Assembly (NCBI RefSeq): GCF_024228675.1 | Contig: NZ_CP100461.1 | Coordinates: 2,291,398-2,355,397 of the forward strand | Source of the DNA: Salinigranum marinum | GTDB taxonomy: Archaea; Halobacteriota; Halobacteria; Halobacteriales; Haloferacaceae | DNA length: 64,000 nucleotides | Direction of reading: 5' to 3' | Shown here: positions 1 through 64,000 of the stretch, in pieces | Layout: each line of letters opens with the position of its first letter | Position numbering within the stretch: the first letter of the stretch is position 1 | Notes under the pieces: model-generated | Databases searched by the model: none | Told to the model about the DNA's origin: nothing | Seen by the model: only the letters and a program-made list of their open reading frames with translations | Program-made: the position numbers and the translations under genes

Positions 1-2
1 AT

Positions 3-1595
3 CCGGTAGTGAACAACGACTCGAACACCATGCTGCGGGGTGTGATGCAAGACGTCACCGAGCAAAAACGCCGAGAACGAGAGTTGCGACGGGCGCGACA
101 GCAGTTCGAGACGTTCACCGAGAACGTCGATCAGGGGTTCTTTCTCGTGCCACCGGACTACTCGGAAGTGCTGTTCGTAAACTCGGCCGCCGAGGACCTC
201 TACGGCGTCTCTGAACACGAACTGCGCCGGAACCCGGAGGCGTGGCTCGACATGATTCACCCGGGTGATCTCGACGCGATGGAAACGGACATCGAGCGGC
301 AAATGACGGGGGAGGCGGACTGGCCACAGGTGCAGCAGTTCCGCGTCCGGCACCCCGAGCACGGCACACGGTGGCTTCGGTCGCGGGTCTATCCGATCCG
401 CGACACTGATGGACGGGTCGTGCGACTCGCGGGGATCGCGGCCGACATCACCCCGTTCGAGAAACACAGGCGAAAACTGGAACGGCTTCAGCAGTACACG
501 AGTCAGCTGATCGACGTGTCGGATGCGGCCGAAGCAGCCCGGATCGGTGTCGACGCGGCGATAGACGTCGTCGGGGTGGACTTCTGCCGCATCCAGCTGC
601 AGGGACTCGCACAACGGGCTCCCAACACGCCCCAAGACGAGGCGACCACCCGAGCGGTGACGACGTACGAACGCGCGGCCGAGGCCGGCCCGCTCTCGAC
701 GTTCGCGCGGAACACGTCGACCGGCGAGGCAACCCGGAAACAGACATCTCCGGACGGCGGGACGGTCGACCCAGCGGCGAGGGAGACGCCACTGACCATC
801 CCGCTCGGAACCCACGGCGTGATTGGTGTCTCCGAGATCGATGCAGCCGACTTCGACGAGATCGACACGACCGTTCTGGAACTCCTCGCCGAAGCGCTGT
901 CCGGTGCGCTGTCCCGCGCGGAAGGGATGGCACTCCTCCGTGACCGCGAGCGGGCGCTCGAAGCACAGAACGATCACCTCGAGAAGTTCGCCAGTATCGT
1001 CTCCCACGACCTGCGGAACCCGCTCGGCGTCGCGAACGGCTATCTTGAACTCGCCGAAGAGATGGGAGAGCCCGCGTACTTCGAGAAGACGGCGTCGGCG
1101 CTCGACCGGATGGAGGCACTCGTCGACGATCTATTGACCCTCTCGAAAGCGGGTACCGAGATCGAGGACTCGACCGACTGTGCGCTGTGTGCGGTCGCTC
1201 ACGACGCGTGGAGCTACGTCGAGACGAAGGACGCGGCGGTGCACATAGACGACGGGCTTCCGACGGTCGAGGGCGACGAAAGCCTGCTCACGCAACTGTT
1301 CGAGAACCTCTTTCGCAACGCGGTCGAACACGGCCCCGACGACGTGAGCGTCACCGTCGAACCACTGACGGACCGACAGGGGTTCTACGTGGCAGACGAC
1401 GGGCCCGGCATCCCGCCGGAGAAACGTGAGGAGGTGTTCGAGTACGGCTACACGTCGAGTCCCGACGGCACGGGGTTCGGGCTGGCGATCGTGACCGACC
1501 TCGCCGGCGCACACGGCTGGTCGGTCGACCTCGCAAAGAGCGCGTCTGGGGGTGTGCGCTTCGAGTTCACTCCCACCGAGCGACAGCGTCGGTGA
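3..1595 (+). CDS. PAS-GAF sensor histidine kinase (5' end outside window)
   Basis: Two-component sensor kinase that would autophosphorylate a histidine in response to a PAS/GAF signal. The frame is open to the left edge and the visible sequence begins inside a PAS C-terminal motif (LRGVMQDVTEQKRRE), so the start and at least one more PAS domain lie outside. Counting from the GTG at 9: a PAS domain at about 25-150, a GAF-like segment at about 160-305, HisKA with the phospho-accepting His near 333 (SHDLRNP), then the ATPase with an N box (NLFRNAVEH), a DDGPGIP motif and GTGFGLAI. No transmembrane helix is visible, so a soluble kinase is likely. A MITE follows immediately: its target duplication includes the TGA stop. 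Family assignment is secure; ligand and partner regulator are unknown. Confidence 0.93.
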   Translation, partial: PVVNNDSNTMLRGVMQDVTEQKRRERELRRARQQFETFTENVDQGFFLVPPDYSEVLFVNSAAEDLYGVSEHELRRNPEAWLDMIHPGDLDAMETDIERQMTGEADWPQVQQFRVRHPEHGTRWLRSRVYPIRDTDGRVVRLAGIAADITPFEKHRRKLERLQQYTSQLIDVSDAAEAARIGVDAAIDVVGVDFCRIQLQGLAQRAPNTPQDEATTRAVTTYERAAEAGPLSTFARNTSTGEATRKQTSPDGGTVDPAARETPLTIPLGTHGVIGVSEIDAADFDEIDTTVLELLAEALSGALSRAEGMALLRDRERALEAQNDHLEKFASIVSHDLRNPLGVANGYLELAEEMGEPAYFEKTASALDRMEALVDDLLTLSKAGTEIEDSTDCALCAVAHDAWSYVETKDAAVHIDDGLPTVEGDESLLTQLFENLFRNAVEHGPDDVSVTVEPLTDRQGFYVADDGPGIPPEKREEVFEYGYTSSPDGTGFGLAIVTDLAGAHGWSVDLAKSASGGVRFEFTPTERQRR

Positions 1596-1596
1596 A

Positions 1597-1709
1597 CTAT
1601 AGTAGCGTTTGAAAGAAACCACTCACTCGCTCGGACAGGCCTCTCAGATACCGGCTGTAACGACAGAGATGACGTGATCGGTTGCGAAGAGTTTCAAACG
1701 CTACCATAG
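1597..1709. mobile_element. 113-bp MITE with 18-bp inverted ends and 5-bp target duplication
   Basis: The ends at 1597-1614 and 1692-1709 are inverted repeats matching at 17 of 18 bases (CTATAGTAGCGTTTGAAA against CTATGGTAGCGTTTGAAA). They are flanked by a perfect direct repeat GTGAA at 1592-1596 and 1710-1714. The 77-bp interior has no reading frame, so movement would need a transposase in trans. The left duplication contains the stop codon of the kinase, so the insertion left the protein intact. None of the transposase-bearing elements in this window has these ends. Confidence 0.8.
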
Positions 1710-2006
1710 GTGAAAATTATCTACGATGATAATCCAAAAGTAAAAATTAAACATAGACGGATAGTTCAGAGATATATAAGATGAGGACCGCAGGCATGGG
1801 CGGAGGGACCACGTGACTGCCCGAGTCGGGCCCGACACGACGACGGTCGACGGTGACTCGCCGACGTTCCATTGGGTTCGAGCGAGAGTGAGCGACCGCC
1901 GGGCAGTGTACTCGACCGGCGTGGCGCGGGGAACGGGCGCTCCGTCTGGTGTCGGCACCCGAGCACCGGTCGGTATGCCCCCCCACCGCACACCCCAAGA
2001 GCGACC
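1710..2006 (+). promoter_or_regulatory. AT-rich intergenic region with TATA-like box
   Basis: About 300 bases without a convincing gene. The first 90 bases are much richer in A+T than the surroundings and contain a TATA-like ATATATAA at 1772-1779. The next gene probably starts at the GTG at 2007, which implies a leader of roughly 200 bases. The reading frame is open from a TTG at 1872, but the residues before 2007 are rich in R, P and G and do not look like a domain. Confidence 0.4.
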
Positions 2007-3203
2007 GTGAGCATCACTGTCCCGCGCCGACAGGTCGACTGCCGGACTCGAATCCTCCACGTCGACGACGACCCCGCGTTCGCCGACCTGACCGCGACGT
2101 ATCTCCGACGGGAATCCGACCGGTTCGTCGTCGAGACAGCGACGAACCCAGCGCAGGCCCTCGAGGCGTTCGACCTCGCGGCGTTTGACTGCGTCGTCTC
2201 CGACTTCGACATGCCCGAGCGGAACGGCATCGAGTTCCTCCGGACGGTCCGGACCCGACACCCCGATCTGCCGTTCATCCTATACACGGGAAAGGGGAGC
2301 GAGGATGTCGCGAGCGACGCGATCTCCGCCGGCGTCACCGACTACCTCCAGAAGGGGCGCGGCACGGGGCAGTACGAACTGCTCGCCAACCGCGTCCGAA
2401 ACGCGGTCTCGCAGCACCGTGCCGAGGCGCGGGTCGCCGAAATCGAGTCACGGCTGCGAGAGTTGACCGAAGCGACGTCGGACCTGCTCTGGATGTTCGA
2501 CGGCGACTGGGAGGAACTGCTCTACGTCAACTCCGCGTACGAGGACATCTGGGGAGACACGGTCGACGGCTTGTTCGACGATCCACGGAGTTTTCTCGAT
2601 CAGGTCCATCTGGCGGATCGGAACGATGTCGAGGCGGCGATGGTCGCCGCCTCAGACGGTATACCGGTCGACATTGAGTACCGGGTCACACCCGCCGAGG
2701 AAACACAGCGATGGGTGTGGGTGCAGGCCACTCCGATCGCCGACGACAGCGGGACCGTCACGCGGATTGCCGGCTTCGGGCGCGACATAACCGAGCGGAA
2801 ACGCCGCGAACGACACGCCGCACGGACGGCCACGGTACTGGAAACGGTCGTCGACGAACTGTCGACCGGCGTCCTCGTCGAGAACGTCGACCGGGAGATC
2901 ATCGCGGCGAACGACACGCTCTGTGACCTGTTCGACGTGCCGGTCCAGTGTGAGGACCTCGTCGGCCGTGACTGCGCGCGGGCGGCTGCCGAACTGCGAG
3001 GGCTCTTCGCCGACCCCGACGGCTTCGTCGACCGGATCGAGGAACTCCTCGACCGACGAGAACCTGTGCACGGTGAGCGGCTCCAGTTGGCAGACGGTCG
3101 GACCCTCGAGCGCGATTACATCCCATACACGCTCCCCAAAGGCGCGGCGAACCTGTGGCTTTACCGCGACACGACGGACCAGTCGACCGACGAACGACAC
3201 TGA
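2007..3203 (+). CDS. Response regulator receiver domain with PAS domains, no kinase
   Basis: 398 aa from the GTG at 2007. The receiver domain (about 12-125) has the acidic pair in RILHVDDD, the phospho-acceptor Asp in VVSDFDMPERNG and the conserved Lys in DYLQKG. It is followed by a PAS domain (about 145-275, ending in the DITERKRRER linker) and a second PAS-like segment to the C-terminus. No HisKA or ATPase follows, so this is a haloarchaeal receiver-PAS protein probably acting as a relay or sink for a histidine kinase, plausibly the one just upstream. I chose 2007 because the receiver begins right after it; upstream in-frame codons look non-coding. Soluble, no membrane helix. Confidence 0.85.
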   Translation: MSITVPRRQVDCRTRILHVDDDPAFADLTATYLRRESDRFVVETATNPAQALEAFDLAAFDCVVSDFDMPERNGIEFLRTVRTRHPDLPFILYTGKGSEDVASDAISAGVTDYLQKGRGTGQYELLANRVRNAVSQHRAEARVAEIESRLRELTEATSDLLWMFDGDWEELLYVNSAYEDIWGDTVDGLFDDPRSFLDQVHLADRNDVEAAMVAASDGIPVDIEYRVTPAEETQRWVWVQATPIADDSGTVTRIAGFGRDITERKRRERHAARTATVLETVVDELSTGVLVENVDREIIAANDTLCDLFDVPVQCEDLVGRDCARAAAELRGLFADPDGFVDRIEELLDRREPVHGERLQLADGRTLERDYIPYTLPKGAANLWLYRDTTDQSTDERH

Positions 3204-3261
3204 CTAGCCGGCCGGTGGCGTCGTACCCGTAGTGCAGTGGCTTCTGCGTTTACGGAGATTC

Positions 3262-3283
3262 AAGGAGAAAGCCCCGTGCTTTA
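3262..3283 (+). repeat. Left half of an IS200/605-type right-end hairpin, split by ISH copy 1
   Basis: The sequence AGAAAGCCCCGTGCTTTA is the proximal arm and loop of the hairpin that ends haloarchaeal IS1341-type tnpB elements. The distal part, TTTAGGGCGGGGAGGATGTC, appears on the far side of the inserted element at 4636-4655. TTTA is present on both sides and is the likely target duplication. The parent tnpB is not present here. Confidence 0.65.
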
Positions 3284-4635
3284 CAGTAGACGCCGAACCT
3301 AACTGACGACTCGATTCGTAGTCGTCGATATGGTCGACACAACCGAGGCAAAACAGGTCTTTCGTGCCGCCTCAACCCTCCTCTATCCGGCACTAGGCTT
3401 CGGAATCAAACCGTGTGGAACGTACACGAGAGAAGACTTCGAGCAAGTCCTCTCTCGAATCGCCCTCGATCAGGAGTTCGCCAATACGGGTGGGAAAACC
3501 GTTCATCTGGATCGATCCGAGCCGGTCGACGTCACGTCGACGGCTCGGAACTCACTCGCGAAATCACTGCTCTATCATCTTCGGCATCTCGACGCGGACG
3601 CCATCGACGCCCAGTTCGATGGCGTCCGCGACCGCCTCTTTCAGGTCCTTCGGTCACTCCGGTTGCTTCCTTCTCGTGTCGACGTCGCGATTGACCTCCA
3701 CGAGTGGCGGTTCTACGGCTCAGCCGACACAGACCACGTCCTCATCACCTATCCTGACCTCGGGACGAACCGAGCGTACTGCTTTGCGACGCTCTGTGTC
3801 GTCGCTCCGAGTGTTCGGTTCACTCTTGCTGTCTTACCGATGGACGCGAACGGCTTCCGTGCGAAGCAGGAAGCCGTTCGCTCACTTATCGTCGAAGCGC
3901 GGCGGTACGTGTCGATTAGACACGTCTACCTCGACCGGGGCTTCTACCAGGTCCACGTCGTTGCTGAGTTAGACCGATTAAATGTCGATTACATCGTGCG
4001 TGCGCGGCCGAGTAAGGGGATGAAAGGCCGTCTCAGCGCCGGCGCTGAGACGGTCGTCGACGCCTACCAGATGCAGCGAAAGCGGCCACCGACAGCGTCG
4101 GTTGATGTCACCGTATTTGCTGTGCCACATCGAACGAGTGAGGACGAGCACGTCTGGTTCGTCACGAACCTGAACGTAGCACGTGAGACAGCCAAAGCGT
4201 ACGCGGCGGCGTTCCGCCGCCGCTGGGGAATCGAGACATCGTATCGGCAGATTGGCGACTTCCTGCCGAGAACGTCGTCGCCGACGTTCTCGGTACGATT
4301 GTTCTACTTTCTGTTTGCAGTGTCACTGTACAACCTGTGGGTGTTAGCGAACGCCCTTCTCGCAGGTGGAACGATTCCGAAGAAACCGCCGCTCTCAACG
4401 CGAATCTTCCGGACGTTCGTCCTCTCGACAGACTACGGCTAGCGGCTGAGTCACACCGACCGGGACGACCGGTCAGAACGCCCTCGCAGAGTGGCAACGC
4501 TCGGGACCGCCGCCGAGCGGCGGCGGTCCCCCGGCCTCCGGTTCCGTTCTGTGAGCTTCCGTTCCGGAACTGCCTCACCTGAGCTGCCGAGAGGAACGAA
4601 TTTCCTCCGACCTCAACTTGATTCGGCAACTACTG
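3284..4635 (+). mobile_element. ISH3-family-like insertion sequence, copy 1 (intact transposase)
   Basis: 1352 bp. Terminal repeats CAGTAGACGCCGAA (3284-3297) and TTCGGCAACTACTG (4622-4635) match at 12 of 14 positions as inverted repeats. TTTA flanks both ends. The element contains one transposase gene and about 190 bp of 3' noncoding DNA that includes a strong GC stem-loop (GGACCGCCGCC with GGCGGCGGTCC, about 4505-4530) which could act as a terminator. It sits inside the loop of an IS200/605 end hairpin. Copy 2 at 8297-9647 is close to identical over most of its length. Confidence 0.88.
3330..4442 (+). CDS. ISH3-family-like DDE transposase (intact)
   Basis: 370 aa. It matches what I know of the ISH27/ISH51-type transposases of haloarchaea: candidate catalytic Asp in VDVAIDLHEW, a second in VYLDRGFYQ, and the C-terminal RRRWGIETSYRQIGDFLPR block that carries the Glu. 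The frame is uninterrupted, unlike copy 2. The gene contains at least six perfect or near-perfect hairpins inside the coding sequence (for example 3594-3607 with 3616-3629, 3847-3858 with 3869-3880, the 26-bp palindrome 4028-4053, and 4266-4277 with 4282-4293), far more than expected by chance. This copy could supply transposase in trans to copy 2. The exact IS name is not claimed. Confidence 0.88.
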   Translation: MVDTTEAKQVFRAASTLLYPALGFGIKPCGTYTREDFEQVLSRIALDQEFANTGGKTVHLDRSEPVDVTSTARNSLAKSLLYHLRHLDADAIDAQFDGVRDRLFQVLRSLRLLPSRVDVAIDLHEWRFYGSADTDHVLITYPDLGTNRAYCFATLCVVAPSVRFTLAVLPMDANGFRAKQEAVRSLIVEARRYVSIRHVYLDRGFYQVHVVAELDRLNVDYIVRARPSKGMKGRLSAGAETVVDAYQMQRKRPPTASVDVTVFAVPHRTSEDEHVWFVTNLNVARETAKAYAAAFRRRWGIETSYRQIGDFLPRTSSPTFSVRLFYFLFAVSLYNLWVLANALLAGGTIPKKPPLSTRIFRTFVLSTDYG

Positions 4636-4657
4636 TTTAGGGCGGGGAGGATGTCAA
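4636..4657 (+). repeat. Right half of the IS200/605-type end hairpin
   Basis: TTTAGGGCGGGGAGGATGTC continues the hairpin interrupted at 3283. Its reverse complement is identical to the left flank of ISH copy 2 (8275-8296). The arm (GGGCGGGG) does not pair perfectly with the left half (GCCCCGTGC), so recombination between copies or later mutation is possible. Confidence 0.55.
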
Positions 4658-4670
4658 TGACGACGGCGAC

Positions 4671-5597
4671 GTGGCGTTCCGCATCAGCGCGAAACCCTAC
4701 AAGCACGTCAAGGGCGTCCTCAAAGGCAACGACGCACACCTCGACATTCTCAAGACCGCACTCGAAAGCGACGAGTGGAAGATTGGGACGGCAGAAGCCC
4801 TGTTCCACAACGACAACCCCGAGTTGCACGTCAACGTCACCAACACCGAACAGATCGTTCGAGACAAACAGGAGTCGCAGACGGTTATCGGTGTGGACGT
4901 GAACGAGGACAACGTGGCCCTCACCGTACTCTCCGAGACTGGCGTCGAAGACACGTTGGTTATCGACTTCCCCGAAATCAAGTTCGAGCGCCACCGCTAC
5001 TTCACGATGCGAAAGCGCGTCCAGAACGCGGGGAAAGACAGTATTCACGACACGTTGGAAGGGCGTGAGGAACGGTTTGTCCGTGACCGACTCCACAAGG
5101 TGAGTCGTCACATCGTGGAGTGGAGTCGTCAGTTCGAGAAGCCGTGCATCGTCTTTGAAGACCTCAAAGAAATGCGCGACAGTATCGACTACGGCACGCG
5201 GATGAACCGACGCTTGCACCACCTTCCGTTCCGCGCTCTCCAATACTACACGTCGTACAAAGCGTCTTTCGAGGGCATCCCGACTGCGTGGATTAACCCC
5301 GAGTACACGAGTCAGCGGTGTCCGATGTGTGGACATACGGAGCGTGCGAACCGCAACAAGAAGCGGTTCAAATGTCGAGACTGTAGGCATCAAGATCACA
5401 GCGACCGAGGTGCAAGCGTCAACATCGCCGTGAAAGGCATCGAGAAGTGTCAGGATTGGGATGCGCCTGCTCTCAACAGCCTTCCCGTTGTTCGGAAGGT
5501 GCGACGGCAGGCATCGGGGGCCGTGGACGCCCCGACCGTGACCCATCCGACCGTTCGAGGCTATCAGGCTGATGGTCGGATAGGAGTATCCGACTAA
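4671..5597 (+). pseudogene. tnpB: N-terminally truncated TnpB-like RNA-guided nuclease (IS1341 type)
   Basis: 308 aa remain of a protein that is usually about 400 aa or more. The RuvC-like core is present: Asp in GVDVNEDNVA (near 72), Glu in IVFEDLKEMR (near 163), a zinc ribbon (CPMCGH and CRDC, about 216-244) and the final Asp in DRGASVNIA. The first hundred or so residues, which recognise the target-adjacent motif and guide RNA, are missing; upstream DNA switches directly into an IS200/605 end hairpin. An in-frame extension upstream of 4671 (VNDDGDVAFR) shows that the coding sequence originally began earlier. Likely inactive, although the catalytic half is intact. Confidence 0.8.
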
Positions 5598-5599
5598 CC

Positions 5600-5637
5600 C
5601 ACGGGAAGCCTCGGGGCTTGACCCCGAGGCGGTTCAC
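5600..5637 (+). repeat. tnpB right-end hairpin (guide-RNA 3' region)
   Basis: A perfect 9-bp stem GCCTCGGGG (5608-5616) / CCCCGAGGC (5622-5630) with loop CTTGA lies right after the tnpB stop and is followed by GGTTCAC. In this element class the right end also forms the 3' part of the guide (omega) RNA and the end cleavage site. The same closing GTTCAC follows the hairpins at 38807 and 49071. Confidence 0.7.
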
Positions 5638-5640
5638 AGG

Positions 5641-7500
5641 CTAGCGATGGATACCACCATCTGTTGATGCCATCGCACCCGTTTTGGATGTGTGCACTGA
5701 TGACTCAGCCGCTGCGTCTCCAATCGTGAACCCCGAGAGCAGCCCTTGGAGTTCCTCTGCTTGGTCGGCAAGCGTCTGCGTGTTCTGTGCGATTTGCGTG
5801 AGCGAGGATGCCTGCTCTTCGGCGGCTGCAGAAACGTTCCCGGATTCACCACTTACTTGTTCCGCAGCATCTGCAACCTGGTCAATCATGCTGGCAACTT
5901 CTTCGGTGGAGGCAGCTTGGTCATCTGCCGCAGCGCTAATCTCTTGGATGCCCTGACTCGATCCCTCGACGTTGGCTGCGATGGCTTCTAGCGCGTCAAG
6001 GGCGTCCTCAATCGTTGCAGTCCCCGACGACACGCGATTGCCCATCTGTTGAATGTCTTCGACAGTAGTGTCAGCTGAGGATTGAATATCGGCAATGAGA
6101 GACTCCACCTCTGTAGTCGCCTCAGAGACATCGCTGGCCAGTCCCTTGATTTCATCAGCGACGACGGCGAAGCCCTCGCCAGCTTCACCAGCACTGGCAG
6201 CCTCGATAGAGGCATTTAATGCCAACATGTTCGTCTGTTCGGCAATATCCGTGATCAACTCGACAACCTCGCCAATCTCACCGATTTCGGTTGCGAGTGA
6301 CTCGACCTCCTCGATTGTGCCTCCGGCTTTGTCGTTGATAGCTTCCATTTCGTCCATGGCATCCGTGGCTGCCTCCTGACCACTTTCGCCGAGCTCAGCC
6401 GTTTCTTTTGCTTTTGTAGCCATTTCATCGACAGATGCCGCCACTTCTTCGATCGTCCCTGAGAGGCTTTGCATCTCTCTGGACGCTTGTTGAAGATTCT
6501 CGGACTGTGACTCTGCGTCCGCTGCGATAGCTTGGACCGACTCGCTCACCTGTTCACTGGCGTCTTGGCTTTCTTCTGTCCCGACAGTCACTTCCTCACT
6601 CGCGGTCGCAACCTCGTCGGCGAACGCGCGGGCGGTACCGACTGTTTCCTCGAGTTCGGCCATCATCTCGTTGAACGTGGTGGCGATCTCCGCCATCGCT
6701 TCATTGCCGACAGAGGCGTCCAGCCGACGCGTAAAGTCCCCGTTCGCGCATTCGACCATCACCGACTGATACTCCTCGGCTGTGGCCTCTAATTCTTTGT
6801 TCAGCGCGGCCATTCGTTCTTTCTGCTCAGCGGTCTTCTGTTGTTTCTCTTGGATTTTCTGCCGAGCTTGTTCACGCTGGATCGCAAGAGATTGCCAGAG
6901 GAGCGTGATAGTCGTAGCGAGCATCAGCAGGCCGACCGCGTGGATGCCACCCCAAACAATGGGGTTTTCCATCGCAGCCGGGTGATTGTATACGGTAAAC
7001 CACTCTACGAGCCCGAAGACACTGTGCTGGAGCGCGACATACCCGATTGTGATGGCGAATGGAATCCAATCTTCGTAGAGTGCAACGACGCCGACACCAA
7101 CGAAATACAGGAAGTGTGCCTCGATGAAGCCGCCGGTGAAATACGCGAGGACAGAAGCGTTGACCATGAATCCGACCGCGGACAGAGATGACCTGATCCG
7201 GCGAGGCATCTGTGGGAGTGCAGCGATCACAACCAGTCCAAGAACGAGACCGGTCCCGACGATGGAGTGAAGTAGTGGGACTGCTGGTAGCGTTGCACCG
7301 GTAATCGACTCCGGTCCCTGCATCCGGCTGATAGCGAACACAACTGGGAGAAGTGCTGCAGTAAACAGGACAACTCCGCGATGGCGCTTATTGAACGTCT
7401 CATCGGGGATTTCAGTTCCGTTTGGCGTCCGCTCAATATACTGTCTGAAAGCCGACGATGCTTGGTCCGGCATAACTGTGTTGCAGACAGTCCTTGCCAT
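5641..7500 (-). CDS. Halobacterial transducer (methyl-accepting chemotaxis protein)
   Basis: 619 aa. The N-terminal 200 residues contain about six hydrophobic segments with almost no extracellular domain, pointing to a membrane sensor reading an intramembrane or associated partner signal. A cytoplasmic helix rich in Q, E and K, a HAMP-like segment (about 235-300) and a long signalling coiled coil follow. The CheW/CheA-binding tip is the nearly invariant [30 protein letters not shown]. Glu/Gln pairs suitable for methylation flank it. The start at 7500 is the first of two Mets; MPDQASS ten codons in is an alternative. The stop lies next to the tnpB right end, so the insertion is just outside the gene. 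An AT-rich promoter region lies upstream at 7501-7610. Confidence 0.93.
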
Positions 7501-7610
7501 CTATTTTATTTTTGCCCCCAAATTTCAGTATAGATAACTTCCTTTATTAGATAGCCTAAGTACTTGTTTTGTATAGATATTAGCATTTTTTAATTATAAC
7601 TATACGTTCT
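7501..7610 (-). promoter_or_regulatory. AT-rich promoter region of the transducer gene
   Basis: A strongly A+T-rich stretch immediately upstream of the transducer start with several TATA-like runs. No single TATA/BRE pair stands out, so I mark the region and not a site. Confidence 0.4.
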
Positions 7611-7673
7611 TGTGGTGTCGATTGTCGGTGAGTCCTATCGCAGATTTGATCATGTATTTGAGCGCTTCTTTAC

Positions 7674-7800
7674 TCAACCGCTCTTGGGTAGAGGATTGTT
7701 GGTTAGTTCCGAGCAGTAGCTGGAAGTCACAGCGGGCAAGGGTGACGCACCGCGTCACCCGACGGACGATGATGCCAATCAAGACCGGGCATCGTCGTTG
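7674..7800 (+). mobile_element. Relic of the left end of an ISH4-like (IS1595-family) element
   Basis: 7676-7703 matches the terminal repeat of the intact element at 34231 (CGCTCTTGGG, then TTGTTGGT). 7730-7762 matches its leader: CAGCGGGCAAGGGTGACGC and GCGTCACCCGA are shared, forming the same 9-bp hairpin. A following ATG-led frame closes after about ten codons, and no right end is visible. A solo end or deletion product. The GC-rich stretch 7800-8075 beyond it holds no gene that I can support. Confidence 0.6.
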
Positions 7801-8101
7801 AGCGACTGAAACATCAAAAACAACACGAACTCTGAGGACGGGAACAGGAGACACGGTCCCACGGTCGCCGAACGCGCGACCCGTCCGCTCCCCCCGTTCC
7901 CGGCTGCGAGGGTGCGAAGCGAACCGGCTCCGTCGCACGTCTACCCCAATGGCGGTCGTCGACCGGATGCCTCCTCGGTCGGGTCGGGGCTCCCGACTCA
8001 GTCCCACATCCGCCCGAAGCGACGGGAGTGTACGAACGACGGTAATGATATTTATTCACTTTGTAGTAAAACTTTAATCCGCGAGGCTCCTTGTAGGAAC
8101 T

Positions 8102-8278
8102 GTGAAGCGAATAATCACCCTCCGAAAAGCCCACCGAGGCTTCGACGCGGAGACCGAATTCGAACAGGTCACCAGATACGGTAGCTGGCACCCTGCGGCA
8201 GCCAAACTGGAGACCACGGACAGCCGGTACCGCATCGAAGTGACCCGCGACGAACTCGAACAGTTCTTCGCGGCTTGA
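8102..8278 (+). CDS. Small conserved-looking protein of unknown function (58 aa)
   Basis: GTG at 8102 opens a 58-aa frame beginning VKRIITLRKAHRGFD and ending in RDELEQFFAA. An in-frame TAA at 8075 bounds it upstream. Codon third positions favour G/C throughout and the product is acidic and highly charged, as expected of a real haloarchaeal gene. It lies immediately before the IS200/605 hairpin arm and ISH copy 2; the stop TGA runs into the TGACATCCTCC arm, so its native 3' end may have been replaced. I do not recognise the family with certainty. Confidence 0.5.
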   Translation: MKRIITLRKAHRGFDAETEFEQVTRYGSWHPAAAKLETTDSRYRIEVTRDELEQFFAA

Positions 8279-8296
8279 CATCCTCCCCGCCCTAAA
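8275..8296 (+). repeat. IS200/605-type end hairpin arm, left flank of ISH copy 2
   Basis: TTGACATCCTCCCCGCCCTA is one hairpin arm; the complementary arm AGGGCGGGGCTTTCTCC follows the element at 9651-9667. Together CCCCGCCCT/AGGGCGGGG pair perfectly, placing ISH copy 2 in the apical loop. The same arm reappears beside an ISH-end relic at 41749. Confidence 0.65.
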
Positions 8297-9647
8297 CAGT
8301 AGACGCCGAACCTAACTGACGACTCGATTCGTAGTCGTTGGCATGGTCGATACGACTGAGGCAAAACAGGTCTGTCGTGCCGCATCAACCCTCGTTTACC
8401 CGGCACTGGACTTCAGGATCAAACCGTGTGGGACCTACACGAGAGAGGATTTCGCGCAAGTCCTCTCTCGAATCGCCTTCGATCAAGAGTTCGCCAATAC
8501 GGGCGGCAAGACCGACCAACTGGATCGATCCGAGCCGGTCGACATACGTCGACGGCTCGGAACCCACTCGCGAAATCACTGCTCGATCACCTTCGACATC
8601 TTGACGCGGACGCCATCGACGCACAGTTCGATGGCGTCCGCGACCGCCTGTTTCAGGTCCTTCGGTCACTCCGGTTGCTGCCCGCTCGTGTTGACGTCGC
8701 GATCGACCTCCACGAGTGGCGGTTCTACGGCTCAGCCGACACGGACCACGTCCTCATCACCTATCCTGACCTCGGGACGAACCGAGCGTACTGCTTTGCG
8801 ACGCTCTGTGTCGTCGCTCCGAGTGTTCGGTTCACGCTTTGCTGTCTTACCGATGGACGCGAACGGCTTCCGTGCGAAGCAGGAAGCCGTTCGCTCACTT
8901 ATCATCGAAGCGCGGCGGTACGTGTCGATTAGACACGTCTATCTTGACCGAGGCTTCTACCAGGTTCACGTCGTCGCAGAATTAGACCGATTGAATGTCG
9001 GATTCATCGTGCGTGCGCGGCCGAGTAAGAGGATGGAAGACCGTCTCAGCGCCGGCGCTGAGACGGTCGTCGATGCCTACCAGATGCAGCGAAAGCGGCC
9101 ACCGACAGCGTCGGTTGATGTCACCGTCTTCGCCGTGCCACATCGAACGAGAGAGGATGAACACGTTTGGTTCGTCACGAACCTTGACGTAGAGCCTGAG
9201 ACGGCCAAAGCGTACGCGGCGGCGTTCCGCCGCCGCTGGGGAATCGAGACATCGTATCGGCAGATCGGCGACTTCCTGCCGAGAACGTCGTCGCCGACGT
9301 TCTCGGTGCGGTTGTTCTACTTCCTGTTCGCGGTCTCGCTGTACAATCTGTGGGTGTTAGCGAACGTCCTCCTCTCGGGTGGAACGATTCCGAAGAAACC
9401 GCCACTCTCGACACGAATCTTCCGAACGTTCGTCCTCTCGACAGACTACGGCTAGCGGCTGAGTCACACCGACCGGGACGACCGGTCAGAACGCCCTCGC
9501 AGAGTGGCAACGCTCAGGACCGCCGCCGCTCGGCGGCGGTCCCTCGGTCTCCAATTCCATTCTGTGAGCTTCCCTTCCGCAATCGCTACACCTGAACTAT
9601 CGAGAGGTTCGAATCTCCTCCGATCGCGATTTGATTCGGCGTCTACT
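8297..9647 (+). mobile_element. ISH3-family-like insertion sequence, copy 2 (frameshifted)
   Basis: 1351 bp with terminal repeats CAGTAGACGCCGAA (8297-8310) and TTCGGCGTCTACTG (9634-9647), a perfect 14-bp inverted pair. Flanking bases do not form a clear target duplication. Same organisation as copy 1, including the 3' GC stem-loop near 9520-9545. Confidence 0.88.
8343..9455 (+). pseudogene. ISH3-family-like transposase with two compensating frameshifts
   Basis: The frame is open for 370 codons, the same length as copy 1, which hides the damage. Near 8541 copy 2 has GACATACGTCG where copy 1 has GACGTCACGTCG (one base lost), and near 8835 it has ACGCTTTG for ACTCTTG (one base gained). The roughly 97 residues between are read out of frame and are S/T/R-rich. 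The lost segment includes the IDLHEWRF region carrying a probable catalytic Asp. The correct sequence is still readable in another frame (8547-8830). Non-functional unless trans-complemented by copy 1. Confidence 0.88.
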
Positions 9648-9769
9648 GTGAAGGGCGGGGCTTTCTCCTCGCACTTCGGTAAGCGCACGGGAGCGATGAC
9701 GTGTGGGATGCCCAGTGACAGCAGCGAATCTCGACCGAACCGTACGATGGCGACACGCACCGCACAGGA

Positions 9770-9799
9770 TTTATAATGCGTCACACGAAGCCCGGGACG
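9770..9799 (+). promoter_or_regulatory. TATA box placed for a leaderless transcript
   Basis: TTTATAA at 9770-9776 lies about 27 bases before the GTG at 9799, the normal archaeal distance from TATA to transcription start. The mRNA is therefore probably leaderless, which also supports the GTG as the true start. Confidence 0.6.
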
Positions 9800-10167
9800 T
9801 GCCCTCCATCCGCGACGTTCAACCCCGACTCCTCACGCCGGAGAATGTAGGTATCACCGTCGCCATTGTCCTCTCGGTCGCCGGCGCGTACGTGATCCAA
9901 CTCCGCATCAGTGCGGGCGTCGCCGCGTTCTTCGGACTGATCGTCCTCGGCGTTTCGACGCCGACGACGCTCACGTCACACGGCCTGTTGGGGACACGGT
10001 TCGCCTCCGCGGTCGTCCGCACGGGCGCCGCGTGTACCGCCACCTTCGTCATCTACGTCGGGTTGTTGATCGTCGTGTCCGGACGGAACGGGAGTCTCCT
10101 CGATGCTGCAGTGGCGTTCACCCTGACCGCACTCGCGGGCGAGGCTGCCGCTCGTATGTTAGATTGA
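9799..10167 (+). CDS. Small integral membrane protein, unknown function
   Basis: 122 aa from the GTG at 9799 (VPSIRDVQPRLL). Four hydrophobic segments at about 17-35, 40-57, 70-90 and 100-118 with short charged loops predict a four-helix membrane protein. The frame is open further upstream to 9703, but those residues (W-, H- and R-rich) look non-coding and the TATA box position favours 9799. The next gene follows after 64 bases on the same strand. Confidence 0.65.
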   Translation: MPSIRDVQPRLLTPENVGITVAIVLSVAGAYVIQLRISAGVAAFFGLIVLGVSTPTTLTSHGLLGTRFASAVVRTGAACTATFVIYVGLLIVVSGRNGSLLDAAVAFTLTALAGEAAARMLD

Positions 10168-10231
10168 GAATCGGATATGCGTGCGGCAGACATCACTCTC
10201 ATACTGTTGGATTGCCATATTCCCGACCGAG

Positions 10232-11215
10232 ATGGAACTCCCCGTGGGAATCACGACCCTCCACCTCTCACGAAAGAGCGTGTACCTGCTGGTCCTGGCG
10301 GTCGCCCTCATCGGGGCTGGTGGGTACAGCCACGTCCAGCAGAAACAGGCGGTCGGCGACGCCGTCGCCGTCCAAGCGACGGTCGATAACGCACGCGTGG
10401 AGCGACTCGACGCCGGTCGAGACATCGATTACGAACCGGAGATCGAGTACACCTACGAGTATCGGGGCGAGACGTACACGAGCGAGCAGGTGTTCCCGGG
10501 GCCGACGATCCGAACCTACTCGGACCGGTCGAACGCGCAGTCCATCGTTCGGTCGTACGAGCCGGGGACGACGGTCCGGGCGTACGTGCGGCCATCCGCT
10601 CCGGGCGACGCGTTCCTGATCAGGGAGCGGACCCCGTGGCCGGCGCGAGCGGTTGCCACCGGGGGCGTCCTGCTTTGTATCGTCGTACTCGCCGGACTGG
10701 GATCGAAGCATCCGGGGCAGTACGAACTCCGCCCGGAGCACGAGGTGCGGTCGCCGCCGTCCCGAACGTGGGTCGAGCGCAACAATGAGAGGATCCGTCG
10801 GCTGTCGAAACGGGCACTCCTCGTCTGCTTCGTGGCGTTCTGGCTCTCGATGGTCGGGCTGTTCTTCGGCGTCCTGAGCCTCTCCAACAGTTCGGCACGA
10901 CCGGTCGAGGCCGACCTCCTCGGACCAGTCGGCCTCCCCCTGCTCGCGGGGGCCGCTTTCTGGGTCGGTATGATCCTCTCGCTGTGCCTGTACGGTCTCC
11001 AGTCGTTCAGTCGGTACCGACGGCTCCGGCGACGGCTCTCCGAGCCGAAACCGCCGAGTCCGTTCAGACATCCGAGTCGGCTCGTCACGATACTCGGGAC
11101 GGAGAGCGACGAGCTACCCGAGTACGGACGGCGCGTCCGCGTGACCGGATGGGCGTTCCTGATCGCCACTGGGATGACCGCCGTTCTCGTACAGATCCTC
11201 TATACGGCGAGCTGA
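10232..11215 (+). CDS. DUF3592-type membrane protein
   Basis: 327 aa from the ATG at 10232. An N-terminal helix (about 15-33), then an extracytoplasmic beta domain with the DUF3592-like pattern: Y-x-Y near IEYTYEYRGETYTS, a YEPGTTVRAYVRP motif, and a following hydrophobic helix (about 145-165). Three further membrane segments lie at about 205-228, 237-258 and 300-322. Family function is unknown; it is common in haloarchaea. I chose the internal ATG because the 17 preceding codons are atypical. Confidence 0.75.
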   Translation: MELPVGITTLHLSRKSVYLLVLAVALIGAGGYSHVQQKQAVGDAVAVQATVDNARVERLDAGRDIDYEPEIEYTYEYRGETYTSEQVFPGPTIRTYSDRSNAQSIVRSYEPGTTVRAYVRPSAPGDAFLIRERTPWPARAVATGGVLLCIVVLAGLGSKHPGQYELRPEHEVRSPPSRTWVERNNERIRRLSKRALLVCFVAFWLSMVGLFFGVLSLSNSSARPVEADLLGPVGLPLLAGAAFWVGMILSLCLYGLQSFSRYRRLRRRLSEPKPPSPFRHPSRLVTILGTESDELPEYGRRVRVTGWAFLIATGMTAVLVQILYTAS

Positions 11216-11290
11216 GACGCATCAGGGCGGCCGTCTCCCGTAGATTCGAGCCGGATCGAACAGCCATCCGAACGGTGTGACCCCGTCGAT

Positions 11291-11470
11291 TCAGGACGCC
11301 CGGTGAGCAGCGGTCGCCGACAGGAGCAGGAACGCGGGCAGCCCGAGTTGCCACACGACGACGCCGAGCACCCCCGAGTTCGACAGCCCGGCGTATTCGC
11401 TGACCGTCAGCGGCCCGACGCTCACTCCGAACAGACCGACTGCATGGGCATATTCGAAATCCGGGTCGGC
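11291..11470 (-). CDS. Possible small membrane protein or gene remnant
   Basis: On the minus strand a frame ends at 11291 with haloarchaeal codon use and two moderately hydrophobic segments (HAVGLFGVSVGPL; VLGVVVWQLGLPAFLLL). No ATG start is well placed; a GTG gives only 44 aa. It may be the C-terminal remnant of a larger membrane protein. The rest of 11216-11725 shows no gene; a small inverted repeat AAGCATGGATGCTT lies at 11476-11489. Confidence 0.3.
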   Translation of the reverse strand, partial: ADPDFEYAHAVGLFGVSVGPLTVSEYAGLSNSGVLGVVVWQLGLPAFLLLSATAAHRAS

Positions 11471-11728
11471 GATTGATAAGCATGGATGCTTGTTTCCACG
11501 TGAGAGACGAACCTCGGGCCGGGGACCTCGCGGATCGACACTGCGACTGCGGCCGCTCTTCCTCATTCCTCTTGTAACAGCGTCAAAACGCGACACGTAG
11601 AGTCCACCGCAGGTGGTGAAGCGGAACGCGGCGACCAGCGTGGTGTCGATCTATGAGCAGAGATCGACGAAGCCCGTAACGTAATGGGATAACGACTAAA
11701 TGGAAAGAACATTTTACATCCACTCGTG

Positions 11729-12115
11729 ATGGAACTCCAGCGAATCAGTCCGATACTCACCGCACTACTTGGCGTACTGCTGGCGAGCATCGGGTTGGGA
11801 ACCACGGACAGCCTCGTGGTTGAAGCTGGCGCAGTTGTCGCCGGCGTGGCCACCTTCGGCGGGGGGGTGACCTGGTACCGACAACAGCGAGAGCGAGCGG
11901 ACGAGGTCAGGTTCGACGAGCGGATCGAACACCTTGCGTACCGCTCGGGGGAGCTTGCATTCAGAGTCTCCCTCGCCTTCGGGATGATTTTGTTTCTCAT
12001 CGTCGAGGCGGAACGCGTACCCGTGACAGCCAAAGAGGGTCTCGTAATCTTGATCTTGGGTATGGTTGCCACTCGCTTCGGACTGTACGAGTGGTGTAAA
12101 CGACAGTCGGTGTGA
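11729..12115 (+). CDS. Small membrane protein paired with an XRE regulator (DUF2178-like)
   Basis: 128 aa from the ATG at 11729 (a GTG at 11726 is possible). Four hydrophobic segments: about 8-25, 28-46, 77-97 and 102-120, with a charged amphipathic stretch between. The stop overlaps the next start as GTGA (12112-12115), so the pair is translationally coupled. This arrangement, a small polytopic protein followed by a YgzD-type XRE regulator, is frequent in archaea and the protein resembles DUF2178, but I assign that by context more than by motif. Confidence 0.7.
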   Translation: MELQRISPILTALLGVLLASIGLGTTDSLVVEAGAVVAGVATFGGGVTWYRQQRERADEVRFDERIEHLAYRSGELAFRVSLAFGMILFLIVEAERVPVTAKEGLVILILGMVATRFGLYEWCKRQSV

Positions 12116-12351
12116 GACTCGTGGAAAACGATCTCAAAGTCCGGCGGGCGAGAGTGGACGTGACACAGAAAGAGCTCGCCGATGCTGTGAACGTGACCCG
12201 ACAGACGATTAACGCCATCGAGCGAGGGCGGTACGACCCGAGTTTGGAACTGGCGTTTGCGCTCGCGGAGTTTTTCGACTGCGATATCGAGGACATCTTT
12301 CATCCTGAAACCAATCTTGAAGTGTCGGAGCCGTGTAGCGACGTCGTGTGA
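12112..12351 (+). CDS. XRE-family helix-turn-helix regulator
   Basis: 79 aa beginning at the GTG that overlaps the upstream stop. A complete XRE domain occupies about 4-66: KELADAVNVTRQTINAIERG is the helix-turn-helix, followed by YDPSLELAFALAEFF and the IEDIF end typical of the short YgzD/YozG class. It probably represses its own operon. The next frame again starts in a GTGA overlap (12348-12351), suggesting a three-gene operon. Confidence 0.9.
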   Translation: MRLVENDLKVRRARVDVTQKELADAVNVTRQTINAIERGRYDPSLELAFALAEFFDCDIEDIFHPETNLEVSEPCSDVV

Positions 12352-12570
12352 GTACGGACGTCGTCTCTCGACTCCGAGCGTATCCGGACAGGCTCTCCCG
12401 GGATACTGCTACTCGGTGGGGCGTTTCTCGTCGTTACCGAGGAAGTCGGCAGTTTACGGGTTTGCACGGCCGGGGAGTCCCGTCCACCCGTCGTCGCTCC
12501 GGAGGCGGTCGTGACTGCGACGTTCGGAGCCGTTCTACTCTACGTCTCACGCCGATTCAAGCCGGCGTAG
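12348..12570 (+). pseudogene. Probable frameshifted small membrane protein, third gene of the XRE operon
   Basis: A coupled GTG at 12348 starts VSTDVVSRLRAYPDRLS. After about 12400 the coding-like sequence continues in the +1 frame: GILLLGGAFLVVTEEVG, then VVTATFGAVLLYVSRRF, ending with TAG at 12568-12570. This downstream frame has no start codon of its own but has haloarchaeal codon use and two hydrophobic segments. The simplest reading is one gene with a one-base insertion between 12352 and 12400. A sequencing error would look the same. Confidence 0.45.
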
Positions 12571-12697
12571 CGGTCCCCGCCGTCGTCCGCGAACGCGACT
12601 CCTCAGTGTCCGGAGATTCATACGGATCGACGCGGTCGTCAAACCGGCGAAGAAGCTTCCAACACCACTAATTGACCGCCACGCTGATGATTTATTG

Positions 12698-13354
12698 ATG
12701 CCCTCCACACGAACTGTCGACCGGCCACGGGAGGCACACGCCGCCGCGCAGCGATATCTCAGACGTGAACGCCCGCTGAGTGCGCTGATCGTCGTGCTCG
12801 CCGTGGCTGGGTTCCTCGGTACGTTCGTCGCGACGTCGCTGGCACCCGCAGTCGCCGTCGGGGGACTGCTGATCGTCGTCGCACGTGCCCCGATTATTGA
12901 ATCACGCGGGACCGTCCGGCTTCGAACCGACGAGGACGCCGAGTCCGTCGCCGAGTCGTTCACTGGGCCGACACCGCCGATCCTCGTGTTTCAGTGGGGT
13001 ATCGCTGACGGGATTCTCACCGGAGACGGGACGGTCACGTACCGGCTCTCGTATCTGTTCGGCTTGCGCTCGGCCGAGGTGACAGTCGAGACGCGGACGG
13101 ATCGTACGCCGGATGACGGCCGTCGGATCGAGTTGGAAGTCACGGTGGACGGCCAGCCGTGGTCGACGTACGTCGTCACCGTCGACACGCGGGACGACGG
13201 GACCGTCGTCGAGTACGAGTACACGGCGGATCGGCGATTCGGCCTGCGGCGGGTTCCCCAGCGAATCGTCGCGAACCGGTACCGGGACGAAGCGCTCGAA
13301 GCTCAAGGGTACGCCGTCGTCGAGCGAAACGAACAGTACGGCGTCGCTATCTGA
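12698..13354 (+). CDS. Membrane-anchored protein with C-terminal soluble domain, unknown
   Basis: 218 aa from the ATG at 12698. Two adjacent transmembrane helices at about 30-50 and 53-68, then a beta-rich acidic domain to the C-terminus. No catalytic motif recognised. A short intergenic gap separates it from the next membrane gene on the same strand. Codon use and acidity support a genuine gene. Confidence 0.7.
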   Translation: MPSTRTVDRPREAHAAAQRYLRRERPLSALIVVLAVAGFLGTFVATSLAPAVAVGGLLIVVARAPIIESRGTVRLRTDEDAESVAESFTGPTPPILVFQWGIADGILTGDGTVTYRLSYLFGLRSAEVTVETRTDRTPDDGRRIELEVTVDGQPWSTYVVTVDTRDDGTVVEYEYTADRRFGLRRVPQRIVANRYRDEALEAQGYAVVERNEQYGVAI

Positions 13355-13368
13355 ACGACAGACCAGCG

Positions 13369-14085
13369 ATGTTGCGGAGTGCTGAAACGGAGATCGCTGA
13401 ACGGCTCGGGATCCCTCGCAACTACCTTTCGCCGATCGGGATGCATCTCCTGCTCACTATCGGGATCCTGTTTTTGGAGTGGGACGTCGTCGAGCTGACA
13501 TTCATCTATTTCAGTGAAATCGTCGTCGTCGCTGTGCTGTTCGCGATCGTCGCACTGTTTGCAGCACAACCGGTGGAAGACCACGACGCTGACAAGTGGC
13601 GTGAAGACCCAAGCCCAGTGCAACTGGTTCCACTTCTCCCGCCTATTTATCCGCGAAACATCGGTCTGATCGTGGATAACATGTTTACATACGCAGTTTT
13701 CTTTTTGTTTTTCGTCGTTATGTTTATATCGATCGTAGACAGGAGCGTCTCGTCGTTGCTCTCTCCGACGGCTGGCCTCGTGATAGTCGCTATCTGTGTC
13801 TCACAACTACTACGCGTCTGGCGCGAGTTCCTCGTCGATCACTCGTATCGGGACCGATCGCCAGCAGAGGCACTCGAACTCGGCCTTCGACCGGTCGCTA
13901 AATTCATCATCATCGTCGTGTACGTGATTGTACCCACCACTGTCGTCGTGTTGACAGCTGCGTTTGCCTTCCCCGACACCGTATCGGGGTCTGTCGTACT
14001 GTTAGCGTATGTCCTTCCGATCGGGGTCGCGAGAGTGTGGTTGCAGGACGACGCCGTCGAAGCGGTGCTTCAGCATCAGGAGTGA
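13369..14085 (+). CDS. DUF6498-like polytopic membrane protein
   Basis: 238 aa with six or seven hydrophobic segments. The second, VELTFIYFSEIVVVAVLFAI, resembles the characteristic helix of the haloarchaeal DUF6498 family. Further helices at about 105-125, 130-148, 180-203 and 208-225. Function unknown. Follows the previous gene by 14 bases and may share its transcript; the IS5-type element begins 25 bases downstream. Confidence 0.7.
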   Translation: MLRSAETEIAERLGIPRNYLSPIGMHLLLTIGILFLEWDVVELTFIYFSEIVVVAVLFAIVALFAAQPVEDHDADKWREDPSPVQLVPLLPPIYPRNIGLIVDNMFTYAVFFLFFVVMFISIVDRSVSSLLSPTAGLVIVAICVSQLLRVWREFLVDHSYRDRSPAEALELGLRPVAKFIIIVVYVIVPTTVVVLTAAFAFPDTVSGSVVLLAYVLPIGVARVWLQDDAVEAVLQHQE

Positions 14086-14110
14086 CGAACGCGCCGTGCT
14101 CCAATTATTT

Positions 14111-15036
14111 GGCTCTGTAGTTTCGGCACACTGTGGTTGATTTCACGGATATCTCACGCTCCGTCGGAGGTTGTAGACGGTCGCTTTCAGTAGCATTTCA
14201 CGGAGCTCCAGCCACCAGCTACGCGCACGCACGGCAGCGCCGAGCGTGCGCTTGATTGACGAGAAGACGGTTTCTGACATGGAGCGCTGGTGGTACCGAT
14301 CACCGTCCATGCGGGCGTTATGAGCGTGATCGAGCGGGTTCATGATCCTGTGTTTGATCAGCGGTCTGATGCCGTTTTCGCGGAGTTCGTCGCGGAAGGC
14401 TTTCGCGTCGTAGCCTCGGTCGGCGGCAAGGCTTCGCAGGTCGCCGGCGTTCCGCCGGGCGGCCTGCGGGCCGATCTTCGCATCGTGTTTCTTCGAGGTA
14501 GTTGAGTGGATGTCGGTGATATACAGCGTTTCGACATCCACCAAAGCGGTGACTTTCAGCGCTCGAACGCGGTAGTTAGTGCGGTTGGCGTAGTGGCGGC
14601 TCGGTTGGTCGCGGTCGAAGCCAGTCGAATCAATGGCGGCGTGACCAGTGCGTTCCTCGACCGATGCGTCGAGGAACGCACGCCACGTCTTCGTTGGAAT
14701 CCGCGCAAACCACGTGCGGAGGACAGTGTAGTGAGGAAGCCGCGTGAGGCCGATTTCGTCTAATACGCCGGGCATTTCGCTGAGCAAATCCACCGCAACG
14801 CGGTAGGATTTGCCCAGCTCTATACGAAGTGCATGCAGCGTGAGCATCGCCCACTCAGCGAACCCACGACCCCCTTCGGGGTCGGCGGGTTCGTCAGGGT
14901 TTGTAGCAACAGATTTACACTTAGCGACCGTAACACGTGTGAAGAGACGGACTTCAGATGTCACACCGATCTGTCTCTTCGCTTTCTACGGCAATAACGC
15001 AGTCGTGGCGTTTCCGTCTAGCGAAACTACAGAGCC
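14111..15036 (-). mobile_element. IS5-type insertion sequence, 926 bp
   Basis: Inverted ends GGCTCTGTAGTTTCG (14111-14125) and CGAAACTACAGAGCC (15022-15036) match perfectly over 15 bp. One transposase gene on the minus strand fills the element. I see no clear target duplication. On the right it abuts the C-terminal fragment of a second IS transposase (15061-15221), so this region has been hit more than once. Confidence 0.85.
14143..14964 (-). CDS. IS5-type DDE transposase
   Basis: 273 aa. The triad is visible as AIDSTGFDRD, LAADRGYD and SETVFSSIKR, in the order and spacing of IS5-type haloarchaeal transposases. The frame is uninterrupted, so the copy could be active. Coding DNA contains strong hairpins: 14648-14661 pairs perfectly with 14668-14681 (14 bp, 6-nt loop), and an imperfect one lies near 14436-14473, both at positions homologous to hairpins in the two other IS5-type elements of this window. 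Confidence 0.9.
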   Translation of the reverse strand: MTSEVRLFTRVTVAKCKSVATNPDEPADPEGGRGFAEWAMLTLHALRIELGKSYRVAVDLLSEMPGVLDEIGLTRLPHYTVLRTWFARIPTKTWRAFLDASVEERTGHAAIDSTGFDRDQPSRHYANRTNYRVRALKVTALVDVETLYITDIHSTTSKKHDAKIGPQAARRNAGDLRSLAADRGYDAKAFRDELRENGIRPLIKHRIMNPLDHAHNARMDGDRYHQRSMSETVFSSIKRTLGAAVRARSWWLELREMLLKATVYNLRRSVRYP

Positions 15037-15060
15037 GAAATTTACTCATCTACGGTCGGT

Positions 15061-15221
15061 CATATGACCAGCGTTCGAACGCTGAATCGGTGGTTTTCGG
15101 ATTACGGCAGCGATACGGTGAGACGCTGTGGGCGAGAATGTGGGTCGGTCAGTACCGAGAACTTGTCATGAAATCAGCGGTGCGAAACATCGAACGCGCG
15201 ATCGGGGGGTCAAACCGCTAA
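15061..15221 (+). pseudogene. C-terminal fragment of a second IS5-type transposase
   Basis: About 53 residues remain: SYDQRSNAESVVFGLRQRYG carries the Glu of the DDE triad in an NAES context, followed by VGQYRELVMKSAVRNIERAI and a stop at 15221. The N-terminal part is gone and the upstream end adjoins the 926-bp element. It differs in sequence from the other transposases here, so it belongs to another element. Confidence 0.75.
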
Positions 15222-15340
15222 ATTCAGGCGACTAAACAAGGCCCAGAGGGTGTATGCAGCAAAGGAGACATCCTACTTGCGTGGGTAGGGGGCTAGATTT
15301 CGGGTAAATTTCTTGAATGTACTCATCTTAGGTGCGTTCA

Positions 15341-15571
15341 TGTCCGAGGCAACGCTGGACGGTCGTGGTCGTCTCACGCTCTCCAAAGAAATCAGAGAAC
15401 GATATTGGTGAACGTTATTATATTGTCCAACTTCACGACGGTATCAAGTTGGTTCCAATCGAGGACGATCCGCTCGATGCCCTCCGTTCCGAGTTCGCGG
15501 ACGTTGAGAAGACGACCGAGGAACTCCGCCAGGAAGCACGTAACGCAGCGATAGACGAGGCTGGACGCTGA
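15341..15571 (+). pseudogene. vapB: VapB/AbrB-type antitoxin with frameshift
   Basis: ATG at 15341 gives MSEATLDGRGRLTLSKEIRE, an AbrB/MazE-like DNA-binding start, then stops after RYW. One extra T in CGATATTGGTGAACG breaks the frame: removing it restores RYGERYYIVQLHDG and reading continues to the TGA at 15569-15571. The C-terminal half (toxin-binding helix, DDPLDALRSEFADVEK) is intact in its frame. The toxin gene starts at the next base. Confidence 0.78.
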
Positions 15572-15960
15572 ATGTACGCAGAAACAGACTTCCTTCTGGC
15601 GCTCATCAGGCATGAAGACTGGCTTGGTGACGCTGCAGAGGCAGTCTACCGAGAGCACCAGGACGAACTGTGGAGTCTCAGTTCACCCTCATCGAACTGC
15701 TCATCGTTGCGTACCGTGAACGAAGGGATACTGAACGAGTCATCACAAATGCGGCTGCCCTGTTGGAGGTGCGCGGTGACGTGGACACAGTCGTCGCAGC
15801 TGCGACCTACGTCGAAGACCACGGGTTCGCACTCTTCGATGCGCTCCATCTCGTCGAATCCGATGGTGACACTATCGTCTCGAGTGATGAGGCGTACGAA
15901 TCGTTTGCGCCACGACTTGACCTGAAGACAGTCCGAGACGAGTCAGTAACTCACGACTGA
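15572..15960 (+). pseudogene. vapC: VapC PIN-domain toxin with frameshift
   Basis: The N-terminal 35 residues are in one frame (MYAETDFLLALIRHEDW, with the first PIN Asp), the rest in the -1 frame from about 15672: FTLIELLIVAYRE with the conserved Glu, FALFDALHLV and SSDEAYES with the last acidic residues, ending at 15960. One base has been lost near 15665-15672. With the broken antitoxin upstream, both halves of the module are dead, each by its own single-base change. Confidence 0.78.
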
Positions 15961-16154
15961 AGTCGTTGGCTTCCGCCGTGCAATTTTGTGAGCCGACCGA
16001 ATCATCGCGCGGCCAGTACGGACCGTAACCGGCGATAAGCGTGCCGGGATACGATCGGGTCGTCCGCAAGCAGTTCGGTCGCCACGACCGAAAGACCGGA
16101 CGCCGGACGGAACGCGAACGAAACGCCCGTGTGGACGCGGCGGGAACGGTCCGT

Positions 16155-16430
16155 ATGGCCCACGACCGCATCCACGCCCGGCCGCCACACGACCCTGAGA
16201 ACTGGCGCGAGGGAGTCGTTCGAGCGGTGACCGAACGCGACGGACACGCGGTGTTCGTGGTCGAACCGCTCCATCGGGACGGCGGCGAGCGGACGGACGC
16301 CGGGCGCGGGTCGAGCGCGACCGAACTCGTCGTAACGTTCGCCGTCCGGGACCTCGTCGTCCGGCGACTGGACGAGGGGGACCCCGTCGGCCAGCGGGTC
16401 TGGTTCCGTCGACGGGGCGAGGCCGTCTGA
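16155..16430 (+). CDS. Small haloarchaeal protein of unknown function
   Basis: 91 aa from the ATG at 16155. Begins MAHDRIHARPPHDPENW, then a compact alternating pattern (VVRAVTERDGHAVFVVEP; LVVTFAVRDLVVRRLD) ending GQRVWFRRRG, which suggests a small beta barrel. The frame is open to 16041, but upstream residues are arginine-rich and unlike a domain. High GC, typical codon use. No functional assignment. Confidence 0.55.
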   Translation: MAHDRIHARPPHDPENWREGVVRAVTERDGHAVFVVEPLHRDGGERTDAGRGSSATELVVTFAVRDLVVRRLDEGDPVGQRVWFRRRGEAV

Positions 16431-16497
16431 CCGGACGTGGCGTTCGAGTCCCCTGTCGCCCAGAAGCTACATGCCCGACAGTCGACAACGGGGAGGT

Positions 16498-16830
16498 ATG
16501 GATCGACCCGAACCGGCCGCCGACTGGCCCGACCGCCCCCTGTCAGAGGCCGAGGCCGAAGCCCTGCTCGACGACGTTGACGACGCCGTCGCGGTCTGGG
16601 TGATGGACCACGAGACGGGCGTCCGCTCGACGGTCGTCACCAAGGACGCACCCGACGACGCCGTCGTGGACGTGATCGTGGAGACGACGACCGGGTTCGA
16701 CATGTACAGTTTCAGCCGTGGGCAGTGGATGGACTACGGCACCCAACGGAAGGACGACAGCGAGGCACCGTCAATGGCGGGGACGCTCGACAGCTACCGC
16801 GTGCTCGCCGGCGAGTCGACGACGCTCTAG
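16498..16830 (+). CDS. Small acidic protein of unknown function
   Basis: 110 aa from the ATG at 16498 (an ATG at 16471 would add nine residues; the GGAGGT directly before 16498 is too close to act as a ribosome site for it). Strongly acidic N-terminus (SEAEAEALLDDVDDAV), then a predicted beta sheet and a disordered tail. No recognised motif. A pure GA run (about 16847-16861) follows. Confidence 0.55.
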   Translation: MDRPEPAADWPDRPLSEAEAEALLDDVDDAVAVWVMDHETGVRSTVVTKDAPDDAVVDVIVETTTGFDMYSFSRGQWMDYGTQRKDDSEAPSMAGTLDSYRVLAGESTTL

Positions 16831-16986
16831 CCGGGTGGGCGGGCGCGAGAGAGAGAGAGAGTACCGAGTGGTTCGTCCCGATCCGGGCGCTTTCCCCTCA
16901 CGATGCCGGTCACGCGGGCTCTATCCCCGAGCGCCAGACGGTGTGTTGTACACGTTCTCACGAGTGATTTCTGCGGTGGAAATCTT

Positions 16987-17226
16987 ATGTGGGAAAGAGA
17001 GACACTCGGCCCATGGAACAGACGAGGGGGAAGTGAGGTGGGGGCCGGGGAGGAACGCGCCGAGTCGGAGCGGTACCCCGTCCCCGCACCGGTCGGGCCG
17101 GGCCACTCGGAGGCGTGGTACGCTCCGGAAGTCCAAGCACAGTACGAACTCCACCCCGGCGTCGTCGCGACAGTCGTTACGGTCTCTTTCTTCAGGTTCT
17201 ACACTCTGATATCAGTCTTGGAATAA
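16987..17226 (+). pseudogene. Possible N-terminal remnant of an archaeal secretion ATPase
   Basis: 79 aa. The segment PVPAPVGPGHSEAWYAPEVQ and AQYELHPGVVATVV resembles the N-terminal region of haloarchaeal type II/IV secretion ATPases as I remember them. After about 17180 the sequence switches abruptly to AT-rich DNA and a short unrelated tail (SFFRFYTLISVLE). No downstream ATPase sequence is present. I read this as a truncated fragment at a recombination junction; the family call needs a database search. Confidence 0.35.
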
Positions 17227-17336
17227 ACGAACGACTAAATTCTGTCTGAAGATACATTCTTTATTTAGCACAAGTTATAAGTGGTCTTGTACGATATATT
17301 CTGTACGAGTACAATTAATTAGTACGCGTACTATCC

Positions 17337-18086
17337 ATGCTCAAAAATACACGACACTCGGTGGCGACCGTGCTAGTGGTGCTGGCCGTGAGCGCCTTGC
17401 TGGTAGCTTCATTAACGGCCTTCGCCGGGACAACCATTGCTCAGTCTACGACAGATATCAAAGCGGGGACTGCAATGACCGCCACTAACAACCCCTCTGA
17501 GTCAGGTCCGGTGCGATTCAATCAGCCGCCATCAGTGGACTTGCAGACTCGTGAGTTGACGGTAACTCAAAACACGCCGGGGACGGTTTCGCTATTCGTT
17601 CGTAATCCAGCGGTCAACGAACGCACGATGATCGTGGATGCTCAGATGGGTGTTGGTCCGGGCGTCTACATGGTTGGGAGCCGACTTGCCTCCGGCTCTG
17701 GTGCAGGGACCGTTGCGGCCACCTACGAGATACCGCCGGGGACAAGCCGAACTATCGAACTGGATATCTATCCGACTGAAGTGCGGGACATGACTGTGGA
17801 CGGTACGGTCACCTACTGGCCAGAGGGCAACCGCGAGGCATACAACATACTCAACCCCAGTTTCCAGTTTACGGTCAGAGGTGTCCCTTCGCCGCCCGAT
17901 AATCCCAGCGGTGATCGGACGGTCATCGGTACTGGTGCCGTTAGTGGGGATACTGGTGGCGGCGGTAATGGTGGTTGGCCTCCGCAGTCACTAATCCTGT
18001 ACATCGGTGTTGCGGGCTTCCTCCTGCTTGGGGGCGTCGCGCTTATCCGCGGGTTCAGCCCAATCGAAATCATGTTAGAGGAGTAA
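17337..18086 (+). CDS. Secreted, C-terminally membrane-anchored protein
   Basis: 249 aa. An N-terminal signal helix (about 9-35, ATVLVVLAVSALLVASL), an extracellular beta-rich region with Ser/Thr/Gly-rich spacers, a glycine-rich linker (DTGGGGNGGW) and one C-terminal membrane helix (about 218-240) with a short cytoplasmic tail. Topology is that of a single-pass cell-surface protein. No known domain recognised. First gene of a four-gene, same-strand block; GC content is lower than in the flanks. The promoter region (17227-17336) is AT-rich and contains a repeated GTAC pattern. Confidence 0.75.
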   Translation: MLKNTRHSVATVLVVLAVSALLVASLTAFAGTTIAQSTTDIKAGTAMTATNNPSESGPVRFNQPPSVDLQTRELTVTQNTPGTVSLFVRNPAVNERTMIVDAQMGVGPGVYMVGSRLASGSGAGTVAATYEIPPGTSRTIELDIYPTEVRDMTVDGTVTYWPEGNREAYNILNPSFQFTVRGVPSPPDNPSGDRTVIGTGAVSGDTGGGGNGGWPPQSLILYIGVAGFLLLGGVALIRGFSPIEIMLEE

Positions 18087-18109
18087 GACTACGACAGCTT
18101 TTCTCAACC

Positions 18110-18778
18110 ATGGGACGCAAACGAATCAAACTGCCGGCACGTGGTGGTAAGGTACGCATTAAACGTCAGCAACGAGATGGACCAGAATCCAAGGAAACGC
18201 CGAGAAAAAAACGCCCACCGACAGACGAGGACAGTAACGGGATCGAAATTCCCGAAGACGCGGTCGTCAATCAGATGGAGGACAAAGCAATCTCGCAGGT
18301 TCGACCCGGCAATGCTGACGACGTGGAGATGCTCTATGCATTGACTGGTCGTAGTCGACACCGAGTCCATAGCTTTCATTCACTGGCGTCAGCTAACGTT
18401 GTGAACGAGGCGACCTATGAGAGGATTTCCTATGATCGACAGCAGGTTATCCGATACGTAAATAGTGAACTCTCATACACGCCAGAGTTGTTTGTACTGG
18501 TCCATACACATCCCCGGCGTTCAGAGCCAAAACCATCAGGCCCAGACAAATCAAACTGGGTTGACGCAGGATCGACGTATCGACAGGCGTGGGAGGACGT
18601 GCGCGTTCGTTTCGGGATCCATGCGTTCACAGCTGAGTTTGATCAGCCAAAGAGTCGTTTTGCTCCGTCACGTCCGTCTGGGGATCAAACGCTTGTGGAG
18701 TGGCGTAGCCCGACACGTGACCACGCCTTCCGAGCGTATGCTTCCGATGCAACCGGAGTCCAGTTGAGGCTTGTATGA
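18110..18778 (+). CDS. JAMM/JAB-like metalloprotease-type protein
   Basis: 222 aa from the ATG at 18110. A basic, disordered N-terminus (about 1-45) precedes a domain containing LVHTHPRRSEPKPSGPD, i.e. His-x-His, eight residues, Ser-x-x-Asp, close to the JAMM zinc motif HxHx(7)SxxD. A candidate catalytic Glu lies upstream in VVNEATYERI. If real it would be a zinc isopeptidase or deubiquitinase-like enzyme. Its ATGA overlap with the next gene (18775-18778) indicates translational coupling. No SAMP or E1-like gene is nearby. The motif is persuasive but the surrounding fold is not one I can confirm. Confidence 0.55.
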   Translation: MGRKRIKLPARGGKVRIKRQQRDGPESKETPRKKRPPTDEDSNGIEIPEDAVVNQMEDKAISQVRPGNADDVEMLYALTGRSRHRVHSFHSLASANVVNEATYERISYDRQQVIRYVNSELSYTPELFVLVHTHPRRSEPKPSGPDKSNWVDAGSTYRQAWEDVRVRFGIHAFTAEFDQPKSRFAPSRPSGDQTLVEWRSPTRDHAFRAYASDATGVQLRLV

Positions 18779-19323
18779 CCGCCAATATCAATCCGGATAA
18801 GGAATTCAAGCGTCTCGTCAGTAACCTTGAGCTGGAGGAAGACGGGGCCAAAGTCGCCCGACTGATCAATCAAGTCCTGACAAACGATGACGCTGCCCTC
18901 CTGAAGATCTATCTCACACAAGCACGTGCCGAAACAAAGAAACTTCATACCGATCACCAGCTCTCGGAGGCCGAAGAGATGGTCCGACAAGTTGTCGCTG
19001 AACTGGATGATCCACCGTCAGCTGGTGATGTTGCGAAGTATATCGAGAGACAGCGGCCGGACATTGTTGAAGAGTCGAAGAGCCTCAGACACCGCTCGCA
19101 CGTCTCAAAAGTGCTGAACCGACTCGTTGCTAAGGGTGAACTCGGGAAGTTGCGACATAACCAGACAATCTACTACGTCTCACCAAAGGAGGCTGTCCGG
19201 CAATGGAAACAACAGAGGGGCTACGATGGAGAGATCCCAGTAGAACAAGTCATCAACGAAGTGGTTGAAGAAACAGGCCTTCCGATCGGGCAGGCCCAGC
19301 AAATACTCTCCGAGCTTTGCTAG
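18775..19323 (+). CDS. Winged-helix DNA-binding-like protein
   Basis: 182 aa. An N-terminal helical region (about 1-65) and a central winged-helix-like segment: VAKYIERQRPDIVEE, then HVSKVLNRLVAKGELGKLRH and a wing QTIYYVSP. The C-terminal 40 residues (IPVEQVINEVVEETGLPIG) resemble a second small helical domain. Coupled by ATGA to the JAMM-like gene, so the two products probably act together. Likely a regulator; target unknown. Confidence 0.65.
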   Translation: MTANINPDKEFKRLVSNLELEEDGAKVARLINQVLTNDDAALLKIYLTQARAETKKLHTDHQLSEAEEMVRQVVAELDDPPSAGDVAKYIERQRPDIVEESKSLRHRSHVSKVLNRLVAKGELGKLRHNQTIYYVSPKEAVRQWKQQRGYDGEIPVEQVINEVVEETGLPIGQAQQILSELC

Positions 19324-19384
19324 TCCAGCACACAGACATGGTTCCGAACATTCGCGCCCACAACAGGCACACATAAATTTAGTT

Positions 19385-20377
19385 ATGATATCGTCTAAAT
19401 ATACATTGTCGGGATGGATCAGCGGTGTCCTTTTTTTGATCATCGTATTGAGTCTGATCAGTAGTCCAGTATCGGGAGATCAGAGCTGGGACCGATCGTC
19501 GATTCAGACTCCAGAGCCCCAGCCGGGGTTGGCTACTGCCACGTCGGGGTTCGCTCAGCAGAACGGCACAATTGGGATGAAGCACGTGCAAGTAGCTGTG
19601 CGGACCTCCGATACCAAGGTAGCTCCTGGTGAACGCGTAATCGTGTCTTATGATGGTGTAGCGTACACCTCAAATCCGGATTCGATCCGTCTTCAACTGA
19701 TTGCGGTCATCCCTAGTGGCGTGTCGGTTTCGAATATGCAGGCGGAGGGATGTAATCCACAATGTCCTGTAACGAATAACGAGCTACAGCCCGGTGATCG
19801 ACTCCGTCCAGGAAGCTTTACCCTGACGGCTGATGAAGAGGGGAGCTATCCAATTCTCATACGGGTCGTGTACACACTGAACAATGGAGATAACCGATCA
19901 TGGACAAGGGTACAAGATATTTCTCTATCAGTTCAAGACGACTCGCCCCCAACACTAGTAGAACGAATTAGTGGAGTTTTGTCTACTGCATCCAGTAGAG
20001 TATATCCATCTTTGATCAACTACTTCCCGAGTATTCTCTTCGCGTTTGTATCTCTGCCAGTCATGTACAAATACAATAATCGGGTTGCTGAGAGACTCGC
20101 ATGGTCTCTCAAGCAGGGAAGAATCGGCGCAGACGTCATAGTATTCCTGTTGATCGTAACAATTCCAATCAATTCATACTTTATTACAGCAATCATAGCT
20201 GCGTTTGCAAATCTGTCTGGTGAAGCTGGAAGTGGACTATTTATAATGTTATGTATTTGTAATTGTGTTATGTCAGTTATCGAATATGCTATAGGAGCAT
20301 TATTAAAATGGGTTGAATTGAATATCATACTGCTCGTTTTTACTCTATCGTATACAATACTACAAACATTAGTATGA
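19385..20377 (+). CDS. Membrane protein with large extracytoplasmic domain, receptor-like
   Basis: 330 aa from the ATG at 19385. An N-terminal signal/anchor helix (about 12-30), an extracytoplasmic domain of about 170 residues with a Ser/Thr/Pro-rich spacer, a Cys pair (CNPQC) and an immunoglobulin-like beta pattern (PGDRLRPGSFTLTADEEG), then about four membrane helices (215-330). GC content falls sharply toward the 3' end, suggesting recent transfer. Same strand as the previous three genes, 61 bases after the winged-helix gene. No known family recognised. Confidence 0.65.
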   Translation: MISSKYTLSGWISGVLFLIIVLSLISSPVSGDQSWDRSSIQTPEPQPGLATATSGFAQQNGTIGMKHVQVAVRTSDTKVAPGERVIVSYDGVAYTSNPDSIRLQLIAVIPSGVSVSNMQAEGCNPQCPVTNNELQPGDRLRPGSFTLTADEEGSYPILIRVVYTLNNGDNRSWTRVQDISLSVQDDSPPTLVERISGVLSTASSRVYPSLINYFPSILFAFVSLPVMYKYNNRVAERLAWSLKQGRIGADVIVFLLIVTIPINSYFITAIIAAFANLSGEAGSGLFIMLCICNCVMSVIEYAIGALLKWVELNIILLVFTLSYTILQTLV

Positions 20378-20396
20378 AATTAGTCTAATTGTGAAT

Positions 20397-20729
20397 TCAT
20401 AACTCAATACTGAAAATTTCAGATCTTGCTGCTCCAATCCCTCCATCATCAACCAGCACACCCCAGGAATAATCCTCATTTCGTTGGAGAATGAACGGCC
20501 GGGCAGATATTTTTCGTATATTTTCACTATCGAAGGTGTATTTGTAATTGGATTTTAAGAAAGGATTTCCATCTCCTTTTGAAACCAGCAAGGTGTGATT
20601 TAGATTTTTATTTCCTGAATCACTCGCTGTCCACTGAAATTCTGGCGTGATATTTGTTTCTTTACCCTCGGGACTGATAAGATGCACTGAAGGAAGTGTT
20701 CCGCGCTCCTCTTCTTTTTTACCTGGCAT
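20397..20729 (-). CDS. Small Ig/fibronectin-III-like protein
   Basis: 110 aa from the ATG at 20729 (a GTG at 20735 is possible), convergent with the receptor-like gene 19 bases away. The pattern VHLISPEGKETNITPEFQW, ..., YSWGVLVDDGG fits a fibronectin III-like beta sandwich. No signal peptide. AT-rich like its neighbour. May have come from a larger surface protein. Function unknown. Confidence 0.5.
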   Translation of the reverse strand: MPGKKEEERGTLPSVHLISPEGKETNITPEFQWTASDSGNKNLNHTLLVSKGDGNPFLKSNYKYTFDSENIRKISARPFILQRNEDYSWGVLVDDGGIGAARSEIFSIEL

Positions 20730-20735
20730 ACACAC

Positions 20736-21038
20736 TCAATAATCAGACAGTCTATAATAATTAAACTAACGCAGCGTCATGAATCTACTAGCAGTTGCTG
20801 TTTGTGGAACGCCCAAGATACCGCTCCCCTACGAGGACCGCCCGGTCAGTATCGACGGAGGCCCTCGTGGAGTGTATCTCCGACACAGAAGGGCGTCTCG
20901 TTTACCATACGAAAATCACGAGGTCGAACTCAATCGCTCACGGTGGACGGCCTCATGGCCGAAAAGAACGATCATAATTTAAATTGCACTATAAATCTCC
21001 GATCGTACCTCCAGTGGCGACAGAGGTGATGTCCCTGC
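20736..21038. other. Intergenic region without a supported gene
   Basis: About 300 bases. Short frames of 60-75 codons exist on the plus strand in all three phases, but none has clearly better codon use and none shows a domain. The right part (20975-21000) is AT-rich. Confidence 0.4.
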
Positions 21039-22283
21039 TCAGTCACGCTCCACAAGGGTGACCCGAGAGAGAACTCGGGTCCAAATCGAAGTCGACTCTG
21101 TTGGTGCAGTCGTCTCGTCGGGAGCGCTCTCCGGTCGATGAGTATCATTCTCTCGGCGGGCGTTTTCCAGTTGCGTTCGCAACGTTTCGTTCTGCGCTTC
21201 AAGCCGTTCAATGCGAGCCTCCAGTCGGTCGACGATGTCAAGCAAGCGTGGGTCAGAGTCAGTTGCAGACGCACCATTCCGAGGAGCAGATGGGGAGTGC
21301 TGAGAGCTCAACTCGGGCCTCAGGCGCTCATCACGCGTTGCCGCAGTGCCATCGGGTCGTGATTTCGGGGTCGACTCTGTCGGTTCGTAGAAATCATCGA
21401 CACGATGGACAGCCCGCTCGACGGTTTTCTGTCCGTACGTACTTCCATCGGCGAAATGTACCTCGTCCCACTTGGCACGCATCAGCCCCGAGCACCGGAA
21501 GAGGCGATCGATCTGTGCAGTGTCTCCCCCAGTCCAGAACGCCAAGTGGAAGCACAGGGCCATGTCCGCCTCCGACTGGCTGTCGTAGCCGCTCGTCGAC
21601 CCGTTCCATAGCCGCTCGAACTTGGCGCTATTCGTCGCGCTCATCGCTTTCTCAAGTACCGTCTCGTCGTCGAGGCCGGTGTTCGAAGCGTTGGCACGTC
21701 TGCCCTCGGTGACAGTCCCGTTATGTTCGTCACCGTCAGTCGGTTCGTCGTCAGCTACGTACTCAGCGTGGACCGCAGCGAGTTCGGATAGTCGGTCCGC
21801 GACTGGACGTGATGGGTCATGGACGCTGTCACCGGTCACGGTGAAGTAGCGAGCAGTCTCGTAGCACTCCACGTTACCGCGCCGGTTCGGTCCCGCTGGA
21901 AGAGAGCCCCTGGCGATGATGTGATACCCCGTTTCAGATGGACTGATCTCCGTATACGAGTCCAAGCGCTCGATGATATCAGTCGCCCATCCAGCGACCT
22001 CATCACCTGTGCGGCAATCATCGAGATCAACGCCAACGAAGGGATCGTCGTCGGTAAAGACGAATCCGATGCCAGCGGCTGAAGATGTGGCACGAGCGTA
22101 CTCACACGCTCTCTCGAAATTCGTCCATGTTTCGGGATCGGTCGCTGAGGCATACCGGCCCGTGGAAGGATCGATCGGGATCTTCGTCTGCTTGCCGTCT
22201 CTCGTCTCCGTTTGCCAGCAGACCCATTGGTCGCAGTCGAGGAGATCAGACGGGAGTCGATCAGTAGTCGGTAGTGCGGTCAT
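21039..22283 (-). CDS. Primase-polymerase-like replication protein with coiled-coil tail
   Basis: 414 aa. The N-terminal domain (about 1-150) resembles phage/plasmid primase-polymerases: DCDQWVCWQTETRDGKQTKI, IPIDPSTGRYASATDPETW, the acidic motif FVGVDLDDCR and a later GYHIIARGSLPAG. A second domain (about 205-290) has the FERLWNGSTSGYDSQSEADM pattern seen in NrS-1-type polymerases and many haloarchaeal plasmid proteins. A disordered acidic stretch leads to a coiled coil (LLDIVDRLEARIERLEAQNE) that could mediate oligomerisation. Next to a gene-free region with dispersed repeats, it is a good candidate replication initiator or primase of the replicon. No helicase domain is present. Confidence 0.72.
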   Translation of the reverse strand: MTALPTTDRLPSDLLDCDQWVCWQTETRDGKQTKIPIDPSTGRYASATDPETWTNFERACEYARATSSAAGIGFVFTDDDPFVGVDLDDCRTGDEVAGWATDIIERLDSYTEISPSETGYHIIARGSLPAGPNRRGNVECYETARYFTVTGDSVHDPSRPVADRLSELAAVHAEYVADDEPTDGDEHNGTVTEGRRANASNTGLDDETVLEKAMSATNSAKFERLWNGSTSGYDSQSEADMALCFHLAFWTGGDTAQIDRLFRCSGLMRAKWDEVHFADGSTYGQKTVERAVHRVDDFYEPTESTPKSRPDGTAATRDERLRPELSSQHSPSAPRNGASATDSDPRLLDIVDRLEARIERLEAQNETLRTQLENARRENDTHRPESAPDETTAPTESTSIWTRVLSRVTLVERD

Positions 22284-23489
22284 ACGTGGGGTTGATTATC
22301 ATTGATTGTGTTGAGACGAATACGTCCACACATATCATAATATTTTCGGTAATTCTGGTTTTGACGATGGTTTCGAGAGAGGTAACAGACACAAGTTGAA
22401 CGGTAGTACGATCGACATTCAGCACCAGTCCTGTCGGTGTGGCGAGAATGGAGGAAATATTTGGTTCCTGGTATTATTTAACAGATGGTATCGATCCCGA
22501 ATACATATTTAGATTGATGATACGCTCCAGGACCTACACACGATCTTAATCGGGGCCCAGTCGACTCGGCTCTCGATGACGGACAATGCGCGGCGGCAAA
22601 GTCATAATCCTCATAATCGGTTTATTTCGTCCTATGCTACGTATTAAGTCCTCTAAGACCTTCAAAGATGGTTCATAACCGGCCATCGCTCCGCAAGAGA
22701 GTCGCTGTGAGATTCAACAGAGGGGGAACTAGGAGGAACCATTGGCACTGAACGAGGGGATATCGCTGTGGTGGGAAACGCCTTGCACAACCGAGAGAGA
22801 GGGTAAACCGAGAGAAGAGGGAACAACTCGACGCGGCGACAAACATCACGTCAGGGATGAAATCCTCATAATCGGGTTCCGTCTGGCGATTTCGGGAGCC
22901 CATATTCGGCCAGTGGCAACGTTCGGGCGTCCAGTATCGCAGACCACCAATAGCCGAGATTCAGGCATCTGGACCCACTAAGACCCGCGAATCGTCCTAA
23001 CACTCTCGCGGTCTCGCTACGGACCCCCCTCACGAACGCCCTCAAAACCGTCCTAGTCCCACGCCATGAATGGCCCCAGAGACACTCTGTGCGGGGTCTG
23101 TGCCGATTATGAACGTCACATCGCGACCCGAGACGACCGGAGACCACCCATCGACTCATACTAGCCCTTCGTACCGATTATGAACCGCTCATCGTCCCAG
23201 ATCCCTACATCACAGTCGACAGCAGCAGCCGACACCCATCTCCGTTCAGGCGGACCAGTCCACGCTCGCTCTCAGCATCGCTCAGCTATCAGATCAAAAA
23301 TATGTCTTCCGAAAATCCAGCGGCATCTCTTCTATCAAATTTCAAAAACACCGAGCCGAGCAGAAGAAAGTCGTAGTCGATAGTCGCTGAGACTGCTCTG
23401 TCAGAGCAACACCAGTCACAGCTCCCGGACCAGGTTTTCCTCCGCACGACGATAGTCAACCTTCCGATAGATTCAACTCAAAGATCGGG
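22284..23489. other. 1.2-kb gene-free region with dispersed decamer, candidate origin
   Basis: No convincing gene on either strand. The decamer TCATAATCGG occurs at 22611-22620 and 22866-22875, preceded at 22602-22609 by a partial tandem TCATAATC, with a one-mismatch version TCATAACCGG at 22673-22682 and the inverted form CCGATTATGA at 23103-23112 and 23174-23183. The left third (22300-22520) is AT-rich. An unwinding-prone segment, repeats in both orientations and a flanking primase-like gene are what an origin would show. Confidence 0.5.
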
Positions 23490-26400
23490 TTAAACGTGAT
23501 CGCCTTCGAGGCGATCGCGGAGGTACTCGACGTTGTACATCGCAGTCAGGCCGGGAGTGTCGATCCGGTACTGGTGTGGCGGCGTCGTAGAGCTGTACTC
23601 TTTTTCGACCCGGGTGATTCCATCGAGCGGCTCGTTCAGCGCGCGAAGGATCTTGTACCCCTCTTTTTGCTTCCAGCAGACCCAGATCGCGTCTTCCGGA
23701 TCGCATGCGGCCATCTTGTCGTAGTCAGCAGGAACAGCTCGTCTGACGTCGTGGTTTACACGCTCGGCCTCGAGCGTCACGACGACGTTGCCCTCGGCAT
23801 CGAGTCCCGCCGCATCGATACGACGTGACTCGGTATGGGGCGTCGTATCGCTGGACTCTGCGTTCGCGTCGGTGTCGGCAGCAGCCTCAGTCGTTTCTTC
23901 CACTTCCGCCTCTGTGTCTGTCTTTTCGTCTCCGTTCGCATTCGTGGCCACATCTCGATCTGCCTCACCACCTCCGACACCTCCACCAGTCGTCTCGATC
24001 GGCGCCCGGTCGAGGTCGAAGTATTTGATTACCTCCGTCACCGGCGACTCGGGGTCGTCCCTGTACGACTGGACGAGATACCGATAGCCGACCTCGACCA
24101 TCATCACGTGGAGGCTCGACTCCTCGAGATCGCCCGTTCCGTGGCCGAAGTCGACGCCCTCGCGGTAGGCCTCGCCGATCACGTTCCGGCCCGTTGGCGT
24201 GACCGAGTAGAGCCGGTGTGGGTGGTTAGCGTCGTGTGTCAGGTACCCCGCCTCAATAAGCCGCTGGACGTCCTCGTTCGAGGCACCGACGTGCTCCAGC
24301 AGTCGGATCATCGAATCGTGTAAGAGGTCGTACTCAGGTGGCTCATAGCGGAGCTGCTGCGCGTTGTGAATCACCTGTAGTAACAGCAGCTCACGATCCG
24401 AGAGATCCGTCTCCGCGCGCTCCGCATGGGAGAGTTTGAGATTCACGTCCGTGATCGGGATGTCGTCGGGGTCGACAGCCTCCAGCGACGAGCAACAGGA
24501 GATGGCCCGTTTCATCCCGTCAGACGATGGGTCGTAGCGGTTGCCACACTCCGTGCAGTCCAGTGCGTGCCGCTCGTCGACGTACGTGACCGTCTTCGGC
24601 AGTCGTCGGGTGTACGGAAGCGCAGTGTCGACGCGGGGAAGCCGGTCCGGATCGTCGTCGGCTCCTGCGTCGTCTTCCCCACTCATCGCAGCCGTCTCGA
24701 CGGCCGGCGCTCCGACTGCATCTTCGACCCCGTCACGCTCGGCATCGACCGTACTCGGCTGTGCGACCGTGATCCCGTGGCGTCGCCGCGTCCGGTCCGT
24801 ACACCGCACCTGTTCGATCTCACACTGCAGTTCCGCATAACCCCGCAGCGGATCCGGACCCTCGGGATGGCCCGATGGAAGCGGAGCGGAATCGAGCACG
24901 AACGGTCGCGGTTCGGTCTGTCCGAAGCCAGCCGGAAGAGTACAGAACCACTCGCCGCGTGAGAGGGCACGCAGTCGGTTGGCCACCTCCTGCGGTGGCA
25001 TATCGCTCGTGGCGAGTCGTGCCGCGAGGTCGCGATCCAGCGGGACGTTCCCGGTGACGATCGTCGAGACGTTGTTCAGGACTTCGTTGTACGTCTCCTC
25101 GTCAGCGTGCTTCAACTGCGCGGGGTACTGCATCGACAGCGTGACGCTACAGCCGAACGAGCGGGCTTGCTTGAGCAAGTCCGTGACGACGCCCGACCCC
25201 GCCACCTTCGACGCCTCCTCGACGAACAGGTTCACCAGCGGGAGCGTCGTGTCACCAGCGTCGGCGTTTTCCTCACGGTCACGGTCACCATCCGTGGTTC
25301 GATCCGTACGATAGTCGAGATCGTCACTGACTCCCAGGGCCCGCCCCGAGTCCGGAGTCGAGCCATGGCCCTGACCGTGACGCTGCTCCGGAGTTTGATC
25401 GTGGCTTCGCTCATGTCCGTACCGTTGCTGCTGTCGGTGCGTTCGTCGACGCAGTGCCGTCCAGAGCTTCGAGACGATGAGAACCGTCAGCGCCCGCTGT
25501 GCCTCCTCACGCAGCCCCCCCGTGTCGAAGATGACGATCGTGTTCGTGTCGAGCACGTCGCCGAACTCGAACGACGGGATAGTCTCACGCGGGTGCTGAT
25601 TCTCTGAGCCAGAGCCGGGCGTTTCGGAGGTGGGTGTGGACACGGACTCGGCCTCGAACTCGAACTCAGGCTCGGACTCGGCCTCGGCCTCGAACTCGGA
25701 CGGAGCGTCGGACTCGGATCCGTGTTTGGATCGCCGTGTCGATTCGCGTCCGACATCGGAGCGGTGAGACGCATCCAGACGGTCGGTCTCACCGGCGCTG
25801 TCGCGACCATCGAGGTCAGTCTGGTCCGCGATCGAGTAAGCGTGAGAGTCAGCGTGAGCATCGACGTCGGGATCGGAGCTCTCGGGTGAGTCTGCGACAG
25901 CTCCCGAACCGGGGGCTGGTCCCACGTTGTTGAGGACCGTGCTGAGATACGTGTGGTTCGTGATCTCGTCGACGCGGTTGAGCACGCCGTTCATGATGTT
26001 CGTGAACTCACGCTCACCAGCAGTGACGGCGTCTTCGAGGACCGTCTGGGTCTCGATATCGGAAACAGCAGGGGCGGTCTGCTCGCGACGCATCCACGAG
26101 AGCGTCGCCCTGAACTCGCGGTGACTGAACGCGTCCTGGCCGTGGACAGGGTCGAACATCGCCGTCAGCACCGCCTCGATGAGCTTCGCCGAGAGCGGGG
26201 CGCTGTCGTACCACTCGCGACTCTTGAGCTGGCAGATGATCTCGACGTAGTGGTCGATGACGTCCGCGACCGCAACGCTGTGGGGAACACCGGCCAGAAG
26301 CTGATCCCGAATGTCGAAAAACGAGAAGGCCGGGAGGAACTGAGCCGCGTCGAAGTAGATGATATCGTCGAGTTCCGCCTGTTCCTCACGGGTATACTTC

Positions 26401-28358
26401 ATCTGCATCAGGTCGTCCGCCATCCCGTCGCCCTTCTGATCGATGAGGACCGTCGCTCCCTGTGTGGCCGCGTGGTTGTCGAGCAAGCCGATCGTCGCCG
26501 CCGTCGTCTTCCCCGACCCGGTCTTCCCGAACCAGGCGACGTGAAGCCGCTGGAGTGCCGGCGGGAGTCGCACGACGAACGAGTCGGTACGTATACCCGA
26601 GTCCGTGGTACCGGAATCTGTCCGACCCACTACTCGAGAAGTGGAGTCGTGGTATCCGACACCGTGCTCGTCGACGCCCGTCGTCCATCCCGGCTGGAGC
26701 GTCCCGAGCGTCAGGCCCGGGCCCCGATATCGTGACAACAGCTCACGCGACGGCGGTGGCCCCTCGGGGCGGGCACGCTCACCGGGCGTGGGGGCGAGTG
26801 CCTCCATCGCCGTCGGTGTGAGACTCCCACCGTCGAGCAGGCAGAACACGGAGGCCTCACGAGGGCCCGCGACGATCCCTCGGCTCGTGGGCTGGACGCC
26901 CGGCAAGCGCGTCGTGACGCGGTCGTACTCGGGAGTCTGAAGGGTCCGGCCACAGAGCGCGTCGCGAACCGCAATTGCGTCACTCCCACGGCGGTGACGA
27001 CCCTCGATCGTGTGGTACGGACCACGCATGCTACTGAACGCACTCGTGAGTTCCGTGCAAAGTGACGCAGCACCGACGGCGTCAGTGTCCACGGTAGGGG
27101 GCGGACTGGTCTGGGTGGTGGGCGGCGCAGTCGACTCGTGCAGCCGGTCACAGGCAACCACGCGAGCGTTCACGACGAACGAGCGGTCGGCATCGCGAGC
27201 CTCGATCGCGCGGACTCGGTCGACTGGATTCGATTCACTACCCGTGGCCGTGCCTCCACCGGAACTGAAGGGATCGTCGGTCATCTCACCTCGCCGCCGT
27301 TCTAGCGTCTCTCTGTTACGAGTGCCGTATTCTCCACTTCCGAGATCCAGATTGTCGAACCACCGGTCGACGAACGTGTCGCGGCCTTCGAGCAGGTTGT
27401 ATCGGCGTTCCTCGGCGGCACCAGCCCACGACGGCATCGGTTGCACGAGCGCCTGATACACCGCGGGGATCGAACTGGCCGCGAGCGTCTCGACCACTGT
27501 CGACAGCGGCGGCCGCGAGTCGATGTCGGCGCTGCCGTTGTCGTACCACGCTTCGAGTGGAACGAGACGCGTCTGCCAGTCAGCACGCCGCGTTGTCTTG
27601 CCGACGAACTCGACGGCGTGGTACGCGCCTGTCTCGTCGATGGGATCGGGAGACGCGCTCGTGTCTCCGTCAGCAGTCACGGCTGCGTCCGAATCGCTAT
27701 CTGCGGTCTCTTTTCGGTCGGAGTCCACCTCATCTGTGGGTGGAGCCGAGGGGTGCGTTAACTGATCCTCCGAGCTGGCTTCATCTAGCTCGTCGCCCTC
27801 CACGTCGAGGTGTGAACCAGACAGGTCTGGCGCGGCAGCATCCCCTTCCACCGGTTGTGAGAGCGGCGCGGCGAGTACGGCTTCGGGATGCCAGAGGACG
27901 CATTCAATCTCGTACGTGTTCGGGAGCATTGCGCGAACGAGCCGCTCGAACGCGGCCAGGCCGGCGTCTCCGTTAGCGGTAGTATCGACACCCGTGTCGG
28001 CGGCTGGATCCGTGGGTGGGTGCCCAGTCACCGATCCGATGCCGAGGTAGTACTGGATCGGTGTCTCCGGGTCGCCGTCTGTGACGACGAGGCACTCGAA
28101 CGATCTGGGTGTGTCTTTTCTTCCAAGGAGGCGCTTAGCTACTCGACGTCGCAATCGTGAGGATCTGTGATCGACCGGCCGCTCCTGCAAGAACTCGTAG
28201 AATCGTAGGATCTGTGTGTGCACCGTCTTCGGATTGAGCGACGTGTCAGTCGGAACGATGTGGAGGTACGTCCGCTGTGCGTCGAAATCGGTCGCGGAGG
28301 AGTTGGCAGATGGCGCAGGTGGTTCGGTCGTAACTGGGTGTCGTTCGGAAGGAGGCAT
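23490..28358 (-). CDS. Very large conjugation-type ATPase (VirD4/TraD- or HerA-like)
   Basis: 1622 aa. A long N-terminal region precedes the P-loop near residue 610 (AWFGKTGSGKTTAATIGLLD). The Walker B equivalent is LVNLFVEEASKVAG near 1044, followed by LLKQARSFGCSVTLSMQYPA, typical of FtsK/HerA/TraD ATPases that pump DNA. Between A and B lies an acidic low-complexity insertion of over 100 residues. C-terminally there are a CTECGNRYDP zinc-binding-like motif, a winged-helix-like region, a second acidic linker, and a final domain (VVVTLEAERVNHD..AIWVCW) that could be a PD-(D/E)xK-like fold. Probably the coupling or motor ATPase of conjugation. The promoter region holds two perfect palindromes. 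Confidence 0.78.
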   Translation of the reverse strand: MPPSERHPVTTEPPAPSANSSATDFDAQRTYLHIVPTDTSLNPKTVHTQILRFYEFLQERPVDHRSSRLRRRVAKRLLGRKDTPRSFECLVVTDGDPETPIQYYLGIGSVTGHPPTDPAADTGVDTTANGDAGLAAFERLVRAMLPNTYEIECVLWHPEAVLAAPLSQPVEGDAAAPDLSGSHLDVEGDELDEASSEDQLTHPSAPPTDEVDSDRKETADSDSDAAVTADGDTSASPDPIDETGAYHAVEFVGKTTRRADWQTRLVPLEAWYDNGSADIDSRPPLSTVVETLAASSIPAVYQALVQPMPSWAGAAEERRYNLLEGRDTFVDRWFDNLDLGSGEYGTRNRETLERRRGEMTDDPFSSGGGTATGSESNPVDRVRAIEARDADRSFVVNARVVACDRLHESTAPPTTQTSPPPTVDTDAVGAASLCTELTSAFSSMRGPYHTIEGRHRRGSDAIAVRDALCGRTLQTPEYDRVTTRLPGVQPTSRGIVAGPREASVFCLLDGGSLTPTAMEALAPTPGERARPEGPPPSRELLSRYRGPGLTLGTLQPGWTTGVDEHGVGYHDSTSRVVGRTDSGTTDSGIRTDSFVVRLPPALQRLHVAWFGKTGSGKTTAATIGLLDNHAATQGATVLIDQKGDGMADDLMQMKYTREEQAELDDIIYFDAAQFLPAFSFFDIRDQLLAGVPHSVAVADVIDHYVEIICQLKSREWYDSAPLSAKLIEAVLTAMFDPVHGQDAFSHREFRATLSWMRREQTAPAVSDIETQTVLEDAVTAGEREFTNIMNGVLNRVDEITNHTYLSTVLNNVGPAPGSGAVADSPESSDPDVDAHADSHAYSIADQTDLDGRDSAGETDRLDASHRSDVGRESTRRSKHGSESDAPSEFEAEAESEPEFEFEAESVSTPTSETPGSGSENQHPRETIPSFEFGDVLDTNTIVIFDTGGLREEAQRALTVLIVSKLWTALRRRTHRQQQRYGHERSHDQTPEQRHGQGHGSTPDSGRALGVSDDLDYRTDRTTDGDRDREENADAGDTTLPLVNLFVEEASKVAGSGVVTDLLKQARSFGCSVTLSMQYPAQLKHADEETYNEVLNNVSTIVTGNVPLDRDLAARLATSDMPPQEVANRLRALSRGEWFCTLPAGFGQTEPRPFVLDSAPLPSGHPEGPDPLRGYAELQCEIEQVRCTDRTRRRHGITVAQPSTVDAERDGVEDAVGAPAVETAAMSGEDDAGADDDPDRLPRVDTALPYTRRLPKTVTYVDERHALDCTECGNRYDPSSDGMKRAISCCSSLEAVDPDDIPITDVNLKLSHAERAETDLSDRELLLLQVIHNAQQLRYEPPEYDLLHDSMIRLLEHVGASNEDVQRLIEAGYLTHDANHPHRLYSVTPTGRNVIGEAYREGVDFGHGTGDLEESSLHVMMVEVGYRYLVQSYRDDPESPVTEVIKYFDLDRAPIETTGGGVGGGEADRDVATNANGDEKTDTEAEVEETTEAAADTDANAESSDTTPHTESRRIDAAGLDAEGNVVVTLEAERVNHDVRRAVPADYDKMAACDPEDAIWVCWKQKEGYKILRALNEPLDGITRVEKEYSSTTPPHQYRIDTPGLTAMYNVEYLRDRLEGDHV

Positions 28359-28370
28359 CGGTTCACCGCA

Positions 28371-28410
28371 ATTAGTATACTAATTCCATACATTCAATAT
28401 AATTATATTG
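28371..28410. promoter_or_regulatory. Two perfect AT-rich palindromes upstream of the large ATPase gene
   Basis: ATTAGTATACTAAT (28371-28384) and CAATATAATTATATTG (28395-28410) are perfect palindromes 10 bases apart. The first lies 12 bases from the ATPase start, so it could be both a promoter element and an operator; the second lies where a TATA box for that gene is expected. Confidence 0.55.
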
Positions 28411-28462
28411 TCTACCCAGAGAGATTTCGAGGGACTCGGTCTGGTGTCAAGGGTGTAGCGGG

Positions 28463-28488
28463 ATAGTAGTGTGTACTCACACTACTAT
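28463..28488 (+). promoter_or_regulatory. 26-bp operator-like inverted repeat before vapBC
   Basis: ATAGTAGTGTG at 28463-28473 and its exact complement CACACTACTAT at 28478-28488, with TACT between. It overlaps the likely promoter (TTTATC at 28488-28493) and ends 29 bases before the antitoxin start, the usual place for autoregulation by an AbrB-type antitoxin with its toxin. Confidence 0.65.
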
Positions 28489-28517
28489 TTATCAAGTACG
28501 ACCTCTTACTCCCAAAC

Positions 28518-28769
28518 ATGAGTAGTGAGGGGGTTGACTCCGAGAGCAAGGTGTCTGGAAATCAGGCGAACATTCCCGCCCATATCCGCCGGAAGCTCGA
28601 TATCGACGATGGCGACAAACTCCGCTGGCGCATCGAGGACGATGGAACTCTCCGCGTCCAGGTCGTCCAGCAACGAAGCGGCACGTTCGGGGATTTCGAC
28701 GGCTACGATGGAGATCGAGAAACGGAGGTCACAGACGAACACGATGCGTGGGGCGTCGACATCGAATAG
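28518..28769 (+). CDS. vapB: VapB-type antitoxin (AbrB/MazE-like)
   Basis: 83 aa. The AbrB-like half reads KVSGNQANIPAHIRRKLDID, DGDKLRWRIEDDGTLRVQV, i.e. the swapped-hairpin DNA-binding fold, followed by a disordered acidic tail that would wrap the toxin. It is directly followed by the toxin gene, the stop TAG abutting the toxin ATG at 28770. A 26-bp inverted repeat just upstream is the probable binding site. Complete, unlike the pair at 15.3-16.0 kb. Confidence 0.85.
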   Translation: MSSEGVDSESKVSGNQANIPAHIRRKLDIDDGDKLRWRIEDDGTLRVQVVQQRSGTFGDFDGYDGDRETEVTDEHDAWGVDIE

Positions 28770-29204
28770 ATGCCGCGTGCTCTCGTGGATACGACAGTTC
28801 TCTTCGCGGCGGCGTATCGTCGGGACGGTGCACATGACGATGCCCTCCGAATACTCCAGGGAGTCGATACTGCTGACCTCCCTGAGGTGGTGGTCCTCGA
28901 TTACGTCCTTGCAGAGACGCTGAACGGGTTGACGACTCACGCAGGCCACGATGCCGCGACCGACTTCCTCGACCGAATCGAGGAAAATACTCGATTCCAC
29001 ATCGACTCTCTGACTGGGGATGCCTTCGCGACGGGGAAAGCGCTCTTCCGGCAGTACGAACAGTTCTCCTTCGTCGACGCTTGCATCGTCGCCTACATGC
29101 AGACCGAAGAACTCGGCTACCTCTACGCGTTCGACGATGACTTCGACGCTGCGGAGGACGTCTACCGACTCGATACCGCTACCGATCCATACCAACCAGA
29201 GTAA
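28770..29204 (+). CDS. vapC: VapC-type PIN-domain ribonuclease toxin
   Basis: 144 aa. The PIN acidic residues are visible in order: Asp in RALVDTTVLFAAA, Glu in VLAETLNGL, Asp in FSFVDACIVAYM and Asp in YAFDDDFDAAE. Length is normal for VapC. The toxin is expected to cleave tRNA or rRNA when VapB is lost; the exact target cannot be read from the sequence. Intact module beside the large ATPase gene, consistent with plasmid maintenance. Confidence 0.9.
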   Translation: MPRALVDTTVLFAAAYRRDGAHDDALRILQGVDTADLPEVVVLDYVLAETLNGLTTHAGHDAATDFLDRIEENTRFHIDSLTGDAFATGKALFRQYEQFSFVDACIVAYMQTEELGYLYAFDDDFDAAEDVYRLDTATDPYQPE

Positions 29205-29344
29205 CCGAGATGCACCAGTATTCACCGCTGCAGTCTTTCTGTTCCGTCCCACTCCGATTCGTGTGGGCTGTCGTTGCTCATCCGGGTGATCGGGTGTACG
29301 TTACTCGGCTGACTGTCGAGCGATCGCTCCTTTCTCGACCAGTG

Positions 29345-29652
29345 TGACGACCGCGCCTCGCCGCGCGTCACGGCTCGATCTCGCGGGCACGGCCCGCTCG
29401 AACACCCGCGGGACTCCGTCCCGCGCTCTCGCCGTTCGCTTCGCGGCACTCACTCCGGAAGACTCGCGCTGCTCGTCTTCCGTGCGCCCACTCGCTTCGC
29501 TCGTGGGAACGCCGTTCGTTCCGCGCTTCGCTCGCCTCCACGGAGCGGGAGCCGCGCTCGCGGTTTCACCGCTCGCTTCGCGACGTTCGCGTTGCTCACG
29601 TCTCGCTTTCGCTCGCACCCTCCCGGTGCGCCAGCAGACAAGTGTGGTTGCG
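29345..29652. repeat. CTTCG-loop stem-loop repeat, copy A
   Basis: A noncoding GC-rich block made of successive short hairpins, many with loops of the form TCGCTTCGCTC: GGAAGAC/GTCTTCC (about 29456-29480), CCCAC/GTGGG, GCGGGA/TCCCGC. 29514-29553 (40 bp) is identical in copies B (32736-32775) and C (41926-41965), and 29611-29652 is identical in copy C (42021-42062). All long frames through it are R- or S-rich artefacts. Confidence 0.7.
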
Positions 29653-29662
29653 CCCCTCGCAG

Positions 29663-30063
29663 TCAGATCTTCGTTGAGCGACGTTCTACGCGCCCATCGG
29701 TTATCGTGACTGCGTCTTTCTCTTCCAGACGTCTCACAATCTCCTGTACGTCTGCTACAGGACGGTTGAATTCCTGTTGCAGGTCAGCCACCGATTTCGG
29801 TTCGTCAAGCGCGTGAAGCACCTCCAGGTCCTCGTAGACGCGTTCGGTAGTCTTCGCGACAGGGTCGTGCAATGGTGTCACCACGTTGTATTGTTCGGTG
29901 AGATCGGTCAACGCTTCGTTCACGTACGTCACGAACAGCTCTTGCCCCAGTAATTCGACCTGCATCTCGAGTTCTGCTTCGGCGATGTCGAACTCGAGGC
30001 CGGTCTGCATCAACGAGAACATATCCTCGATGTCGTCCACCCGGCCGGCGACTGCTTTGAACA
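29663..30063 (-). pseudogene. C-terminal part of a nucleotidyltransferase-type gene cut by ISH1-like element
   Basis: The 3' half of the gene that starts at 31603. Joining the two parts through one copy of the 8-bp duplication TTTGAACA gives the continuous reading DIFLFKAVAGRVDDIEDMFS. This half carries a helical segment (FDIAEAELEMQVELLGQELF) and a C-terminal winged-helix-like region (SVADLQQEFNRPVADVQEIV). An internal ATG at 30064-30062 may allow translation of the fragment alone. Confidence 0.75.
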
Positions 30064-31183
30064 TGCCTTGTTTTGCGGTCGACTAACGGCAGCTTCAGAC
30101 GCTCTCACGGGAAGATTCCGTCACGCTAACCCGTAATTGGACGCCGTCTGGCGATATGGCATCGCTCAGACGGCTAGCACGGATGTGTCGAGATCTTGCC
30201 AAACAGCACGTTGACGACCCGGAAGTACCCGCCGCGCCGGACGGCGCGGGCGGGTACGCGAAATGGGTGCAGATCGCCTTGATTCTGTACCGCGTCGAGT
30301 TGGAGAAGAGCCTCCGTGAGACTGAAGACTATCTTAACGAGATGCCCGGTGTCCTCGCCGTGTTCGAACTTGACGAGGCACCGCACTACAGTTCGTTCTG
30401 CCGGTGGGAACAAGAGTACCGGATGCGTGACCTGCGCCGCCTGCTCCGCGCTTCGGCGGAGCAGGCGGGCTGGAGTGGTGAAGCCGCGATTGACGCGAGT
30501 GGCTTCCAGCGCGATCAAACCAGCTACCACTACCGCGACCGCGCGAATTACTCGTTCCAGTCGATGAAGACGACGATCTTGATCGACGTGAACTCGCTGG
30601 CGATCAAGGACGTTCATTTCACGACGAAGAAAGCCTGGGACGGCCACATCGGGATGCAGGTCTTCCGCCGGAACGCGGAAGACCTGCGTGTGTTGTCTGC
30701 TGATGCGAACTATTCGTGGAGCGACCTCCGCGAGGAGTGTCGCTCCAACTCAACGCGACCGTTGATCAAGCACAGGGAGCAGACACCGTTGCAGAAGGCC
30801 CACAACGCCCGGATGAACGAGGACTACAACCAACGCTGGATGAGCGAGACAGGTTTCTCGCAGTTGAAGGAAGACGACGGCGAGAAGCTCCGCTCCCGGA
30901 GCTGGCATGGCCAGTTCCGGGAGCTGACTCGCAAGTGCATCGTGCATAACCTGACGCAGGCGGCGAGTTAGGGCTCGCCGTCTGCTCCCCTTCTCCGGAC
31001 GTATCCGGGAGAGGCATCGCCGCCGTCACCGGAACAATGGAGCAAGGTACCATAGTTTTGACTCATCAGCAACCGCTGTGAGTGACAGCTACTGCATCTT
31101 CTGAGGGCGAGAAGCCGTCTTTAGCGCCGTAAAATTGTAGATCAGCAACCCCACCCCGACGCTGTCTTGCGTTCAACAAGGCA
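30064..31183 (+). mobile_element. ISH1-like element (IS5 family), 1120 bp, with 8-bp target duplication
   Basis: Ends TGCCTTGTT (30064-30072) and AACAAGGCA (31175-31183) are perfect 9-bp inverted repeats, flanked by TTTGAACA at 30056-30063 and 31184-31191. Length, end length and 8-bp duplication match what is known of ISH1. The insertion splits a nucleotidyltransferase-type gene; precise excision would restore its frame. The duplication being perfect suggests a recent event. Confidence 0.88.
30156..30971 (+). CDS. ISH1-like IS5-family transposase
   Basis: 271 aa, the normal length for ISH1. Triad in AIDASGFQRD, LSADANYSWS and MSETGFSQLK. The frame is intact and probably functional. The coding sequence contains several perfect hairpins: 30656-30668 pairs with 30675-30687 (13 bp, 6-nt loop), and CCGCCTGCTCCGC pairs with GCGGAGCAGGCGG around 30438-30469. 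Both occupy positions homologous to hairpins in the transposases at 14143 and 40652. Confidence 0.92.
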   Translation: MASLRRLARMCRDLAKQHVDDPEVPAAPDGAGGYAKWVQIALILYRVELEKSLRETEDYLNEMPGVLAVFELDEAPHYSSFCRWEQEYRMRDLRRLLRASAEQAGWSGEAAIDASGFQRDQTSYHYRDRANYSFQSMKTTILIDVNSLAIKDVHFTTKKAWDGHIGMQVFRRNAEDLRVLSADANYSWSDLREECRSNSTRPLIKHREQTPLQKAHNARMNEDYNQRWMSETGFSQLKEDDGEKLRSRSWHGQFRELTRKCIVHNLTQAAS

Positions 31184-31603
31184 TTTGAACAGGAAGATAT
31201 CTTCTGGACTCACGAGCTCGACCACGAGATCTCCCGGGTCGAGATAGCGCTCGCTCCGCTCACGAATGCCTGGAGACAGAATCAGTTTGCCGATCACTTG
31301 CTGATTGAAGATGTCGATACGGCACCCGTCATCGTTCTCGAAGATTCGCTGGGCACCGAGTTCTTCGTACTCTTCGTCCGGCTCCCGGACGATATCGTAT
31401 CCCAGTTCAAGCAGCACCACTTGTAACTGACTCAGGTCGTCGCCGGAAGAGACGATGAGGTTGATGTCTTTGGTCGTCTCTTTGAGACCGCGAAACGCCA
31501 TCGACCCACCGCCAATCAAGAAGACGGTGAGTGGATTGTCCAGCTGCTGACCGATGCGCTCGAGTTCTGAGCGAATGTATGCGCTATCAAACCGTGCCCT
31601 CAT
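31142..31603 (-). pseudogene. N-terminal part of DUF6036-type nucleotidyltransferase, interrupted
   Basis: 153 codons, of which the last dozen are read from the inserted element. The fold signature is FLIGGGSMAFRGLKETTKDI, i.e. the GG/GS motif followed by KDIN where many relatives have D-x-D, so one metal-binding Asp may be missing. EDIFLFKC marks the junction: the native continuation is FLFKAVAGR in the other fragment. The start overlaps the end of the upstream winged-helix gene by ATGA (31600-31603). The pair resembles regulator/nucleotidyltransferase TA-like modules. Confidence 0.75.
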
Positions 31604-32523
31604 AGCGTCACCTCGTACTCTTCAGCGAGTTCTTCGAAGTCCTCCCACTCGGGAAGATAAGACGTTCGCTGGTCGCCACTGGTGTCGAGATATGTGCAGA
31701 GTTCGTCGACGACGCCGTCGACGCGGTACGTGACGGCTTGGGTTTGGAGTTCGTCGCAGTCGATGTCGACGTGACTGAGCAAGAGCAGGCAGTATGACTG
31801 AGCCCGTGCGCCCGAATCGATCACGAGCATGTGGCAGCACAACATCTCCGGCGAGAGCTCACTCGTTGTCTCCGAATAGAGGTAGTGTCTGCGGTCACGT
31901 GCCAACAGCGGGAGGCCATATCGCTGGAATTGGTCTGGCCCTGTCGGAATGAACTGTTCGTTGGCGATCTCAGTCGTCGTCTGCACAAGGAACTCGTCAA
32001 GCGATTCCCACAGAATCGTGTACGTGTTGGTCTGTTCTTCGACAGTCTGGCGGTGGGCGTGATGTGCAAGCTCACGAGCGAATTCACTTAGCTGTTTGAA
32101 GCCGTCGTTCAGTGCGTACGTCCCGTCGTCGGTTCGGTAGACGACTCCGCGATGCTGAAGTGGGGCAAGCGCACGGTGGACGGTACTTCTGTGGACGTCG
32201 GCATGGCGTGCGAGATCGGTCGCGGTCCGTGGGGTGTCGAGGTAGTAGCACACACGGAGGGCTGACCCTGACAACAACTCCGGCCAGTCGATGTGTGAAT
32301 ACCGCTGCGTGAGGTCCGTGAGTAACTCGAGTGCCTTTGCGTCCGACAGTCGAATCTGCTTAGTCTTCCCCTGTCGGCGTGTCTCGACGAGGCCAGCTGT
32401 TTCGAGCCGTTCGACGAGTTCTGAGGTGTAGCTGGGACTCCGGTCAAGACTTGTTGCGAGTTCAGAGACCGTCTGCTCACCGTGGAAGGTAGTGAGAGCG
32501 CGAACCTCGCCTTCTGTGAGCAT
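31600..32523 (-). CDS. Winged-helix regulator coupled to the nucleotidyltransferase gene
   Basis: 307 aa from the ATG at 32523 (MLTEGEVRALTTFHG). Two winged-helix segments are visible: TVSELATSLDRSPSYTSELV with wing residues to about 70, and TATDLARHADVHRSTVHRAL (about 105-135) followed by the wing GVVYRTDDGTYAL. The C-terminal half has no recognised motif. The frame continues upstream into repeat-derived DNA, but the ATG at 32523 precedes the first domain and follows an AT-rich promoter stretch (32530-32570). As first gene of the coupled pair it is the presumptive antitoxin/regulator. Intact, although its partner is disrupted. Confidence 0.78.
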   Translation of the reverse strand: MLTEGEVRALTTFHGEQTVSELATSLDRSPSYTSELVERLETAGLVETRRQGKTKQIRLSDAKALELLTDLTQRYSHIDWPELLSGSALRVCYYLDTPRTATDLARHADVHRSTVHRALAPLQHRGVVYRTDDGTYALNDGFKQLSEFARELAHHAHRQTVEEQTNTYTILWESLDEFLVQTTTEIANEQFIPTGPDQFQRYGLPLLARDRRHYLYSETTSELSPEMLCCHMLVIDSGARAQSYCLLLLSHVDIDCDELQTQAVTYRVDGVVDELCTYLDTSGDQRTSYLPEWEDFEELAEEYEVTL

Positions 32524-32676
32524 CTTGTTGCATACTAGCGAACTAATATATAAATCCTTTCGGTGTTTTGCAACAATCTGCTGGCTCAGTCGAGATGGGA
32601 AACTGAAGGATGAAGCCCTCGACGGCTCAGCATTCCGCGACCACGCGAGACTACATCTCGCTTGTTCCCGTTCGCT

Positions 32677-32860
32677 CCGGAAGACTCGCTTCGCTCGTCT
32701 TCCGTGCTCCCACTCGCTTCGCTCGTGGGAACGCCGTTCGTTCCGCGCTTCGCTCGCCTCCACGGAGCGGGAGCCCGAGCGGCCAGCGGCTCGTTCTTTC
32801 ACTCTCGACGAGGCGTCTCGCTCGCGCCCTCACGGGCGCTCACGACGGCGCGAGCGAGAT
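32677..32860. repeat. CTTCG-loop stem-loop repeat, copy B
   Basis: Contains the perfect hairpins GGAAGAC/GTCTTCC and CCCAC/GTGGG with TCGCTTCGCTC loops and the 40-bp block (32736-32775) identical to copies A and C. The 29-bp segment 32816-32844, shared with copy C at 42272-42300, opens a longer hairpin with CTCGCTCGCGCC and GGCGCGAGCGAG arms. It fills the gap between two divergently oriented TA-like modules. Confidence 0.68.
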
Positions 32861-33024
32861 CGCGCAGATGGTCCTCTCGGCGTCTTCCTCGGCGGAAGCC
32901 AGTCAGCCGCCAAGTCCTTCGTCGACCGCGCCGATTCGCACCCCATTGTCATTACACACTTGGATATAAGTGAAGAGCCGATTTACTAATGAAGTATTAA
33001 TAGTTCGATTACGTTGTGCATTAC

Positions 33025-33720
33025 ATGGAACACGAGGTGAAAAAGCAGCCCCAGAGCGGTATCAGAATATCACTCCAAGTACCCTCTCAAGACCCTGAAA
33101 TATACAAGAACAAGGCGACCAACGATATCCTTCTCTTTTTATCTCGACACCGATTCGACGAGTTCTCCGTTTCAGAAATCGCAACCCAGACTGGAAACAC
33201 TAAACCAACCGTAGGACGGGCGGTCGATGTCCTGAGGTCGAACGATCTCGTCGTTGAAGAACCGGGTGGTAACCAACGTCTCGTCCGGATCAACCGTGAC
33301 CGTCTCTCGGTTCCTGATGATCCGATTCTCCAGATTCCACAGTCCGAATTTCACAAACCAGTAAAAGCTGCTGTGGACGAACTCACTGAGACGATCGATA
33401 ACACCCTGGGTATCTTGCTCTACGGAAGTGTTGCGCGAGGGGAAGCAGACCGTCGGAGCGATATCGATCTATGGGTCCTCGTGAGCGAAGATCGAGCAGC
33501 GGGTCAACGGGCAGCCAATAGAGTCGCTCGCGAACTTGAGGAACGGGAGTTCGAATCAGGCCGCTACGCGTACGACATCGACGTGGAGGACGTGTCCTCT
33601 ATCCCGATGTACACCGAGGACATCCGTGAGATCGTGTTGGCTGGGATCCCCGTACACAAGAAATCCGATTTCGAGACCGTCGAACGGCTTCTCATGAACG
33701 AGGTAGAACGTGATGAGTAA
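33025..33720 (+). CDS. Winged-helix plus MNT-type nucleotidyltransferase (antitoxin-like)
   Basis: 231 aa from the ATG at 33025 (a GTG at 33016 is possible). An N-terminal winged-helix region (about 30-95: SVSEIATQTGNTKPTVGRAV) is fused to a minimal nucleotidyltransferase with the signature GSVARGEADRRSDID (GS, then D-x-D). The next gene overlaps it by 8 bases. In MNT-HEPN modules the MNT protein neutralises the HEPN RNase by AMPylation or binding; here the DNA-binding domain would add autoregulation. Confidence 0.82.
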   Translation: MEHEVKKQPQSGIRISLQVPSQDPEIYKNKATNDILLFLSRHRFDEFSVSEIATQTGNTKPTVGRAVDVLRSNDLVVEEPGGNQRLVRINRDRLSVPDDPILQIPQSEFHKPVKAAVDELTETIDNTLGILLYGSVARGEADRRSDIDLWVLVSEDRAAGQRAANRVARELEEREFESGRYAYDIDVEDVSSIPMYTEDIREIVLAGIPVHKKSDFETVERLLMNEVERDE

Positions 33721-34228
33721 CGGATCGGATCCGAATGAGATACTCGATGCTCTCGGACGGGCGCAAGATGCATTCGACTATCGGGGTCGCGGGAGGCCAA
33801 CTCCAGAACACGGAATCGAATCAGGCGGGGATTGGGAGACACAGCTCACGAAAGCGTGCAGGCTCTTGGAAGTGATCGAGTCCATCGAAGAGCACAATGG
33901 CCACTTCACGGCGATTATCGAACTGAGCTTCGGTGCTATCGAACGGTCGATCGAGGCGTACGCGGTAGCGATGAGTGGAGACGAAGTAGAGGAGTTCCGG
34001 GATCACGAATTCAGCTATGAGCGTGCCCACCAACTTGGTCTCTTCGAGAGGGAAACAGCCGAGAACATGAAGAACTTGTATTCGGAAAATAGGACCGAGA
34101 GTTACTACGGCGGTGGACAGCCGACCGATCATCAAGCCGAGGCCATGGCTGAACTCGCTCGGAGTGTACACGGCTTCGTCGTCGACCAGATCCGAGAGGG
34201 TGGGGTTTGCATTTGTGACGCGGATTAA
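33713..34228 (+). CDS. HEPN-like partner of the MNT protein
   Basis: 171 aa from the ATG at 33713, within the end of the MNT gene. Nearly all-helical prediction with the amphipathic pattern of HEPN proteins (SFGAIERSIEAYAVAM; EFSYERAHQLGLFE; NMKNLYSENRTESYYGG). The canonical R-x(4-6)-H RNase motif is not obvious: RTESYYGGGQPTDH has the residues but too far apart. The call therefore rests on fold impression and gene order. An ISH4-like element begins three bases downstream. Confidence 0.62.
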   Translation: MSNGSDPNEILDALGRAQDAFDYRGRGRPTPEHGIESGGDWETQLTKACRLLEVIESIEEHNGHFTAIIELSFGAIERSIEAYAVAMSGDEVEEFRDHEFSYERAHQLGLFERETAENMKNLYSENRTESYYGGGQPTDHQAEAMAELARSVHGFVVDQIREGGVCICDAD

Positions 34229-34295
34229 CTGGAACGCTCTTGGGAAGCAGGTTGTTGGTCGCATAGAGCTGGCGCTGTCGAAGCGCAGCGGGCAA

Positions 34296-34317
34296 GGGTG
34301 ACGCGAATGCGTCACCC
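34296..34317 (+). promoter_or_regulatory. Hairpin in the transposase leader
   Basis: GGGTGACGC (34296-34304) and GCGTCACCC (34309-34317) form a perfect 9-bp stem with loop GAAT, ending six bases before the ATG at 34324. The same stem with loop ACC is kept in the relic at 7740-7760. It could occlude the start region when transcription reads in from outside. Confidence 0.55.
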
Positions 34318-34323
34318 GATGCA

Positions 34324-35208
34324 ATGTTCCCAGTTGAATTGCTGAACTCAGAGGCGAGCGCCGCGAACCTGCTGGAGCAGGTTCGCTGGTTCGATGGCCT
34401 CTACTGCCCGCGCTGCCGGTCTGAGTCAGTGATCAAACACGGCAGCTATCGACACTACCAACGGTCTCTCTGTAAGGATTGCGACCGCACGTTCAACCCC
34501 ACGACCGGCACGATCTTCGCGCACGCGAAGATCGGCCTCGACAAGCCCTTGTTCGCGTTCTACACGTTGCTTCGGTTCAACACGAGTATTCGCCAGCTAG
34601 ACGCTGAGCTCGACGTCTCCTACCGGTCACTCCGGCGGCGCGTCGAGCAGTTCGCCAGAACGCTCGACGCGCCAGCCATCGATCTCGTTGGTCCAGTCGA
34701 GATCGACGAAGTGTACGTCACCGCGGGGCTGAAAGGCCGCGAGCGCGACCAGGAGTCGCGCTCGCGTGGCCTGTCGAAACGTGGTCGTGGAAGCTACGCC
34801 GAGGACAAGCCACCGGTGTTCACACTCGTTGATCGCGGCAGCGGTCAGCGATACGTCGTGCCAGCGAAATCAGCTGACGAATCGGCCGTGCGACTCCTCT
34901 TCGGCGCCCGCGAGGAGGAGTCGCTCACTGTCTACACCGACGGATTTCGAGCATACGATCCACTCGAAGATGACGAGAACTTCCAACGAGAAGCGGTGAT
35001 TCACGGCGACGGCGAATACGTAGATGGAGACGCGCACGTGAACTCCTGCGAGAGCCACGCGTCGCTGGCGCGACGGTGGCTCTTGCCGCACCGAGGTGTC
35101 TCAAAAGACAAGCTGACGCCGTATCTCAGAGCGTTCCAACTTCGCCGACGAATCTTCCGCAAACCTGGTCGAGACGCCCTCAAAGAAATCGTTCGAACCG
35201 TTCTCTAA
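34324..35208 (+). CDS. IS1595-family (ISH4-like) transposase
   Basis: 294 aa. An N-terminal zinc ribbon (CPRCRSES and CKDCDR, about 28-55), a helix-turn-helix-like region and the catalytic core: PVEIDEVYV, VYTDGFRAYD and VNSCESHASLARRWL carry the acidic residues. The frame is complete. Internal hairpins are again conspicuous (GCGAACCTGC with GCAGGTTCGC at 34363-34386; CGATCTTCGC with GCGAAGATCG at 34511-34534). Confidence 0.9.
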   Translation: MFPVELLNSEASAANLLEQVRWFDGLYCPRCRSESVIKHGSYRHYQRSLCKDCDRTFNPTTGTIFAHAKIGLDKPLFAFYTLLRFNTSIRQLDAELDVSYRSLRRRVEQFARTLDAPAIDLVGPVEIDEVYVTAGLKGRERDQESRSRGLSKRGRGSYAEDKPPVFTLVDRGSGQRYVVPAKSADESAVRLLFGAREEESLTVYTDGFRAYDPLEDDENFQREAVIHGDGEYVDGDAHVNSCESHASLARRWLLPHRGVSKDKLTPYLRAFQLRRRIFRKPGRDALKEIVRTVL

Positions 35209-35377
35209 CTCACCAACAATGTGCTTCCCATGAGCGAACCATCAATGTCTGATCGAAGTGACGTACTGAATATTAAGCATGAGTTCAGCAAACAACCGAT
35301 CTTCACACCGATGGCGGTGTGAGCCACCTGACGCTCCGAACGGGAGGTTACGAGTCGGTTGGGCCGTAGCCAACGAA

Positions 35378-35681
35378 TCAGGCTATCTGTTGAGCCACGG
35401 CTCTCGTCACCGTTTGGTCGACGATTGCCACTGCGCGTTCGATATCGGGCTCGCGAAGAGAGACGACAGCCCACGGCGAGACAAACGATCGTTCCGAGAG
35501 GCCGCTTCGACGAACCCTCCCTCCAGCGAAATCGATGGTGGGTATTCTCTCGTCGTGATGCCGGCGGCGATGTATTGTTCACCCGCGAATGGGTGTGTCG
35601 CGTCGCTCAAGATGAGGTAGGGTCTTCGAGGAGTTGACCATAGGGATCGGAGGCGACGACGATGCTTCCACGTCGAAGCAT
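35378..35681 (-). pseudogene. PemK/MazF-like toxin remnant with at least two frameshifts
   Basis: An ATG at 35681 starts MLRRGSIVVASDPYGQ, a normal MazF/PemK beginning. The reading then shifts frame (PRRPYLILSDATHPFAGEQY, IAAGITTREYPPS) and shifts again near 35485 to SFVSPWAVVSLREPDIERAV, ending at the TGA 35378-35380. All three pieces align in order with one toxin of about 105 residues. Dead toxin beside a nearly intact antitoxin. Confidence 0.68.
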
Positions 35682-36043
35682 CGCTCGTCGTTCGCTTCAG
35701 CGTCAACATCTGGGAGTGCAGCGTCCCAGTCGGGGTTTGTATCGTAGTGATCGCCCTCGAATCGGTCAGCAACTGCCCGCAGGCCGATCTCACTGGCTGT
35801 TTGAGCGTCGTACGCCTCGATGTTGATCGCCCAATACTCACCTTTGTGTCGGACGAGTCCTCGCTCGTCGAGGCGGCTCAGCGTCGTCCCAACACTTCCT
35901 CGCGGGATGTCGAGTTCGTCGGCAAGTTCGCTCGGTGTGAACCCAAGTTCGGAATGCTGTGCGAGGTGTTCGAGAATCCGCCGCCCGTTCGTTCCTTCAT
36001 CTGGAAGGCTACTCGGATGGTAGCTCTCGAAATCGACCGGCAT
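35579..36043 (-). CDS. MarR-like winged-helix antitoxin with aberrant C-terminal tail
   Basis: 154 aa. MPVDFESYHPSSLPDEGTNG is followed by a clear winged helix: FTPSELADELDIPRGSVGTT, LSRLDERGLVRHKGEYW. After EANDER the frame runs into the toxin gene in a foreign phase, adding about 30 unrelated residues, so the native stop has been lost. The DNA-binding part is intact and could still bind its operator. A second, more damaged copy of the same gene is at 37157-38999. Confidence 0.75.
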   Translation of the reverse strand: MPVDFESYHPSSLPDEGTNGRRILEHLAQHSELGFTPSELADELDIPRGSVGTTLSRLDERGLVRHKGEYWAINIEAYDAQTASEIGLRAVADRFEGDHYDTNPDWDAALPDVDAEANDERCFDVEASSSPPIPMVNSSKTLPHLERRDTPIRG

Positions 36044-36093
36044 TGTAATCTACTGTAACTGTGTGATAACGAGTGTAATTAAGTTTCTGCTAT

Positions 36094-36260
36094 CGGGACG
36101 CATCCAAGCGTGCAGAGGCGTTGGCCGAAGAGTGGGATGACACAGCTGACGAGGCGTGGAACGATCTAGCTGAATGAAGGAGGAGACAGCGCTTCGGCGT
36201 GGCGATGTCGTCATCGCCCAGTTGGACCCCGCCGAGGGTCACGAGGCGAATACAACGAGG
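36094..36260 (+). pseudogene. Truncated MazE-MazF remnant
   Basis: 36094-36177 encodes the C-terminal tail of an antitoxin (SKRAEALAEEWDDTADEAWN) like that at 39357-39593. It overlaps by ATGA the start at 36174 of a MazF-like toxin: RRGDVVIAQLDPAEGHEANT, about 29 residues close to the intact toxin at 39007. Homology stops at 36260 where other DNA begins. A coding-like stretch in another frame (36257-36358, VNFSTAAFARDAKNISDLLR) then leads into the rhomboid gene. Confidence 0.7.
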
Positions 36261-36364
36261 TTAACTTTTCTACCGCAGCCTTTGCTCGAGACGCAAAGAA
36301 CATTTCAGACCTGCTCCGACAGACGCACCCGGACGTTCATGCGGCTGCGACGGCTACCGTGCTC

Positions 36365-37012
36365 ATGAGCAACTGGCCCGTGTCGAACCGATCCAGTGGT
36401 ACCCTGATCCCGCGGACGACCGCTCGGAACGAGCGGAGTCCGACGGCCGAGACCGCGATCGTGTTGATCGGGTTCTTTCTGATCCAGTTTCCACTGACGC
36501 TTTTGGGACTGGTCGGGCTGTTCGCGCTGAGTCCGCTCGTCTTCGTCGAGCCCTGGACGCTCGTCACCAACGTGTACGCTCACGCGAGCCCGGGGCATCT
36601 CGTGGGGAACCTTCTCGGCTTGATCCTGTTCGGAGCGCTCGTCGAGCGTGTGACCAGCCGACGGCGGTTCCACGCGTTCTTTCTGCTCACTGGTATGCTC
36701 GCTGGGCTCGCCGAAGTCGGGGCCGGGACCGTCCTGACGGTACGCCCTCGCGGCGTCCTGGGCGCGTCCGGGGCCGTCTTCGCTCTCATGGGATACCTGA
36801 TCACCGGCAACAGAGTCGCCGATGGACTGCTCCGCAGGGTGGACCGCGTGACCGAGTCGGACCGGGCGACCACGGTTGTGCTCATCTCCGTTGCAGTGAT
36901 ACTCGCGATACTGTTGTCGGGGCCCGGATCGGCTCTCATCGGTCATATGACCGGCCTCGTTCTCGGACTGTTCGCCGGGCGAATCCGGTTGCTCCACCTT
37001 CGGACGAGGTGA
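36365..37012 (+). CDS. Rhomboid-family intramembrane protease
   Basis: 215 aa from the ATG at 36365 (36359 GTG also possible). Six or so membrane helices. Rhomboid hallmarks: the HASPGHLVGNLLG loop, the catalytic Ser in LGASGAVFALMGY and the catalytic His in LIGHMTGLVLGL. All three are in the expected order. The coding-like frame continues upstream without a stop into a segment I cannot identify, so the native N-terminus may have been altered when the locus was rearranged. Confidence 0.85.
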   Translation: MSNWPVSNRSSGTLIPRTTARNERSPTAETAIVLIGFFLIQFPLTLLGLVGLFALSPLVFVEPWTLVTNVYAHASPGHLVGNLLGLILFGALVERVTSRRRFHAFFLLTGMLAGLAEVGAGTVLTVRPRGVLGASGAVFALMGYLITGNRVADGLLRRVDRVTESDRATTVVLISVAVILAILLSGPGSALIGHMTGLVLGLFAGRIRLLHLRTR

Positions 37013-37156
37013 GGATGTTTCGGACCTCCCAGGTGTAGACTCGCGCTGGGCAGTACAGCGCGGTCGTCTGTTCTCATGACGGCATTGTGCGATGATGTGT
37101 CTCCGACGACTGGCCGAACAGTGGACCACGTAGCGAGCGTCGGACCTGTCCGGTCG

Positions 37157-37249
37157 TGATCGCCCTCGAATCGGTCAGCAACTGCCCGCGGGCCGATCTC
37201 ACTGGCTGTTTGAGCGTCGTCCGCCTCGATATTGATCGCCCAATACTCA
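37157..37249 (-). pseudogene. C-terminal fragment of a second MarR-like antitoxin
   Basis: About 93 bases nearly identical to 35754-35846 of the antitoxin at 36043 (reads GEYWAINIEADDAQTASEIG). Its N-terminal part lies beyond the tnpB element at 38812-38999. The gene is split between the KGEYW region and the helix before it. Confidence 0.72.
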
Positions 37250-37414
37250 CCATTAGCTGAATTGAGGCGCTAAGCCCCCTTCCTCAGCGAGCGCCGACCG
37301 AACGGGAGGCGCGAGCAGGGAGGGGATACAGCGCCGCACGGTTCTCATACACTCTACGGTTGCAGGCCCACAGGCCCACGTAATCGCAACTGTTTTGTGC
37401 ATATAGTGAATACG

Positions 37415-37543
37415 ATGCATACGGTGAAACGGACCACAATCACGCTCCGAGAGGACCAACACGAGTGGATTCAGGAACACCACCTAAATCTCTCGTCGTT
37501 CATCCGCGAGCGGCTTGACGAGTATATCGAGGAACACGAGTAG
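37415..37543 (+). CDS. Ribbon-helix-helix protein of the tnpB element
   Basis: 42 aa: MHTVKRTTITLREDQHEWIQ, then NLSSFIRERLDEYIEEH. A complete CopG-like ribbon-helix-helix. It lies inside the inserted element, three bases before the tnpB start, and probably regulates the element. Small RHH genes upstream of tnpB are common in haloarchaeal IS1341-type elements. Confidence 0.7.
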   Translation: MHTVKRTTITLREDQHEWIQEHHLNLSSFIRERLDEYIEEHE

Positions 37544-37546
37544 CGA

Positions 37547-38790
37547 ATGTACTACGCCTACAAGTACCGTCAAAGCCGTCCGACGCCCACCGTGAGGAGT
37601 TGGACCGACACCGAGACATTTGTAGGCAACTGTACAATCACGCGCTCTACCGCTTCGACCAAATTTCCGAGGGCGCAGGCACGCTCAATCAGCGTGTTCG
37701 GTCCATCCGAGACGAAATCCCGTCCCTGAAAGACTGGTGGGATGGCCTCTCGGACGTGTATTCAACAGTTCTGCAAACCACAGTCATGCGAATCGAGCAG
37801 AACGTCAAAGGACTCTCGGCACTCAAGGAAACGGATACGGCGTCGGCCAACTCAAGTGGAAGCCACCACGGGAGTTCCGCAGTTTTCACGTACAGTCAGT
37901 CTGGCTTCAAGCTCGACAAGAAGGGTGGTCAGACTGTGCTGTCACTCTCGAAACTCGCGGACATACCGATTCGGCTTCACCGCGCCATCCCCGACGACGC
38001 CACGCTCAAGCAGGTCACGCTCAAGAAAGAGCCGACGGGCGAGTGGTTTGCCACCTTCGGCGTCCAACTGGACCGTGAACCGCCTGAGACACCCGAGAAT
38101 CCCGAGAAGTGCGTCGGCATCGACGTAGGGATTCTCAAGTACGCCCACGACACCGACGGCACGGCGGTCGGGTCGCTCGACCTCTCCGACGAACGCGAAC
38201 GCTTGGAGCGCGAGCAACGGAAACTCTCGCGGAAGCAACACGGGTCGAACAACTACGAGAAGCAACGGCGGCGCGTGGCGGGGTGTCACGCCGACCTTCG
38301 ACGGAAGCGCCGCGACTTCTTGCACAAGCTCTCGAACTACTACGCTCGGGAGTACGACCTCGTAGCGGTCGAAGACCTGAACGTGAAGGGGATGCTGGAG
38401 TCGCCGTCGAACAGCCGCAACACGGCGTCGGCGGCGTGGCGGACGTTCCTCTCGTTGCTCGAATACAAGTGTGAGCGGAAGGGAACGCACTTCGTCGCGG
38501 TCAACCCGAGAGGGACGACCAAAGAGTGCGCGTCGTGTGGTGTCTCGACAGAGAAACCGTTGTGGGTCCGTGAACACTCCTGTCCCTCGTGCGGGTTCGA
38601 GGCGGACAGAGACGCGAACGCGGCGTGGAACATTCTTTCTCGTGGGCTCAAAGACGTAGGAGTGGGATACTCCGAATCAACGCCTGTGGAGACTGCGCTC
38701 CCTGTGGATACACCTGTGTCTGCAAAGCGCGTCGTGGAAGCAGGAAGCCCTACCCTCAAGGAGCGAACGGCGTCAGCCGTGAGCGAGTAG
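37547..38790 (+). pseudogene. tnpB: TnpB-like gene with three frame lesions
   Basis: ATG at 37547 (MYYAYKYR) loses frame after about eight residues (one base missing at CGTCAAAGCC) and resumes as LDRHRDICRQLYNHALYRFD. A second pair of compensating shifts near 37830-37885 replaces the expected GYGVGQLKWKPPREFRSF with nonsense. The catalytic part is intact: GIDVGILKYAHDT, VAVEDLNVKGML, the zinc ribbon CASCG..CPSCG, and ADRDANAAWNIL. The element is inserted in an antitoxin gene and ends with GTTCAC at 38807-38812. Confidence 0.75.
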
Positions 38791-38811
38791 GGTAGGGTAG
38801 TTCACTCGGAC

Positions 38812-38999
38812 GACTCCCCGCTCGTTGAGGCGGCTCAGCGTCGTCCCAACACTTCCTCGCGGGATGTCGAGTTCGTCGGCAAGTTCGCTCGGTGTGAACC
38901 AAAGTTCGGAATGCCGTGCGAGGTGTTCGAGAATCCGTCGCCCGTTCGTCCCCTCATCTGGAAGATCATTCAGATGGTAGCTCTCGAAATCGACCGGTT
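38812..38999 (-). pseudogene. N-terminal fragment of the second MarR-like antitoxin, start codon lost
   Basis: Nearly identical to the first copy (TPSELADELDIPRGSVGTTL; DLPDEGTNGRRILEHLARH). The ATG of copy 1 is AAA here (KPVDFESYH), so even without the tnpB insertion this copy would not be translated normally. The split halves lie on either side of 37250-38811. Confidence 0.75.
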
Positions 39000-39006
39000 T
39001 TGTAAC

Positions 39007-39360
39007 TCAGTCGAGACCAAGACTCAATTTCAACGCTTCGTCAACCTCCAGCATCGTCGGACTGTCTAGTGAGCCGACGACAGAGTGAATACGTTGTTCG
39101 ATGGAAATCGCACGAATCTGGTCGAGCCGAATCGAAGAATCCTTCTCGAAGGGAGAGCCCGGCGCCTCGACCAACACCTCGAATGGGTACCCCCGATAGG
39201 TTCCTGTCGCAGGTGCGACGATAGTCGTCCCAGAGTTCTTGTTTCCGATGTCGTTTTGCACGACGACCGCCGGTCGCGTCTTGTTCATTTCGTGTCCTTC
39301 CGCCGGGTCAAGCCGGACGATGACGACGTCTCCGCGTCTTACCTCTGGGCGTTCGCTCAT
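39007..39360 (-). CDS. mazF: MazF-like endoribonuclease toxin (intact)
   Basis: 117 aa. PemK/MazF fold markers: VRRGDVVIVRLDPAEGHE, KTRPAVVVQNDIGNKN, TTIVAPATGTYRGYPFEV and SIRLDQIRAISIEQRI, including the conserved RPAVVVQN and Q-x-R elements around the RNA site. Normal length, no frame damage. Overlaps the antitoxin end by ATGA (39357-39360). Confidence 0.88.
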   Translation of the reverse strand: MSERPEVRRGDVVIVRLDPAEGHEMNKTRPAVVVQNDIGNKNSGTTIVAPATGTYRGYPFEVLVEAPGSPFEKDSSIRLDQIRAISIEQRIHSVVGSLDSPTMLEVDEALKLSLGLD

Positions 39361-39593
39361 TCATCAAGTCCGCTCCAGGCTTCGTCCGAGGTTTCGTCCC
39401 ACTCTTTGCCAAGAGAGGCTGCACTCTCGGACGCCTCGCGGTATGCGGCGGCCAGTTCATCTTCGTCAGGACGGTCGGATTCGACCTCGACAACGGCAAC
39501 TGTGACGCGCTTGTTCGCGTATTCGGTTCCGAGATAGATTCGTCCTCGGTCGTCGGTTTCGTTCGTTCGCAAGTCGTTGGCGTCAACTTTCAT
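39357..39593 (-). CDS. mazE: MazE-like antitoxin (intact)
   Basis: 78 aa from MKVDANDLRTN (39593); four in-frame codons upstream allow a slightly earlier start at 39605. A short beta-rich N-terminus (RGRIYLGTEYANKRVTVAVV) and an acidic helical tail (DELAAAYREASESAASLGKE) for toxin binding. Coupled to mazF by ATGA. A short direct repeat of an ACCCACTA-like sequence (39600-39650) lies upstream and may be the operator. Confidence 0.82.
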   Translation of the reverse strand: MKVDANDLRTNETDDRGRIYLGTEYANKRVTVAVVEVESDRPDEDELAAAYREASESAASLGKEWDETSDEAWSGLDE

Positions 39594-39677
39594 CTTGCTA
39601 CCCACTATAACCCACTACTACTTGAAGACTACCCACCATAGCCCACTCTGAATAGCCTCGGAGAGCGAAATGGCATC

Positions 39678-39924
39678 AACAGTTCGAGAAGCCGTGCATC
39701 GTCTTTGAAGACCTCAAAGAGCTGCGCGACAGTATCGACTACGGTACACGGATGAACCGGCGATTGCACCCCCCTCCCGTTCCGCGCTCGTCAGTTCTAT
39801 ACGTCATACAAGACGTCATTTGAGGGTATCCCAACCGCGTGGATTGACCCCGCGTACACGAGTCAACGATGCCCGATGTGTGGACATACGGAGCGCACGA
39901 ACCGAAACAAGAAGCGGTTCAAAT
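39678..39924 (+). pseudogene. TnpB fragment split by a composite transposon (5' part)
   Basis: Encodes QFEKPCIVFEDLKELRDSID, YTSQRCPMCGHTERTNRNKK and so on, close to residues 155-240 of the TnpB at 4671. A small insertion shifts frame near 39770 (CACCCCCCTCCC). The reading continues across the transposon at 41553-41613 (CQSCSHQNHSDRGASV) and stops. Confidence 0.72.
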
Positions 39925-40045
39925 TGCTCTGTTGAATAGCGTTTGATCCGGTCGCTTTCACCGGGTTAAAAGGGTGAAGTCGAGGAATTCGCCTCTGTCC
40001 ATGGAAGTCGAACTCCTCGACTTCGTTAAGCAGTGTCACCTGTTT
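39925..40045 (+). mobile_element. Truncated left IS of the composite transposon
   Basis: Homologous to the first 120 bases of the right IS read on its own strand: same terminal repeat, GGTGAAGTCGAGGAA and the transposase start MEVELLDFVKQCH. It breaks off after 14 codons. Divergence from the right IS shows that these are two related elements and not one duplicated copy. Confidence 0.7.
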
Positions 40046-40159
40046 CGGCCGAAAATATAAATAATAGGTGGCCCATTGTTTATTGTTAACAAATAGCAAT
40101 GGCCACTCATTCGCCTGCCTCCCTGGGAAGCATCAAGTGAAGATGGGACCTGATCTCGG

Positions 40160-40633
40160 ATGCCAGCCACGTACTTCATAACCATCGAGCCGGTTACCGA
40201 GAGCGAGGATGAGGTCCGGCAGATTTTAATCGGGCTTATGAACTCCGAACAACGTGTATCGGAACTCATCGAATCAGGCGGCGTCGTGAGAGAAACGGAC
40301 GACGAAGAAGAGGCAGATTTCATAGATGAGCGTCTGCAGGAGGCTGGCGCCCAAGTCAAAATCAAGCGAAGAGAATCGCAATCAGATGAAGCCGAAGAGT
40401 TCGATGTTGAAGAGAGCCTCCAGAGCGAGCCACTTGACAGAGACATGCCATTAGAGAGCATCAAAGGGATCGGTCCCACCCGAGCGGAAGAGCTCAGGGC
40501 AATCGGTTTCGAGACGGTAGCGGATGTGACAGACGCGAGCAGCGAAGATCTGACTGCGGCTGATAATATCGGCAACTCGCTGGCAGAACGAATCCTCGAT
40601 ACTGTTAGAAGTAGGCCGATTCTGCTCTGTTGA
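40160..40633 (+). CDS. Helix-hairpin-helix protein, cargo of the composite transposon
   Basis: 157 aa. The N-terminal half (MPATYFITIEPVTESEDEVR and on) has an alpha/beta pattern resembling a ribosomal L7/L12 C-terminal-like domain; an acidic linker follows. The C-terminal 60 residues form a helix-hairpin-helix: SIKGIGPTRAEELRAIGFET, VADVTDASSEDLTAADNIGN. Such domains bind DNA non-specifically. The last four codons (ILLC) and the stop lie in the terminal repeat of the right IS, so the native C-terminus may have been clipped. Cargo status is inferred from the outer duplication. Confidence 0.72.
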   Translation: MPATYFITIEPVTESEDEVRQILIGLMNSEQRVSELIESGGVVRETDDEEEADFIDERLQEAGAQVKIKRRESQSDEAEEFDVEESLQSEPLDRDMPLESIKGIGPTRAEELRAIGFETVADVTDASSEDLTAADNIGNSLAERILDTVRSRPILLC

Positions 40634-41552
40634 ATAGATGCTGAGTCATGGTTACAGCGGCTCACACAGTGATTCTACGTTAATGATGGCGAACATCAGT
40701 ACAATTTCACGGAACTGTCGATACCAGCCCAGCGCTCGCACGGCGTCGCCGAGCGAGCGCTTCGTTATCGAGTACGAGGATTCAGCCATCCAGCGCTGAG
40801 AATAGCCTTTTGTTCGGATGAGCGCGTTGTTCATGGCTGCTTTCGGTGATGAACCGCGGTAGTGGACGAGATACTCAACTCGTGTGCGGCAATCTCGTAC
40901 TCAGTGTGCCAGTCTTGAAACCCGTTGTCGGCGGCGACGGTCAGCAGGTCGTCCGCGTTCCGGCGGACGACCTGCGGCCCGGTCTTCGTATCGTGTTTCC
41001 ACCGAGCCGTGATGTGGACGTCAAGAACAGCGAGCGACTCCACATCAGTTAATGTCGTCACTTTCAGCGTCTGTACAGTGCTTCCCGACCGCTGACGGAA
41101 GTACGACGACGCACGACGGCGGTCGAAGAAGGTGCTGTCGAGAGCGGCGTTCCCAGAGTGCGGGTGTTGCTGCGCTGAAACGCGCAGCAACGCCCGCCAC
41201 ACCCACACTTTGAACCGATCGAACGACTTGTAGACCGTGCTGAACTCGGGCAGGTCGTCCCGATCAAGCCCGAGTACATCACGTATCTCAGTCATGTACT
41301 CCAGCCGATTCGGCGTTTCACGGTAGCTATGGCCCTCTTCGAGCCGAAAGCAGTGTAGAACGACGTGAATCCAGCGGGCGAACCCGCCGCTGGCAGGCTC
41401 GCCCGCGTGCTTCCCCAACGCTTGTTTGGCTAGGTGACGACACCGTTCAATGAAGTCGAGGAGGTCGACTTCCATAAGTCAGAATCGAGTTCCTCGACTT
41501 CACCTGTCTAAAACAACGATATCAACCAGTTCGACCGCTATTCAACAGAGCA
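40623..41552 (-). mobile_element. IS5-type element, right component of the composite transposon
   Basis: 930 bp from TGCTCTGTTGAATAG (40623-40637) to the outer right end. Its own flanks (AGGCCGATTC left, GTTCAAAT right) do not match, unlike those of the larger unit. Confidence 0.78.
40652..41475 (-). pseudogene. IS5-type transposase with one frameshift
   Basis: The first 214 codons (41475-40831) hold the two Asp motifs (AALDSTFFDRR, VAADNGFQDW). The frame is lost at CACGAGTTGAG near 40895: the other frame restores VEYLVHYRGSSPKAAMNNAL and carries the Glu (WMAESSYSITKR), ending at 40652. A transposase supplied in trans is needed. Internal hairpins: 40944-40956 with 40963-40975 (13 bp perfect) and 41166-41175 with 41182-41191. 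Confidence 0.82.
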
Positions 41553-41613
41553 GTTCAAATGTCAGTCGTGTTCCCATCAAAACCACAGCGACCGTGGTGC
41601 AAGCGTGAGATAG
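41553..41613 (+). pseudogene. TnpB fragment, 3' part
   Basis: Continues the zinc-ribbon region from the other side of the transposon (FKCQSCSHQNHSDRGASV) and reaches a TAG at 41611-41613. The final RuvC Asp (SDRGAS) is kept, but the tail and right-end hairpin are missing. Confidence 0.65.
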
Positions 41614-41748
41614 CGCTCATTGCGACAGCAACAGCGGCGGTATCTGTGATCATCGCCGAAGTTGAGCCAGAAAGAGGGCGAGCAGGTGCAGTTTTGTCAT
41701 CGCTTTGAGAGCGGGGAGGCGAACACCAGTGAGCGACTCGTCAGTTGA

Positions 41749-41785
41749 CATCCTCCCCGCGGGAAACAGTTGTTGCCGAACCTAA
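41749..41785 (+). mobile_element. Relic: IS200/605 hairpin arm joined to an ISH3-type left end
   Basis: TTGACATCCTCCCCGC and then AACAGTTGTTGCCGAACCTA repeat the junction found at the left of ISH copy 2 (TTGACATCCTCCCCGC, then CAGTAGACGCCGAACCTA). After the terminal repeat the sequence turns into the CTTCG repeat, so only the end remains. Confidence 0.55.
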
Positions 41786-41789
41786 GTGG

Positions 41790-42063
41790 TGCCTCGCCGC
41801 GCTTCACGGCTCGGTCTCGCGGGCAAAGCCCGCGCCCTCGCCGTTCGCTTCGCGGAACTCACTCCGGACGGAAGACTCGCCATGCTCGTCTTCCGAGCCC
41901 CACTCGCTCCGCTCGTGGGACCTCCGTTCGTTCCGCGCTTCGCTCGCCTCCACGGAGCGGGAGCCGCGCTCGCGGTTTCACCGCTCGCTTCGAGGCGCTC
42001 GTTACACTCGCGCCTCGCTTCGCTCGCACCCTCCCGGTGCGCCAGCAGACAAGTGTGGTTGCG
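41790..42063. repeat. CTTCG-loop stem-loop repeat, copy C
   Basis: Shares 41926-41965 (40 bp) with copies A and B and 42021-42062 with copy A. The order of hairpins is the same as in copy A. The 29-bp part shared with copy B is further on at 42272-42300, inside the arm of a long stem (CTCGCTCGCGCC with GGCGCGAGCGAG, about 42274-42318). 42064-42417 contains no gene that I can support. Confidence 0.68.
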
Positions 42064-42417
42064 GTTGCGACCCTCGTGGGCTTTCGCGTTCCAGCCCTTG
42101 GTGCCGCTTGCGCGCGGTGCCGCACCTCCTCGCGTCGGCGCGTCCCCGTGCTCGCGACAGTCGGCCTGGACACGGTCCCACAGAACGGGACGGACCGCGA
42201 ACCACCTTGTCGCTGGCCGCTTAGGCTCCCGCTCTCGGCGCGCGCGGCTGTTTTTTGACCCTTTCGAGCGCTCTCGCTCGCGCCCTCACGGGCGCTCACG
42301 GAGGCGCGAGCGAGAGCGCAAAGACGGTTGGTTGGTCGGTGTGAGTAGCCACGGCTGGAGAGTCGTGGTGACGTGTCGGAAGAAGACGCCGAGTGAGCGC
42401 CTTCGGAGCTAACAGCA

Positions 42418-43314
42418 ATGTCGAGTAAGAACGTTTTGGGTAATGAAGTTTCGGTGGATGAACAGGCATACGAGCAGGCGGCGAGCGGGATGGTCGACGA
42501 GGATGGCTTCGAGATCGTCGACGAGACGCCCGAGTTCCGGGCGACGGTGCAGATGGAAGTGCAGGCCAAGGTCGATGCGAACCACCCTGAGGGCATCGTC
42601 GACACCAGTCAGGAGCGGATCTACGGTGTGACCCTGGCGCAAGAAGAACGCATCCGAGCACGGGAAGCCGAACTGGAGCGGATCAGCGCCAAAGCGGAGC
42701 TCGGGACGCAGGAAGGACGGGCGAAGCGGACGCGTGAGGTGGTGACGAAAGCGAGTGCGAGTCGGAAAAAAGAGTTCGACGAGCGTGCGGCGAGCGTCGA
42801 CGCACGATACGACCCGGATCGGATCGATCCACGTGAGGAACTCTCACGGGAGGAACTGGCGATGGTGAACAGAGAGTCGGTGCGATTAGCCGAGAAGCTA
42901 GAGGGGTGGTCGCGCGTGGCGATCGGTCGCCGGCTGGCCGAGAAAGTCGTTGGGGGGCAAGGAATGATGAGCGCGGTGGTCGGGACGTTCGAGGAGTTAC
43001 AGACGGCCCCGGGACGGGCGGTGCCGATCGAGAAGCTCGAAGCCGTCGATCGTAGAGAGGTGACCATCGAGGGTCGTGTCGAGACGCTGTGGGATCCCTC
43101 GCACCCAAGTATCGCACAGGTCGGCCTCGTCGCTGACGACAGTGGGAAGACGCGCGTGACGATCTGGAAGGCGTCGGATGCGCCGTGGATCGCAGAGGGT
43201 CAGAAGATTCGTATTCAGGGTGCTGCCCGGAACTGGTACAACGGACGAGTGTCGCTGGCCGTGACGGGGTGGTCGGAGATCCAGTTCCCCGAGCGCGGTC
43301 GGTGGTGGGAATAG
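42418..43314 (+). CDS. OB-fold single-stranded-DNA-binding-like protein
   Basis: 298 aa. The N-terminal two thirds are charged and helical (EERIRAREAELERISAKAEL). The C-terminal domain (about 205-298) has the OB-fold pattern of replication protein A relatives: REVTIEGRVETLWDPSHPSI, TRVTIWKASDAPWIAEGQKI, WYNGRVSLAVTGWSEIQF. Haloarchaeal plasmids often carry such proteins near replication genes. Likely binds single-stranded DNA during replication or conjugation. A T-run after the stop (43331-43338) may terminate transcription. Confidence 0.75.
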   Translation: MSSKNVLGNEVSVDEQAYEQAASGMVDEDGFEIVDETPEFRATVQMEVQAKVDANHPEGIVDTSQERIYGVTLAQEERIRAREAELERISAKAELGTQEGRAKRTREVVTKASASRKKEFDERAASVDARYDPDRIDPREELSREELAMVNRESVRLAEKLEGWSRVAIGRRLAEKVVGGQGMMSAVVGTFEELQTAPGRAVPIEKLEAVDRREVTIEGRVETLWDPSHPSIAQVGLVADDSGKTRVTIWKASDAPWIAEGQKIRIQGAARNWYNGRVSLAVTGWSEIQFPERGRWWE

Positions 43315-43328
43315 CCGGTCGTTGCAGG

Positions 43329-43340
43329 CTTTTTTTGCTT
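43329..43340 (+). terminator. Oligo-T terminator after the OB-fold gene
   Basis: CTTTTTTTG at 43331-43339, 17 bases after the stop, in otherwise GC-rich DNA. Archaeal terminators are commonly simple T-runs. Beyond it, 43341-43725 has no supported gene, only an inverted repeat AGTACAC/GTGTACT (43424-43442). Confidence 0.5.
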
Positions 43341-43725
43341 CGTGCCGGTCCGACCCAGGCCCCACCTCCCCACCCTCCGCTCCGTGCTCGCGCCGTTCGG
43401 CGCTGCGCGCGCAGCCACGACCAAGTACACTGTCTGTGTACTCACTTGGCGTCCGTGAGGAGAGGACTTGGATTTGGCTTCGAACAGAGTTGAAACAGAA
43501 TCAAATCCCCTCGGGTCCGTCGTCGTTCTAATCGCCCGATAGCGTCGGATTGTATCCCTTGAATAACGAACTCTTGCAGAGTTCGTCTCGAAACGTACCA
43601 GACTCAAATCATTCACGCGACTCTGTCGAGTACAACGTGGGCAAACGAGGTAGTGGTACGCTCGGATTCGAACTCCGTCGCTCCGCGACGATGAGGCCTA
43701 TCTCCTACGAGGATGGGATCCAATC

Positions 43726-44130
43726 CTACGGCGCTGCCGCCGCACCGTCACCGGAGCCACGAGCGAGCGGCGTCACGATCAGTTCGTCGTACGGGAAAAC
43801 CGGCCGCTTCGCCCGGCCCACTTCCTCGAAGCGAATCACCCCGAGTGCCTCCAGCGTCGTCAGTTCCTGATACACGTTCTTCTTGTCTCGTCCGACCAGC
43901 CGTGCAGTTTCGCGGATACTCTCCGGTGCCTCGTCCCTGATAACACGCAGAAGCGTGTAGGTTCGCTCGTTGAACACCTCCGTCAGCTGTGACTCGTTCG
44001 GGAAGCGCACAGTCGCTGGCTGGTCGATGGATTCGCCCTCTGTGAGTTGCTGAATCGCTTCCAGCCCCTCCTCGTAGGGGTTCGTCTCGCTATCGACCGT
44101 GACTAGCAGTACGTTCGTGTTGTCAGTCAT
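43726..44130 (-). CDS. HVO_A0114-type winged-helix protein (antitoxin-like)
   Basis: 134 aa from the ATG at 44130 (MTDNTNVLLVTVDSETNPYE). The C-terminal half is a winged helix: RTYTLLRVIRDEAPESIRET, ARLVGRDKKNVYQELTTLEA, GVIRFEEVGRAKRP. This matches the HVO_A0114 family of putative DNA-binding proteins. It overlaps by 8 bases the end of the TumE-like gene, and the pairing is a recurrent haloarchaeal TA arrangement. Frame extension upstream of 44130 is artefactual. Confidence 0.82.
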   Translation of the reverse strand: MTDNTNVLLVTVDSETNPYEEGLEAIQQLTEGESIDQPATVRFPNESQLTEVFNERTYTLLRVIRDEAPESIRETARLVGRDKKNVYQELTTLEALGVIRFEEVGRAKRPVFPYDELIVTPLARGSGDGAAAAP

Positions 44131-44479
44131 GGATATCACCTGTGTCGCCGGATGGACCGAATCGCAGCTTCGGAATCTCGTTCCAGAACCGTTCGTAGAG
44201 TTCCTCAATCCCCAAGAACTCGACACGTTTCGGCTCCGGGTCGGGAGCGACGTGGAGTTCGTGGCCTTTCGTGTCTTCGTGGGCGTTGTCGTAGCGGCGG
44301 ATCGTCCCGTCTTCGAGCGTATCCGGATCGGGAGCCAGCGCACCGTAGTGGAACGTGTACCGCCATCCCGATGGATACGCCTCGTCGTCGGTACGACGAA
44401 CCGACACGCGGACCACGGTGCTGTCTTCGTACACTGTGGCGTTACTGTACCCATCGAGTTCGTCGGCCGTCGGTTCCAT
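44123..44479 (-). CDS. TumE-like (DUF6516) toxin candidate
   Basis: 118 aa. Pattern VVRVSVRRTDDEAYPSGWRY, TFHYGALAPDPDTLEDGTIR, RYDNAHEDTKGHELHVAP, then a helix IEELYERFWNEIP. The RYDNAH..GHELH motif is what identifies TumE-type proteins. First gene of the pair with the winged-helix protein. The mechanism of this toxin family is not established. Upstream DNA contains GTTGGT(T)-type repeats (about 44488-44530: AACGGTTTAGAATTG, TTGGTTAAGGAACCAAC) that may be the operator. Confidence 0.72.
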   Translation of the reverse strand: MEPTADELDGYSNATVYEDSTVVRVSVRRTDDEAYPSGWRYTFHYGALAPDPDTLEDGTIRRYDNAHEDTKGHELHVAPDPEPKRVEFLGIEELYERFWNEIPKLRFGPSGDTGDIHD

Positions 44480-44728
44480 CCCTCAAATGTTGGTTGTGCA
44501 GCCAACGGTTTAGAATTGTTGGTTAAGGAACCAACGAAGGTGATAGCAAGCCAGTTGTAGAAAACGCAAGACGGCGAAGGCCTTTACTCAATTGTGTCTC
44601 GAACCGTCTCGAATTCCCGTCGGGTCCATCTTTTTTCATCACGGTTCAAATTCAATAGACAGCGGTGATCTAAGATCGTGTTTAACCAGCACAGCTGGGA
44701 GCCAGTGTCGTTGCTGGACCAACTCTAG

Positions 44729-45121
44729 CTATTCAGAGGTTGATTTCGAGCGTCGTATCGACTTCAAACCGATCAGGATGTAAAGTAGCCCTATTGCACG
44801 CGCAATGGGAACGACCCAGGGGGCCAGTTCGATGCTCTTGCTGTCTTTGTAGACAAGTGCCAGCATTGTGTCAAGCGTTCGTTTTGGGGCGAGGAGCATC
44901 GGGAACCCGACGATCCCGAGGAACGAGCCGAGAGCAGAGTTAGAGTCTCGTCGACCGAGGAGAATCCAGAGTAAGCCTTCCAAGCGGGCGGCAGGAATCA
45001 CCCACGATCGGAGGGTAGACTCGCCGCGGTCTTGGAATGCAATCCGTTCGGCCAGGTCGATTACGCCTCGGGGAAACAGTGCTTCGATCAGGCCGACAAC
45101 CACGAGCGTTCTGCAAGCCAT
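44729..45121 (-). CDS. Small haloarchaeal membrane protein
   Basis: 130 aa from the ATG at 45121 (MACRTLVVVGLIEALFPRGV). Four hydrophobic segments: about 4-20, 45-60, 65-90 and 105-122. No motif recognised. The longer frame to 45187 adds residues that look non-coding. The region between it and the TumE pair (44480-44728) has no gene. Confidence 0.62.
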   Translation of the reverse strand: MACRTLVVVGLIEALFPRGVIDLAERIAFQDRGESTLRSWVIPAARLEGLLWILLGRRDSNSALGSFLGIVGFPMLLAPKRTLDTMLALVYKDSKSIELAPWVVPIARAIGLLYILIGLKSIRRSKSTSE

Positions 45122-45242
45122 AGTTACTGTTGCCTCGCCAATACGAAAAGAGAGCAGGTTGTTCTCAGACCATGCATCGGTGTGCAAGCAGCCTCGATCC
45201 GTAGTAGCTCAACTGTTGAACTCAGTAAGGGGACGAAACAGG

Positions 45243-45398
45243 TTACGCGATCTCGTACTGTGCGATGTTCCGAGAGTCGCACTCCGGACACCGGTCGCTG
45301 TCGTAGCCGACGTTTGTTCCACAGTGGCGGCACTCGTGGAGTATGCAGTGTTCCCTGGTTCGACGGAGTCGTTTTACAGCGGTTGCAAGGATAGACAT
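45243..45398 (-). CDS. 51-aa zinc-ribbon protein
   Basis: ATG at 45398, stop TAA at 45243-45245. Sequence MSILATAVKRLRRTREHCIL, then CRHCGTNVGYDSDRCPEC with two CxxC pairs. Its ATG overlaps the stop of the upstream small gene (TGATG), so the two are coupled. Small two-CxxC proteins are frequent in haloarchaea; function unknown. Confidence 0.6.
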   Translation of the reverse strand: MSILATAVKRLRRTREHCILHECRHCGTNVGYDSDRCPECDSRNIAQYEIA

Positions 45399-45550
45399 CA
45401 CGGGTCGACGACCTCCAGACAACTAGGACACTCAGCCCACACTGATGCTTGTCCATCACCGGTCTGATATTCGATCAGGACATGCCGTCCGGTGATCTCA
45501 CTGTGACAGTGTGGGCATGTTCCGATTCGGGACGAGTGTTTCGGGGACAT
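45398..45550 (-). CDS. 50-aa zinc-ribbon protein
   Basis: From the ATG at 45550: MSPKHSSRIGTCPHCHSEIT, then AECPSCLEVVDP. Two CxxC pairs 27 residues apart form a ribbon. Coupled to the next small gene by a one-base stop/start overlap. The longer frame to 45592 lacks support. Confidence 0.55.
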   Translation of the reverse strand: MSPKHSSRIGTCPHCHSEITGRHVLIEYQTGDGQASVWAECPSCLEVVDP

Positions 45551-46084
45551 GTGTAGGGGTCCGAGCCAGAGGGGGGAAGCGGTATGACACACGGATCGAG
45601 GGCTTCATGGTATCACCCTCGGTTCCATTCACGATCGAGAGTAGTAAATAAGTCATCCAACCGGGACGAAAGTGAAAATCGATATCCTGCACAACGATAC
45701 AGCGCTTGCCGTCAGCCATGCGTCAGACAGGGTTCAAAATGGACAACCGGCAGGACTTGAGTAACGTCTTCATCAGTACCACGACTCATGGACCTATTTG
45801 TATACTGTTAGGTGTAGCTGCAGTAGGGAGAAGGCCCGAACGAGATCAAAGTCATACCACTATTTCCACTATTCAAGTTTTTTGATTGCGATAGGTCCAT
45901 ACGTTCGCCATGGGCTGTTGCGCTCGCCTCTTAAGTGACTGGGACAGGAGCGGCACAGCTCGGAATCCGAAACGCGACAACCCGCCTCACATTGCTTCGA
46001 TTCCGATTGAACGCTCCCACGATATCGGAAGTATCGGAAATGGCACGGTTCTGATTAAGTGCTCTCGCGTGACAGTGTGCAGGT
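45551..46084. other. Gene-free region upstream of orc1/cdc6 with an inverted repeat
   Basis: ATGGACCTAT (45788-45797) and ATAGGTCCAT (45891-45900) are perfect inverted repeats 93 bases apart around AT-rich DNA with a CAAGTTTTTTG run (45874-45884). Origins in haloarchaea usually lie next to an orc1/cdc6 gene and contain inverted repeats, so this is a possible origin. I do not see a canonical ORB element. Confidence 0.4.
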
Positions 46085-47110
46085 GTGATCCAAGACGCCC
46101 GTGTGTTGCAACCGGAGTTCATCCCGAAGGAGGTCGCACACCGGGATGCAGAGGTCAACCACCTCTCACGGGCACTCGATCCCCTCACAGACGGCGATCC
46201 AGCCGAAACACCGCTCTTGCTCGGTCCCTCAGGAACGGGGAAAACCTGTATAGCCCGCTTTACCGTCGACCGACTCCGAGAGGCGATGCTCGAAGTCGAA
46301 CACCAGTACGTGAACTGCTGGCAGGACTACACCCGCTTTCGCCTGCTGTACCGACTCCTCGACGGAATCGGCCAGACGCTCGACGTCCATCGGCGCTCGA
46401 CACCCAAGGACGAACTCCTCGACCGGCTCCACGCGTACGACGGGAAACCGTACGTCGTCATCCTCGACGAGGTGGATCAACTCGAATCGACGGACGTCCT
46501 CTACGACCTCCACCGCATTCGTGGCGTCCATCCGATCCTCATCGCGAACCGCGAGCGTGACCTGTTCTCCCAACTCGACGACCGGGTTCGCAGTCGCCTC
46601 CAGAGTTCCGTCCGAATTCGATTCGACAAGTACGGTGTCGACGAGCTGGTTGCGATCCTCTCCGATCGCGTTCACTGGGGACTCGACGAGAACGTGGTCG
46701 ACGAGGCGTGTCTTCGGTACATCGCCGATGCCGCAGCCGGCGACGCCCGTGTCTCGATCGGGATCTTGCGAGCGGCCGCACGGGAAGCACAGGGGCACGG
46801 ACTCGATCACATCCCGATGGACGTTGTCGAAGAGGCAGTCCCCGAGGGCAAATCGGAACTGAAACGGAAGGATCTGGAGAAACTGACGCCCCACCAGCGG
46901 ACGGTGTACGAGATAATCGCCGAATCCGAAGAAGTGAGTCCTGGGACGCTGTACGACGAGTATCGTGAGCAGGTCGATGATCCGAAGACCAAGCGTACGA
47001 TCCGAAATTACTGCTCGAAGCTCGAACAGTACAACCTCATTCGCGCCGAGGGCCAGAAACGGGGGCGACGATATCGACTCGCCGCACGAGCGCCCGAGCT
47101 ATCAAACTGA
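46085..47110 (+). CDS. orc1: Orc1/Cdc6-type replication initiator
   Basis: 341 aa from the GTG at 46085. AAA+ ATPase: Walker A LLGPSGTGKT (near 46-56), Walker B YVVILDEVDQLES (near 123), sensor 1 around HPILIANRE, arginine-finger/sensor 2 region at DARVSIGILRAAAREA. The C-terminal 70 residues form a winged helix (LTPHQRTVYEIIAESEEVSP; RTIRNYCSKLEQYNLIRAEG). It is slightly shorter than chromosomal Orc1. Expected to recognise an origin close by, plausibly the region just upstream. Different from the primase-like protein at 21 kb, so the window may hold two replication modules. Confidence 0.88.
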   Translation: MIQDARVLQPEFIPKEVAHRDAEVNHLSRALDPLTDGDPAETPLLLGPSGTGKTCIARFTVDRLREAMLEVEHQYVNCWQDYTRFRLLYRLLDGIGQTLDVHRRSTPKDELLDRLHAYDGKPYVVILDEVDQLESTDVLYDLHRIRGVHPILIANRERDLFSQLDDRVRSRLQSSVRIRFDKYGVDELVAILSDRVHWGLDENVVDEACLRYIADAAAGDARVSIGILRAAAREAQGHGLDHIPMDVVEEAVPEGKSELKRKDLEKLTPHQRTVYEIIAESEEVSPGTLYDEYREQVDDPKTKRTIRNYCSKLEQYNLIRAEGQKRGRRYRLAARAPELSN

Positions 47111-47145
47111 ACGTACGCGAGCCTGCGTGGCCGAGTTCTACCCGA

Positions 47146-47772
47146 TCATTCGCGGAGATCCGCAAGCGCTGATCGAGCGGCATCGGGTCTCATCGGCTCG
47201 TTATAGATCGGAGACCCTGGCTCCATGTGTGCACCTTCTTCGAGCGACCCGACATCGATTGGGGCGAAGCCGATCTCCTCGATGAGTCTCGCGACGGTCG
47301 TCTTCGCATTGGTATCGTCGCCTGCGATGAACAGGACCAGTCGCTCTTCGATCGGTGCATCCGGGTGCGCGTCGTCCCGAAGCGTCTCATAATACATGGT
47401 ATTGAAGCCCTTGGCCACGGTCGAATCGACGAGGTGTGCAGCGACGAGTTCGGTCTGCGTGTGGCCATCGAAATCGATCTCGCCGTCACGTTGTGGATAG
47501 TAGTTGGCCGCGCTGACGACGATCTTTCCGGAGAGGTCATCGACAGGCAAGGTCTCGTACGCGCCGAAGGGAATCGCTTCGAGGACGACATCTCCGAACG
47601 AAGCAGCCTCGTTGACTGTTCCGGCCCGTACGTTCGGGCCGAGTTCGGCGACGAGATCCGAAAGTGACTCTGGCCCTCGCGAATTGCTGATCACGATGTT
47701 GTGACCCGCGTCGACGAACAGTTGGGCTGCGGTACTTCCGATATTTCCCGAACCGATGATCCCGATCTGCAT
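47146..47772 (-). CDS. F420-dependent NADP oxidoreductase-like protein
   Basis: 208 aa. A Rossmann start MQIGIIGSGNIGSTAAQLFV, SNSRGPES for the NADP phosphate, and the EAIPFGAYETLP and KGFNTMYYETL motifs match the NADPH:F420 reductase-like/NAD-binding family. Convergent with orc1, 35 bases away. Metabolic outlier among replication genes; may be cargo. Confidence 0.82.
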   Translation of the reverse strand: MQIGIIGSGNIGSTAAQLFVDAGHNIVISNSRGPESLSDLVAELGPNVRAGTVNEAASFGDVVLEAIPFGAYETLPVDDLSGKIVVSAANYYPQRDGEIDFDGHTQTELVAAHLVDSTVAKGFNTMYYETLRDDAHPDAPIEERLVLFIAGDDTNAKTTVARLIEEIGFAPIDVGSLEEGAHMEPGSPIYNEPMRPDAARSALADLRE

Positions 47773-47952
47773 CTGTGCTCGGTAACTTTGAGGAGCGTCA
47801 AGAGTATAATCTGATCGACAGATGACACAGATTCAGAGAGGAAGGTTGCGACTCTCCGGTCGGCACCGAGGTAGTCGGAGAGGTCATCGAGAGACGGAAG
47901 TTTCGGAAACCACCCGCTCGGAATTAACCGTCTCTCGTCTCTCGTCCGTGGT

Positions 47953-48714
47953 ATGTCACGGAGCTCAATGAAACGGCCACTGCACGATGAGACTGCGAGG
48001 GGGCCAACGCTCCCGTCGCTCGACCCAGGGCTACACCTCGTCGACATCGACGAGCGTGCAGTCGGAGTCGTCCAGTCGCTCGTCATCGACCACGTCCTCA
48101 CAGATCAGTCCACTGGATCAACAGCAGTCTGGGTCGATAGTAACGGCGTGGCGACGACCAGTAGCCTCTCGCGAGTGGTCCCGAGCATGCGCCTCCTCGA
48201 ACGGATTCGAGTCGCCCGAGCGTTCACCGCCTACCAGCACCACAGTCTCGTCTCACAACTCCCCGAGGATGTAGACGAGAGCACGCCGCTCGTCGTCGTG
48301 CCGGAGTTCGAGTACCAGTACAGGAGCCCGGACATGCGGTTCGGTGTCGCACACGATCTCGTCGAAACGGGGATTCAGACACTCTCGACGCTCGCTCGCG
48401 AGCGTGAACTTCCGATACTCGTGACGAGAGAGACGACGGCACCACTCAGCGCTCCGATCGTTGAAGCGGCCGATTCGGTGCTCGGGTGTGAACTCACGCG
48501 GTTCGGCCCGCGATTCGTTGGAGAAGAGTTCGAAACACTCGTGTATCCCGTCGATGGCGGCTTCCAGACGACGCTCTCGTACTGGGCGGAGATCCTCTCG
48601 GTGCGCTTCCAGGCAGTACAGGAAGGGTCGACACCTCGCTCGCCGTCCGTCCCTGCATCGACGGATTCAGTCCCGATGTCTCCTCCGGAGGTGTCTGTCG
48701 ATGGGACGCACTAA
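47953..48714 (+). CDS. RecA/RadA-like protein without a P-loop
   Basis: 253 aa. Overall pattern is that of the RecA fold core (PGLHLVDIDERAVGVVQSLV, DSNGVATTSSLSRVVP; PILVTRETTAPLSAPIVEAA, DSVLGCELTRFG), but no GxxxxGKT/S is present, so it is probably a non-ATPase paralogue. It heads a cluster with a 90-aa protein (14-base overlap) and PolB2. Non-catalytic RecA-like proteins beside an error-prone polymerase occur in bacterial mutasomes; the analogy is mine. Confidence 0.6.
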   Translation: MSRSSMKRPLHDETARGPTLPSLDPGLHLVDIDERAVGVVQSLVIDHVLTDQSTGSTAVWVDSNGVATTSSLSRVVPSMRLLERIRVARAFTAYQHHSLVSQLPEDVDESTPLVVVPEFEYQYRSPDMRFGVAHDLVETGIQTLSTLARERELPILVTRETTAPLSAPIVEAADSVLGCELTRFGPRFVGEEFETLVYPVDGGFQTTLSYWAEILSVRFQAVQEGSTPRSPSVPASTDSVPMSPPEVSVDGTH

Positions 48715-48973
48715 TCCGACCTACCGAGAGACCATCCGTGGGCTCGAAGACCAGTGGCAACCCTTTCGACGGGCGCTCCGCTGTCGTGATCAGTCTCACT
48801 TCGACCGACTGTTCGAACACGCCCGAGCCCACGCTGATGCTGGTGGTCTCCTCAATCATCAGTTCGCTGAACTTCCGTTGCTGCTCTCGATACTCGTCGA
48901 ACAAGAACGTCGACTCAGCACGCTCGAACAGGCGATCGATAGCACGCAGCGAGAGGCCGAGGAGACCGACTGA
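48701..48973 (+). CDS. 90-aa protein between RecA-like and PolB2
   Basis: MGRTNPTYRETIRGLEDQWQ starts inside the end of the RecA-like gene. Highly charged, helical (LLSILVEQERRLSTLEQAID ends in a coiled coil). I recall small proteins of this type beside polB2 in haloarchaea but cannot name a family. Probably a complex subunit or adaptor. Confidence 0.6.
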   Translation: MGRTNPTYRETIRGLEDQWQPFRRALRCRDQSHFDRLFEHARAHADAGGLLNHQFAELPLLLSILVEQERRLSTLEQAIDSTQREAEETD

Positions 48974-49035
48974 TCGAACAGCACCTCTCACGCCGAGCGA
49001 CTGGACGCGTGACAGAAACTAGATCTACAGCGAGA

Positions 49036-49077
49036 CAAGCCGAGTGCTTCGGGGGGTGACCCCGAGGCAGTTCACCA
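49036..49077 (+). repeat. Relic of a tnpB right end between the 90-aa gene and polB2
   Basis: GCTTCGGGGGGTGACCCCGA and AGGCAGTTCAC repeat the hairpin and end of the element at 5608-5637 (GCCTCGGGGCTTGACCCCGA, GGCGGTTCAC). No tnpB is attached. It sits 8 bases before the polB2 start and may affect its expression. Confidence 0.6.
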
Positions 49078-49085
49078 GTACACCG

Positions 49086-51197
49086 ATGCCATTCAAATTC
49101 GAGTTCGACGAGGACGGGACGGTCACGATGTGGAACACAGCAGCAGCCGGGGCCGGGTACGTTCAGGAGACGGACTACCAGCCGACGATGTACGTCACAA
49201 CCGACGAGCAAAACCTCGATGGGCCTGCCGACCAGCTCCGAGACCTTCCATTAGTCGACACGGTCTCGGTCGCAGACAAGCGTCCGAGTTGGCGTCACGA
49301 CGTCGAACGCGTGCTCAAACTCACGATCGCTGGCCCGCCCCGAGCAACGCAGACACTGGCACGTCAGATCCACACGTGGGAGACACCCGGGACGTACCGG
49401 TGTTTCAACGTCGATTTCTCTCCGCAGTTCCGCTACTGTCTCGAGACAGAGACAGATCCAACCCCACAGACGGAGCTATCGACACTGTCGCTCGGTGTGG
49501 ACGAACTCGACGTGGCGAATCCGCCGGTCGAGACAGTTCGCGTCGATGGCGACCCACTCTCTGGACCACCGCCAGACCTTCTCGATCGTGTTGCAGCAGC
49601 CGTCGAAGAGCGTGACCCAGACGTCTTGATCGTCGACACGGCTGAACTCGTCCGCGTTCTCTTCGAGATGGCTGACGAGAGAGGAGACGCGTCGTTCAAA
49701 CTTGGCCGGGAACCCGGATGTGAACAACTTGCCGAGAAATCGACGTACGCGAGTTATGGCCGTGTTGGCCACTCACCCGCTCGGTACGACGTTCCCGGCC
49801 GAGTCATCGTGAACCGCGCGAACACGTTCTTTTTCCACGAGACCAATCTGGAGGGCTGTCTCGATCTCGTTGCTCGGTCACAGAAGCCACTGCAGGAACT
49901 CGCGTGGGCGTCGATCGGCAACGTCCTTACCGCGATCCAGATCCGCAAAGCCCGGTCGAGAGACGTGCTCGTGCAGTGGAAGCCGTGGCGTCCAGAGCGA
50001 TTCAAAACGATGCGCCAACTCCACGACGCCGACCGTGGCGGGGTCACGTTCGCACCCGACGTCGGACTCCACGAAGACGTCCACGAACTCGACTTCTCGT
50101 CGCTCTATCCCAATATCATCATCACGCGGAACATCAGCCCCGAGACGGTCCGATGTGACTGTCACGACCGCGAAGACGTGCCCGGACTCGGCTATAGCAT
50201 CTGCGATGAGCCAGGCTACCTCCCGGATGTGCTCGAACCACTCGTGTCAGATCGAGACGAGCTCAAAGACGCGCTGACGGACGCGACCGATCCTGATGAA
50301 CGAAGTCGTCTCAGCGGGCAGTCGGACGCCCTCAAGTGGATCCTCGTCTCGTGCTTCGGCTACCAGGGGTTCTCGAACGCGAAGTTCGGCCGGATCGAAT
50401 GTCACGAGGCGATCAACGCGTTCGCTCGTGAGATCCTCCTCGACGCGAAGGAGGTCCTCGAAGCGAACGGCTGGGAGATCATCCATGGAATCGTCGACAG
50501 CCTCTGGGTGACGCCGATGGATGGTCATGTACAGACGCCACTCGAAGCACTCTGTGCAGAGCTTACGGAAACGACGGGGATCCGTCTGGAGTACGAGGAC
50601 GCCTACGACTGGATCGCGTTCTGTCCACTGCGCGATAGCGAGGCTGGCGCGCTCACGAAGTACTTCGGACGCGTCAGCGGCCGAGGCGAGTACAAGTATC
50701 GGGGCATCGAGTGCCGACAGCGAAGTACGCCACCGTTCGTCGCCGCAGCGCAGCGTGACCTGATCGAGACGTTCGACGAACACCGGACCGCAGAGGCAGT
50801 CCGTAACCGACTCCAGTACTGGCGCGGACGGCTTCGTCGTGGCGACGTCGATGTATCGGAACTCGTCATCGACAATCGCGTCTCGAAGACGCTGGACGGG
50901 TACACGCAGTCGACCCGAAACGTCGCGGCGCTCGAACGCGCCGCGACACTCGGGCTCGATACGTCGGCAGGGGAGACACTGTCGTACGTGGTCGCGAACG
51001 ACGACTACGAGACGGCGTCACGGGTGCGCCTCGCCACGGAGGCAAGTGAACGATACGATACCGAGTTCTACGACGACCTCCTCGTCCGGGCGGCGACGAG
51101 CGTGCTCGCACCGCTCGGATGGCGAGAGCGGCGACTTCGCGAATATCTCTCCGAGACGACGAACACGACGTTGCAGTCGTTCACCGACCGTTCGTGA
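49086..51197 (+). CDS. PolB2-like family B DNA polymerase
   Basis: 703 aa from the ATG at 49086. Motif A is canonical (ELDFSSLYPNIII, Asp near 336), motif B is altered but recognisable (ALKWILVSCFGYQGFSN, Lys near 417). Motif C reads HGIVDSLWVT where active replicative polymerases have YGDTDS: the second Asp (near 471) is kept and the first is lost. The exonuclease region lacks the D-x-E motif (VDFSPQF). These features fit archaeal PolB2, thought to act in repair or translesion synthesis. Sits downstream of the RecA-like and 90-aa genes with a tnpB end relic between. Confidence 0.85.
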   Translation: MPFKFEFDEDGTVTMWNTAAAGAGYVQETDYQPTMYVTTDEQNLDGPADQLRDLPLVDTVSVADKRPSWRHDVERVLKLTIAGPPRATQTLARQIHTWETPGTYRCFNVDFSPQFRYCLETETDPTPQTELSTLSLGVDELDVANPPVETVRVDGDPLSGPPPDLLDRVAAAVEERDPDVLIVDTAELVRVLFEMADERGDASFKLGREPGCEQLAEKSTYASYGRVGHSPARYDVPGRVIVNRANTFFFHETNLEGCLDLVARSQKPLQELAWASIGNVLTAIQIRKARSRDVLVQWKPWRPERFKTMRQLHDADRGGVTFAPDVGLHEDVHELDFSSLYPNIIITRNISPETVRCDCHDREDVPGLGYSICDEPGYLPDVLEPLVSDRDELKDALTDATDPDERSRLSGQSDALKWILVSCFGYQGFSNAKFGRIECHEAINAFAREILLDAKEVLEANGWEIIHGIVDSLWVTPMDGHVQTPLEALCAELTETTGIRLEYEDAYDWIAFCPLRDSEAGALTKYFGRVSGRGEYKYRGIECRQRSTPPFVAAAQRDLIETFDEHRTAEAVRNRLQYWRGRLRRGDVDVSELVIDNRVSKTLDGYTQSTRNVAALERAATLGLDTSAGETLSYVVANDDYETASRVRLATEASERYDTEFYDDLLVRAATSVLAPLGWRERRLREYLSETTNTTLQSFTDRS

Positions 51198-51317
51198 CCC
51201 GAGGGAGAACACAACTTGGGAATCACTGGCGTGCTGCCGCCAGATGAGCTGCTATCGCAAACAAGAGTTTGTCGCCCCCAGGAAGGGTGCAGGCGCAACA
51301 ATGCCTGCGTGATAGTA

Positions 51318-51554
51318 ATGGAAAGAGACACATCAGAGTCATCACGAGAGGTTTCCCAAGATCAGCTGAATCGAGCGATGACCGATCTCGAACGGTGGCT
51401 GAGCACCCATGCGGAAAGAGGCGTGCCTGACTGCGCCCTCGTCGCGCTTCTCCAGACGTACGCCTCCGGGGTGGAAACACTCGGATACGTCCCGCGTAAA
51501 TGGCCGGATATTCATGTGACGTTCGAGTCAGCGGAGACCGACCAACGGCAGTGA
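51318..51554 (+). CDS. Small acidic protein of unknown function
   Basis: 78 aa from the ATG at 51318. Mostly helical (SQDQLNRAMTDLERWLSTHA), ending in a short beta stretch (WPDIHVTFESAETDQRQ). The frame open upstream to 51216 shows no coding signal. Lies between polB2 and the SWIM gene. Confidence 0.5.
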   Translation: MERDTSESSREVSQDQLNRAMTDLERWLSTHAERGVPDCALVALLQTYASGVETLGYVPRKWPDIHVTFESAETDQRQ

Positions 51555-51611
51555 CCAGTCCTCTACACTGACTCGGCAGCGGTTGCCGATCGTGTTGGCA
51601 ACGAAGGCGTG

Positions 51612-51641
51612 TTTATTTGCCCCAGAGGGGCGGGGGCGGGG
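51612..51641 (+). promoter_or_regulatory. TATA-proximal GC palindrome leader, copy 1 (SWIM gene)
   Basis: TTTATTTGCCCCAGAGGGGC, then GGGGGCGGGG. The TATA-like TTTATT is followed at once by CCCC and GGGG blocks. The same arrangement precedes TFB (56002) and the DUF932-like gene (57086). Here the start codon is 94 bases from the TATA-like element, farther than the 54-56 bases at the other two. Confidence 0.55.
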
Positions 51642-51705
51642 GCATACGGACTTGCGATGCACCGAGTGTAGCGCAGTCGACCCCGATCCTCCGGAGAGAG
51701 ACCCA

Positions 51706-52044
51706 ATGCCAACAGAGACGAACGATCGACACCCGCTCGCTCGACTCGAGTTTTCGAGTCGCGTGCGGAAACGCGCACAGTACGAAGCGTTCGAGTTCAG
51801 CCTCATCCCAGGTGGAGTCCGTGTCCGGAACGGCAGCTACGCCGACCCAGAGAACCACGAGTACGACGTGGCCATCCGTGACGGCGTTCCGGTCGCGTGC
51901 AGTTGTCCAGCTGACACCCATTTCGACAGTGCTTGTAAACATCGCGTCGCCGTCGCGATGCGACGTGCGGTTCTCGATGCGGCCACTCGGATGCAGGCAG
52001 TCACCAGTATCCGTTGCTCTGCGACCCAGTCAGAGTCCCCTTGA
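51706..52044 (+). CDS. SWIM zinc-finger protein
   Basis: 112 aa from the ATG at 51706. The SWIM motif is VACSCPADTHFDSACKHRVA (C-x-C, spacer, C-x-H) near 63-82. An N-terminal beta region (RAQYEAFEFSLIPGGVRVRN) precedes it. SWIM domains bind DNA or protein; stand-alone proteins of this type are common on haloarchaeal plasmids. Preceded by the GC-rich leader shared with two other genes. Confidence 0.85.
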   Translation: MPTETNDRHPLARLEFSSRVRKRAQYEAFEFSLIPGGVRVRNGSYADPENHEYDVAIRDGVPVACSCPADTHFDSACKHRVAVAMRRAVLDAATRMQAVTSIRCSATQSESP

Positions 52045-52187
52045 CCGGGATCGCAGCAAAACGGGGTGTGCTCGTCCCTCGGGACGAATCCAGCGTGAGA
52101 TGGACAGGTCATGAGCGCCACTCGGAGCAAATGACTGCGCTAGTTCGCTCATATCATATCAGGACTCGTCTGTCAACTCTGCACAGG

Positions 52188-53147
52188 TCAATACGACTCT
52201 CGAAGCACGACCGTGCCGGTAGCCGTCGAGACAATGACGGTGTCACCACCGTTGTTCCAGAGTGCGCCGTCTGCGTCCCAGAACAACTCTGTCTGAGTGT
52301 TCGTGCCACTTCCAGTGGAGAGCGTCAATTGCTCACCGGGAGCGAGCGTCATTCCCTCGGGAATCATGTACGTGTGCCCGGCTTCGTCGGCAACGGTCCA
52401 CCCCGAGAGATCGAGCGTCTCGGTACCCGTATTCTCGAACACGAGGTACTCGTCGTTGAGGTTCTCGTTGTCGTTCCCGGCGGCGTCCGCGTGGATGCGG
52501 ACGAGTTCGAGCGGCACGGACTGTCCACTATCGGCGAGGGCCTCGGTCGCGGTCACCTGCGACGCGCCGGCGAATCCCCAGGCTCCCGTTCCCTCGTCTC
52601 TAGCTCGACGTTCGGCCGCAGCGAACTCGTCTCGTCGTGAAAAGTCCGTGTCGTAGAGGCGGGCGTAGCCACGTTCGATGAGACGCTGGTTGAACGAGCG
52701 GTCGTCACTGGAACTGGAGAGTGAGAGATACACCAGGAGGCGACCATAGCTCCCGCGGCGGTCAGCCTGTGGGTCGGTTCGGATCTGAACCGTTTCCCCC
52801 TCGAGTTCGGTCGTTGCGAACCGACTCGCGTTCTCTCCCCAGTTCCGGAGCCACGCTGCTCCCGCATCGGTGTCGGGGATTCCCTCCCACTCGCTCGGGG
52901 CTGTCTCGGTGTGTACCTCGGGCGTGTCGACACCCAGTAGTCGAACGGTCTCCTCTTGTCCGTCCGAGAAGCGGACGTCCATCGTGTCGCCGTCGGTGAC
53001 GTGAGTGATGGTCACCGTCACACCACGAGCGAGTGACTGCTCTCCGGCATCAGTGGTCGGAGATTCAGTGGGGGAGACACCGGCCGTACAGCCAGCGAGT
53101 ACGAGGAGTATCGAAACGACGAGCACACGAGAGACGGAACTGCACAC
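52188..53147 (-). CDS. Secreted lipoprotein with thermonuclease and lamin-tail domains
   Basis: 319 aa from the GTG at 53147. Lipoprotein signal SILLVLAGCTAG (lipobox LAGC). A staphylococcal-nuclease-type domain (about 40-190): DGDTMDVRF with the metal-binding Asp, VRLLGVDTPEV with the catalytic Arg and Asp/Thr, and RGSYGRLLVYL with the second Arg. The C-terminal 100 residues form a lamin-tail-like beta sandwich (DEYLVFENTGTETLDLSGWT). An extracellular, membrane-anchored nuclease able to degrade DNA for nutrition or competition. The longer frame to 53354 is not supported since it precedes the signal peptide. Confidence 0.88.
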   Translation of the reverse strand: MCSSVSRVLVVSILLVLAGCTAGVSPTESPTTDAGEQSLARGVTVTITHVTDGDTMDVRFSDGQEETVRLLGVDTPEVHTETAPSEWEGIPDTDAGAAWLRNWGENASRFATTELEGETVQIRTDPQADRRGSYGRLLVYLSLSSSSDDRSFNQRLIERGYARLYDTDFSRRDEFAAAERRARDEGTGAWGFAGASQVTATEALADSGQSVPLELVRIHADAAGNDNENLNDEYLVFENTGTETLDLSGWTVADEAGHTYMIPEGMTLAPGEQLTLSTGSGTNTQTELFWDADGALWNNGGDTVIVSTATGTVVLRESY

Positions 53148-53677
53148 GGTATCGCCTGTCCCCGACGGGACTAAGCCGTAATGGTCACCCAATGGTGAGA
53201 GGAGGGATATCGCGATGAAAAAGAAAGCCGAATCCGGATTGAGGCCGTTTGACCTCTGTCTTGAGGGCCAGGGAGGAGAGGTATATGTTCGTTGCCGTTG
53301 ATGTTCGTGCCACTCTCCTGGGCTGTTCGAATGTTTAGAGAAATTATCACACAATCGCAGTCGGTCTGTGCCGTGTCAGGTATCCCATCGTGTCAACTGG
53401 TTGTATGCAGCCTCACCATGGCTGACACGGAGAACGGAAGATCGAAAAAGAGTGTACGTGGGGAAATTCCTGCAAATGAGACGGCAGTCCGGTGCCGCAG
53501 ACCGAGGATTCCCTCTGTCAGTAGATCGGTATTCGATGGGATCTCTTCTGTATCTCGAACATCACTACTGACTGTTGCCGAGGAGTTCGTGTGAGTCGCA
53601 CTGAATAGAGGGCGCGTCTGCGGCACATTCAAATCCACGAACTCGCGTGGTAGCACACCGACTATAGAGACAGGGTC
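53148..53677. other. Intergenic region without a supported gene
   Basis: 530 bases between two minus-strand genes. Frames of about 65-100 codons exist on both strands but show no domain, no convincing start and mixed codon use. May contain decayed DNA; I recognise nothing. Confidence 0.4.
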
Positions 53678-54700
53678 TTAGAGATACAGTCGCTTCACTT
53701 CGGGCTCCTCACCGCCGGTAGAAATCAGTTCCACACTCGGTTGGAGGGCGGAACGTGACTTACCGACTCGTGCCGTTGCGCCTCCCGACAATCCTCGAAG
53801 CGCTCCACGTAGCTCCTCAGTCCGCGTATGGACGTGACCCGTTACGACCAAGTCTACCGGTATGTTTGCCTGCTCGCGGACTTCGCGGAGCGAGCAATCC
53901 GGACTCTTACTCTCGCTGAATGGCGAGAGGGACTGGTGTACGAAGAGCATCGTGCTCATGCTGTCAGGTGCACGTTCAAGGTCGGGGACGAAATCTGCCC
54001 AGTTTGACTGGTAGTCGATTCCATAAACCGCGACGGCATCGTTAATGCTGTCATACCGGGGGCCGAGATGTTCCGCTAAATTGTCGTCGACGAATCGGTT
54101 CATAACCCGCCGACCAGCCTGGCGCTCATGATTACCATAAATGAAGTAAAACGGGATCCCGCTCTCGGCAAGCGCAACGAGACCCTCCCGACAGAGTGCG
54201 ATTTCCTCTGGACTGATCCCATCCCCCGGATTGTGGAAGAGATCGCCCCCGTGAATGACTGCGTCGACATCCATGCTGATCGCAGCTTCAATTGCACGGT
54301 CGAACCCGTTTTCGGGAGAAATCGGCCAAGACGAGCCGCCATAGCTGTGTGATGTCTTTCCGAGATGGCTATCAGTTGCATAAAGAATGTCGGCCCGTCG
54401 TCTGTTTCGTTTGGGACCGAGGTACTCGACAACAAGCGATGACGTGCCGTGTGGGACAGTTCCAGATGGCCAGACGTTGGCCGTGACTCCACCGAGACGA
54501 TACCAACAGCCCTCCTTCCACTCGCAGTTCGTCCCCTGTTCTGAACTCGTCCACACGATAAACTGGAACCGAGTCCCCTCGACATCCTCAAGGCTCAGTT
54601 CGTACGCGCGGTTCTCTCTCTGGGCCTTCGAACGATTGCGAACCCGAACGACCATCTCGTAATGACCGTCTTCCCCGAGTTCCCGATAGGTTACAGCCAT
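53678..54700 (-). CDS. Calcineurin-like metallophosphoesterase
   Basis: 340 aa. An N-terminal beta domain (about 1-95, possibly OB-like: ENRAYELSLEDVEGTRFQFI) precedes the phosphoesterase: ILYATDSHLGK, VIHGGDLFHNPGD, YFIYGNHERQAG and VVTGHVHTR, i.e. the D-x-H, GD, GNH(E) and GHxH metal ligands. Overall similar to Mre11/SbcD-type nucleases, without a Rad50 partner here. The N-terminal domain suggests nucleic-acid targeting. Possible defence or repair enzyme. Confidence 0.85.
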   Translation of the reverse strand: MAVTYRELGEDGHYEMVVRVRNRSKAQRENRAYELSLEDVEGTRFQFIVWTSSEQGTNCEWKEGCWYRLGGVTANVWPSGTVPHGTSSLVVEYLGPKRNRRRADILYATDSHLGKTSHSYGGSSWPISPENGFDRAIEAAISMDVDAVIHGGDLFHNPGDGISPEEIALCREGLVALAESGIPFYFIYGNHERQAGRRVMNRFVDDNLAEHLGPRYDSINDAVAVYGIDYQSNWADFVPDLERAPDSMSTMLFVHQSLSPFSESKSPDCSLREVREQANIPVDLVVTGHVHTRTEELRGALRGLSGGATARVGKSRSALQPSVELISTGGEEPEVKRLYL

Positions 54701-54857
54701 GGCTGCTCAGATATGACCAGCACAAAAAACGTCGGGAGCTAAAAATCAGTTGTGAGATTATACGGGAAGTTCAATCCGGGTCAAATACTGTACCGGACTC
54801 ATCCTCTGTCTGCAGCACGGCACACCGACCAATATCGAGTAGGTTCAACGAAGTCAG

Positions 54858-55289
54858 TCAGTACTGTTCCCACAGCGTTTCGATGCGCTCTTCGATGATA
54901 TCGAGGACGAGGCGGCTCATCTCGCGATGGTCAGTAGGCCACTGAGCGTTCTCTGCGTCGGTACGGCTGGCGGCCGGCGGCGGGTGGAAGTGATCTCTCG
55001 AGTTATGTGCGTTCGGATGCCGATCCCATCGATATTTCCACGTGCTGTCCAGGCGCTCTTCCTGATAGTGGAAATTAAAATCATCGTTGCGATACCAACG
55101 AATCTCAAAACGAGCGGACACCTCACTCGGATAGTACTCACTGGACAGCTCGACGCGGAGGTGTAGGTTCCCCTCGTTGTGCATTTCTGCCGACTCGAAC
55201 GTTCGACTCCCGGCGAATCGAGAACGCATCCGTTCCAGCACTGACCGGTCTATCGGCGCAGGGCTCGCGCCATCGTCTACCGGCACCAT
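54858..55289 (-). CDS. TumE-like or related partner of a winged-helix protein
   Basis: 143 aa from the ATG at 55289. Pattern ARFEIRWYRNDDFNFHYQEE, WKYRWDRHPNAHNSRDHFHP, then DIIEERIETLWEQY. The RWDRHPNAH..HFHP motif recalls the RYDNAH..GHELH of TumE-like proteins (44123) but the sequence differs. Starts two bases after the stop of the upstream winged-helix gene. Candidate toxin of a TA-like pair. Confidence 0.5.
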   Translation of the reverse strand: MVPVDDGASPAPIDRSVLERMRSRFAGSRTFESAEMHNEGNLHLRVELSSEYYPSEVSARFEIRWYRNDDFNFHYQEERLDSTWKYRWDRHPNAHNSRDHFHPPPAASRTDAENAQWPTDHREMSRLVLDIIEERIETLWEQY

Positions 55290-55291
55290 CC

Positions 55292-55810
55292 TCAGCTGTG
55301 TGACGAGGCCGTGGAGCCAGCGACTTTTCGCCTGGCGCGCTCGTGAAGACCACGCTCCTCGATGGCGGTAGCCCAATCCCCAAGTTCGACGTAGACATCG
55401 TCAATCTGTTCTGCGTCGAACTCGAGGACATCGACTTCGGCGGGCGAGTCCGCACCGTATTCATCGCGGTACGCTTCGATCTGGTCGGTCAGCTCCGATA
55501 CCCGGGTCTGTAACTCGTCGATGGTGTTCTCTCGCGCCAACTCGTTTACGCGTCGCCACTCGAAGTAGTCGTCGTTGCGCTCGTACCTGACCGGCCGCCC
55601 CTCGTGCCTGATGACGATACCGAGACCAGCATAGAACGAAAGATGCGTCCGTGCCGATTCAGTCGAGCAGTTCGCCCGCTCAGCTATTTCGGCAGCCGTC
55701 ATCGGGTCTCGGGCGTGTAACACCGCACCGTACACGCGCTGCTTGGTGTCCTCGCCCTCGAACGGTCTCTCGAACGAGGGCGGGCCGTCACGGAGGCGAT
55801 CGTCCGTCAT
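55292..55810 (-). CDS. Winged-helix regulator (DUF7342-like)
   Basis: 172 aa. Winged helix near 25-85: DTKQRVYGAVLHARDPMTAA, EIAERANCSTESARTHLSFY, with wing GIVIRHEGRPVRYERND. A coiled coil (ELQTRVSELTDQIEAYRDEY) and an acidic tail follow. ArsR-like fold. First gene of the pair with the 143-aa protein; probable antitoxin or repressor. The upstream gap is AT-rich (TATATATTCC near 55835). Confidence 0.75.
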   Translation of the reverse strand: MTDDRLRDGPPSFERPFEGEDTKQRVYGAVLHARDPMTAAEIAERANCSTESARTHLSFYAGLGIVIRHEGRPVRYERNDDYFEWRRVNELARENTIDELQTRVSELTDQIEAYRDEYGADSPAEVDVLEFDAEQIDDVYVELGDWATAIEERGLHERARRKVAGSTASSHS

Positions 55811-56001
55811 ATCCCCACCAACGTGACTAGCATATATATTCCTTCCTTCAGATGAAATATATTGCTTGAGCCGGTCGTCTTGTTCTGTGAATCCGTTATT
55901 TCGTCCCTCTCCCGTTGTATCTGATCTCGGTATCTCGCGTCAGTGACCCGTTACCACCATTCGATCCGGAGTGTCGAGTAGCCCTGTCGACGCAGCCCGA
56001 G

Positions 56002-56031
56002 TTTATTCGCCCCTGAGAGGGTGCGGGGCGC
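56002..56031 (+). promoter_or_regulatory. TATA-proximal GC palindrome leader, copy 2 (TFB gene)
   Basis: TTTATTCGCCCCTGAGAGGG, then TGCGGGGCGC, ending 27 bases before the TFB ATG. It differs at few positions from copy 3 at 57086. Palindromic CCCCT/AGGG overlaps the expected transcription start, as an operator would. Confidence 0.65.
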
Positions 56032-56057
56032 AAGGAAATGCGTCGCGCGGGATACCG

Positions 56058-56996
56058 ATGTCGCTAACAGACACCTACGACACTGGCTTCGATGAAGAGA
56101 CCGGCAAAACCATCTCAGCAGAGGAGTGCCCGGAGTGCTCTGGTCAACTGGAAACAGCGGGCGGTGAAGTCGCCTGTCTCGACTGCGGTCTCATCGTCAC
56201 CGAATACTGGATCGATCACGCGGCGACGCCACGATCGTTTCCCGAAGACGAGAGCCAGACCGAGCAGACGGGCGCACCGTTGACCATGACGCGGCACGAC
56301 CGAGGGCTTTCAACCGAAATCGGGTTCGGCCGTGACGCACACGGGAACGCACTCTCAGGCCGAACGCGCCGGAAGTTCGGCCGGTTGCGTCGCCATCAGA
56401 ACCGCGCACGGTGGTCCTCGAAGCGGGAGCGGAACCTCGCGTTCGCCTGTGGGGAGATCGCGCGAATCACGAGCGCGCTCGATCTCGGCTGGGACGTTCG
56501 AGAACAGGCGAGCGCGCTCTACCGGGAGGCGATGGCCGAACACCTCGTCGTCGGGCGGTCGATCGAAGGCATGGCCGCGGCGTGTGTGTACGCAGTTTGT
56601 CGGTGTGCTGGACAGGGTCGAACTCGCGAGGAAGTCGTCTCGGTCGCGAACGTCGACAAATCGGGCGTGTCAACCGCCTACCGAGCGGTCAACACCGAAC
56701 TCGGGCTCGAGACCGCGATCATCCGGCCGCGAACACTCCTCCCGCGTCTCATGTCGGAACTCGACGTTACCCTGTCGCCGAACGCTCGTTGCCGGGCCCA
56801 AGAGTTAGCCAAGCACGCAGCGGAGACAGGCATTGCGAACGGTCGGCGACCGTCAGGCGTCGCAGCCGCATGTGTGTATCTGGCGGCGACTGAATCGGGA
56901 TGTTCGGTGACTCAACAGGAAGTCGCGGCGGTCGCCGAGACGACGCCGACGACGATCCGAGCACGGTGTGAGGAGCTTCGAGCGGGCGCTGTGTGA
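56058..56996 (+). CDS. tfb: Transcription initiation factor IIB (TFB)
   Basis: 312 aa from the ATG at 56058. An N-terminal zinc ribbon (CPECSGQLETAGGEVACLDC), the B-finger-like linker with GLSTEIGFGRDAHGN, and two cyclin-like repeats: EIARITSALDLGWDVREQAS and CVYAVCRCAGQGRTREEVVS, then CVYLAATESGCSVTQQEVAA. All TFB landmarks are present. Haloarchaea have several TFBs; a plasmid copy may direct transcription of a subset, including itself and the two other genes with the same leader. Confidence 0.93.
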   Translation: MSLTDTYDTGFDEETGKTISAEECPECSGQLETAGGEVACLDCGLIVTEYWIDHAATPRSFPEDESQTEQTGAPLTMTRHDRGLSTEIGFGRDAHGNALSGRTRRKFGRLRRHQNRARWSSKRERNLAFACGEIARITSALDLGWDVREQASALYREAMAEHLVVGRSIEGMAAACVYAVCRCAGQGRTREEVVSVANVDKSGVSTAYRAVNTELGLETAIIRPRTLLPRLMSELDVTLSPNARCRAQELAKHAAETGIANGRRPSGVAAACVYLAATESGCSVTQQEVAAVAETTPTTIRARCEELRAGAV

Positions 56997-57085
56997 CGGT
57001 GGTCTGACCTACGACAGGGCCGTCTGGACTCCATTCTCAGCGTCGTGTCCCACATGGTGGTCGAATCGACAGTCGCTCAGCGAAT

Positions 57086-57115
57086 TTTATTGCCCCCTGG
57101 GGGGTGCGGGGCGCG
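57086..57115 (+). promoter_or_regulatory. TATA-proximal GC palindrome leader, copy 3 (DUF932-like gene)
   Basis: TTTATTGCCCCCTGGGGGGT, then GCGGGGCGCG, 26 bases before the ATG at 57141. Closely similar to the TFB leader. The perfect CCCCC/GGGGG palindrome directly after the TATA-like element is the most regular of the three. Confidence 0.65.
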
Positions 57116-57140
57116 CAGAAGCGTGCCTCGCAGAGTAGCC

Positions 57141-57785
57141 ATGACACGAAATAAAACCACGACCGTGTTCGCGGGTGTCGACGGCCGCGCGGACGCACGG
57201 CTTCCAGACTGGTTCGCCGAACAGAGCGAAGTGACCGACGCAGATGCCGTCTCGTTTGCCGAAGTGATCAGAGCGCTGCCACGCGCAGTCGAGACACGAG
57301 TCGCATACTACAACCCGTACGACGAGTCGTGGGTCGAGACGCCGCGATTCAACGCACTCGTCGAGCCGTCGCGGGTAGCGAGGAACGCACAAAACGAAGA
57401 GCAAATCCAACCTGATGGTGGGGAACTCTCAGCGTCGGTGGGGGAAGGTACACGGGGAGCGGTCGACGGTGACGGGGCGCTGTTCCACATCCCGACGCAG
57501 TCGTATTCGGTGATCAACCCCACAGATGTCTACGAGCCGTTCGAGCGCGTTCTGCGTGAGACGACGGTCGACGATCGGTCACTCGGAGAGGTCGTGTTCG
57601 GCGAGATCCGGCAGTACCGCGGTGGTGGCGAGGTACACATGGACGTCATGTTCGACGGTCTCTCGGTCGACCTCCCGGATCGGCGTGACCCCATCACGAT
57701 GGGACTCACCTCGGGCTACGACTACTTCGGGGGACATGCGGTCTACGTAGAAGGGTTGCGTAACTGCTACGAAAAACGGGCGTGA
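57141..57785 (+). pseudogene. DUF932-like plasmid protein, N-terminal part, interrupted by tnpB element
   Basis: 214 codons from the ATG at 57141. DUF932-like pattern: FHIPTQSYSVINPTDVYEPF, GEIRQYRGGGEVHMDVMFDG, LTSGYDYFGGHAVYVEGLRN. Reading ends in KRA at 57785 where the inserted element begins. The C-terminal part is at 59738-60356. DUF932 proteins occur on phages and plasmids; function unknown. Confidence 0.72.
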
Positions 57786-59730
57786 TTGGTAGTGTTCGGT
57801 ATCAAACCCACTCCAAATCTTTATATGTATATCTAATATATATGTTGGTAATGGCTGAGTTCACGTTCGAGGGACAGGAAGTAATCACGAAAGAAGTCAC
57901 CAAAACCGGGACGGGAGCGCACGTCTTCGTCCCGAAAGACTGGCTTGGAGAAGAAGTCGCAATTATCCGCCTCGACACAGACTAACCCACCAAGAATGGC
58001 GTCCACACACCTCTCACTCTCGATTCGACTCCCCTTCGAGGAGCAAGAGCGCCACGCTCGATTAGACACCCTCACGACTCACGTAGCAAATACGCTCATC
58101 GAGCAATACTGGACGCCCGAACACCTCGAAGGGATTGACGACTACTCATACCAAGCGTGGAAATACTTTGACGAAGACGAAGCGTTCGCAAACGTTGGCC
58201 TGTACCTCCCAAGCCGGTACAAACGATGCGTGATGCAGAAAGTCGGAGAAACACTCCGCAGTCACGCCGACAAACGCAAAGCCTTCCAGTCCATCCAGTC
58301 CGTTCTTCCCGACCTCAAGATTCGCCGTATCTACTCCCGACGAATCAAAGAACAGCTCTGGGATTCTGCGACGTATCTCAAATCGGGGTACGTTGACTTG
58401 CTCATCGGACAACTCAACTCGTACTACGACCGTCACGGACGGTTTCCAGACTCGTATTTTGAGATGCAAGAGTGTCCCACGTACTCGAAAGGCGTTCTTC
58501 CGTACTCCGCAGACGACGGGCCAACTTCGGGGCAGGCTGTGAAATACGAGCGCGACGAAGACACACAGACGCTTACAGTCAAACTCAAAACCCCTGACAC
58601 GCTCAAACCCGAGACTCGTGGTGACTGGACGTGGACTGAACACGAGTTGGACGGCTACGAAGCGTTCCACGAACTCCTCGAACACGGCAGTCTCTCCGCA
58701 CCCTCATTCCACCCCACGCAGACAAAAACTGGAGACAACTACTACGACCTCTCGTTCCCAATCGAAGTCGAACACCAAGAGAAAACTGATGACGTTGAAA
58801 CTGTCTTAGCGATTGATGGAGGTCTCAGAAAAGACGCCACCGCAGTCGTCGTGAACGAAGATGGGGAACAACTCTCTGTCCCGCATTTCATCCAGAACAC
58901 GGAGCGAGAGCGAATGAGGAATCTCGCTCGTGAACGCAACCAACTCAACTCCAAGTTGGCATATTTGCGCCGTCAGGGGCGTGACCACACGGATTCGTTC
59001 AACCACGTTCAGGCAGAGTACGAGCGTGTGAACAACAAGATTCGGCACAAGCGAGAGCAGTTGGTTCACGATGTTGCAAACCAAGTTCTTGCGCTCGCGT
59101 TGGTGTACGACGTGGATGCGATTGTTCACGAAGACTTGCGGAGTCTCTCACCGCCTCGTGGTGAGGGACAACTTTCGTGGGAACTCAGTTCGTGGGCGCG
59201 TCGAGAGATAATCTCAAAAATTGAGTATCGAGCGGGAATCGCTGGACTGCACGTGGAGCGAGTGCATCCGGGTAACACGTCTCGGTCGTGTCCACGATGT
59301 GGTGCGACTGGTCACACTACGAAGTCGCCTGACCACTCGTTTGAGGTGTGGTGGGGTGGGCACTTCCGGTGTGATAATGCCCGGTGCGGTTATCAAGCCG
59401 ACCGAGATTACGTTGGTGCTGTCAACGTGGCTCGCGTGTTTTACAGTAACTCGGCAACGCTGGAACACGGTTTTAGGTCCTCGTATATCGGGGATTCTGA
59501 AATCGTGCCAGCTAGCCGTTCCGCTGGCTCGCGTCTCGCGTTCGGTGACGCTCCCGTAGCGTATCTCGGACAGTCGGAACAAGATGTGACTGCTGGTGGT
59601 GGGTCGGCGTATATCGCGCCCGCTGTCACCCCGACAGAGACGAAAAACAATAGTAGCAAACCTTCCTCGTCAAGCCCAGCGACGTGTGGTGTGTCCCGTT
59701 TTGCACGGGTCACTACCAATTGCTACCGAA
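57786..59730 (+). mobile_element. IS200/605-type (tnpB-only) element within the DUF932-like gene
   Basis: TTGGTAGTG (57786-57794) and CACTACCAA (59711-59719) are inverted, and GTTCGGTA and TACCGAA extend the symmetry. The element contains a DUF2080-type small gene and tnpB, no tnpA. The exact borders cannot be fixed because such elements leave no duplication; I place them by the interrupted host frame (57785/59738). Confidence 0.65.
57851..57985 (+). CDS. DUF2080-type small transposon protein
   Basis: 44 aa from the ATG at 57851 (57842 also possible). MAEFTFEGQEVITKEVTKTG, GAHVFVPKDWLGEEVAII is the signature of the DUF2080 transposon-encoded family. An AT-rich promoter with TTTATATG (57820-57827) lies upstream. 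Ends 10 bases before tnpB; probably a regulator of the element. Confidence 0.78.
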   Translation: MAEFTFEGQEVITKEVTKTGTGAHVFVPKDWLGEEVAIIRLDTD

Positions 59731-59735
59731 AATAG
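57996..59735 (+). CDS. tnpB: Large TnpB-like protein (579 aa), intact
   Basis: Longer than usual TnpB because of a 280-residue N-terminal region and a C-terminal Ser-rich tail of about 90 residues. RuvC residues: VLAIDGGLRKDATAVV (Asp near 285), AIVHEDLRSLSPPRG (Glu near 380), the zinc ribbon CPRCGATG..CDNARCGYQ, and ADRDYVGAVNVAR (final Asp). All catalytic positions are present. A divergent clade compared with the other four tnpB genes. The accompanying DUF2080 gene supports membership in a separate element group. Confidence 0.85.
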   Translation: MASTHLSLSIRLPFEEQERHARLDTLTTHVANTLIEQYWTPEHLEGIDDYSYQAWKYFDEDEAFANVGLYLPSRYKRCVMQKVGETLRSHADKRKAFQSIQSVLPDLKIRRIYSRRIKEQLWDSATYLKSGYVDLLIGQLNSYYDRHGRFPDSYFEMQECPTYSKGVLPYSADDGPTSGQAVKYERDEDTQTLTVKLKTPDTLKPETRGDWTWTEHELDGYEAFHELLEHGSLSAPSFHPTQTKTGDNYYDLSFPIEVEHQEKTDDVETVLAIDGGLRKDATAVVVNEDGEQLSVPHFIQNTERERMRNLARERNQLNSKLAYLRRQGRDHTDSFNHVQAEYERVNNKIRHKREQLVHDVANQVLALALVYDVDAIVHEDLRSLSPPRGEGQLSWELSSWARREIISKIEYRAGIAGLHVERVHPGNTSRSCPRCGATGHTTKSPDHSFEVWWGGHFRCDNARCGYQADRDYVGAVNVARVFYSNSATLEHGFRSSYIGDSEIVPASRSAGSRLAFGDAPVAYLGQSEQDVTAGGGSAYIAPAVTPTETKNNSSKPSSSSPATCGVSRFARVTTNCYRK

Positions 59736-59737
59736 GA

Positions 59738-60356
59738 ACGGTTCGCCCGCGATACGACGTGTGCAAACTCGATCCGCTCACTCACCGATCGCGAGACAGT
59801 GAAACACGTCGGTGAGGTCGACGCGTTCGGTCCGTGGTGGGAGCAGATCCTCGGGCAGGTGGAACTCGTCGCCAACGACCTCTATGCGTTCATCACCGAC
59901 GCACAGGAGATTACGGTAGAGTTCACCCAGATGCCGTTCGACGTCGAAGAGTTCTACACGCTTCTGAGCTTCCCAGCGTATCTCTCAGAACGAGCAGCGA
60001 GTGACGCCAGAGCGAACGCATCAACTCCGTTCGAGATCGATATGTGGACGCTCCATTCGGGAGCCACCTACGCCCTGACGCACTTTTTCACTGGGAAGGA
60101 AGGGTCGGCACTCGACGGATACGTCAGAGCGGCCAACGACCTCCTGTTCAATCCTGAGGCGAGCCTCTCACGCGTCGAACAGGCCTATGAACGGGAGGCA
60201 GAGTCGGAAACCGACGGCGCCGGACAGACCGGACTGGAAAGCCAGTTGGCACTCGCACAGATCGAGCGTGTCAGCAACGGCGTTCAGGAGAAAGCGACCC
60301 AATTCGAGGAGCGTGAAGAGACACTACGGGAACGGTTCGCTGGCCCGGTGGAGTAG
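59738..60356 (+). pseudogene. DUF932-like protein, C-terminal part
   Basis: Coding from 59741 in frame with the GTG at 59799: FARDTTCANSIRSLTDRETV, KHVGEVDAFGPWWEQILGQV, EFTQMPFDVEEFYTLLSFPA. Together with 57141-57785 it makes a normal protein of about 420 aa. The GTG at 59799 might allow separate translation of a 185-aa C-terminal fragment. 60357-60535 beyond it has no gene. Confidence 0.7.
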
Positions 60357-60535
60357 CTCTGTTCAAATAATACAGAGGCGCACTGTAGGAGCTGAACGTA
60401 TCGATGGGAAGAACGTGCGTATCGAGCGACGAAAAGAGAGGTGAGCAAGACCACGTTAGAAGTCGCTGTGATTCTACGGGCAGGAGCACGACATGTCGAC
60501 GATATCGGTGTCATCGAGTTCGATCTGTGCCTGGT

Positions 60536-60597
60536 GACATCCTCCCCGGCGTAAACGACGGGGCTTCCCGTAACCGCAAGTTGGGATATTTGCCGGT
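60536..60597 (-). repeat. Right-end hairpin of the following tnpB (guide-RNA 3' region)
   Basis: Read on the minus strand: GGGAAGCCCCGTCGTTTACG, then CCGGGGAGGATGTCAC. The stem GCCCCG.../...CGGGG encloses a TTTA-bearing loop, the same hairpin type into which the ISH3-like elements inserted at 3284 and 8297. This one is uninterrupted and serves as reference. Confidence 0.7.
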
Positions 60598-61848
60598 CTA
60601 CGACACGACCTGTTCTCGCGGTGCGAACGCACCACTCTCTGAATCGAACAAGTATGTCGATGGCTGTGCCACACAGCCGTTACTCCTATCCTCGCCGTGA
60701 GGACTCGGAGTTATCTTCTGGCGCATGTTCTCCGCCCCGTTGCAATCCGCATTCCCGACCAACCCGCACGACGAGCAGACGTACAGGCCACGGTGCTTGC
60801 GGTTCAACCTCGTGTCATCACCACACCGTGAACACGTCTTCGAGGTATCCCACTCGTTCTCCTTCAGCACCGTGACACCTCGAATCTCGCCCTTGTATTC
60901 GAGGTACTGGTAGATGCGGTCGAACGCCCACGTGTGCAACTTCTTGTTGCCAGTCTTGCCCCAGTCCGACTCGCGCACGTCTTCGGGCCAACTCACCGAG
61001 AGCGTGCCAACACCGCGCTCAACACACTCTGTGATGATGGCGTCAGTAAGCGTGTGGTAGAAGTGCGTCTCGCGATCAGCGAGTTTCCTGCGTGCCCACA
61101 TCGATTTCTCAGACGGGCCGTTCTCGCCCTCAGTATCGTATTCAGCACGTTTGAAGTAGTGCTTGTCCTGTTTGAGTGAATTCCCGGGGTACAGGACATA
61201 TTCGTCAGGGAACGCGACCGTGGCGATGTTCTTGATGCCAAGGTCGATGCCTGCCACGCCATCGCCTGCGGAGTCAGTGGTTTCGAGTTCGATTTTGCAG
61301 ACGAAGTGCAGTTCCCACTCGTCACCGTTCCAGACGGCGCGAACGTTCTGCACGGAGTTGACTTCTGTGAGGTCAACGTCGGGGCGCGTCTGGTACTCGC
61401 AGAGCAGGAAGTCCGACCAATACTCCTTGAGGTTCGAGCCTTTCGAGAGTCGGACGCGGTTGTTCTCGGGGTCGTGTTTGAAGCCGTCTTCTTTGAACGT
61501 GACCGTACTCTTGGGTCGGGTGTCGCCGTGTTTGCGGTAGCCGGGGGGATTCGCCTCGTCAAACTTGTGTCGCAGGTCGAACCAGGACTGGAAAGCGTCG
61601 GAAAGTTCTTCGATGACTTTCTGACTGGATTGGGCATTCAGGTCTTTCCAGCACGACTGGTTCTTCATATACGATTTTAGCACGCCTTCGTCTGGGATTT
61701 CACCAGTTGCGTTCCAGATGCGGTCGGCTGTCCATCGTGCGACGTTCCAGATTTTTGAGGCGGCGTCTCCGAGTGAGTCAAGGCCATCGCAGACCTGCCA
61801 GTGGTTCTGGATCGAACCAACGTAGGTTCGAGTGGCCTGAATCGCCAT
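60598..61848 (-). CDS. tnpB: TnpB-like RNA-guided nuclease, intact (416 aa)
   Basis: Full-length for the IS1341 class. RuvC Asp in VAGIDLGIKNIATV (near 194), Glu in LSVSWPEDVRESD, zinc ribbon CSRCGDDTRLNRKHRGLYVC with SSCG, and the last Asp in NADCNGAENM. No frame damage and an intact right-end hairpin, so it is a candidate active homing nuclease. No tnpA is nearby. Confidence 0.88.
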   Translation of the reverse strand: MAIQATRTYVGSIQNHWQVCDGLDSLGDAASKIWNVARWTADRIWNATGEIPDEGVLKSYMKNQSCWKDLNAQSSQKVIEELSDAFQSWFDLRHKFDEANPPGYRKHGDTRPKSTVTFKEDGFKHDPENNRVRLSKGSNLKEYWSDFLLCEYQTRPDVDLTEVNSVQNVRAVWNGDEWELHFVCKIELETTDSAGDGVAGIDLGIKNIATVAFPDEYVLYPGNSLKQDKHYFKRAEYDTEGENGPSEKSMWARRKLADRETHFYHTLTDAIITECVERGVGTLSVSWPEDVRESDWGKTGNKKLHTWAFDRIYQYLEYKGEIRGVTVLKENEWDTSKTCSRCGDDTRLNRKHRGLYVCSSCGLVGNADCNGAENMRQKITPSPHGEDRSNGCVAQPSTYLFDSESGAFAPREQVVS

Positions 61849-61965
61849 ACATCGCCTATGTAGGCAAGGTACTTAGCATCGCTCCGAGTGGAGTGAAAGT
61901 GAACGTAGACGTGGAATATCCGGCCGTGCCATAGGCGGTGCTTGTGTGGAAAGTGTCGGATTCAC

Positions 61966-61985
61966 TCCCACCCTGAAGGGTGGGA
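61966..61985. repeat. IS200/605-type end hairpin relic
   Basis: TCCCACCCTGAAGGGTGGGA, a perfect 9-bp stem with 2-base loop, followed by TTCTCTCC. Similar hairpins end other tnpB elements of haloarchaea. It lies between the left end of the tnpB at 61848 and the mazEF promoter. Confidence 0.5.
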
Positions 61986-62068
61986 TTCTCTCCTCGAAGA
62001 AAGATAGGGCTCGTACTGACTGCCTTTAGCCCGAAGGGTTTATGAGTACGAATATGATATGAATATGT

Positions 62069-62335
62069 ATGGGTAAGGGCGAACGCCGGAAAATCGGGAA
62101 ACGAGGTCAAGTGACAATCCCCAAAGATCTCCGAGAACGATTCGGAATGAAGGGAGGAGACGACGTCATTATCCACGAAGAGGGGGGGAAGCTCGTTATC
62201 GAACGATCGGTAACTCGTGAGGAGTTGGCTGAGGGATACCGCCAGCGTGCCCACCGGACCCGCGAACTCGCTGACGAACTGGAGGGCGTCTCGACGGAGG
62301 CCAATGAACACCTGGGCGATGCCCCAGAGTGGTAG
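62069..62335 (+). CDS. AbrB-type MazE-like antitoxin
   Basis: 88 aa. GKRGQVTIPKDLRERFGMKG, GDDVIIHEEGGKLVIERSVT is a textbook AbrB/MazE swapped-hairpin domain; the helical tail (EELAEGYRQRAHRTRELADE) would bind the toxin. Promoter region 62035-62068 with GGGTTTATGA and the imperfect repeat GAATATGATATGAATATG (62050-62067) as probable operator. Three bases before the toxin gene. Confidence 0.88.
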   Translation: MGKGERRKIGKRGQVTIPKDLRERFGMKGGDDVIIHEEGGKLVIERSVTREELAEGYRQRAHRTRELADELEGVSTEANEHLGDAPEW

Positions 62336-62338
62336 CGG

Positions 62339-62698
62339 ATGGCAACGTCCGTCCGTCGAGGGGATGTCGTTATTGTTGAACTTGATCCGACGCAGGGATC
62401 CGAACAACGGGGAACACGTCCGTGTCTCGTCGTGCAGAACGACGTAGGGAATGCAAATGCACCGACAACGATCGTTGTCCCGTTCACTACCTCTTTCGGC
62501 GAGCAGCTCTATCCGTTCGAAGTGCTCTTCCCAGCCCAAGAATGTGCGCTTCGGGAAGACTCAGTCGCGCTCTGTAGCCAGATTCGAACCATCTCTATCG
62601 AGCACCGCATCAACGAGAACCTCGGCTCGATTCCGCAAGAGCGGATAGACGAGGTCGATACCGCACTCGAATACAGTCTCGGCCTCACCAAAATCTGA
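62339..62698 (+). CDS. mazF: MazF-like endoribonuclease toxin
   Basis: 119 aa from the ATG at 62339. VRRGDVVIVELDPTQGSEQR, GTRPCLVVQNDVGNANAPTT, IVVPFTTSF..YPFEVLF and VALCSQIRTISIEHRI are MazF landmarks. Complete and in frame with no damage. Third MazF-like gene of the window; the others are at 39007 (intact) and 36174 (truncated). Confidence 0.9.
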   Translation: MATSVRRGDVVIVELDPTQGSEQRGTRPCLVVQNDVGNANAPTTIVVPFTTSFGEQLYPFEVLFPAQECALREDSVALCSQIRTISIEHRINENLGSIPQERIDEVDTALEYSLGLTKI

Positions 62699-62937
62699 CA
62701 GGAATTGGCGAAAACAGTTCACCTCTGGTTTCTTTTCAACTCCCCCAATTAATGCGCTATTCTATGACAGCGAAGAGGACCCAATCTTTGCGAGACACGA
62801 GTTCAGGTGATTTCTATCACTAACCAACATATTCTATCAATATTGATATTCTTGTAGATACTGTTATTACGGTGATTTTCTTCCCAGTGTCCAAGCACGG
62901 CCGTCGAATTAGACGGTCATAAGGAGAGAACACAACC

Positions 62938-63366
62938 TTGGACGTCGAGAAATTGTATTCAGCGGTGGGGAATCGGCTCACGACAAACACAACGGGCCGT
63001 AATATCGGCAGTCACAGTGCGATTCGAATTACTCGGTCGGTGATCGTGGTCGCTGCGTTCGTGGTCATGGTCGACCCGGTGATGGCTCAGGCCGCAGGAA
63101 GTACGTTCTGTCAGACCGCCCTCGCGCGAACGGTGAAGAACATCTTCACTGTGATCCAATTCGGTGGGCCGTTGGTCGGCGGCGTTGTCGCTCTCGGTTC
63201 AACGGTTGCTCTGTCGGCCGTTCGACGGGCAGACCTCAAGCGTGAACTCAAGGAGATGCGGAATCAGGGAATCGTCTGGGGAGTCATTGTCGCACCCCTT
63301 GGAACGGTTACCATTCAATTCATCCTCAATAACATCGTTGCGGGGGGAGGGAGTTGCGCGTTCTGA
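62938..63366 (+). CDS. VirB2/TrbC-like small membrane protein (possible pilin)
   Basis: 142 aa from the TTG at 62938; no ATG is well placed, so the exact start is uncertain. An N-terminal signal-like helix (ITRSVIVVAAFVVMVDPVMA) with likely cleavage near AQAAG, then two helices (TVIQFGGPLVGGVVALGSTV; GVIVAPLGTVTIQFILNNIV) separated by a basic loop. This layout resembles VirB2/TrbC conjugative pilin or a related T4SS subunit. Followed by a second membrane gene on the same strand. The AT-rich 62699-62937 gap is the promoter region. Confidence 0.55.
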   Translation: MDVEKLYSAVGNRLTTNTTGRNIGSHSAIRITRSVIVVAAFVVMVDPVMAQAAGSTFCQTALARTVKNIFTVIQFGGPLVGGVVALGSTVALSAVRRADLKRELKEMRNQGIVWGVIVAPLGTVTIQFILNNIVAGGGSCAF

Positions 63367-63438
63367 AATGTGGCAGTGCTCTTTCGATAGCACGTTCGTT
63401 CAGATCGTCGGCTCCCACGAGGCAGGATCGAAAACGTG

Positions 63439-64000
63439 TGCGCACGATCCTCACGCTACTCTGTGGAGTGGGGTTGGTAGGCGGTGGACCAATCCGAGGC
63501 CGTGCACAGTCGACTGCAACCGCAACGCCGACATCGACCGATAACTCAACGGGCTCTGAGGCCGGAGCCGGGGGTGATCTCTCGAACGAGGCGATCGGGG
63601 ATGCGATCGTCAGCGGTCTTAGATCGCTCTTGGAGACACTGTTTAGCCCGATTCGAGGACTCATCCAGTCGCACGCGAACGGCCTTCTCGACCTTCTCGT
63701 GGGGACGCCGCATCCCGAAGTGATCTTCGCCAGGCCAAACACATCTCCGTGGCTGGCGCTGTACCAATATTACTGGGATGCGATTGTCCCGCTTACGCTG
63801 CTACTGTTCGGCTTGAGCCTCATCGTGATCGTTCTACTCGAATCGATGAGTCACCTGCTCAGTGGCTATCACCGTGCACACCTGAAACGACGGGCGTTCG
63901 TGGGTCTGATGGGTATTCTGTCGTGGTGGTGGATCGCTGGATTTTCGCTGCAGCTAGCCGATGAGCTCACCCGCTTTCTCATGCCCAGTCTCGATTCGAT
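63439..64000 (+). CDS. Membrane protein, VirB6/TrbL-like candidate (runs off right edge)
   Basis: GTG at 63439 starts VRTILTLLCGVGLVGGG, a signal helix, then a Ser/Thr-rich spacer, an amphipathic region (ETLFSPIRGLIQSHANGLLD) and two clear membrane helices (IVPLTLLLFGLSLIVIVLLE; FVGLMGILSWWWIAGFSLQL). The frame is open at the right edge. Position after a VirB2-like gene suggests a T4SS inner-membrane component. The start is tentative; the frame opens at 63391 but has no better codon. Confidence 0.5.

Follow-up and report, generated by a model that had tools for sequence, protein, structure and literature searches.

The question raised by this locus of the haloarchaeon Salinigranum marinum is whether a small gene and the insertion sequence (IS) ends that enclose it entered a tnpB relic as one block, or were assembled there piece by piece. 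All coordinates refer to the window, the whole stretch of 64,000 nucleotides that was analysed.

Ends and flanking duplication of the unit

Inspection of the sequence placed the unit at 39925-41552 (1628 bp). Its outer ends are inverted and identical at 17 of 17 bp, with TGCTCTGTTGAATAGCG at 39925 and TGCTCTGTTGAATAGCG on the opposite strand at 41552, and an exact 8-bp duplication, GTTCAAAT, is read directly from the sequence on both sides (39917-39924 on the left, 41553-41560 on the right). The size, perfect ends and perfect duplication proposed in a sequence-only reading of this DNA were thus confirmed. Both outer ends are of the IRL type, that is, the end on the transposase-start side, which reads ...GCGRTC; the inner end at 40623 has 15 bp in common with them and is an IRR, reading ...ATGCTGAGTCA. 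With IRL on both outer sides and IRR inside, the layout is that of an inverted composite. The 8 bases left of the inner end are GCCGATTC, as against GTTCAAAT, and so carry no matching duplication; a matching duplication belongs to the outer pair of the unit only, the right IS alone being without one.

The right IS and its IS5-family group

The right IS is a full-length element of 930 bp on the minus strand (40623-41552), with its IRR at 40623 and its IRL at 41552. It shares 91% identity with an element on a Salinigranum rubrum plasmid that carries IS5-family annotation, and about 85% with ISHla3. Its transposase is in two frames: a 5' part of 214 aa up to that frame's stop (40831-41475, minus strand) and a 3' part in another frame (40652-40834, minus strand), which holds, beyond the lesion, the conserved motif ...YSQRWMAESSYSITKR, presumably with the catalytic Glu of the IS5-type Y-R-E-K. 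Comparison with the intact S. rubrum copy showed one base missing near 40879/40880 and no further gap in the element, so that the frameshift seen earlier comes down to a single 1-bp deletion. The transposase scored 31.2 bits with PF01609, above the cut-off of 23, while the broken frame matched NF033579 with an E-value of 9e-30, yet below the cut-off of that profile; close relatives of the element carry IS5 family annotation. On these matches the right IS is classed in the IS5 family, with a predicted DDE transposase of the IS5 type. It resembles the haloarchaeal IS5-family elements of the ISHla3, ISNph4 and ISHma11 kind in its length (~930 bp), similar ends, 8-bp duplications and transposase, and differs from them in the 1-bp transposase deletion.

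Two further copies of the IS lie in this genome, at C1:3102518 and C1:2986106. They are flanked by 8-bp duplications (TTTCAGTC and AGATATTT), and their transposase frames are open over 275 aa when counted from the preceding stop. Among the matches listed, an exact 8-bp duplication was present in 16 of the 27 full-length IS copies and, of 52 pairs of these ends at MITE length, in 30; 8 bp is therefore taken as the duplication length of this IS group.

Two copies of irregular structure were also observed. One, on contig C2 of the S. marinum genome, is split into halves ~88 kb apart (309326-309810, locus L004 1502-1993, and 398079-398534, locus L005); the duplications at its outer sides agree (GGACATTC), and 8 bp of the query are present in both halves, as if another IS had inserted and an inversion had followed. 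The other (locus L157, 107-1268) is interrupted by an insert of ~230 bp whose ends (TGCTCTATTGAAAA) resemble those of the IS itself, and was rejected as a longer unit, being an IS split by this insert.

The left IS remnant and the stretch before the cargo

The left component (39925-40037, plus strand; 113 bp) consists of an IRL end, a leader and the first ~12 transposase codons, starting from an ATG at 40001. It is 87-88% identical to IS copies in two other genomes (G369 and G388) and 77% identical to the right IS. The two IS components had been described as different, and these identities bear this out, indicating that the left remnant and the right IS come from distinct members of one IS group. 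The homology stops at 40037, which corrects the point of truncation from the 14 transposase codons first given to about 12.

Between this remnant and the cargo lies an A+T-rich stretch (40038-40159, plus strand; 46% GC) for which no match was found. It includes a TATA-like TATAAATA, from which a promoter role may be inferred, and an imperfect palindrome, CCATTGTTTATTGTTAACAAATAGCAATGG (40073-40102), which could be an operator or a product of chance. An ORF of 13 codons starts at 40099.

The target is a tnpB relic

Alignment with related tnpB genes identified a tnpB relic upstream of the unit (39680-39916, plus strand) and its continuation downstream (41561-41606, plus strand). Taking out the unit and one 8-mer gives a relic that reads ...CPMCGHTERTNRNKKRFKCQSCSHQNHSDRGAS, which is the zinc-finger end of TnpB; of 170 genomes in the family, 64 have tnpB copies matched by this joined sequence. 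The joined flanks align, with no gap at the joint, to uninterrupted tnpB at six related-genome loci (six of eleven fetched tnpB loci, the five without a usable alignment being left out). A tnpB copy at about 4.5-5.7 kb of the same window has the identical GGTTCAAATGTC at the joint, its best alignment having small gaps a few bases beyond it. That the host is a tnpB relic whose reading resumes cleanly after the unit is hence upheld by the six gapless joints. The search for an empty site in related genomes was answered in part: uninterrupted tnpB relatives were recovered, all of them related copies at other loci, and no close strain with the orthologous site empty was found.

The neighbourhood of the relic holds further genes. 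A long TnpB-like ORF with OrfB_IS605 and Cas12f1-like_TNB domains lies ~1 kb before it (37600-38790, plus strand), and a MazF-like toxin gene (39007-39605, minus strand; NCBIfam MazF, E 3e-14) adjoins it, with a small overlapping gene upstream of the toxin gene that is probably the antitoxin.

Probable movement of the unit as a composite transposon

The unit is very probably an inverted composite transposon, a block that moved as one. The outer ends, the 8-bp duplication, the alignment across the emptied site and the opposite type of the inner end all speak for the earlier proposal that it moved as a whole. A small gene elsewhere would have become enclosed by two distinct members of a single haloarchaeal IS5-family group. 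A transposase recognising the 17-bp IRL ends common to both would then have cut at the two outermost ends, and the 1628-bp block would have inserted into the tnpB relic, duplicating 8 bp. The identical tips would fit such cross-recognition. A cut-and-paste mode, the place of origin and the state of the left IS before the move belong to this proposed course of events; the ends and their types, the duplication, the continuity of the target across the joint and the identity of the ISs are seen directly. Mobility is read here from a single insertion, since only one copy of the unit is known.

The transposase could have been that of the right IS, if the 1-bp deletion arose later, or that of an intact copy acting in trans, and the two intact copies elsewhere in the genome leave both sources available. 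The statement that it was supplied from elsewhere was accordingly softened to one possibility, the right IS being one base from intact and perhaps broken after the move. Today the unit is non-autonomous, as the right transposase is broken and only 113 bp of the left IS are left.

As a class, the unit conforms to known composite transposons in the structural features tested, except for a complete transposase today. Related ISs flank a non-IS gene, the left one as a 113-bp end only, and one duplication of the IS's own length surrounds the outer ends; neither IS now encodes a functional transposase, the right one carrying the 1-bp deletion and the left one being truncated. A functional transposase is needed for an autonomous composite and not for a remnant mobilised in trans. 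Tn5 and Tn10 likewise have a gene between two inverted ISs, use the outer ends and show one duplication around the whole. They differ from the present unit, in which the ISs are different members of a group, the left one is reduced to its end, neither transposase is complete today, the cargo is without known benefit and there is a single copy. In Tn5, too, one IS may be defective, namely IS50L (PMC10969869).

Of the other histories considered, recombination survives best, and it is improbable. An IS flanked by the duplication GTTCAAAT would first have occupied tnpB, and a second copy would then have recombined with it, bringing the left end and the cargo between the duplication and the IS. IS-mediated rearrangement is the standard alternative reading of duplications common to two ISs, as noted in the ISsaga paper (PMC3129680), and the split copy described above shows that another copy of the IS in this genome has already been separated, over ~88 kb. 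However, recombination within the IS would leave an unrelated left flank or two full IS copies, whereas the left end of the unit belongs to a different IS member and lies exactly against the duplication; this course also needs more steps.

It is still less probable that the right IS arrived on its own next to a left remnant and cargo already in place, the outer 8-mers agreeing by chance or target preference. In favour of this, 10 of the 27 full-length copies among the matches listed are without a match within one base, so that a single IS with flanks that do not match is nothing rare; the missing duplication at the inner end, which had been pointed out before and was confirmed, therefore says little when taken alone. 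Chance agreement was gauged by cross-pairing left and right flanks between different copies of the IS, and of the MITEs with its ends, among the matches listed, a control that includes the IS's own mild target preference. None of 6162 cross-pairs matched at 8 of 8 positions and 0.15% matched at 7 of 8; the outer match is thus not due to chance. In addition, the tnpB frame rejoins at exactly the same point.

Assignment of the unit to the MITEs, or to the transporter ISs (a single IS carrying a passenger gene), is hardly credible: haloarchaea do abound in ~127-bp MITEs that have these ends on either side and 8-bp duplications, but only ~17-bp ends are common to them and the unit, which holds a whole IS with an inner IRR as well as IS coding sequence on the left. 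The MITE class was accordingly rejected for a block of 1628 bp with an IS and a cargo ORF, as was a MITE origin of the left end, with only the tips in common; the transporter IS was rejected on the two outer IRL ends and the whole IS inside.

The MITEs themselves (loci L086, L089, L133, L185 and others) form a widespread haloarchaeal family of ~127 bp, with IRL tips at both ends, 8-bp duplications and an interior unrelated to the IS. They are like the unit in the IRL-type tip on both sides and the 8-bp duplication, and unlike it in being without cargo and without IS coding sequence, the terminal ~17 bp alone being in common. MITEs depend on transposase supplied in trans (PMC3119063).

The cargo protein

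The cargo ORF (40160-40633, plus strand) encodes 157 aa with a pI of 4.1 and 25% Asp+Glu, as expected of a haloarchaeal protein. The GC content at codon positions 1, 2 and 3, computed for this ORF alone, is 63, 39 and 58%, which fits coding sequence. The ORF extends into the right IS by 11 bp, so that its last codons and stop (...SRPILLC stop) are IS sequence. With the stop codon inside the IS, the natural 3' end may be lost, and the cargo may be a truncated gene with its 3' end replaced by the IS.

The helix-hairpin-helix (HHH) C-terminus noticed earlier was borne out by a match of residues 98-150 to HHH_5 (PF14520; 45.3 bits against a gathering cut-off of 27). By sequence this domain is closest to the N-terminal HHH found in haloarchaeal eL32, with about 50% identity along ~51 residues. 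The body of eL32 is absent from the cargo, and the NCBIfam eL32 profile gave 46.1 bits against a cut-off of 239, over the HHH part only; identification as ribosomal protein eL32 was rejected on this score.

For the N-terminus, the likeness to L7/L12 held for the predicted fold and not for the sequence score, Ribosomal_L12 (PF00542) giving 20.4 bits, under its gathering cut-off of 25.9. A single-sequence AlphaFold2 model of low confidence (mean pLDDT 63, pTM 0.33) folds residues about 1-73 as beta-alpha-alpha-beta-alpha-beta, the fold of ClpS and of the bacterial L7/L12 C-terminal domain. In structural comparison, the N-terminal domain of this model (mean pLDDT 63) matched ClpS with a Z-score of 8.9 (70 residues at an rmsd of 1.8); for the C-terminal domain of L7/L12 the score was 7.7-7.8, so that the two fit about equally well. 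A ClpS/L7-L12-like fold is therefore offered as a low-confidence lead; unlike either protein, the cargo has this domain joined to an HHH.

Relatives of the N-terminal part were sought widely. None was found in plasmids or in 391 Halobacteria genomes, where the cargo was looked for as a native gene; 247 genomes of the phylum gave only matches at E 0.005-0.01, two of which were inspected and fell on unrelated reading frames. Phage matches concerned the HHH part only, scans of genome and viral contigs, which reach close relatives only, returned no N-terminal relative, PF00542 had no match above cut-off in 242 genomes of the class, and a viral structure search gave nothing at E <= 0.001. The unit is present in one copy in its own genome, and no cargo-bearing unit was found elsewhere in the genomes sampled. 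The expectation that the cargo might recur between other ends of this IS was not borne out: in 8-kb loci fetched by the IS end, among the matches listed, no second pair of IRL ends spanning 150 bp to 8 kb had a matching duplication.

The cargo gene is probably a captured bystander; as a guess from its domains, it may encode a small adaptor-like protein that binds nucleic acids. The cargo is unlikely to be a real, expressed member of an unrecognised class, a ClpS/L7-L12-type adaptor joined to an HHH, that travels between haloarchaea on IS ends.

Implications

Composite transposition by an IS5-family group in a haloarchaeon is well documented here in one instance; no natural composite transposon in haloarchaea was found in the literature searched (open-licence papers). 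Its ends come from two IS members that are 77% identical over 113 bp and identical in their 17-bp tips, a hint that the transposase may need no more than the outermost ~17 bp in order to pair two ends. The mechanism of the jump is ordinary; the carried gene alone is unusual, being a pairing of domains for which no relative was found. What the locus records is an orphan gene very probably carried, as a block, into an old transposon gene of a salt-loving archaeon.

What the first reader, a model, noticed from the sequence alone, without database searches (positions are those of the whole stretch)
47953..51197. RecA-like / 90-aa / PolB2 cassette as a possible archaeal mutasome
A RecA-fold protein without a P-loop overlaps a 90-aa coiled-coil protein and is followed by a PolB2-type polymerase that lacks an exonuclease D-x-E motif and has GIVDS instead of GDTDS in motif C. 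In bacteria, ImuA (RecA-like), ImuB (inactive polymerase) and DnaE2 form a translesion mutasome. The organisation here is analogous, though the components are not homologous in detail.
Basis: partly seen in the sequence, partly recalled or inferred. Interest (0 to 1): 0.6.

Follow-up and report, generated by a model that had tools for sequence, protein, structure and literature searches.

The report
Haloarchaeal PolB2 mutasome operon
Three neighbouring genes in a salt-loving archaeon encode a known error-tolerant DNA-copying complex, and they share an unusual promoter sequence with a nearby replication-initiator-like gene, which suggests how the complex may be switched on.

Summary
The window carries, in order, an inactivated RadA (iRadA), a 90-aa helical protein that begins MGRT (PPB2) and a PolB2 polymerase with GIVDS in motif C. 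This is the "PolB2 mutasome" of Timinskas et al. 2025, whose operon was described in 2014. GIVDS is invariant in 14 of 14 relatives examined. Pol V is a closer analogue than ImuA/ImuB/DnaE2. What I did not find in print is a promoter element, a 9-bp direct repeat (GGAA-N5-GGAA) shortly before a TATA-like box. It stands before both iRadA and the adjacent Cdc6-like AAA+ gene. The whole 4.9-Mb genome has five matches: four before cdc6/orc genes (one of these probably an origin box) and one before the mutasome. In 147 matches examined from 194 genomes, 60 lie directly upstream of cdc6/orc or iRadA genes. I propose that the Cdc6-like protein controls the mutasome, as Orc1-2 does in Sulfolobus. That step is inferred.

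The parts
47953..48714 (+). iRadA: RadA/Rad51-fold protein without Walker A/B, 253 aa
   Evidence: (weak RadB)
48701..48973 (+). PPB2 (arCOG07300-type), 90 aa, starts MGRT
   Evidence: MGRT in 10 of 12 aligned sequences (L010 MGRM, L014 MSHT)
48687..48693 (+). Shine-Dalgarno-like GGAGGTG for PPB2, inside iRadA
   Evidence: read by eye
49086..51197 (+). PolB2, 703 aa from ATG (GTG 49044 is an alternative upstream start)
   Evidence: NF004418 1001.8 bits; PF00136; A3 alignment
50487..50501 (+). motif C, GIVDS in place of GDTDS
   Evidence: invariant in 14 of 14; opposite D-T-D of solved polymerases
50001..50036 (+). FKTM (FxxA-like) plus the A-D-R-G-G segment carrying the D(K/R) motif, predicted iRadA/PPB2 contact
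   Evidence: role from PMC11791011, not tested
51162..51182 (+). C-terminal NTTLQSF, weak PCNA-binding-like L-x-x-[FY]
   Evidence: L-x-x-[FY] in 14 of 14; function inferred
46085..47110 (+). Cdc6/Orc1-like AAA+ protein, 341 aa, Walker A/B intact, winged helix; proposed regulator
   Evidence: TIGR02928 194.7 bits, PF13401, Cdc6_lid, Cdc6_C
46027..46058 (+). promoter element GGAAGTATCGGAA...TTAA upstream of cdc6-like
47896..47927 (+). promoter element GGAAGTTTCGGAA...TTAA upstream of iRadA

Best explanation
The three genes encode a PolB2 mutasome: PolB2 does the synthesis, probably extending mispaired or lesion-blocked primer ends; iRadA, a dead RadA, docks on PolB2 through a RadA-type oligomerisation contact; a PPB2 trimer inserts its MGRT arm between them near the DNA. 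Shown here: the family membership of all three proteins, the loss of the P-loop and of the exonuclease site, the GIVDS motif, tight co-occurrence, and a shared promoter element with the Cdc6-like gene. Taken from papers on Sulfolobus: polymerase activity, damage induction, role in mutagenesis. Inferred: assembly of these particular proteins, clamp binding through the PolB2 tail, and control by the Cdc6-like AAA+ protein at the GGAA-N5-GGAA promoter repeat (about 0.45 for that last step alone).
For: Family and motif results. Co-occurrence: of 194 genomes 130 have PolB2, 117 PPB2, 118 iRadA, 116 all three, 0 PPB2 without PolB2. Of 150 listed polB2 copies, 99 have both partners upstream on the same strand (PPB2 within 1 kb, iRadA within 1.7 kb) and 121 within about 10 kb (lists capped at 150, so lower bounds). 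Promoter element: 5 genome-wide matches, 0 with the reversed pattern, four before orc/cdc6 genes and one before iRadA. In 147 of 150 listed class-wide matches: 38 before Cdc6-like genes (36 of 38 at 56-66 bp from the match to the gene), 14 before iRadA, 8 before other orc genes, 87 elsewhere. GGAA-N4/5-GGAA lies 30-150 bp upstream of iRadA in 22 of 29 loci against 0.004 expected per window. Cdc6-like gene within 10 kb of 78 of 150 listed iRadA genes.
Against: No complex, activity or induction was tested for this organism. 12 of 130 PolB2 genomes show neither partner and 2 show only one; 16 of 150 PolB2 copies have neither within 10 kb. The PolB2 structure prediction was poor (pLDDT 50). For the regulation step: 7 of 29 loci lack the repeat upstream of iRadA, 87 of 147 matches are elsewhere, 14 genomes have the Cdc6-like gene without PolB2, and no binding data were found.
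Confidence: 0.85

Rival explanations
1. PolB2 is a dead polymerase that serves as a scaffold in replication initiation or origin control, together with the orc/cdc6 neighbour.
For: The first catalytic Asp of motif C and the exonuclease are lost; an orc/cdc6 gene is a frequent neighbour; proposed as one option in PMC4104785 (passages).
Against: Dpo2 with the same kind of motif C change is a robust polymerase (abstract of PMC8764526); motif A Asp, the second motif C Asp and the motif B Lys are kept in all 14; the polymerase is absent from 64 of 194 genomes, odd for an initiation factor.
Confidence: 0.08
2. It is an archaeal version of the ImuA-ImuB-DnaE2 mutasome by descent.
For: Same general layout: RecA-fold protein, small partner, polymerase.
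Against: The polymerase is B-family, not C-family; no Y-family ImuB counterpart; iRadA groups with RadA/Rad51. Only the RecA fold is shared.
Confidence: 0.02
3. The GGAA repeat is not a regulatory site but part of a replication origin (ORB-like) next to orc/cdc6 genes, or a basal-promoter feature.
For: ORBs lie beside haloarchaeal orc/cdc6 genes (PMC3528665, passages); the C3 match and the related orc matches look ORB-like (GCGGAAACGGTGG).
Against: The tight class sits at a near-fixed 56-66 bp before Cdc6-like genes, directly before a TATA-like box, in one orientation, also before iRadA genes, with no G-string or inverted pair in the stretches that I read. A basal feature would not be this rare in a 4.9-Mb genome.
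Confidence: 0.3

Closest known systems
PolB2 (Dpo2) mutasome of Sulfolobus and others (iRadA-PPB2-PolB2), PMC11791011
   Same: Same three families, motif C substitution, dead exonuclease, dead RadA, MGRT arm, D(K/R) motif, gene order iRadA-PPB2-PolB2, orc/cdc6 neighbour
   Different: Euryarchaeal, halophilic; a clamp-like motif appears at the PolB2 tail in all 14 aligned here, whereas the paper finds PCNA motifs in only a small fraction of PolB2
E. coli Pol V (UmuC-UmuD'2-RecA)
   Same: Polymerase plus RecA-family partner plus small oligomeric partner with an N-terminal arm (analogy drawn in PMC11791011)
   Different: Y-family polymerase, active RecA, unrelated small subunit
ImuA-ImuB-DnaE2
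   Same: RecA-fold protein encoded next to an accessory protein and a polymerase (recalled)
   Different: B-family polymerase; no ImuB; no C-family polymerase
Sulfolobus Orc1-2 regulon with the DDRE ANTTTC (PMC9738581)
   Same: A non-initiator Orc1/Cdc6 protein binds its own promoter and damage-response promoters
   Different: Here only a 9-bp GGAA direct repeat is seen; binding by the Cdc6-like protein is not shown; the set of targets appears tiny
Halobacterium UV motif TTTCACTTTCA (PMC2556686)
   Same: Short direct repeat upstream of the TATA box about 50 bases from the start codon
   Different: Different sequence and period; found (1 mismatch) in only one iRadA promoter here, L005, which lacks the GGAA repeat

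Membership tests
PolB2 mutasome | PolB2-group B-family polymerase | tested here: met
   NF004418 1001.8 bits over cut-off 692
PolB2 mutasome | first Asp of DxD (motif C) replaced, exonuclease site lost | tested here: met
   GIVDS 14 of 14; Exo I D-I-E not kept; no PF03104
PolB2 mutasome | RadA homologue without N-terminal domain and with dead ATPase site | tested here: met
   no GK[ST] in the 253 aa
PolB2 mutasome | PPB2, about 90 aa, N-terminal MGRT | tested here: met
PolB2 mutasome | three genes adjacent and co-occurring | tested here: met
   116 of 130 PolB2 genomes
PolB2 mutasome | conserved D(K/R) motif after an FxxA-like segment in PolB2 | tested here: met
   ADRGG invariant, [FY]-K-x-x before it; contact itself not tested
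PolB2 mutasome | sliding-clamp motif in PolB2 or iRadA | tested here: inconclusive
   L-x-x-[FY] at the PolB2 tail in 14 of 14 by eye; no profile or binding test; none seen in the window iRadA
PolB2 mutasome | heteropentamer, damage induction, translesion activity | not testable with these tools
   needs complexes and cells
ImuA-ImuB-DnaE2 mutasome | C-family polymerase DnaE2 | tested here: not met
   polymerase matches only PF00136 (B-family)
ImuA-ImuB-DnaE2 mutasome | Y-family-like ImuB | tested here: not met
   second gene is a 90-aa protein with no Pfam or NCBIfam match
Orc1-2-type damage regulon | Orc1/Cdc6 AAA+ protein with winged helix | tested here: met
Orc1-2-type damage regulon | shared element at its own promoter and at target promoters | tested here: met
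Orc1-2-type damage regulon | the protein binds the element; damage-dependent expression | not testable with these tools
   needs EMSA/ChIP and expression data

The most novel reading that the evidence does not exclude
Haloarchaea have a small, self-contained damage-response circuit: a non-initiator Cdc6-like AAA+ protein binds a 9-bp direct repeat (about TATCGGAAnnATCGGAA) just upstream of the TATA box of its own gene and of the iRadA-PPB2-PolB2 operon and thereby switches the mutasome on. It would be a haloarchaeal counterpart of LexA control of Pol V and of Sulfolobus Orc1-2, with a different DNA code, in a group whose damage regulator I did not find described.
Probability: 0.45. Interest if true: 0.7.

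Novelty: new member of a known kind. Interest (0 to 1): 0.45.

Why it matters
The complex itself is published, but some haloarchaea are genetically tractable, and this operon gives a clear euryarchaeal test case: does a polymerase with GIVDS need its dead RadA and helical partner to make mutations? The promoter repeat, if it is the Cdc6-like protein's site, makes the question of what drives error-prone repair in haloarchaea directly testable with one deletion and one promoter mutant.

Tried and rejected
ImuA/ImuB/DnaE2 homology: rejected on family searches. PolB2 as plainly inactive: rejected on published Dpo2 activity (abstract). A second full mutasome in this genome: rejected; the plasmid-sized contig's PolB2 (C3:209612-211675) lacks the N-terminus and has no partner, with a TnpB remnant just upstream. 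The Halobacterium UV motif at the window's iRadA promoter: not there. PolB2 structure model: pLDDT 50, not used. PPB2 against solved structures: nothing convincing (best E 0.014). The search for related loci on genome contigs gave only 2 loci. Literature: searches (94 was badly set, one term sufficing) brought no report of the GGAA repeat; I saw passages, not whole texts, of PMC4104785, PMC9738581, PMC3528665, PMC1224876, PMC2556686, the outline and abstract of PMC8764526, and parts 1-4 of 7 of PMC11791011 plus one term search.

Rows dropped: duplicate genomes L023 and L035, and L006, L012, L014 without an iRadA hit; of the 150 listed class-wide matches, three repeats (G057 two, G193 one) were not fetched; further matches were not listed by the tool. 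The 20 loci were chosen by me from 150 listed, not at random. The control total for (47 by my hand count of the control columns against at least 150 real) is approximate.
Full report
What is there. The window lies on the 4.0-Mb contig C1 of a 4.9-Mb, four-contig genome. The named records with this operon that I opened are all haloarchaeal. On the + strand stand a Cdc6/Orc1-like AAA+ gene (46085-47110), a divergent npdG-like oxidoreductase (47146-47772, - strand), then iRadA (47953-48714), PPB2 (48701-48973) and PolB2 (49086-51197). iRadA and PPB2 overlap by 14 bases, with a GGAGGTG site for PPB2 inside iRadA.

The RecA-fold protein. A profile of 11 relatives matches RadA, Rad51, Dmc1 and RadB structures (best E 5.9e-10); an AlphaFold model of the window protein (mean pLDDT 78.1) matches RadA/Rad51/Dmc1 folds with Foldseek probability 1.00 and TM about 0.5-0.6. 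The sequence has no GK[ST]; the loop between the first strand (26-32) and helix (37-50) reads about DERAVGVVQ, and the Walker B strand reads LVVVPEF. It starts at the core domain, without RadA's N-terminal domain. Only a sub-threshold RadB match (28.9 bits, cut-off 172.4) is found in NCBIfam, and none in Pfam.

The 90-aa protein. It begins MGRTNPTYRE. Of 12 aligned sequences, 10 begin MGRT (GTG or TTG starts read as M), one MGRM and one MSHT. PMC11791011 (read) names MGRT as the conserved arm of PPB2. No family model or solved structure matches it convincingly.

The polymerase. Motif A D-x-x-S-L-Y-P, the motif B lysine and the second motif C aspartate are invariant in 14 of 14 sequences, and GIVDS is invariant too. 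Against solved archaeal polymerases GIVDS stands opposite the D-T-D site, and the exonuclease Exo I D-I-E is not kept. PF03104, the exonuclease domain, is not found in this protein, but is found in another PolB of the same genome. All 14 end in L-x-x-[FY], at the place where B-family polymerases carry their PCNA-binding motif (place recalled); I take it as a likely weak clamp motif, untested.

Known or not. The three-gene set, its inactive RadA, its 90-aa partner and an orc/cdc6 neighbour were described in 2014 (PMC4104785, passages) and named and modelled as the PolB2 mutasome in 2025 (PMC11791011). Purified S. islandicus Dpo2 is a robust polymerase without proofreading that extends mismatched and lesion-paired ends (abstract of PMC8764526).

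Its refuter, tested. In 194 Halobacteria genomes at least 90% complete, PolB2 is found in 130, PPB2 in 117, iRadA in 118; all three in 116; PPB2 without PolB2 in none; iRadA without PolB2 in one; PolB2 with neither partner in 12, with iRadA only in one, with PPB2 only in one. E-value thresholds were 1e-20, 1e-6 and 1e-15. Of 150 listed PolB2 copies, 99 have both partners upstream on the same strand (PPB2 within 1 kb, iRadA within 1.7 kb), 121 within about 10 kb, 16 have neither. Fisher tests are extreme but ignore shared ancestry.

Copies in this genome. Only one PPB2 and one full iRadA exist, both in the window. A second PolB2 on contig C3 (209612-211675) lacks the first residues and any partner, and a TnpB C-terminal remnant lies just upstream. 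The operon in the window is thus the only complete one.

A shared promoter element. Reading upstream regions showed GGAA-N5-GGAA, usually about TATCGGAAnnATCGGAA, about 19 bases before TTAT/TTAA, in front of iRadA and again in front of the Cdc6-like gene. In the window the two copies are at 47896 and 46027. GGAANNNNYGGAA alone gives four window matches against 1.1 expected, so the repeat alone is weak in one window; with the TATA spacing it is very rare: five matches in the whole genome and none for the reversed pattern. Those five precede the window cdc6-like gene, the window iRadA, a second cdc6-like gene on C1 (L042), a near-identical cdc6-like copy on C2 (L045), and a 412-aa orc/cdc6 gene on C3 (L046). 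The C3 match differs and resembles an origin box.

Class-wide check. The same pattern in the 194 genomes gave more than 150 matches. I examined 147 of the 150 listed (loci) and asked what starts within 250 bases downstream: 38 Cdc6-like genes (36 of them 56-66 bases from the match), 14 iRadA, 8 other orc/cdc6 genes, 87 something else. The Cdc6-like class has a long consensus, TaTCGGAAgtaTCGGAAaC.aCCCggttcCGtTTAt, while the 'other' class shows little beyond the searched letters. A few of the 'other' matches carry the full consensus but stand before no intact gene I could name; L179 looks like a decayed cdc6-like gene. In 22 of 29 loci a GGAA-N4/5-GGAA lies 30-150 bases upstream of iRadA, against 9 matches in 279,646 bases elsewhere, that is 0.004 expected per window. 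One locus without it, L005, has instead ATTCACTTTCA, one mismatch from the Halobacterium UV motif of PMC2556686.

The Cdc6-like gene is found (at least 400 bits among the listed matches) in 90 of 130 PolB2 genomes and 14 of 64 others, and within 10 kb of 78 of 150 listed iRadA genes. So it is linked to the mutasome but not confined to it.

How it most likely works. PolB2, held by iRadA and a PPB2 trimer, extends primers past damage. In Sulfolobus a non-initiator Orc1-2 binds a short element at its own and other damage-response promoters (PMC9738581, passages). By analogy the Cdc6-like protein is a good candidate to bind the GGAA repeat and to control itself and the mutasome. Binding, direction of control and damage response are inference; an origin function of the repeat is the main rival.

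Noticed in passing
L006 (G000:C3:203000-219000), PolB2 at C3:209612-211675: Second PolB2 of the genome lacks its N-terminus and partners; a TnpB (PF07282) remnant lies just upstream.
   Followed up: partly
L045 (G000:C2:320892-323923): Near-identical copy of the window's cdc6-like gene with its promoter element and part of the npdG-like neighbour: probably a recent duplication. Four strong cdc6-like copies in this genome in all.
   Followed up: partly
window 47146-47772 (-): An npdG-like oxidoreductase sits between cdc6-like and iRadA; none of 33 other loci has it there.
   Followed up: no
L012 (pNRC200 of Halobacterium NRC-1): polB2 is separated from a PPB2 fragment by an IS200/IS605 transposase and no iRadA was detected: the operon looks broken in this model strain.
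   Followed up: no
L014 (Haladaptatus halobius plasmid): PPB2 homologue begins MSHT with the arm shortened and no iRadA was detected: a decayed or altered mutasome beside a full-length PolB2.
   Followed up: no
L005, about 70 bases upstream of iRadA: ATTCACTTTCA, one mismatch from the Halobacterium UV-B motif, in a locus that lacks the GGAA repeat.
   Followed up: partly
L016, 71-757: SRAP (PF02586) gene between a Cdc6 gene and the mutasome on a Natrinema plasmid, as the 2025 paper reports for polB2 neighbourhoods.
   Followed up: no
L046, L107, L153, L158, L172: A second, ORB-like class of the repeat (GGAAATAGCGGAAACGGTGGTCG) about 107 bases before other orc/cdc6 genes.
   Followed up: no
L003 (G000:C1:2107058-2110516): Another PolB of the genome with an exonuclease domain match and an intein.
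   Followed up: no
window 51706-52041 (+), 52191-53354 (-), 53681-54700 (-): Neighbours downstream: SWIM zinc finger protein, staphylococcal-nuclease plus lamin-tail protein, calcineurin-like phosphoesterase.
   Followed up: no
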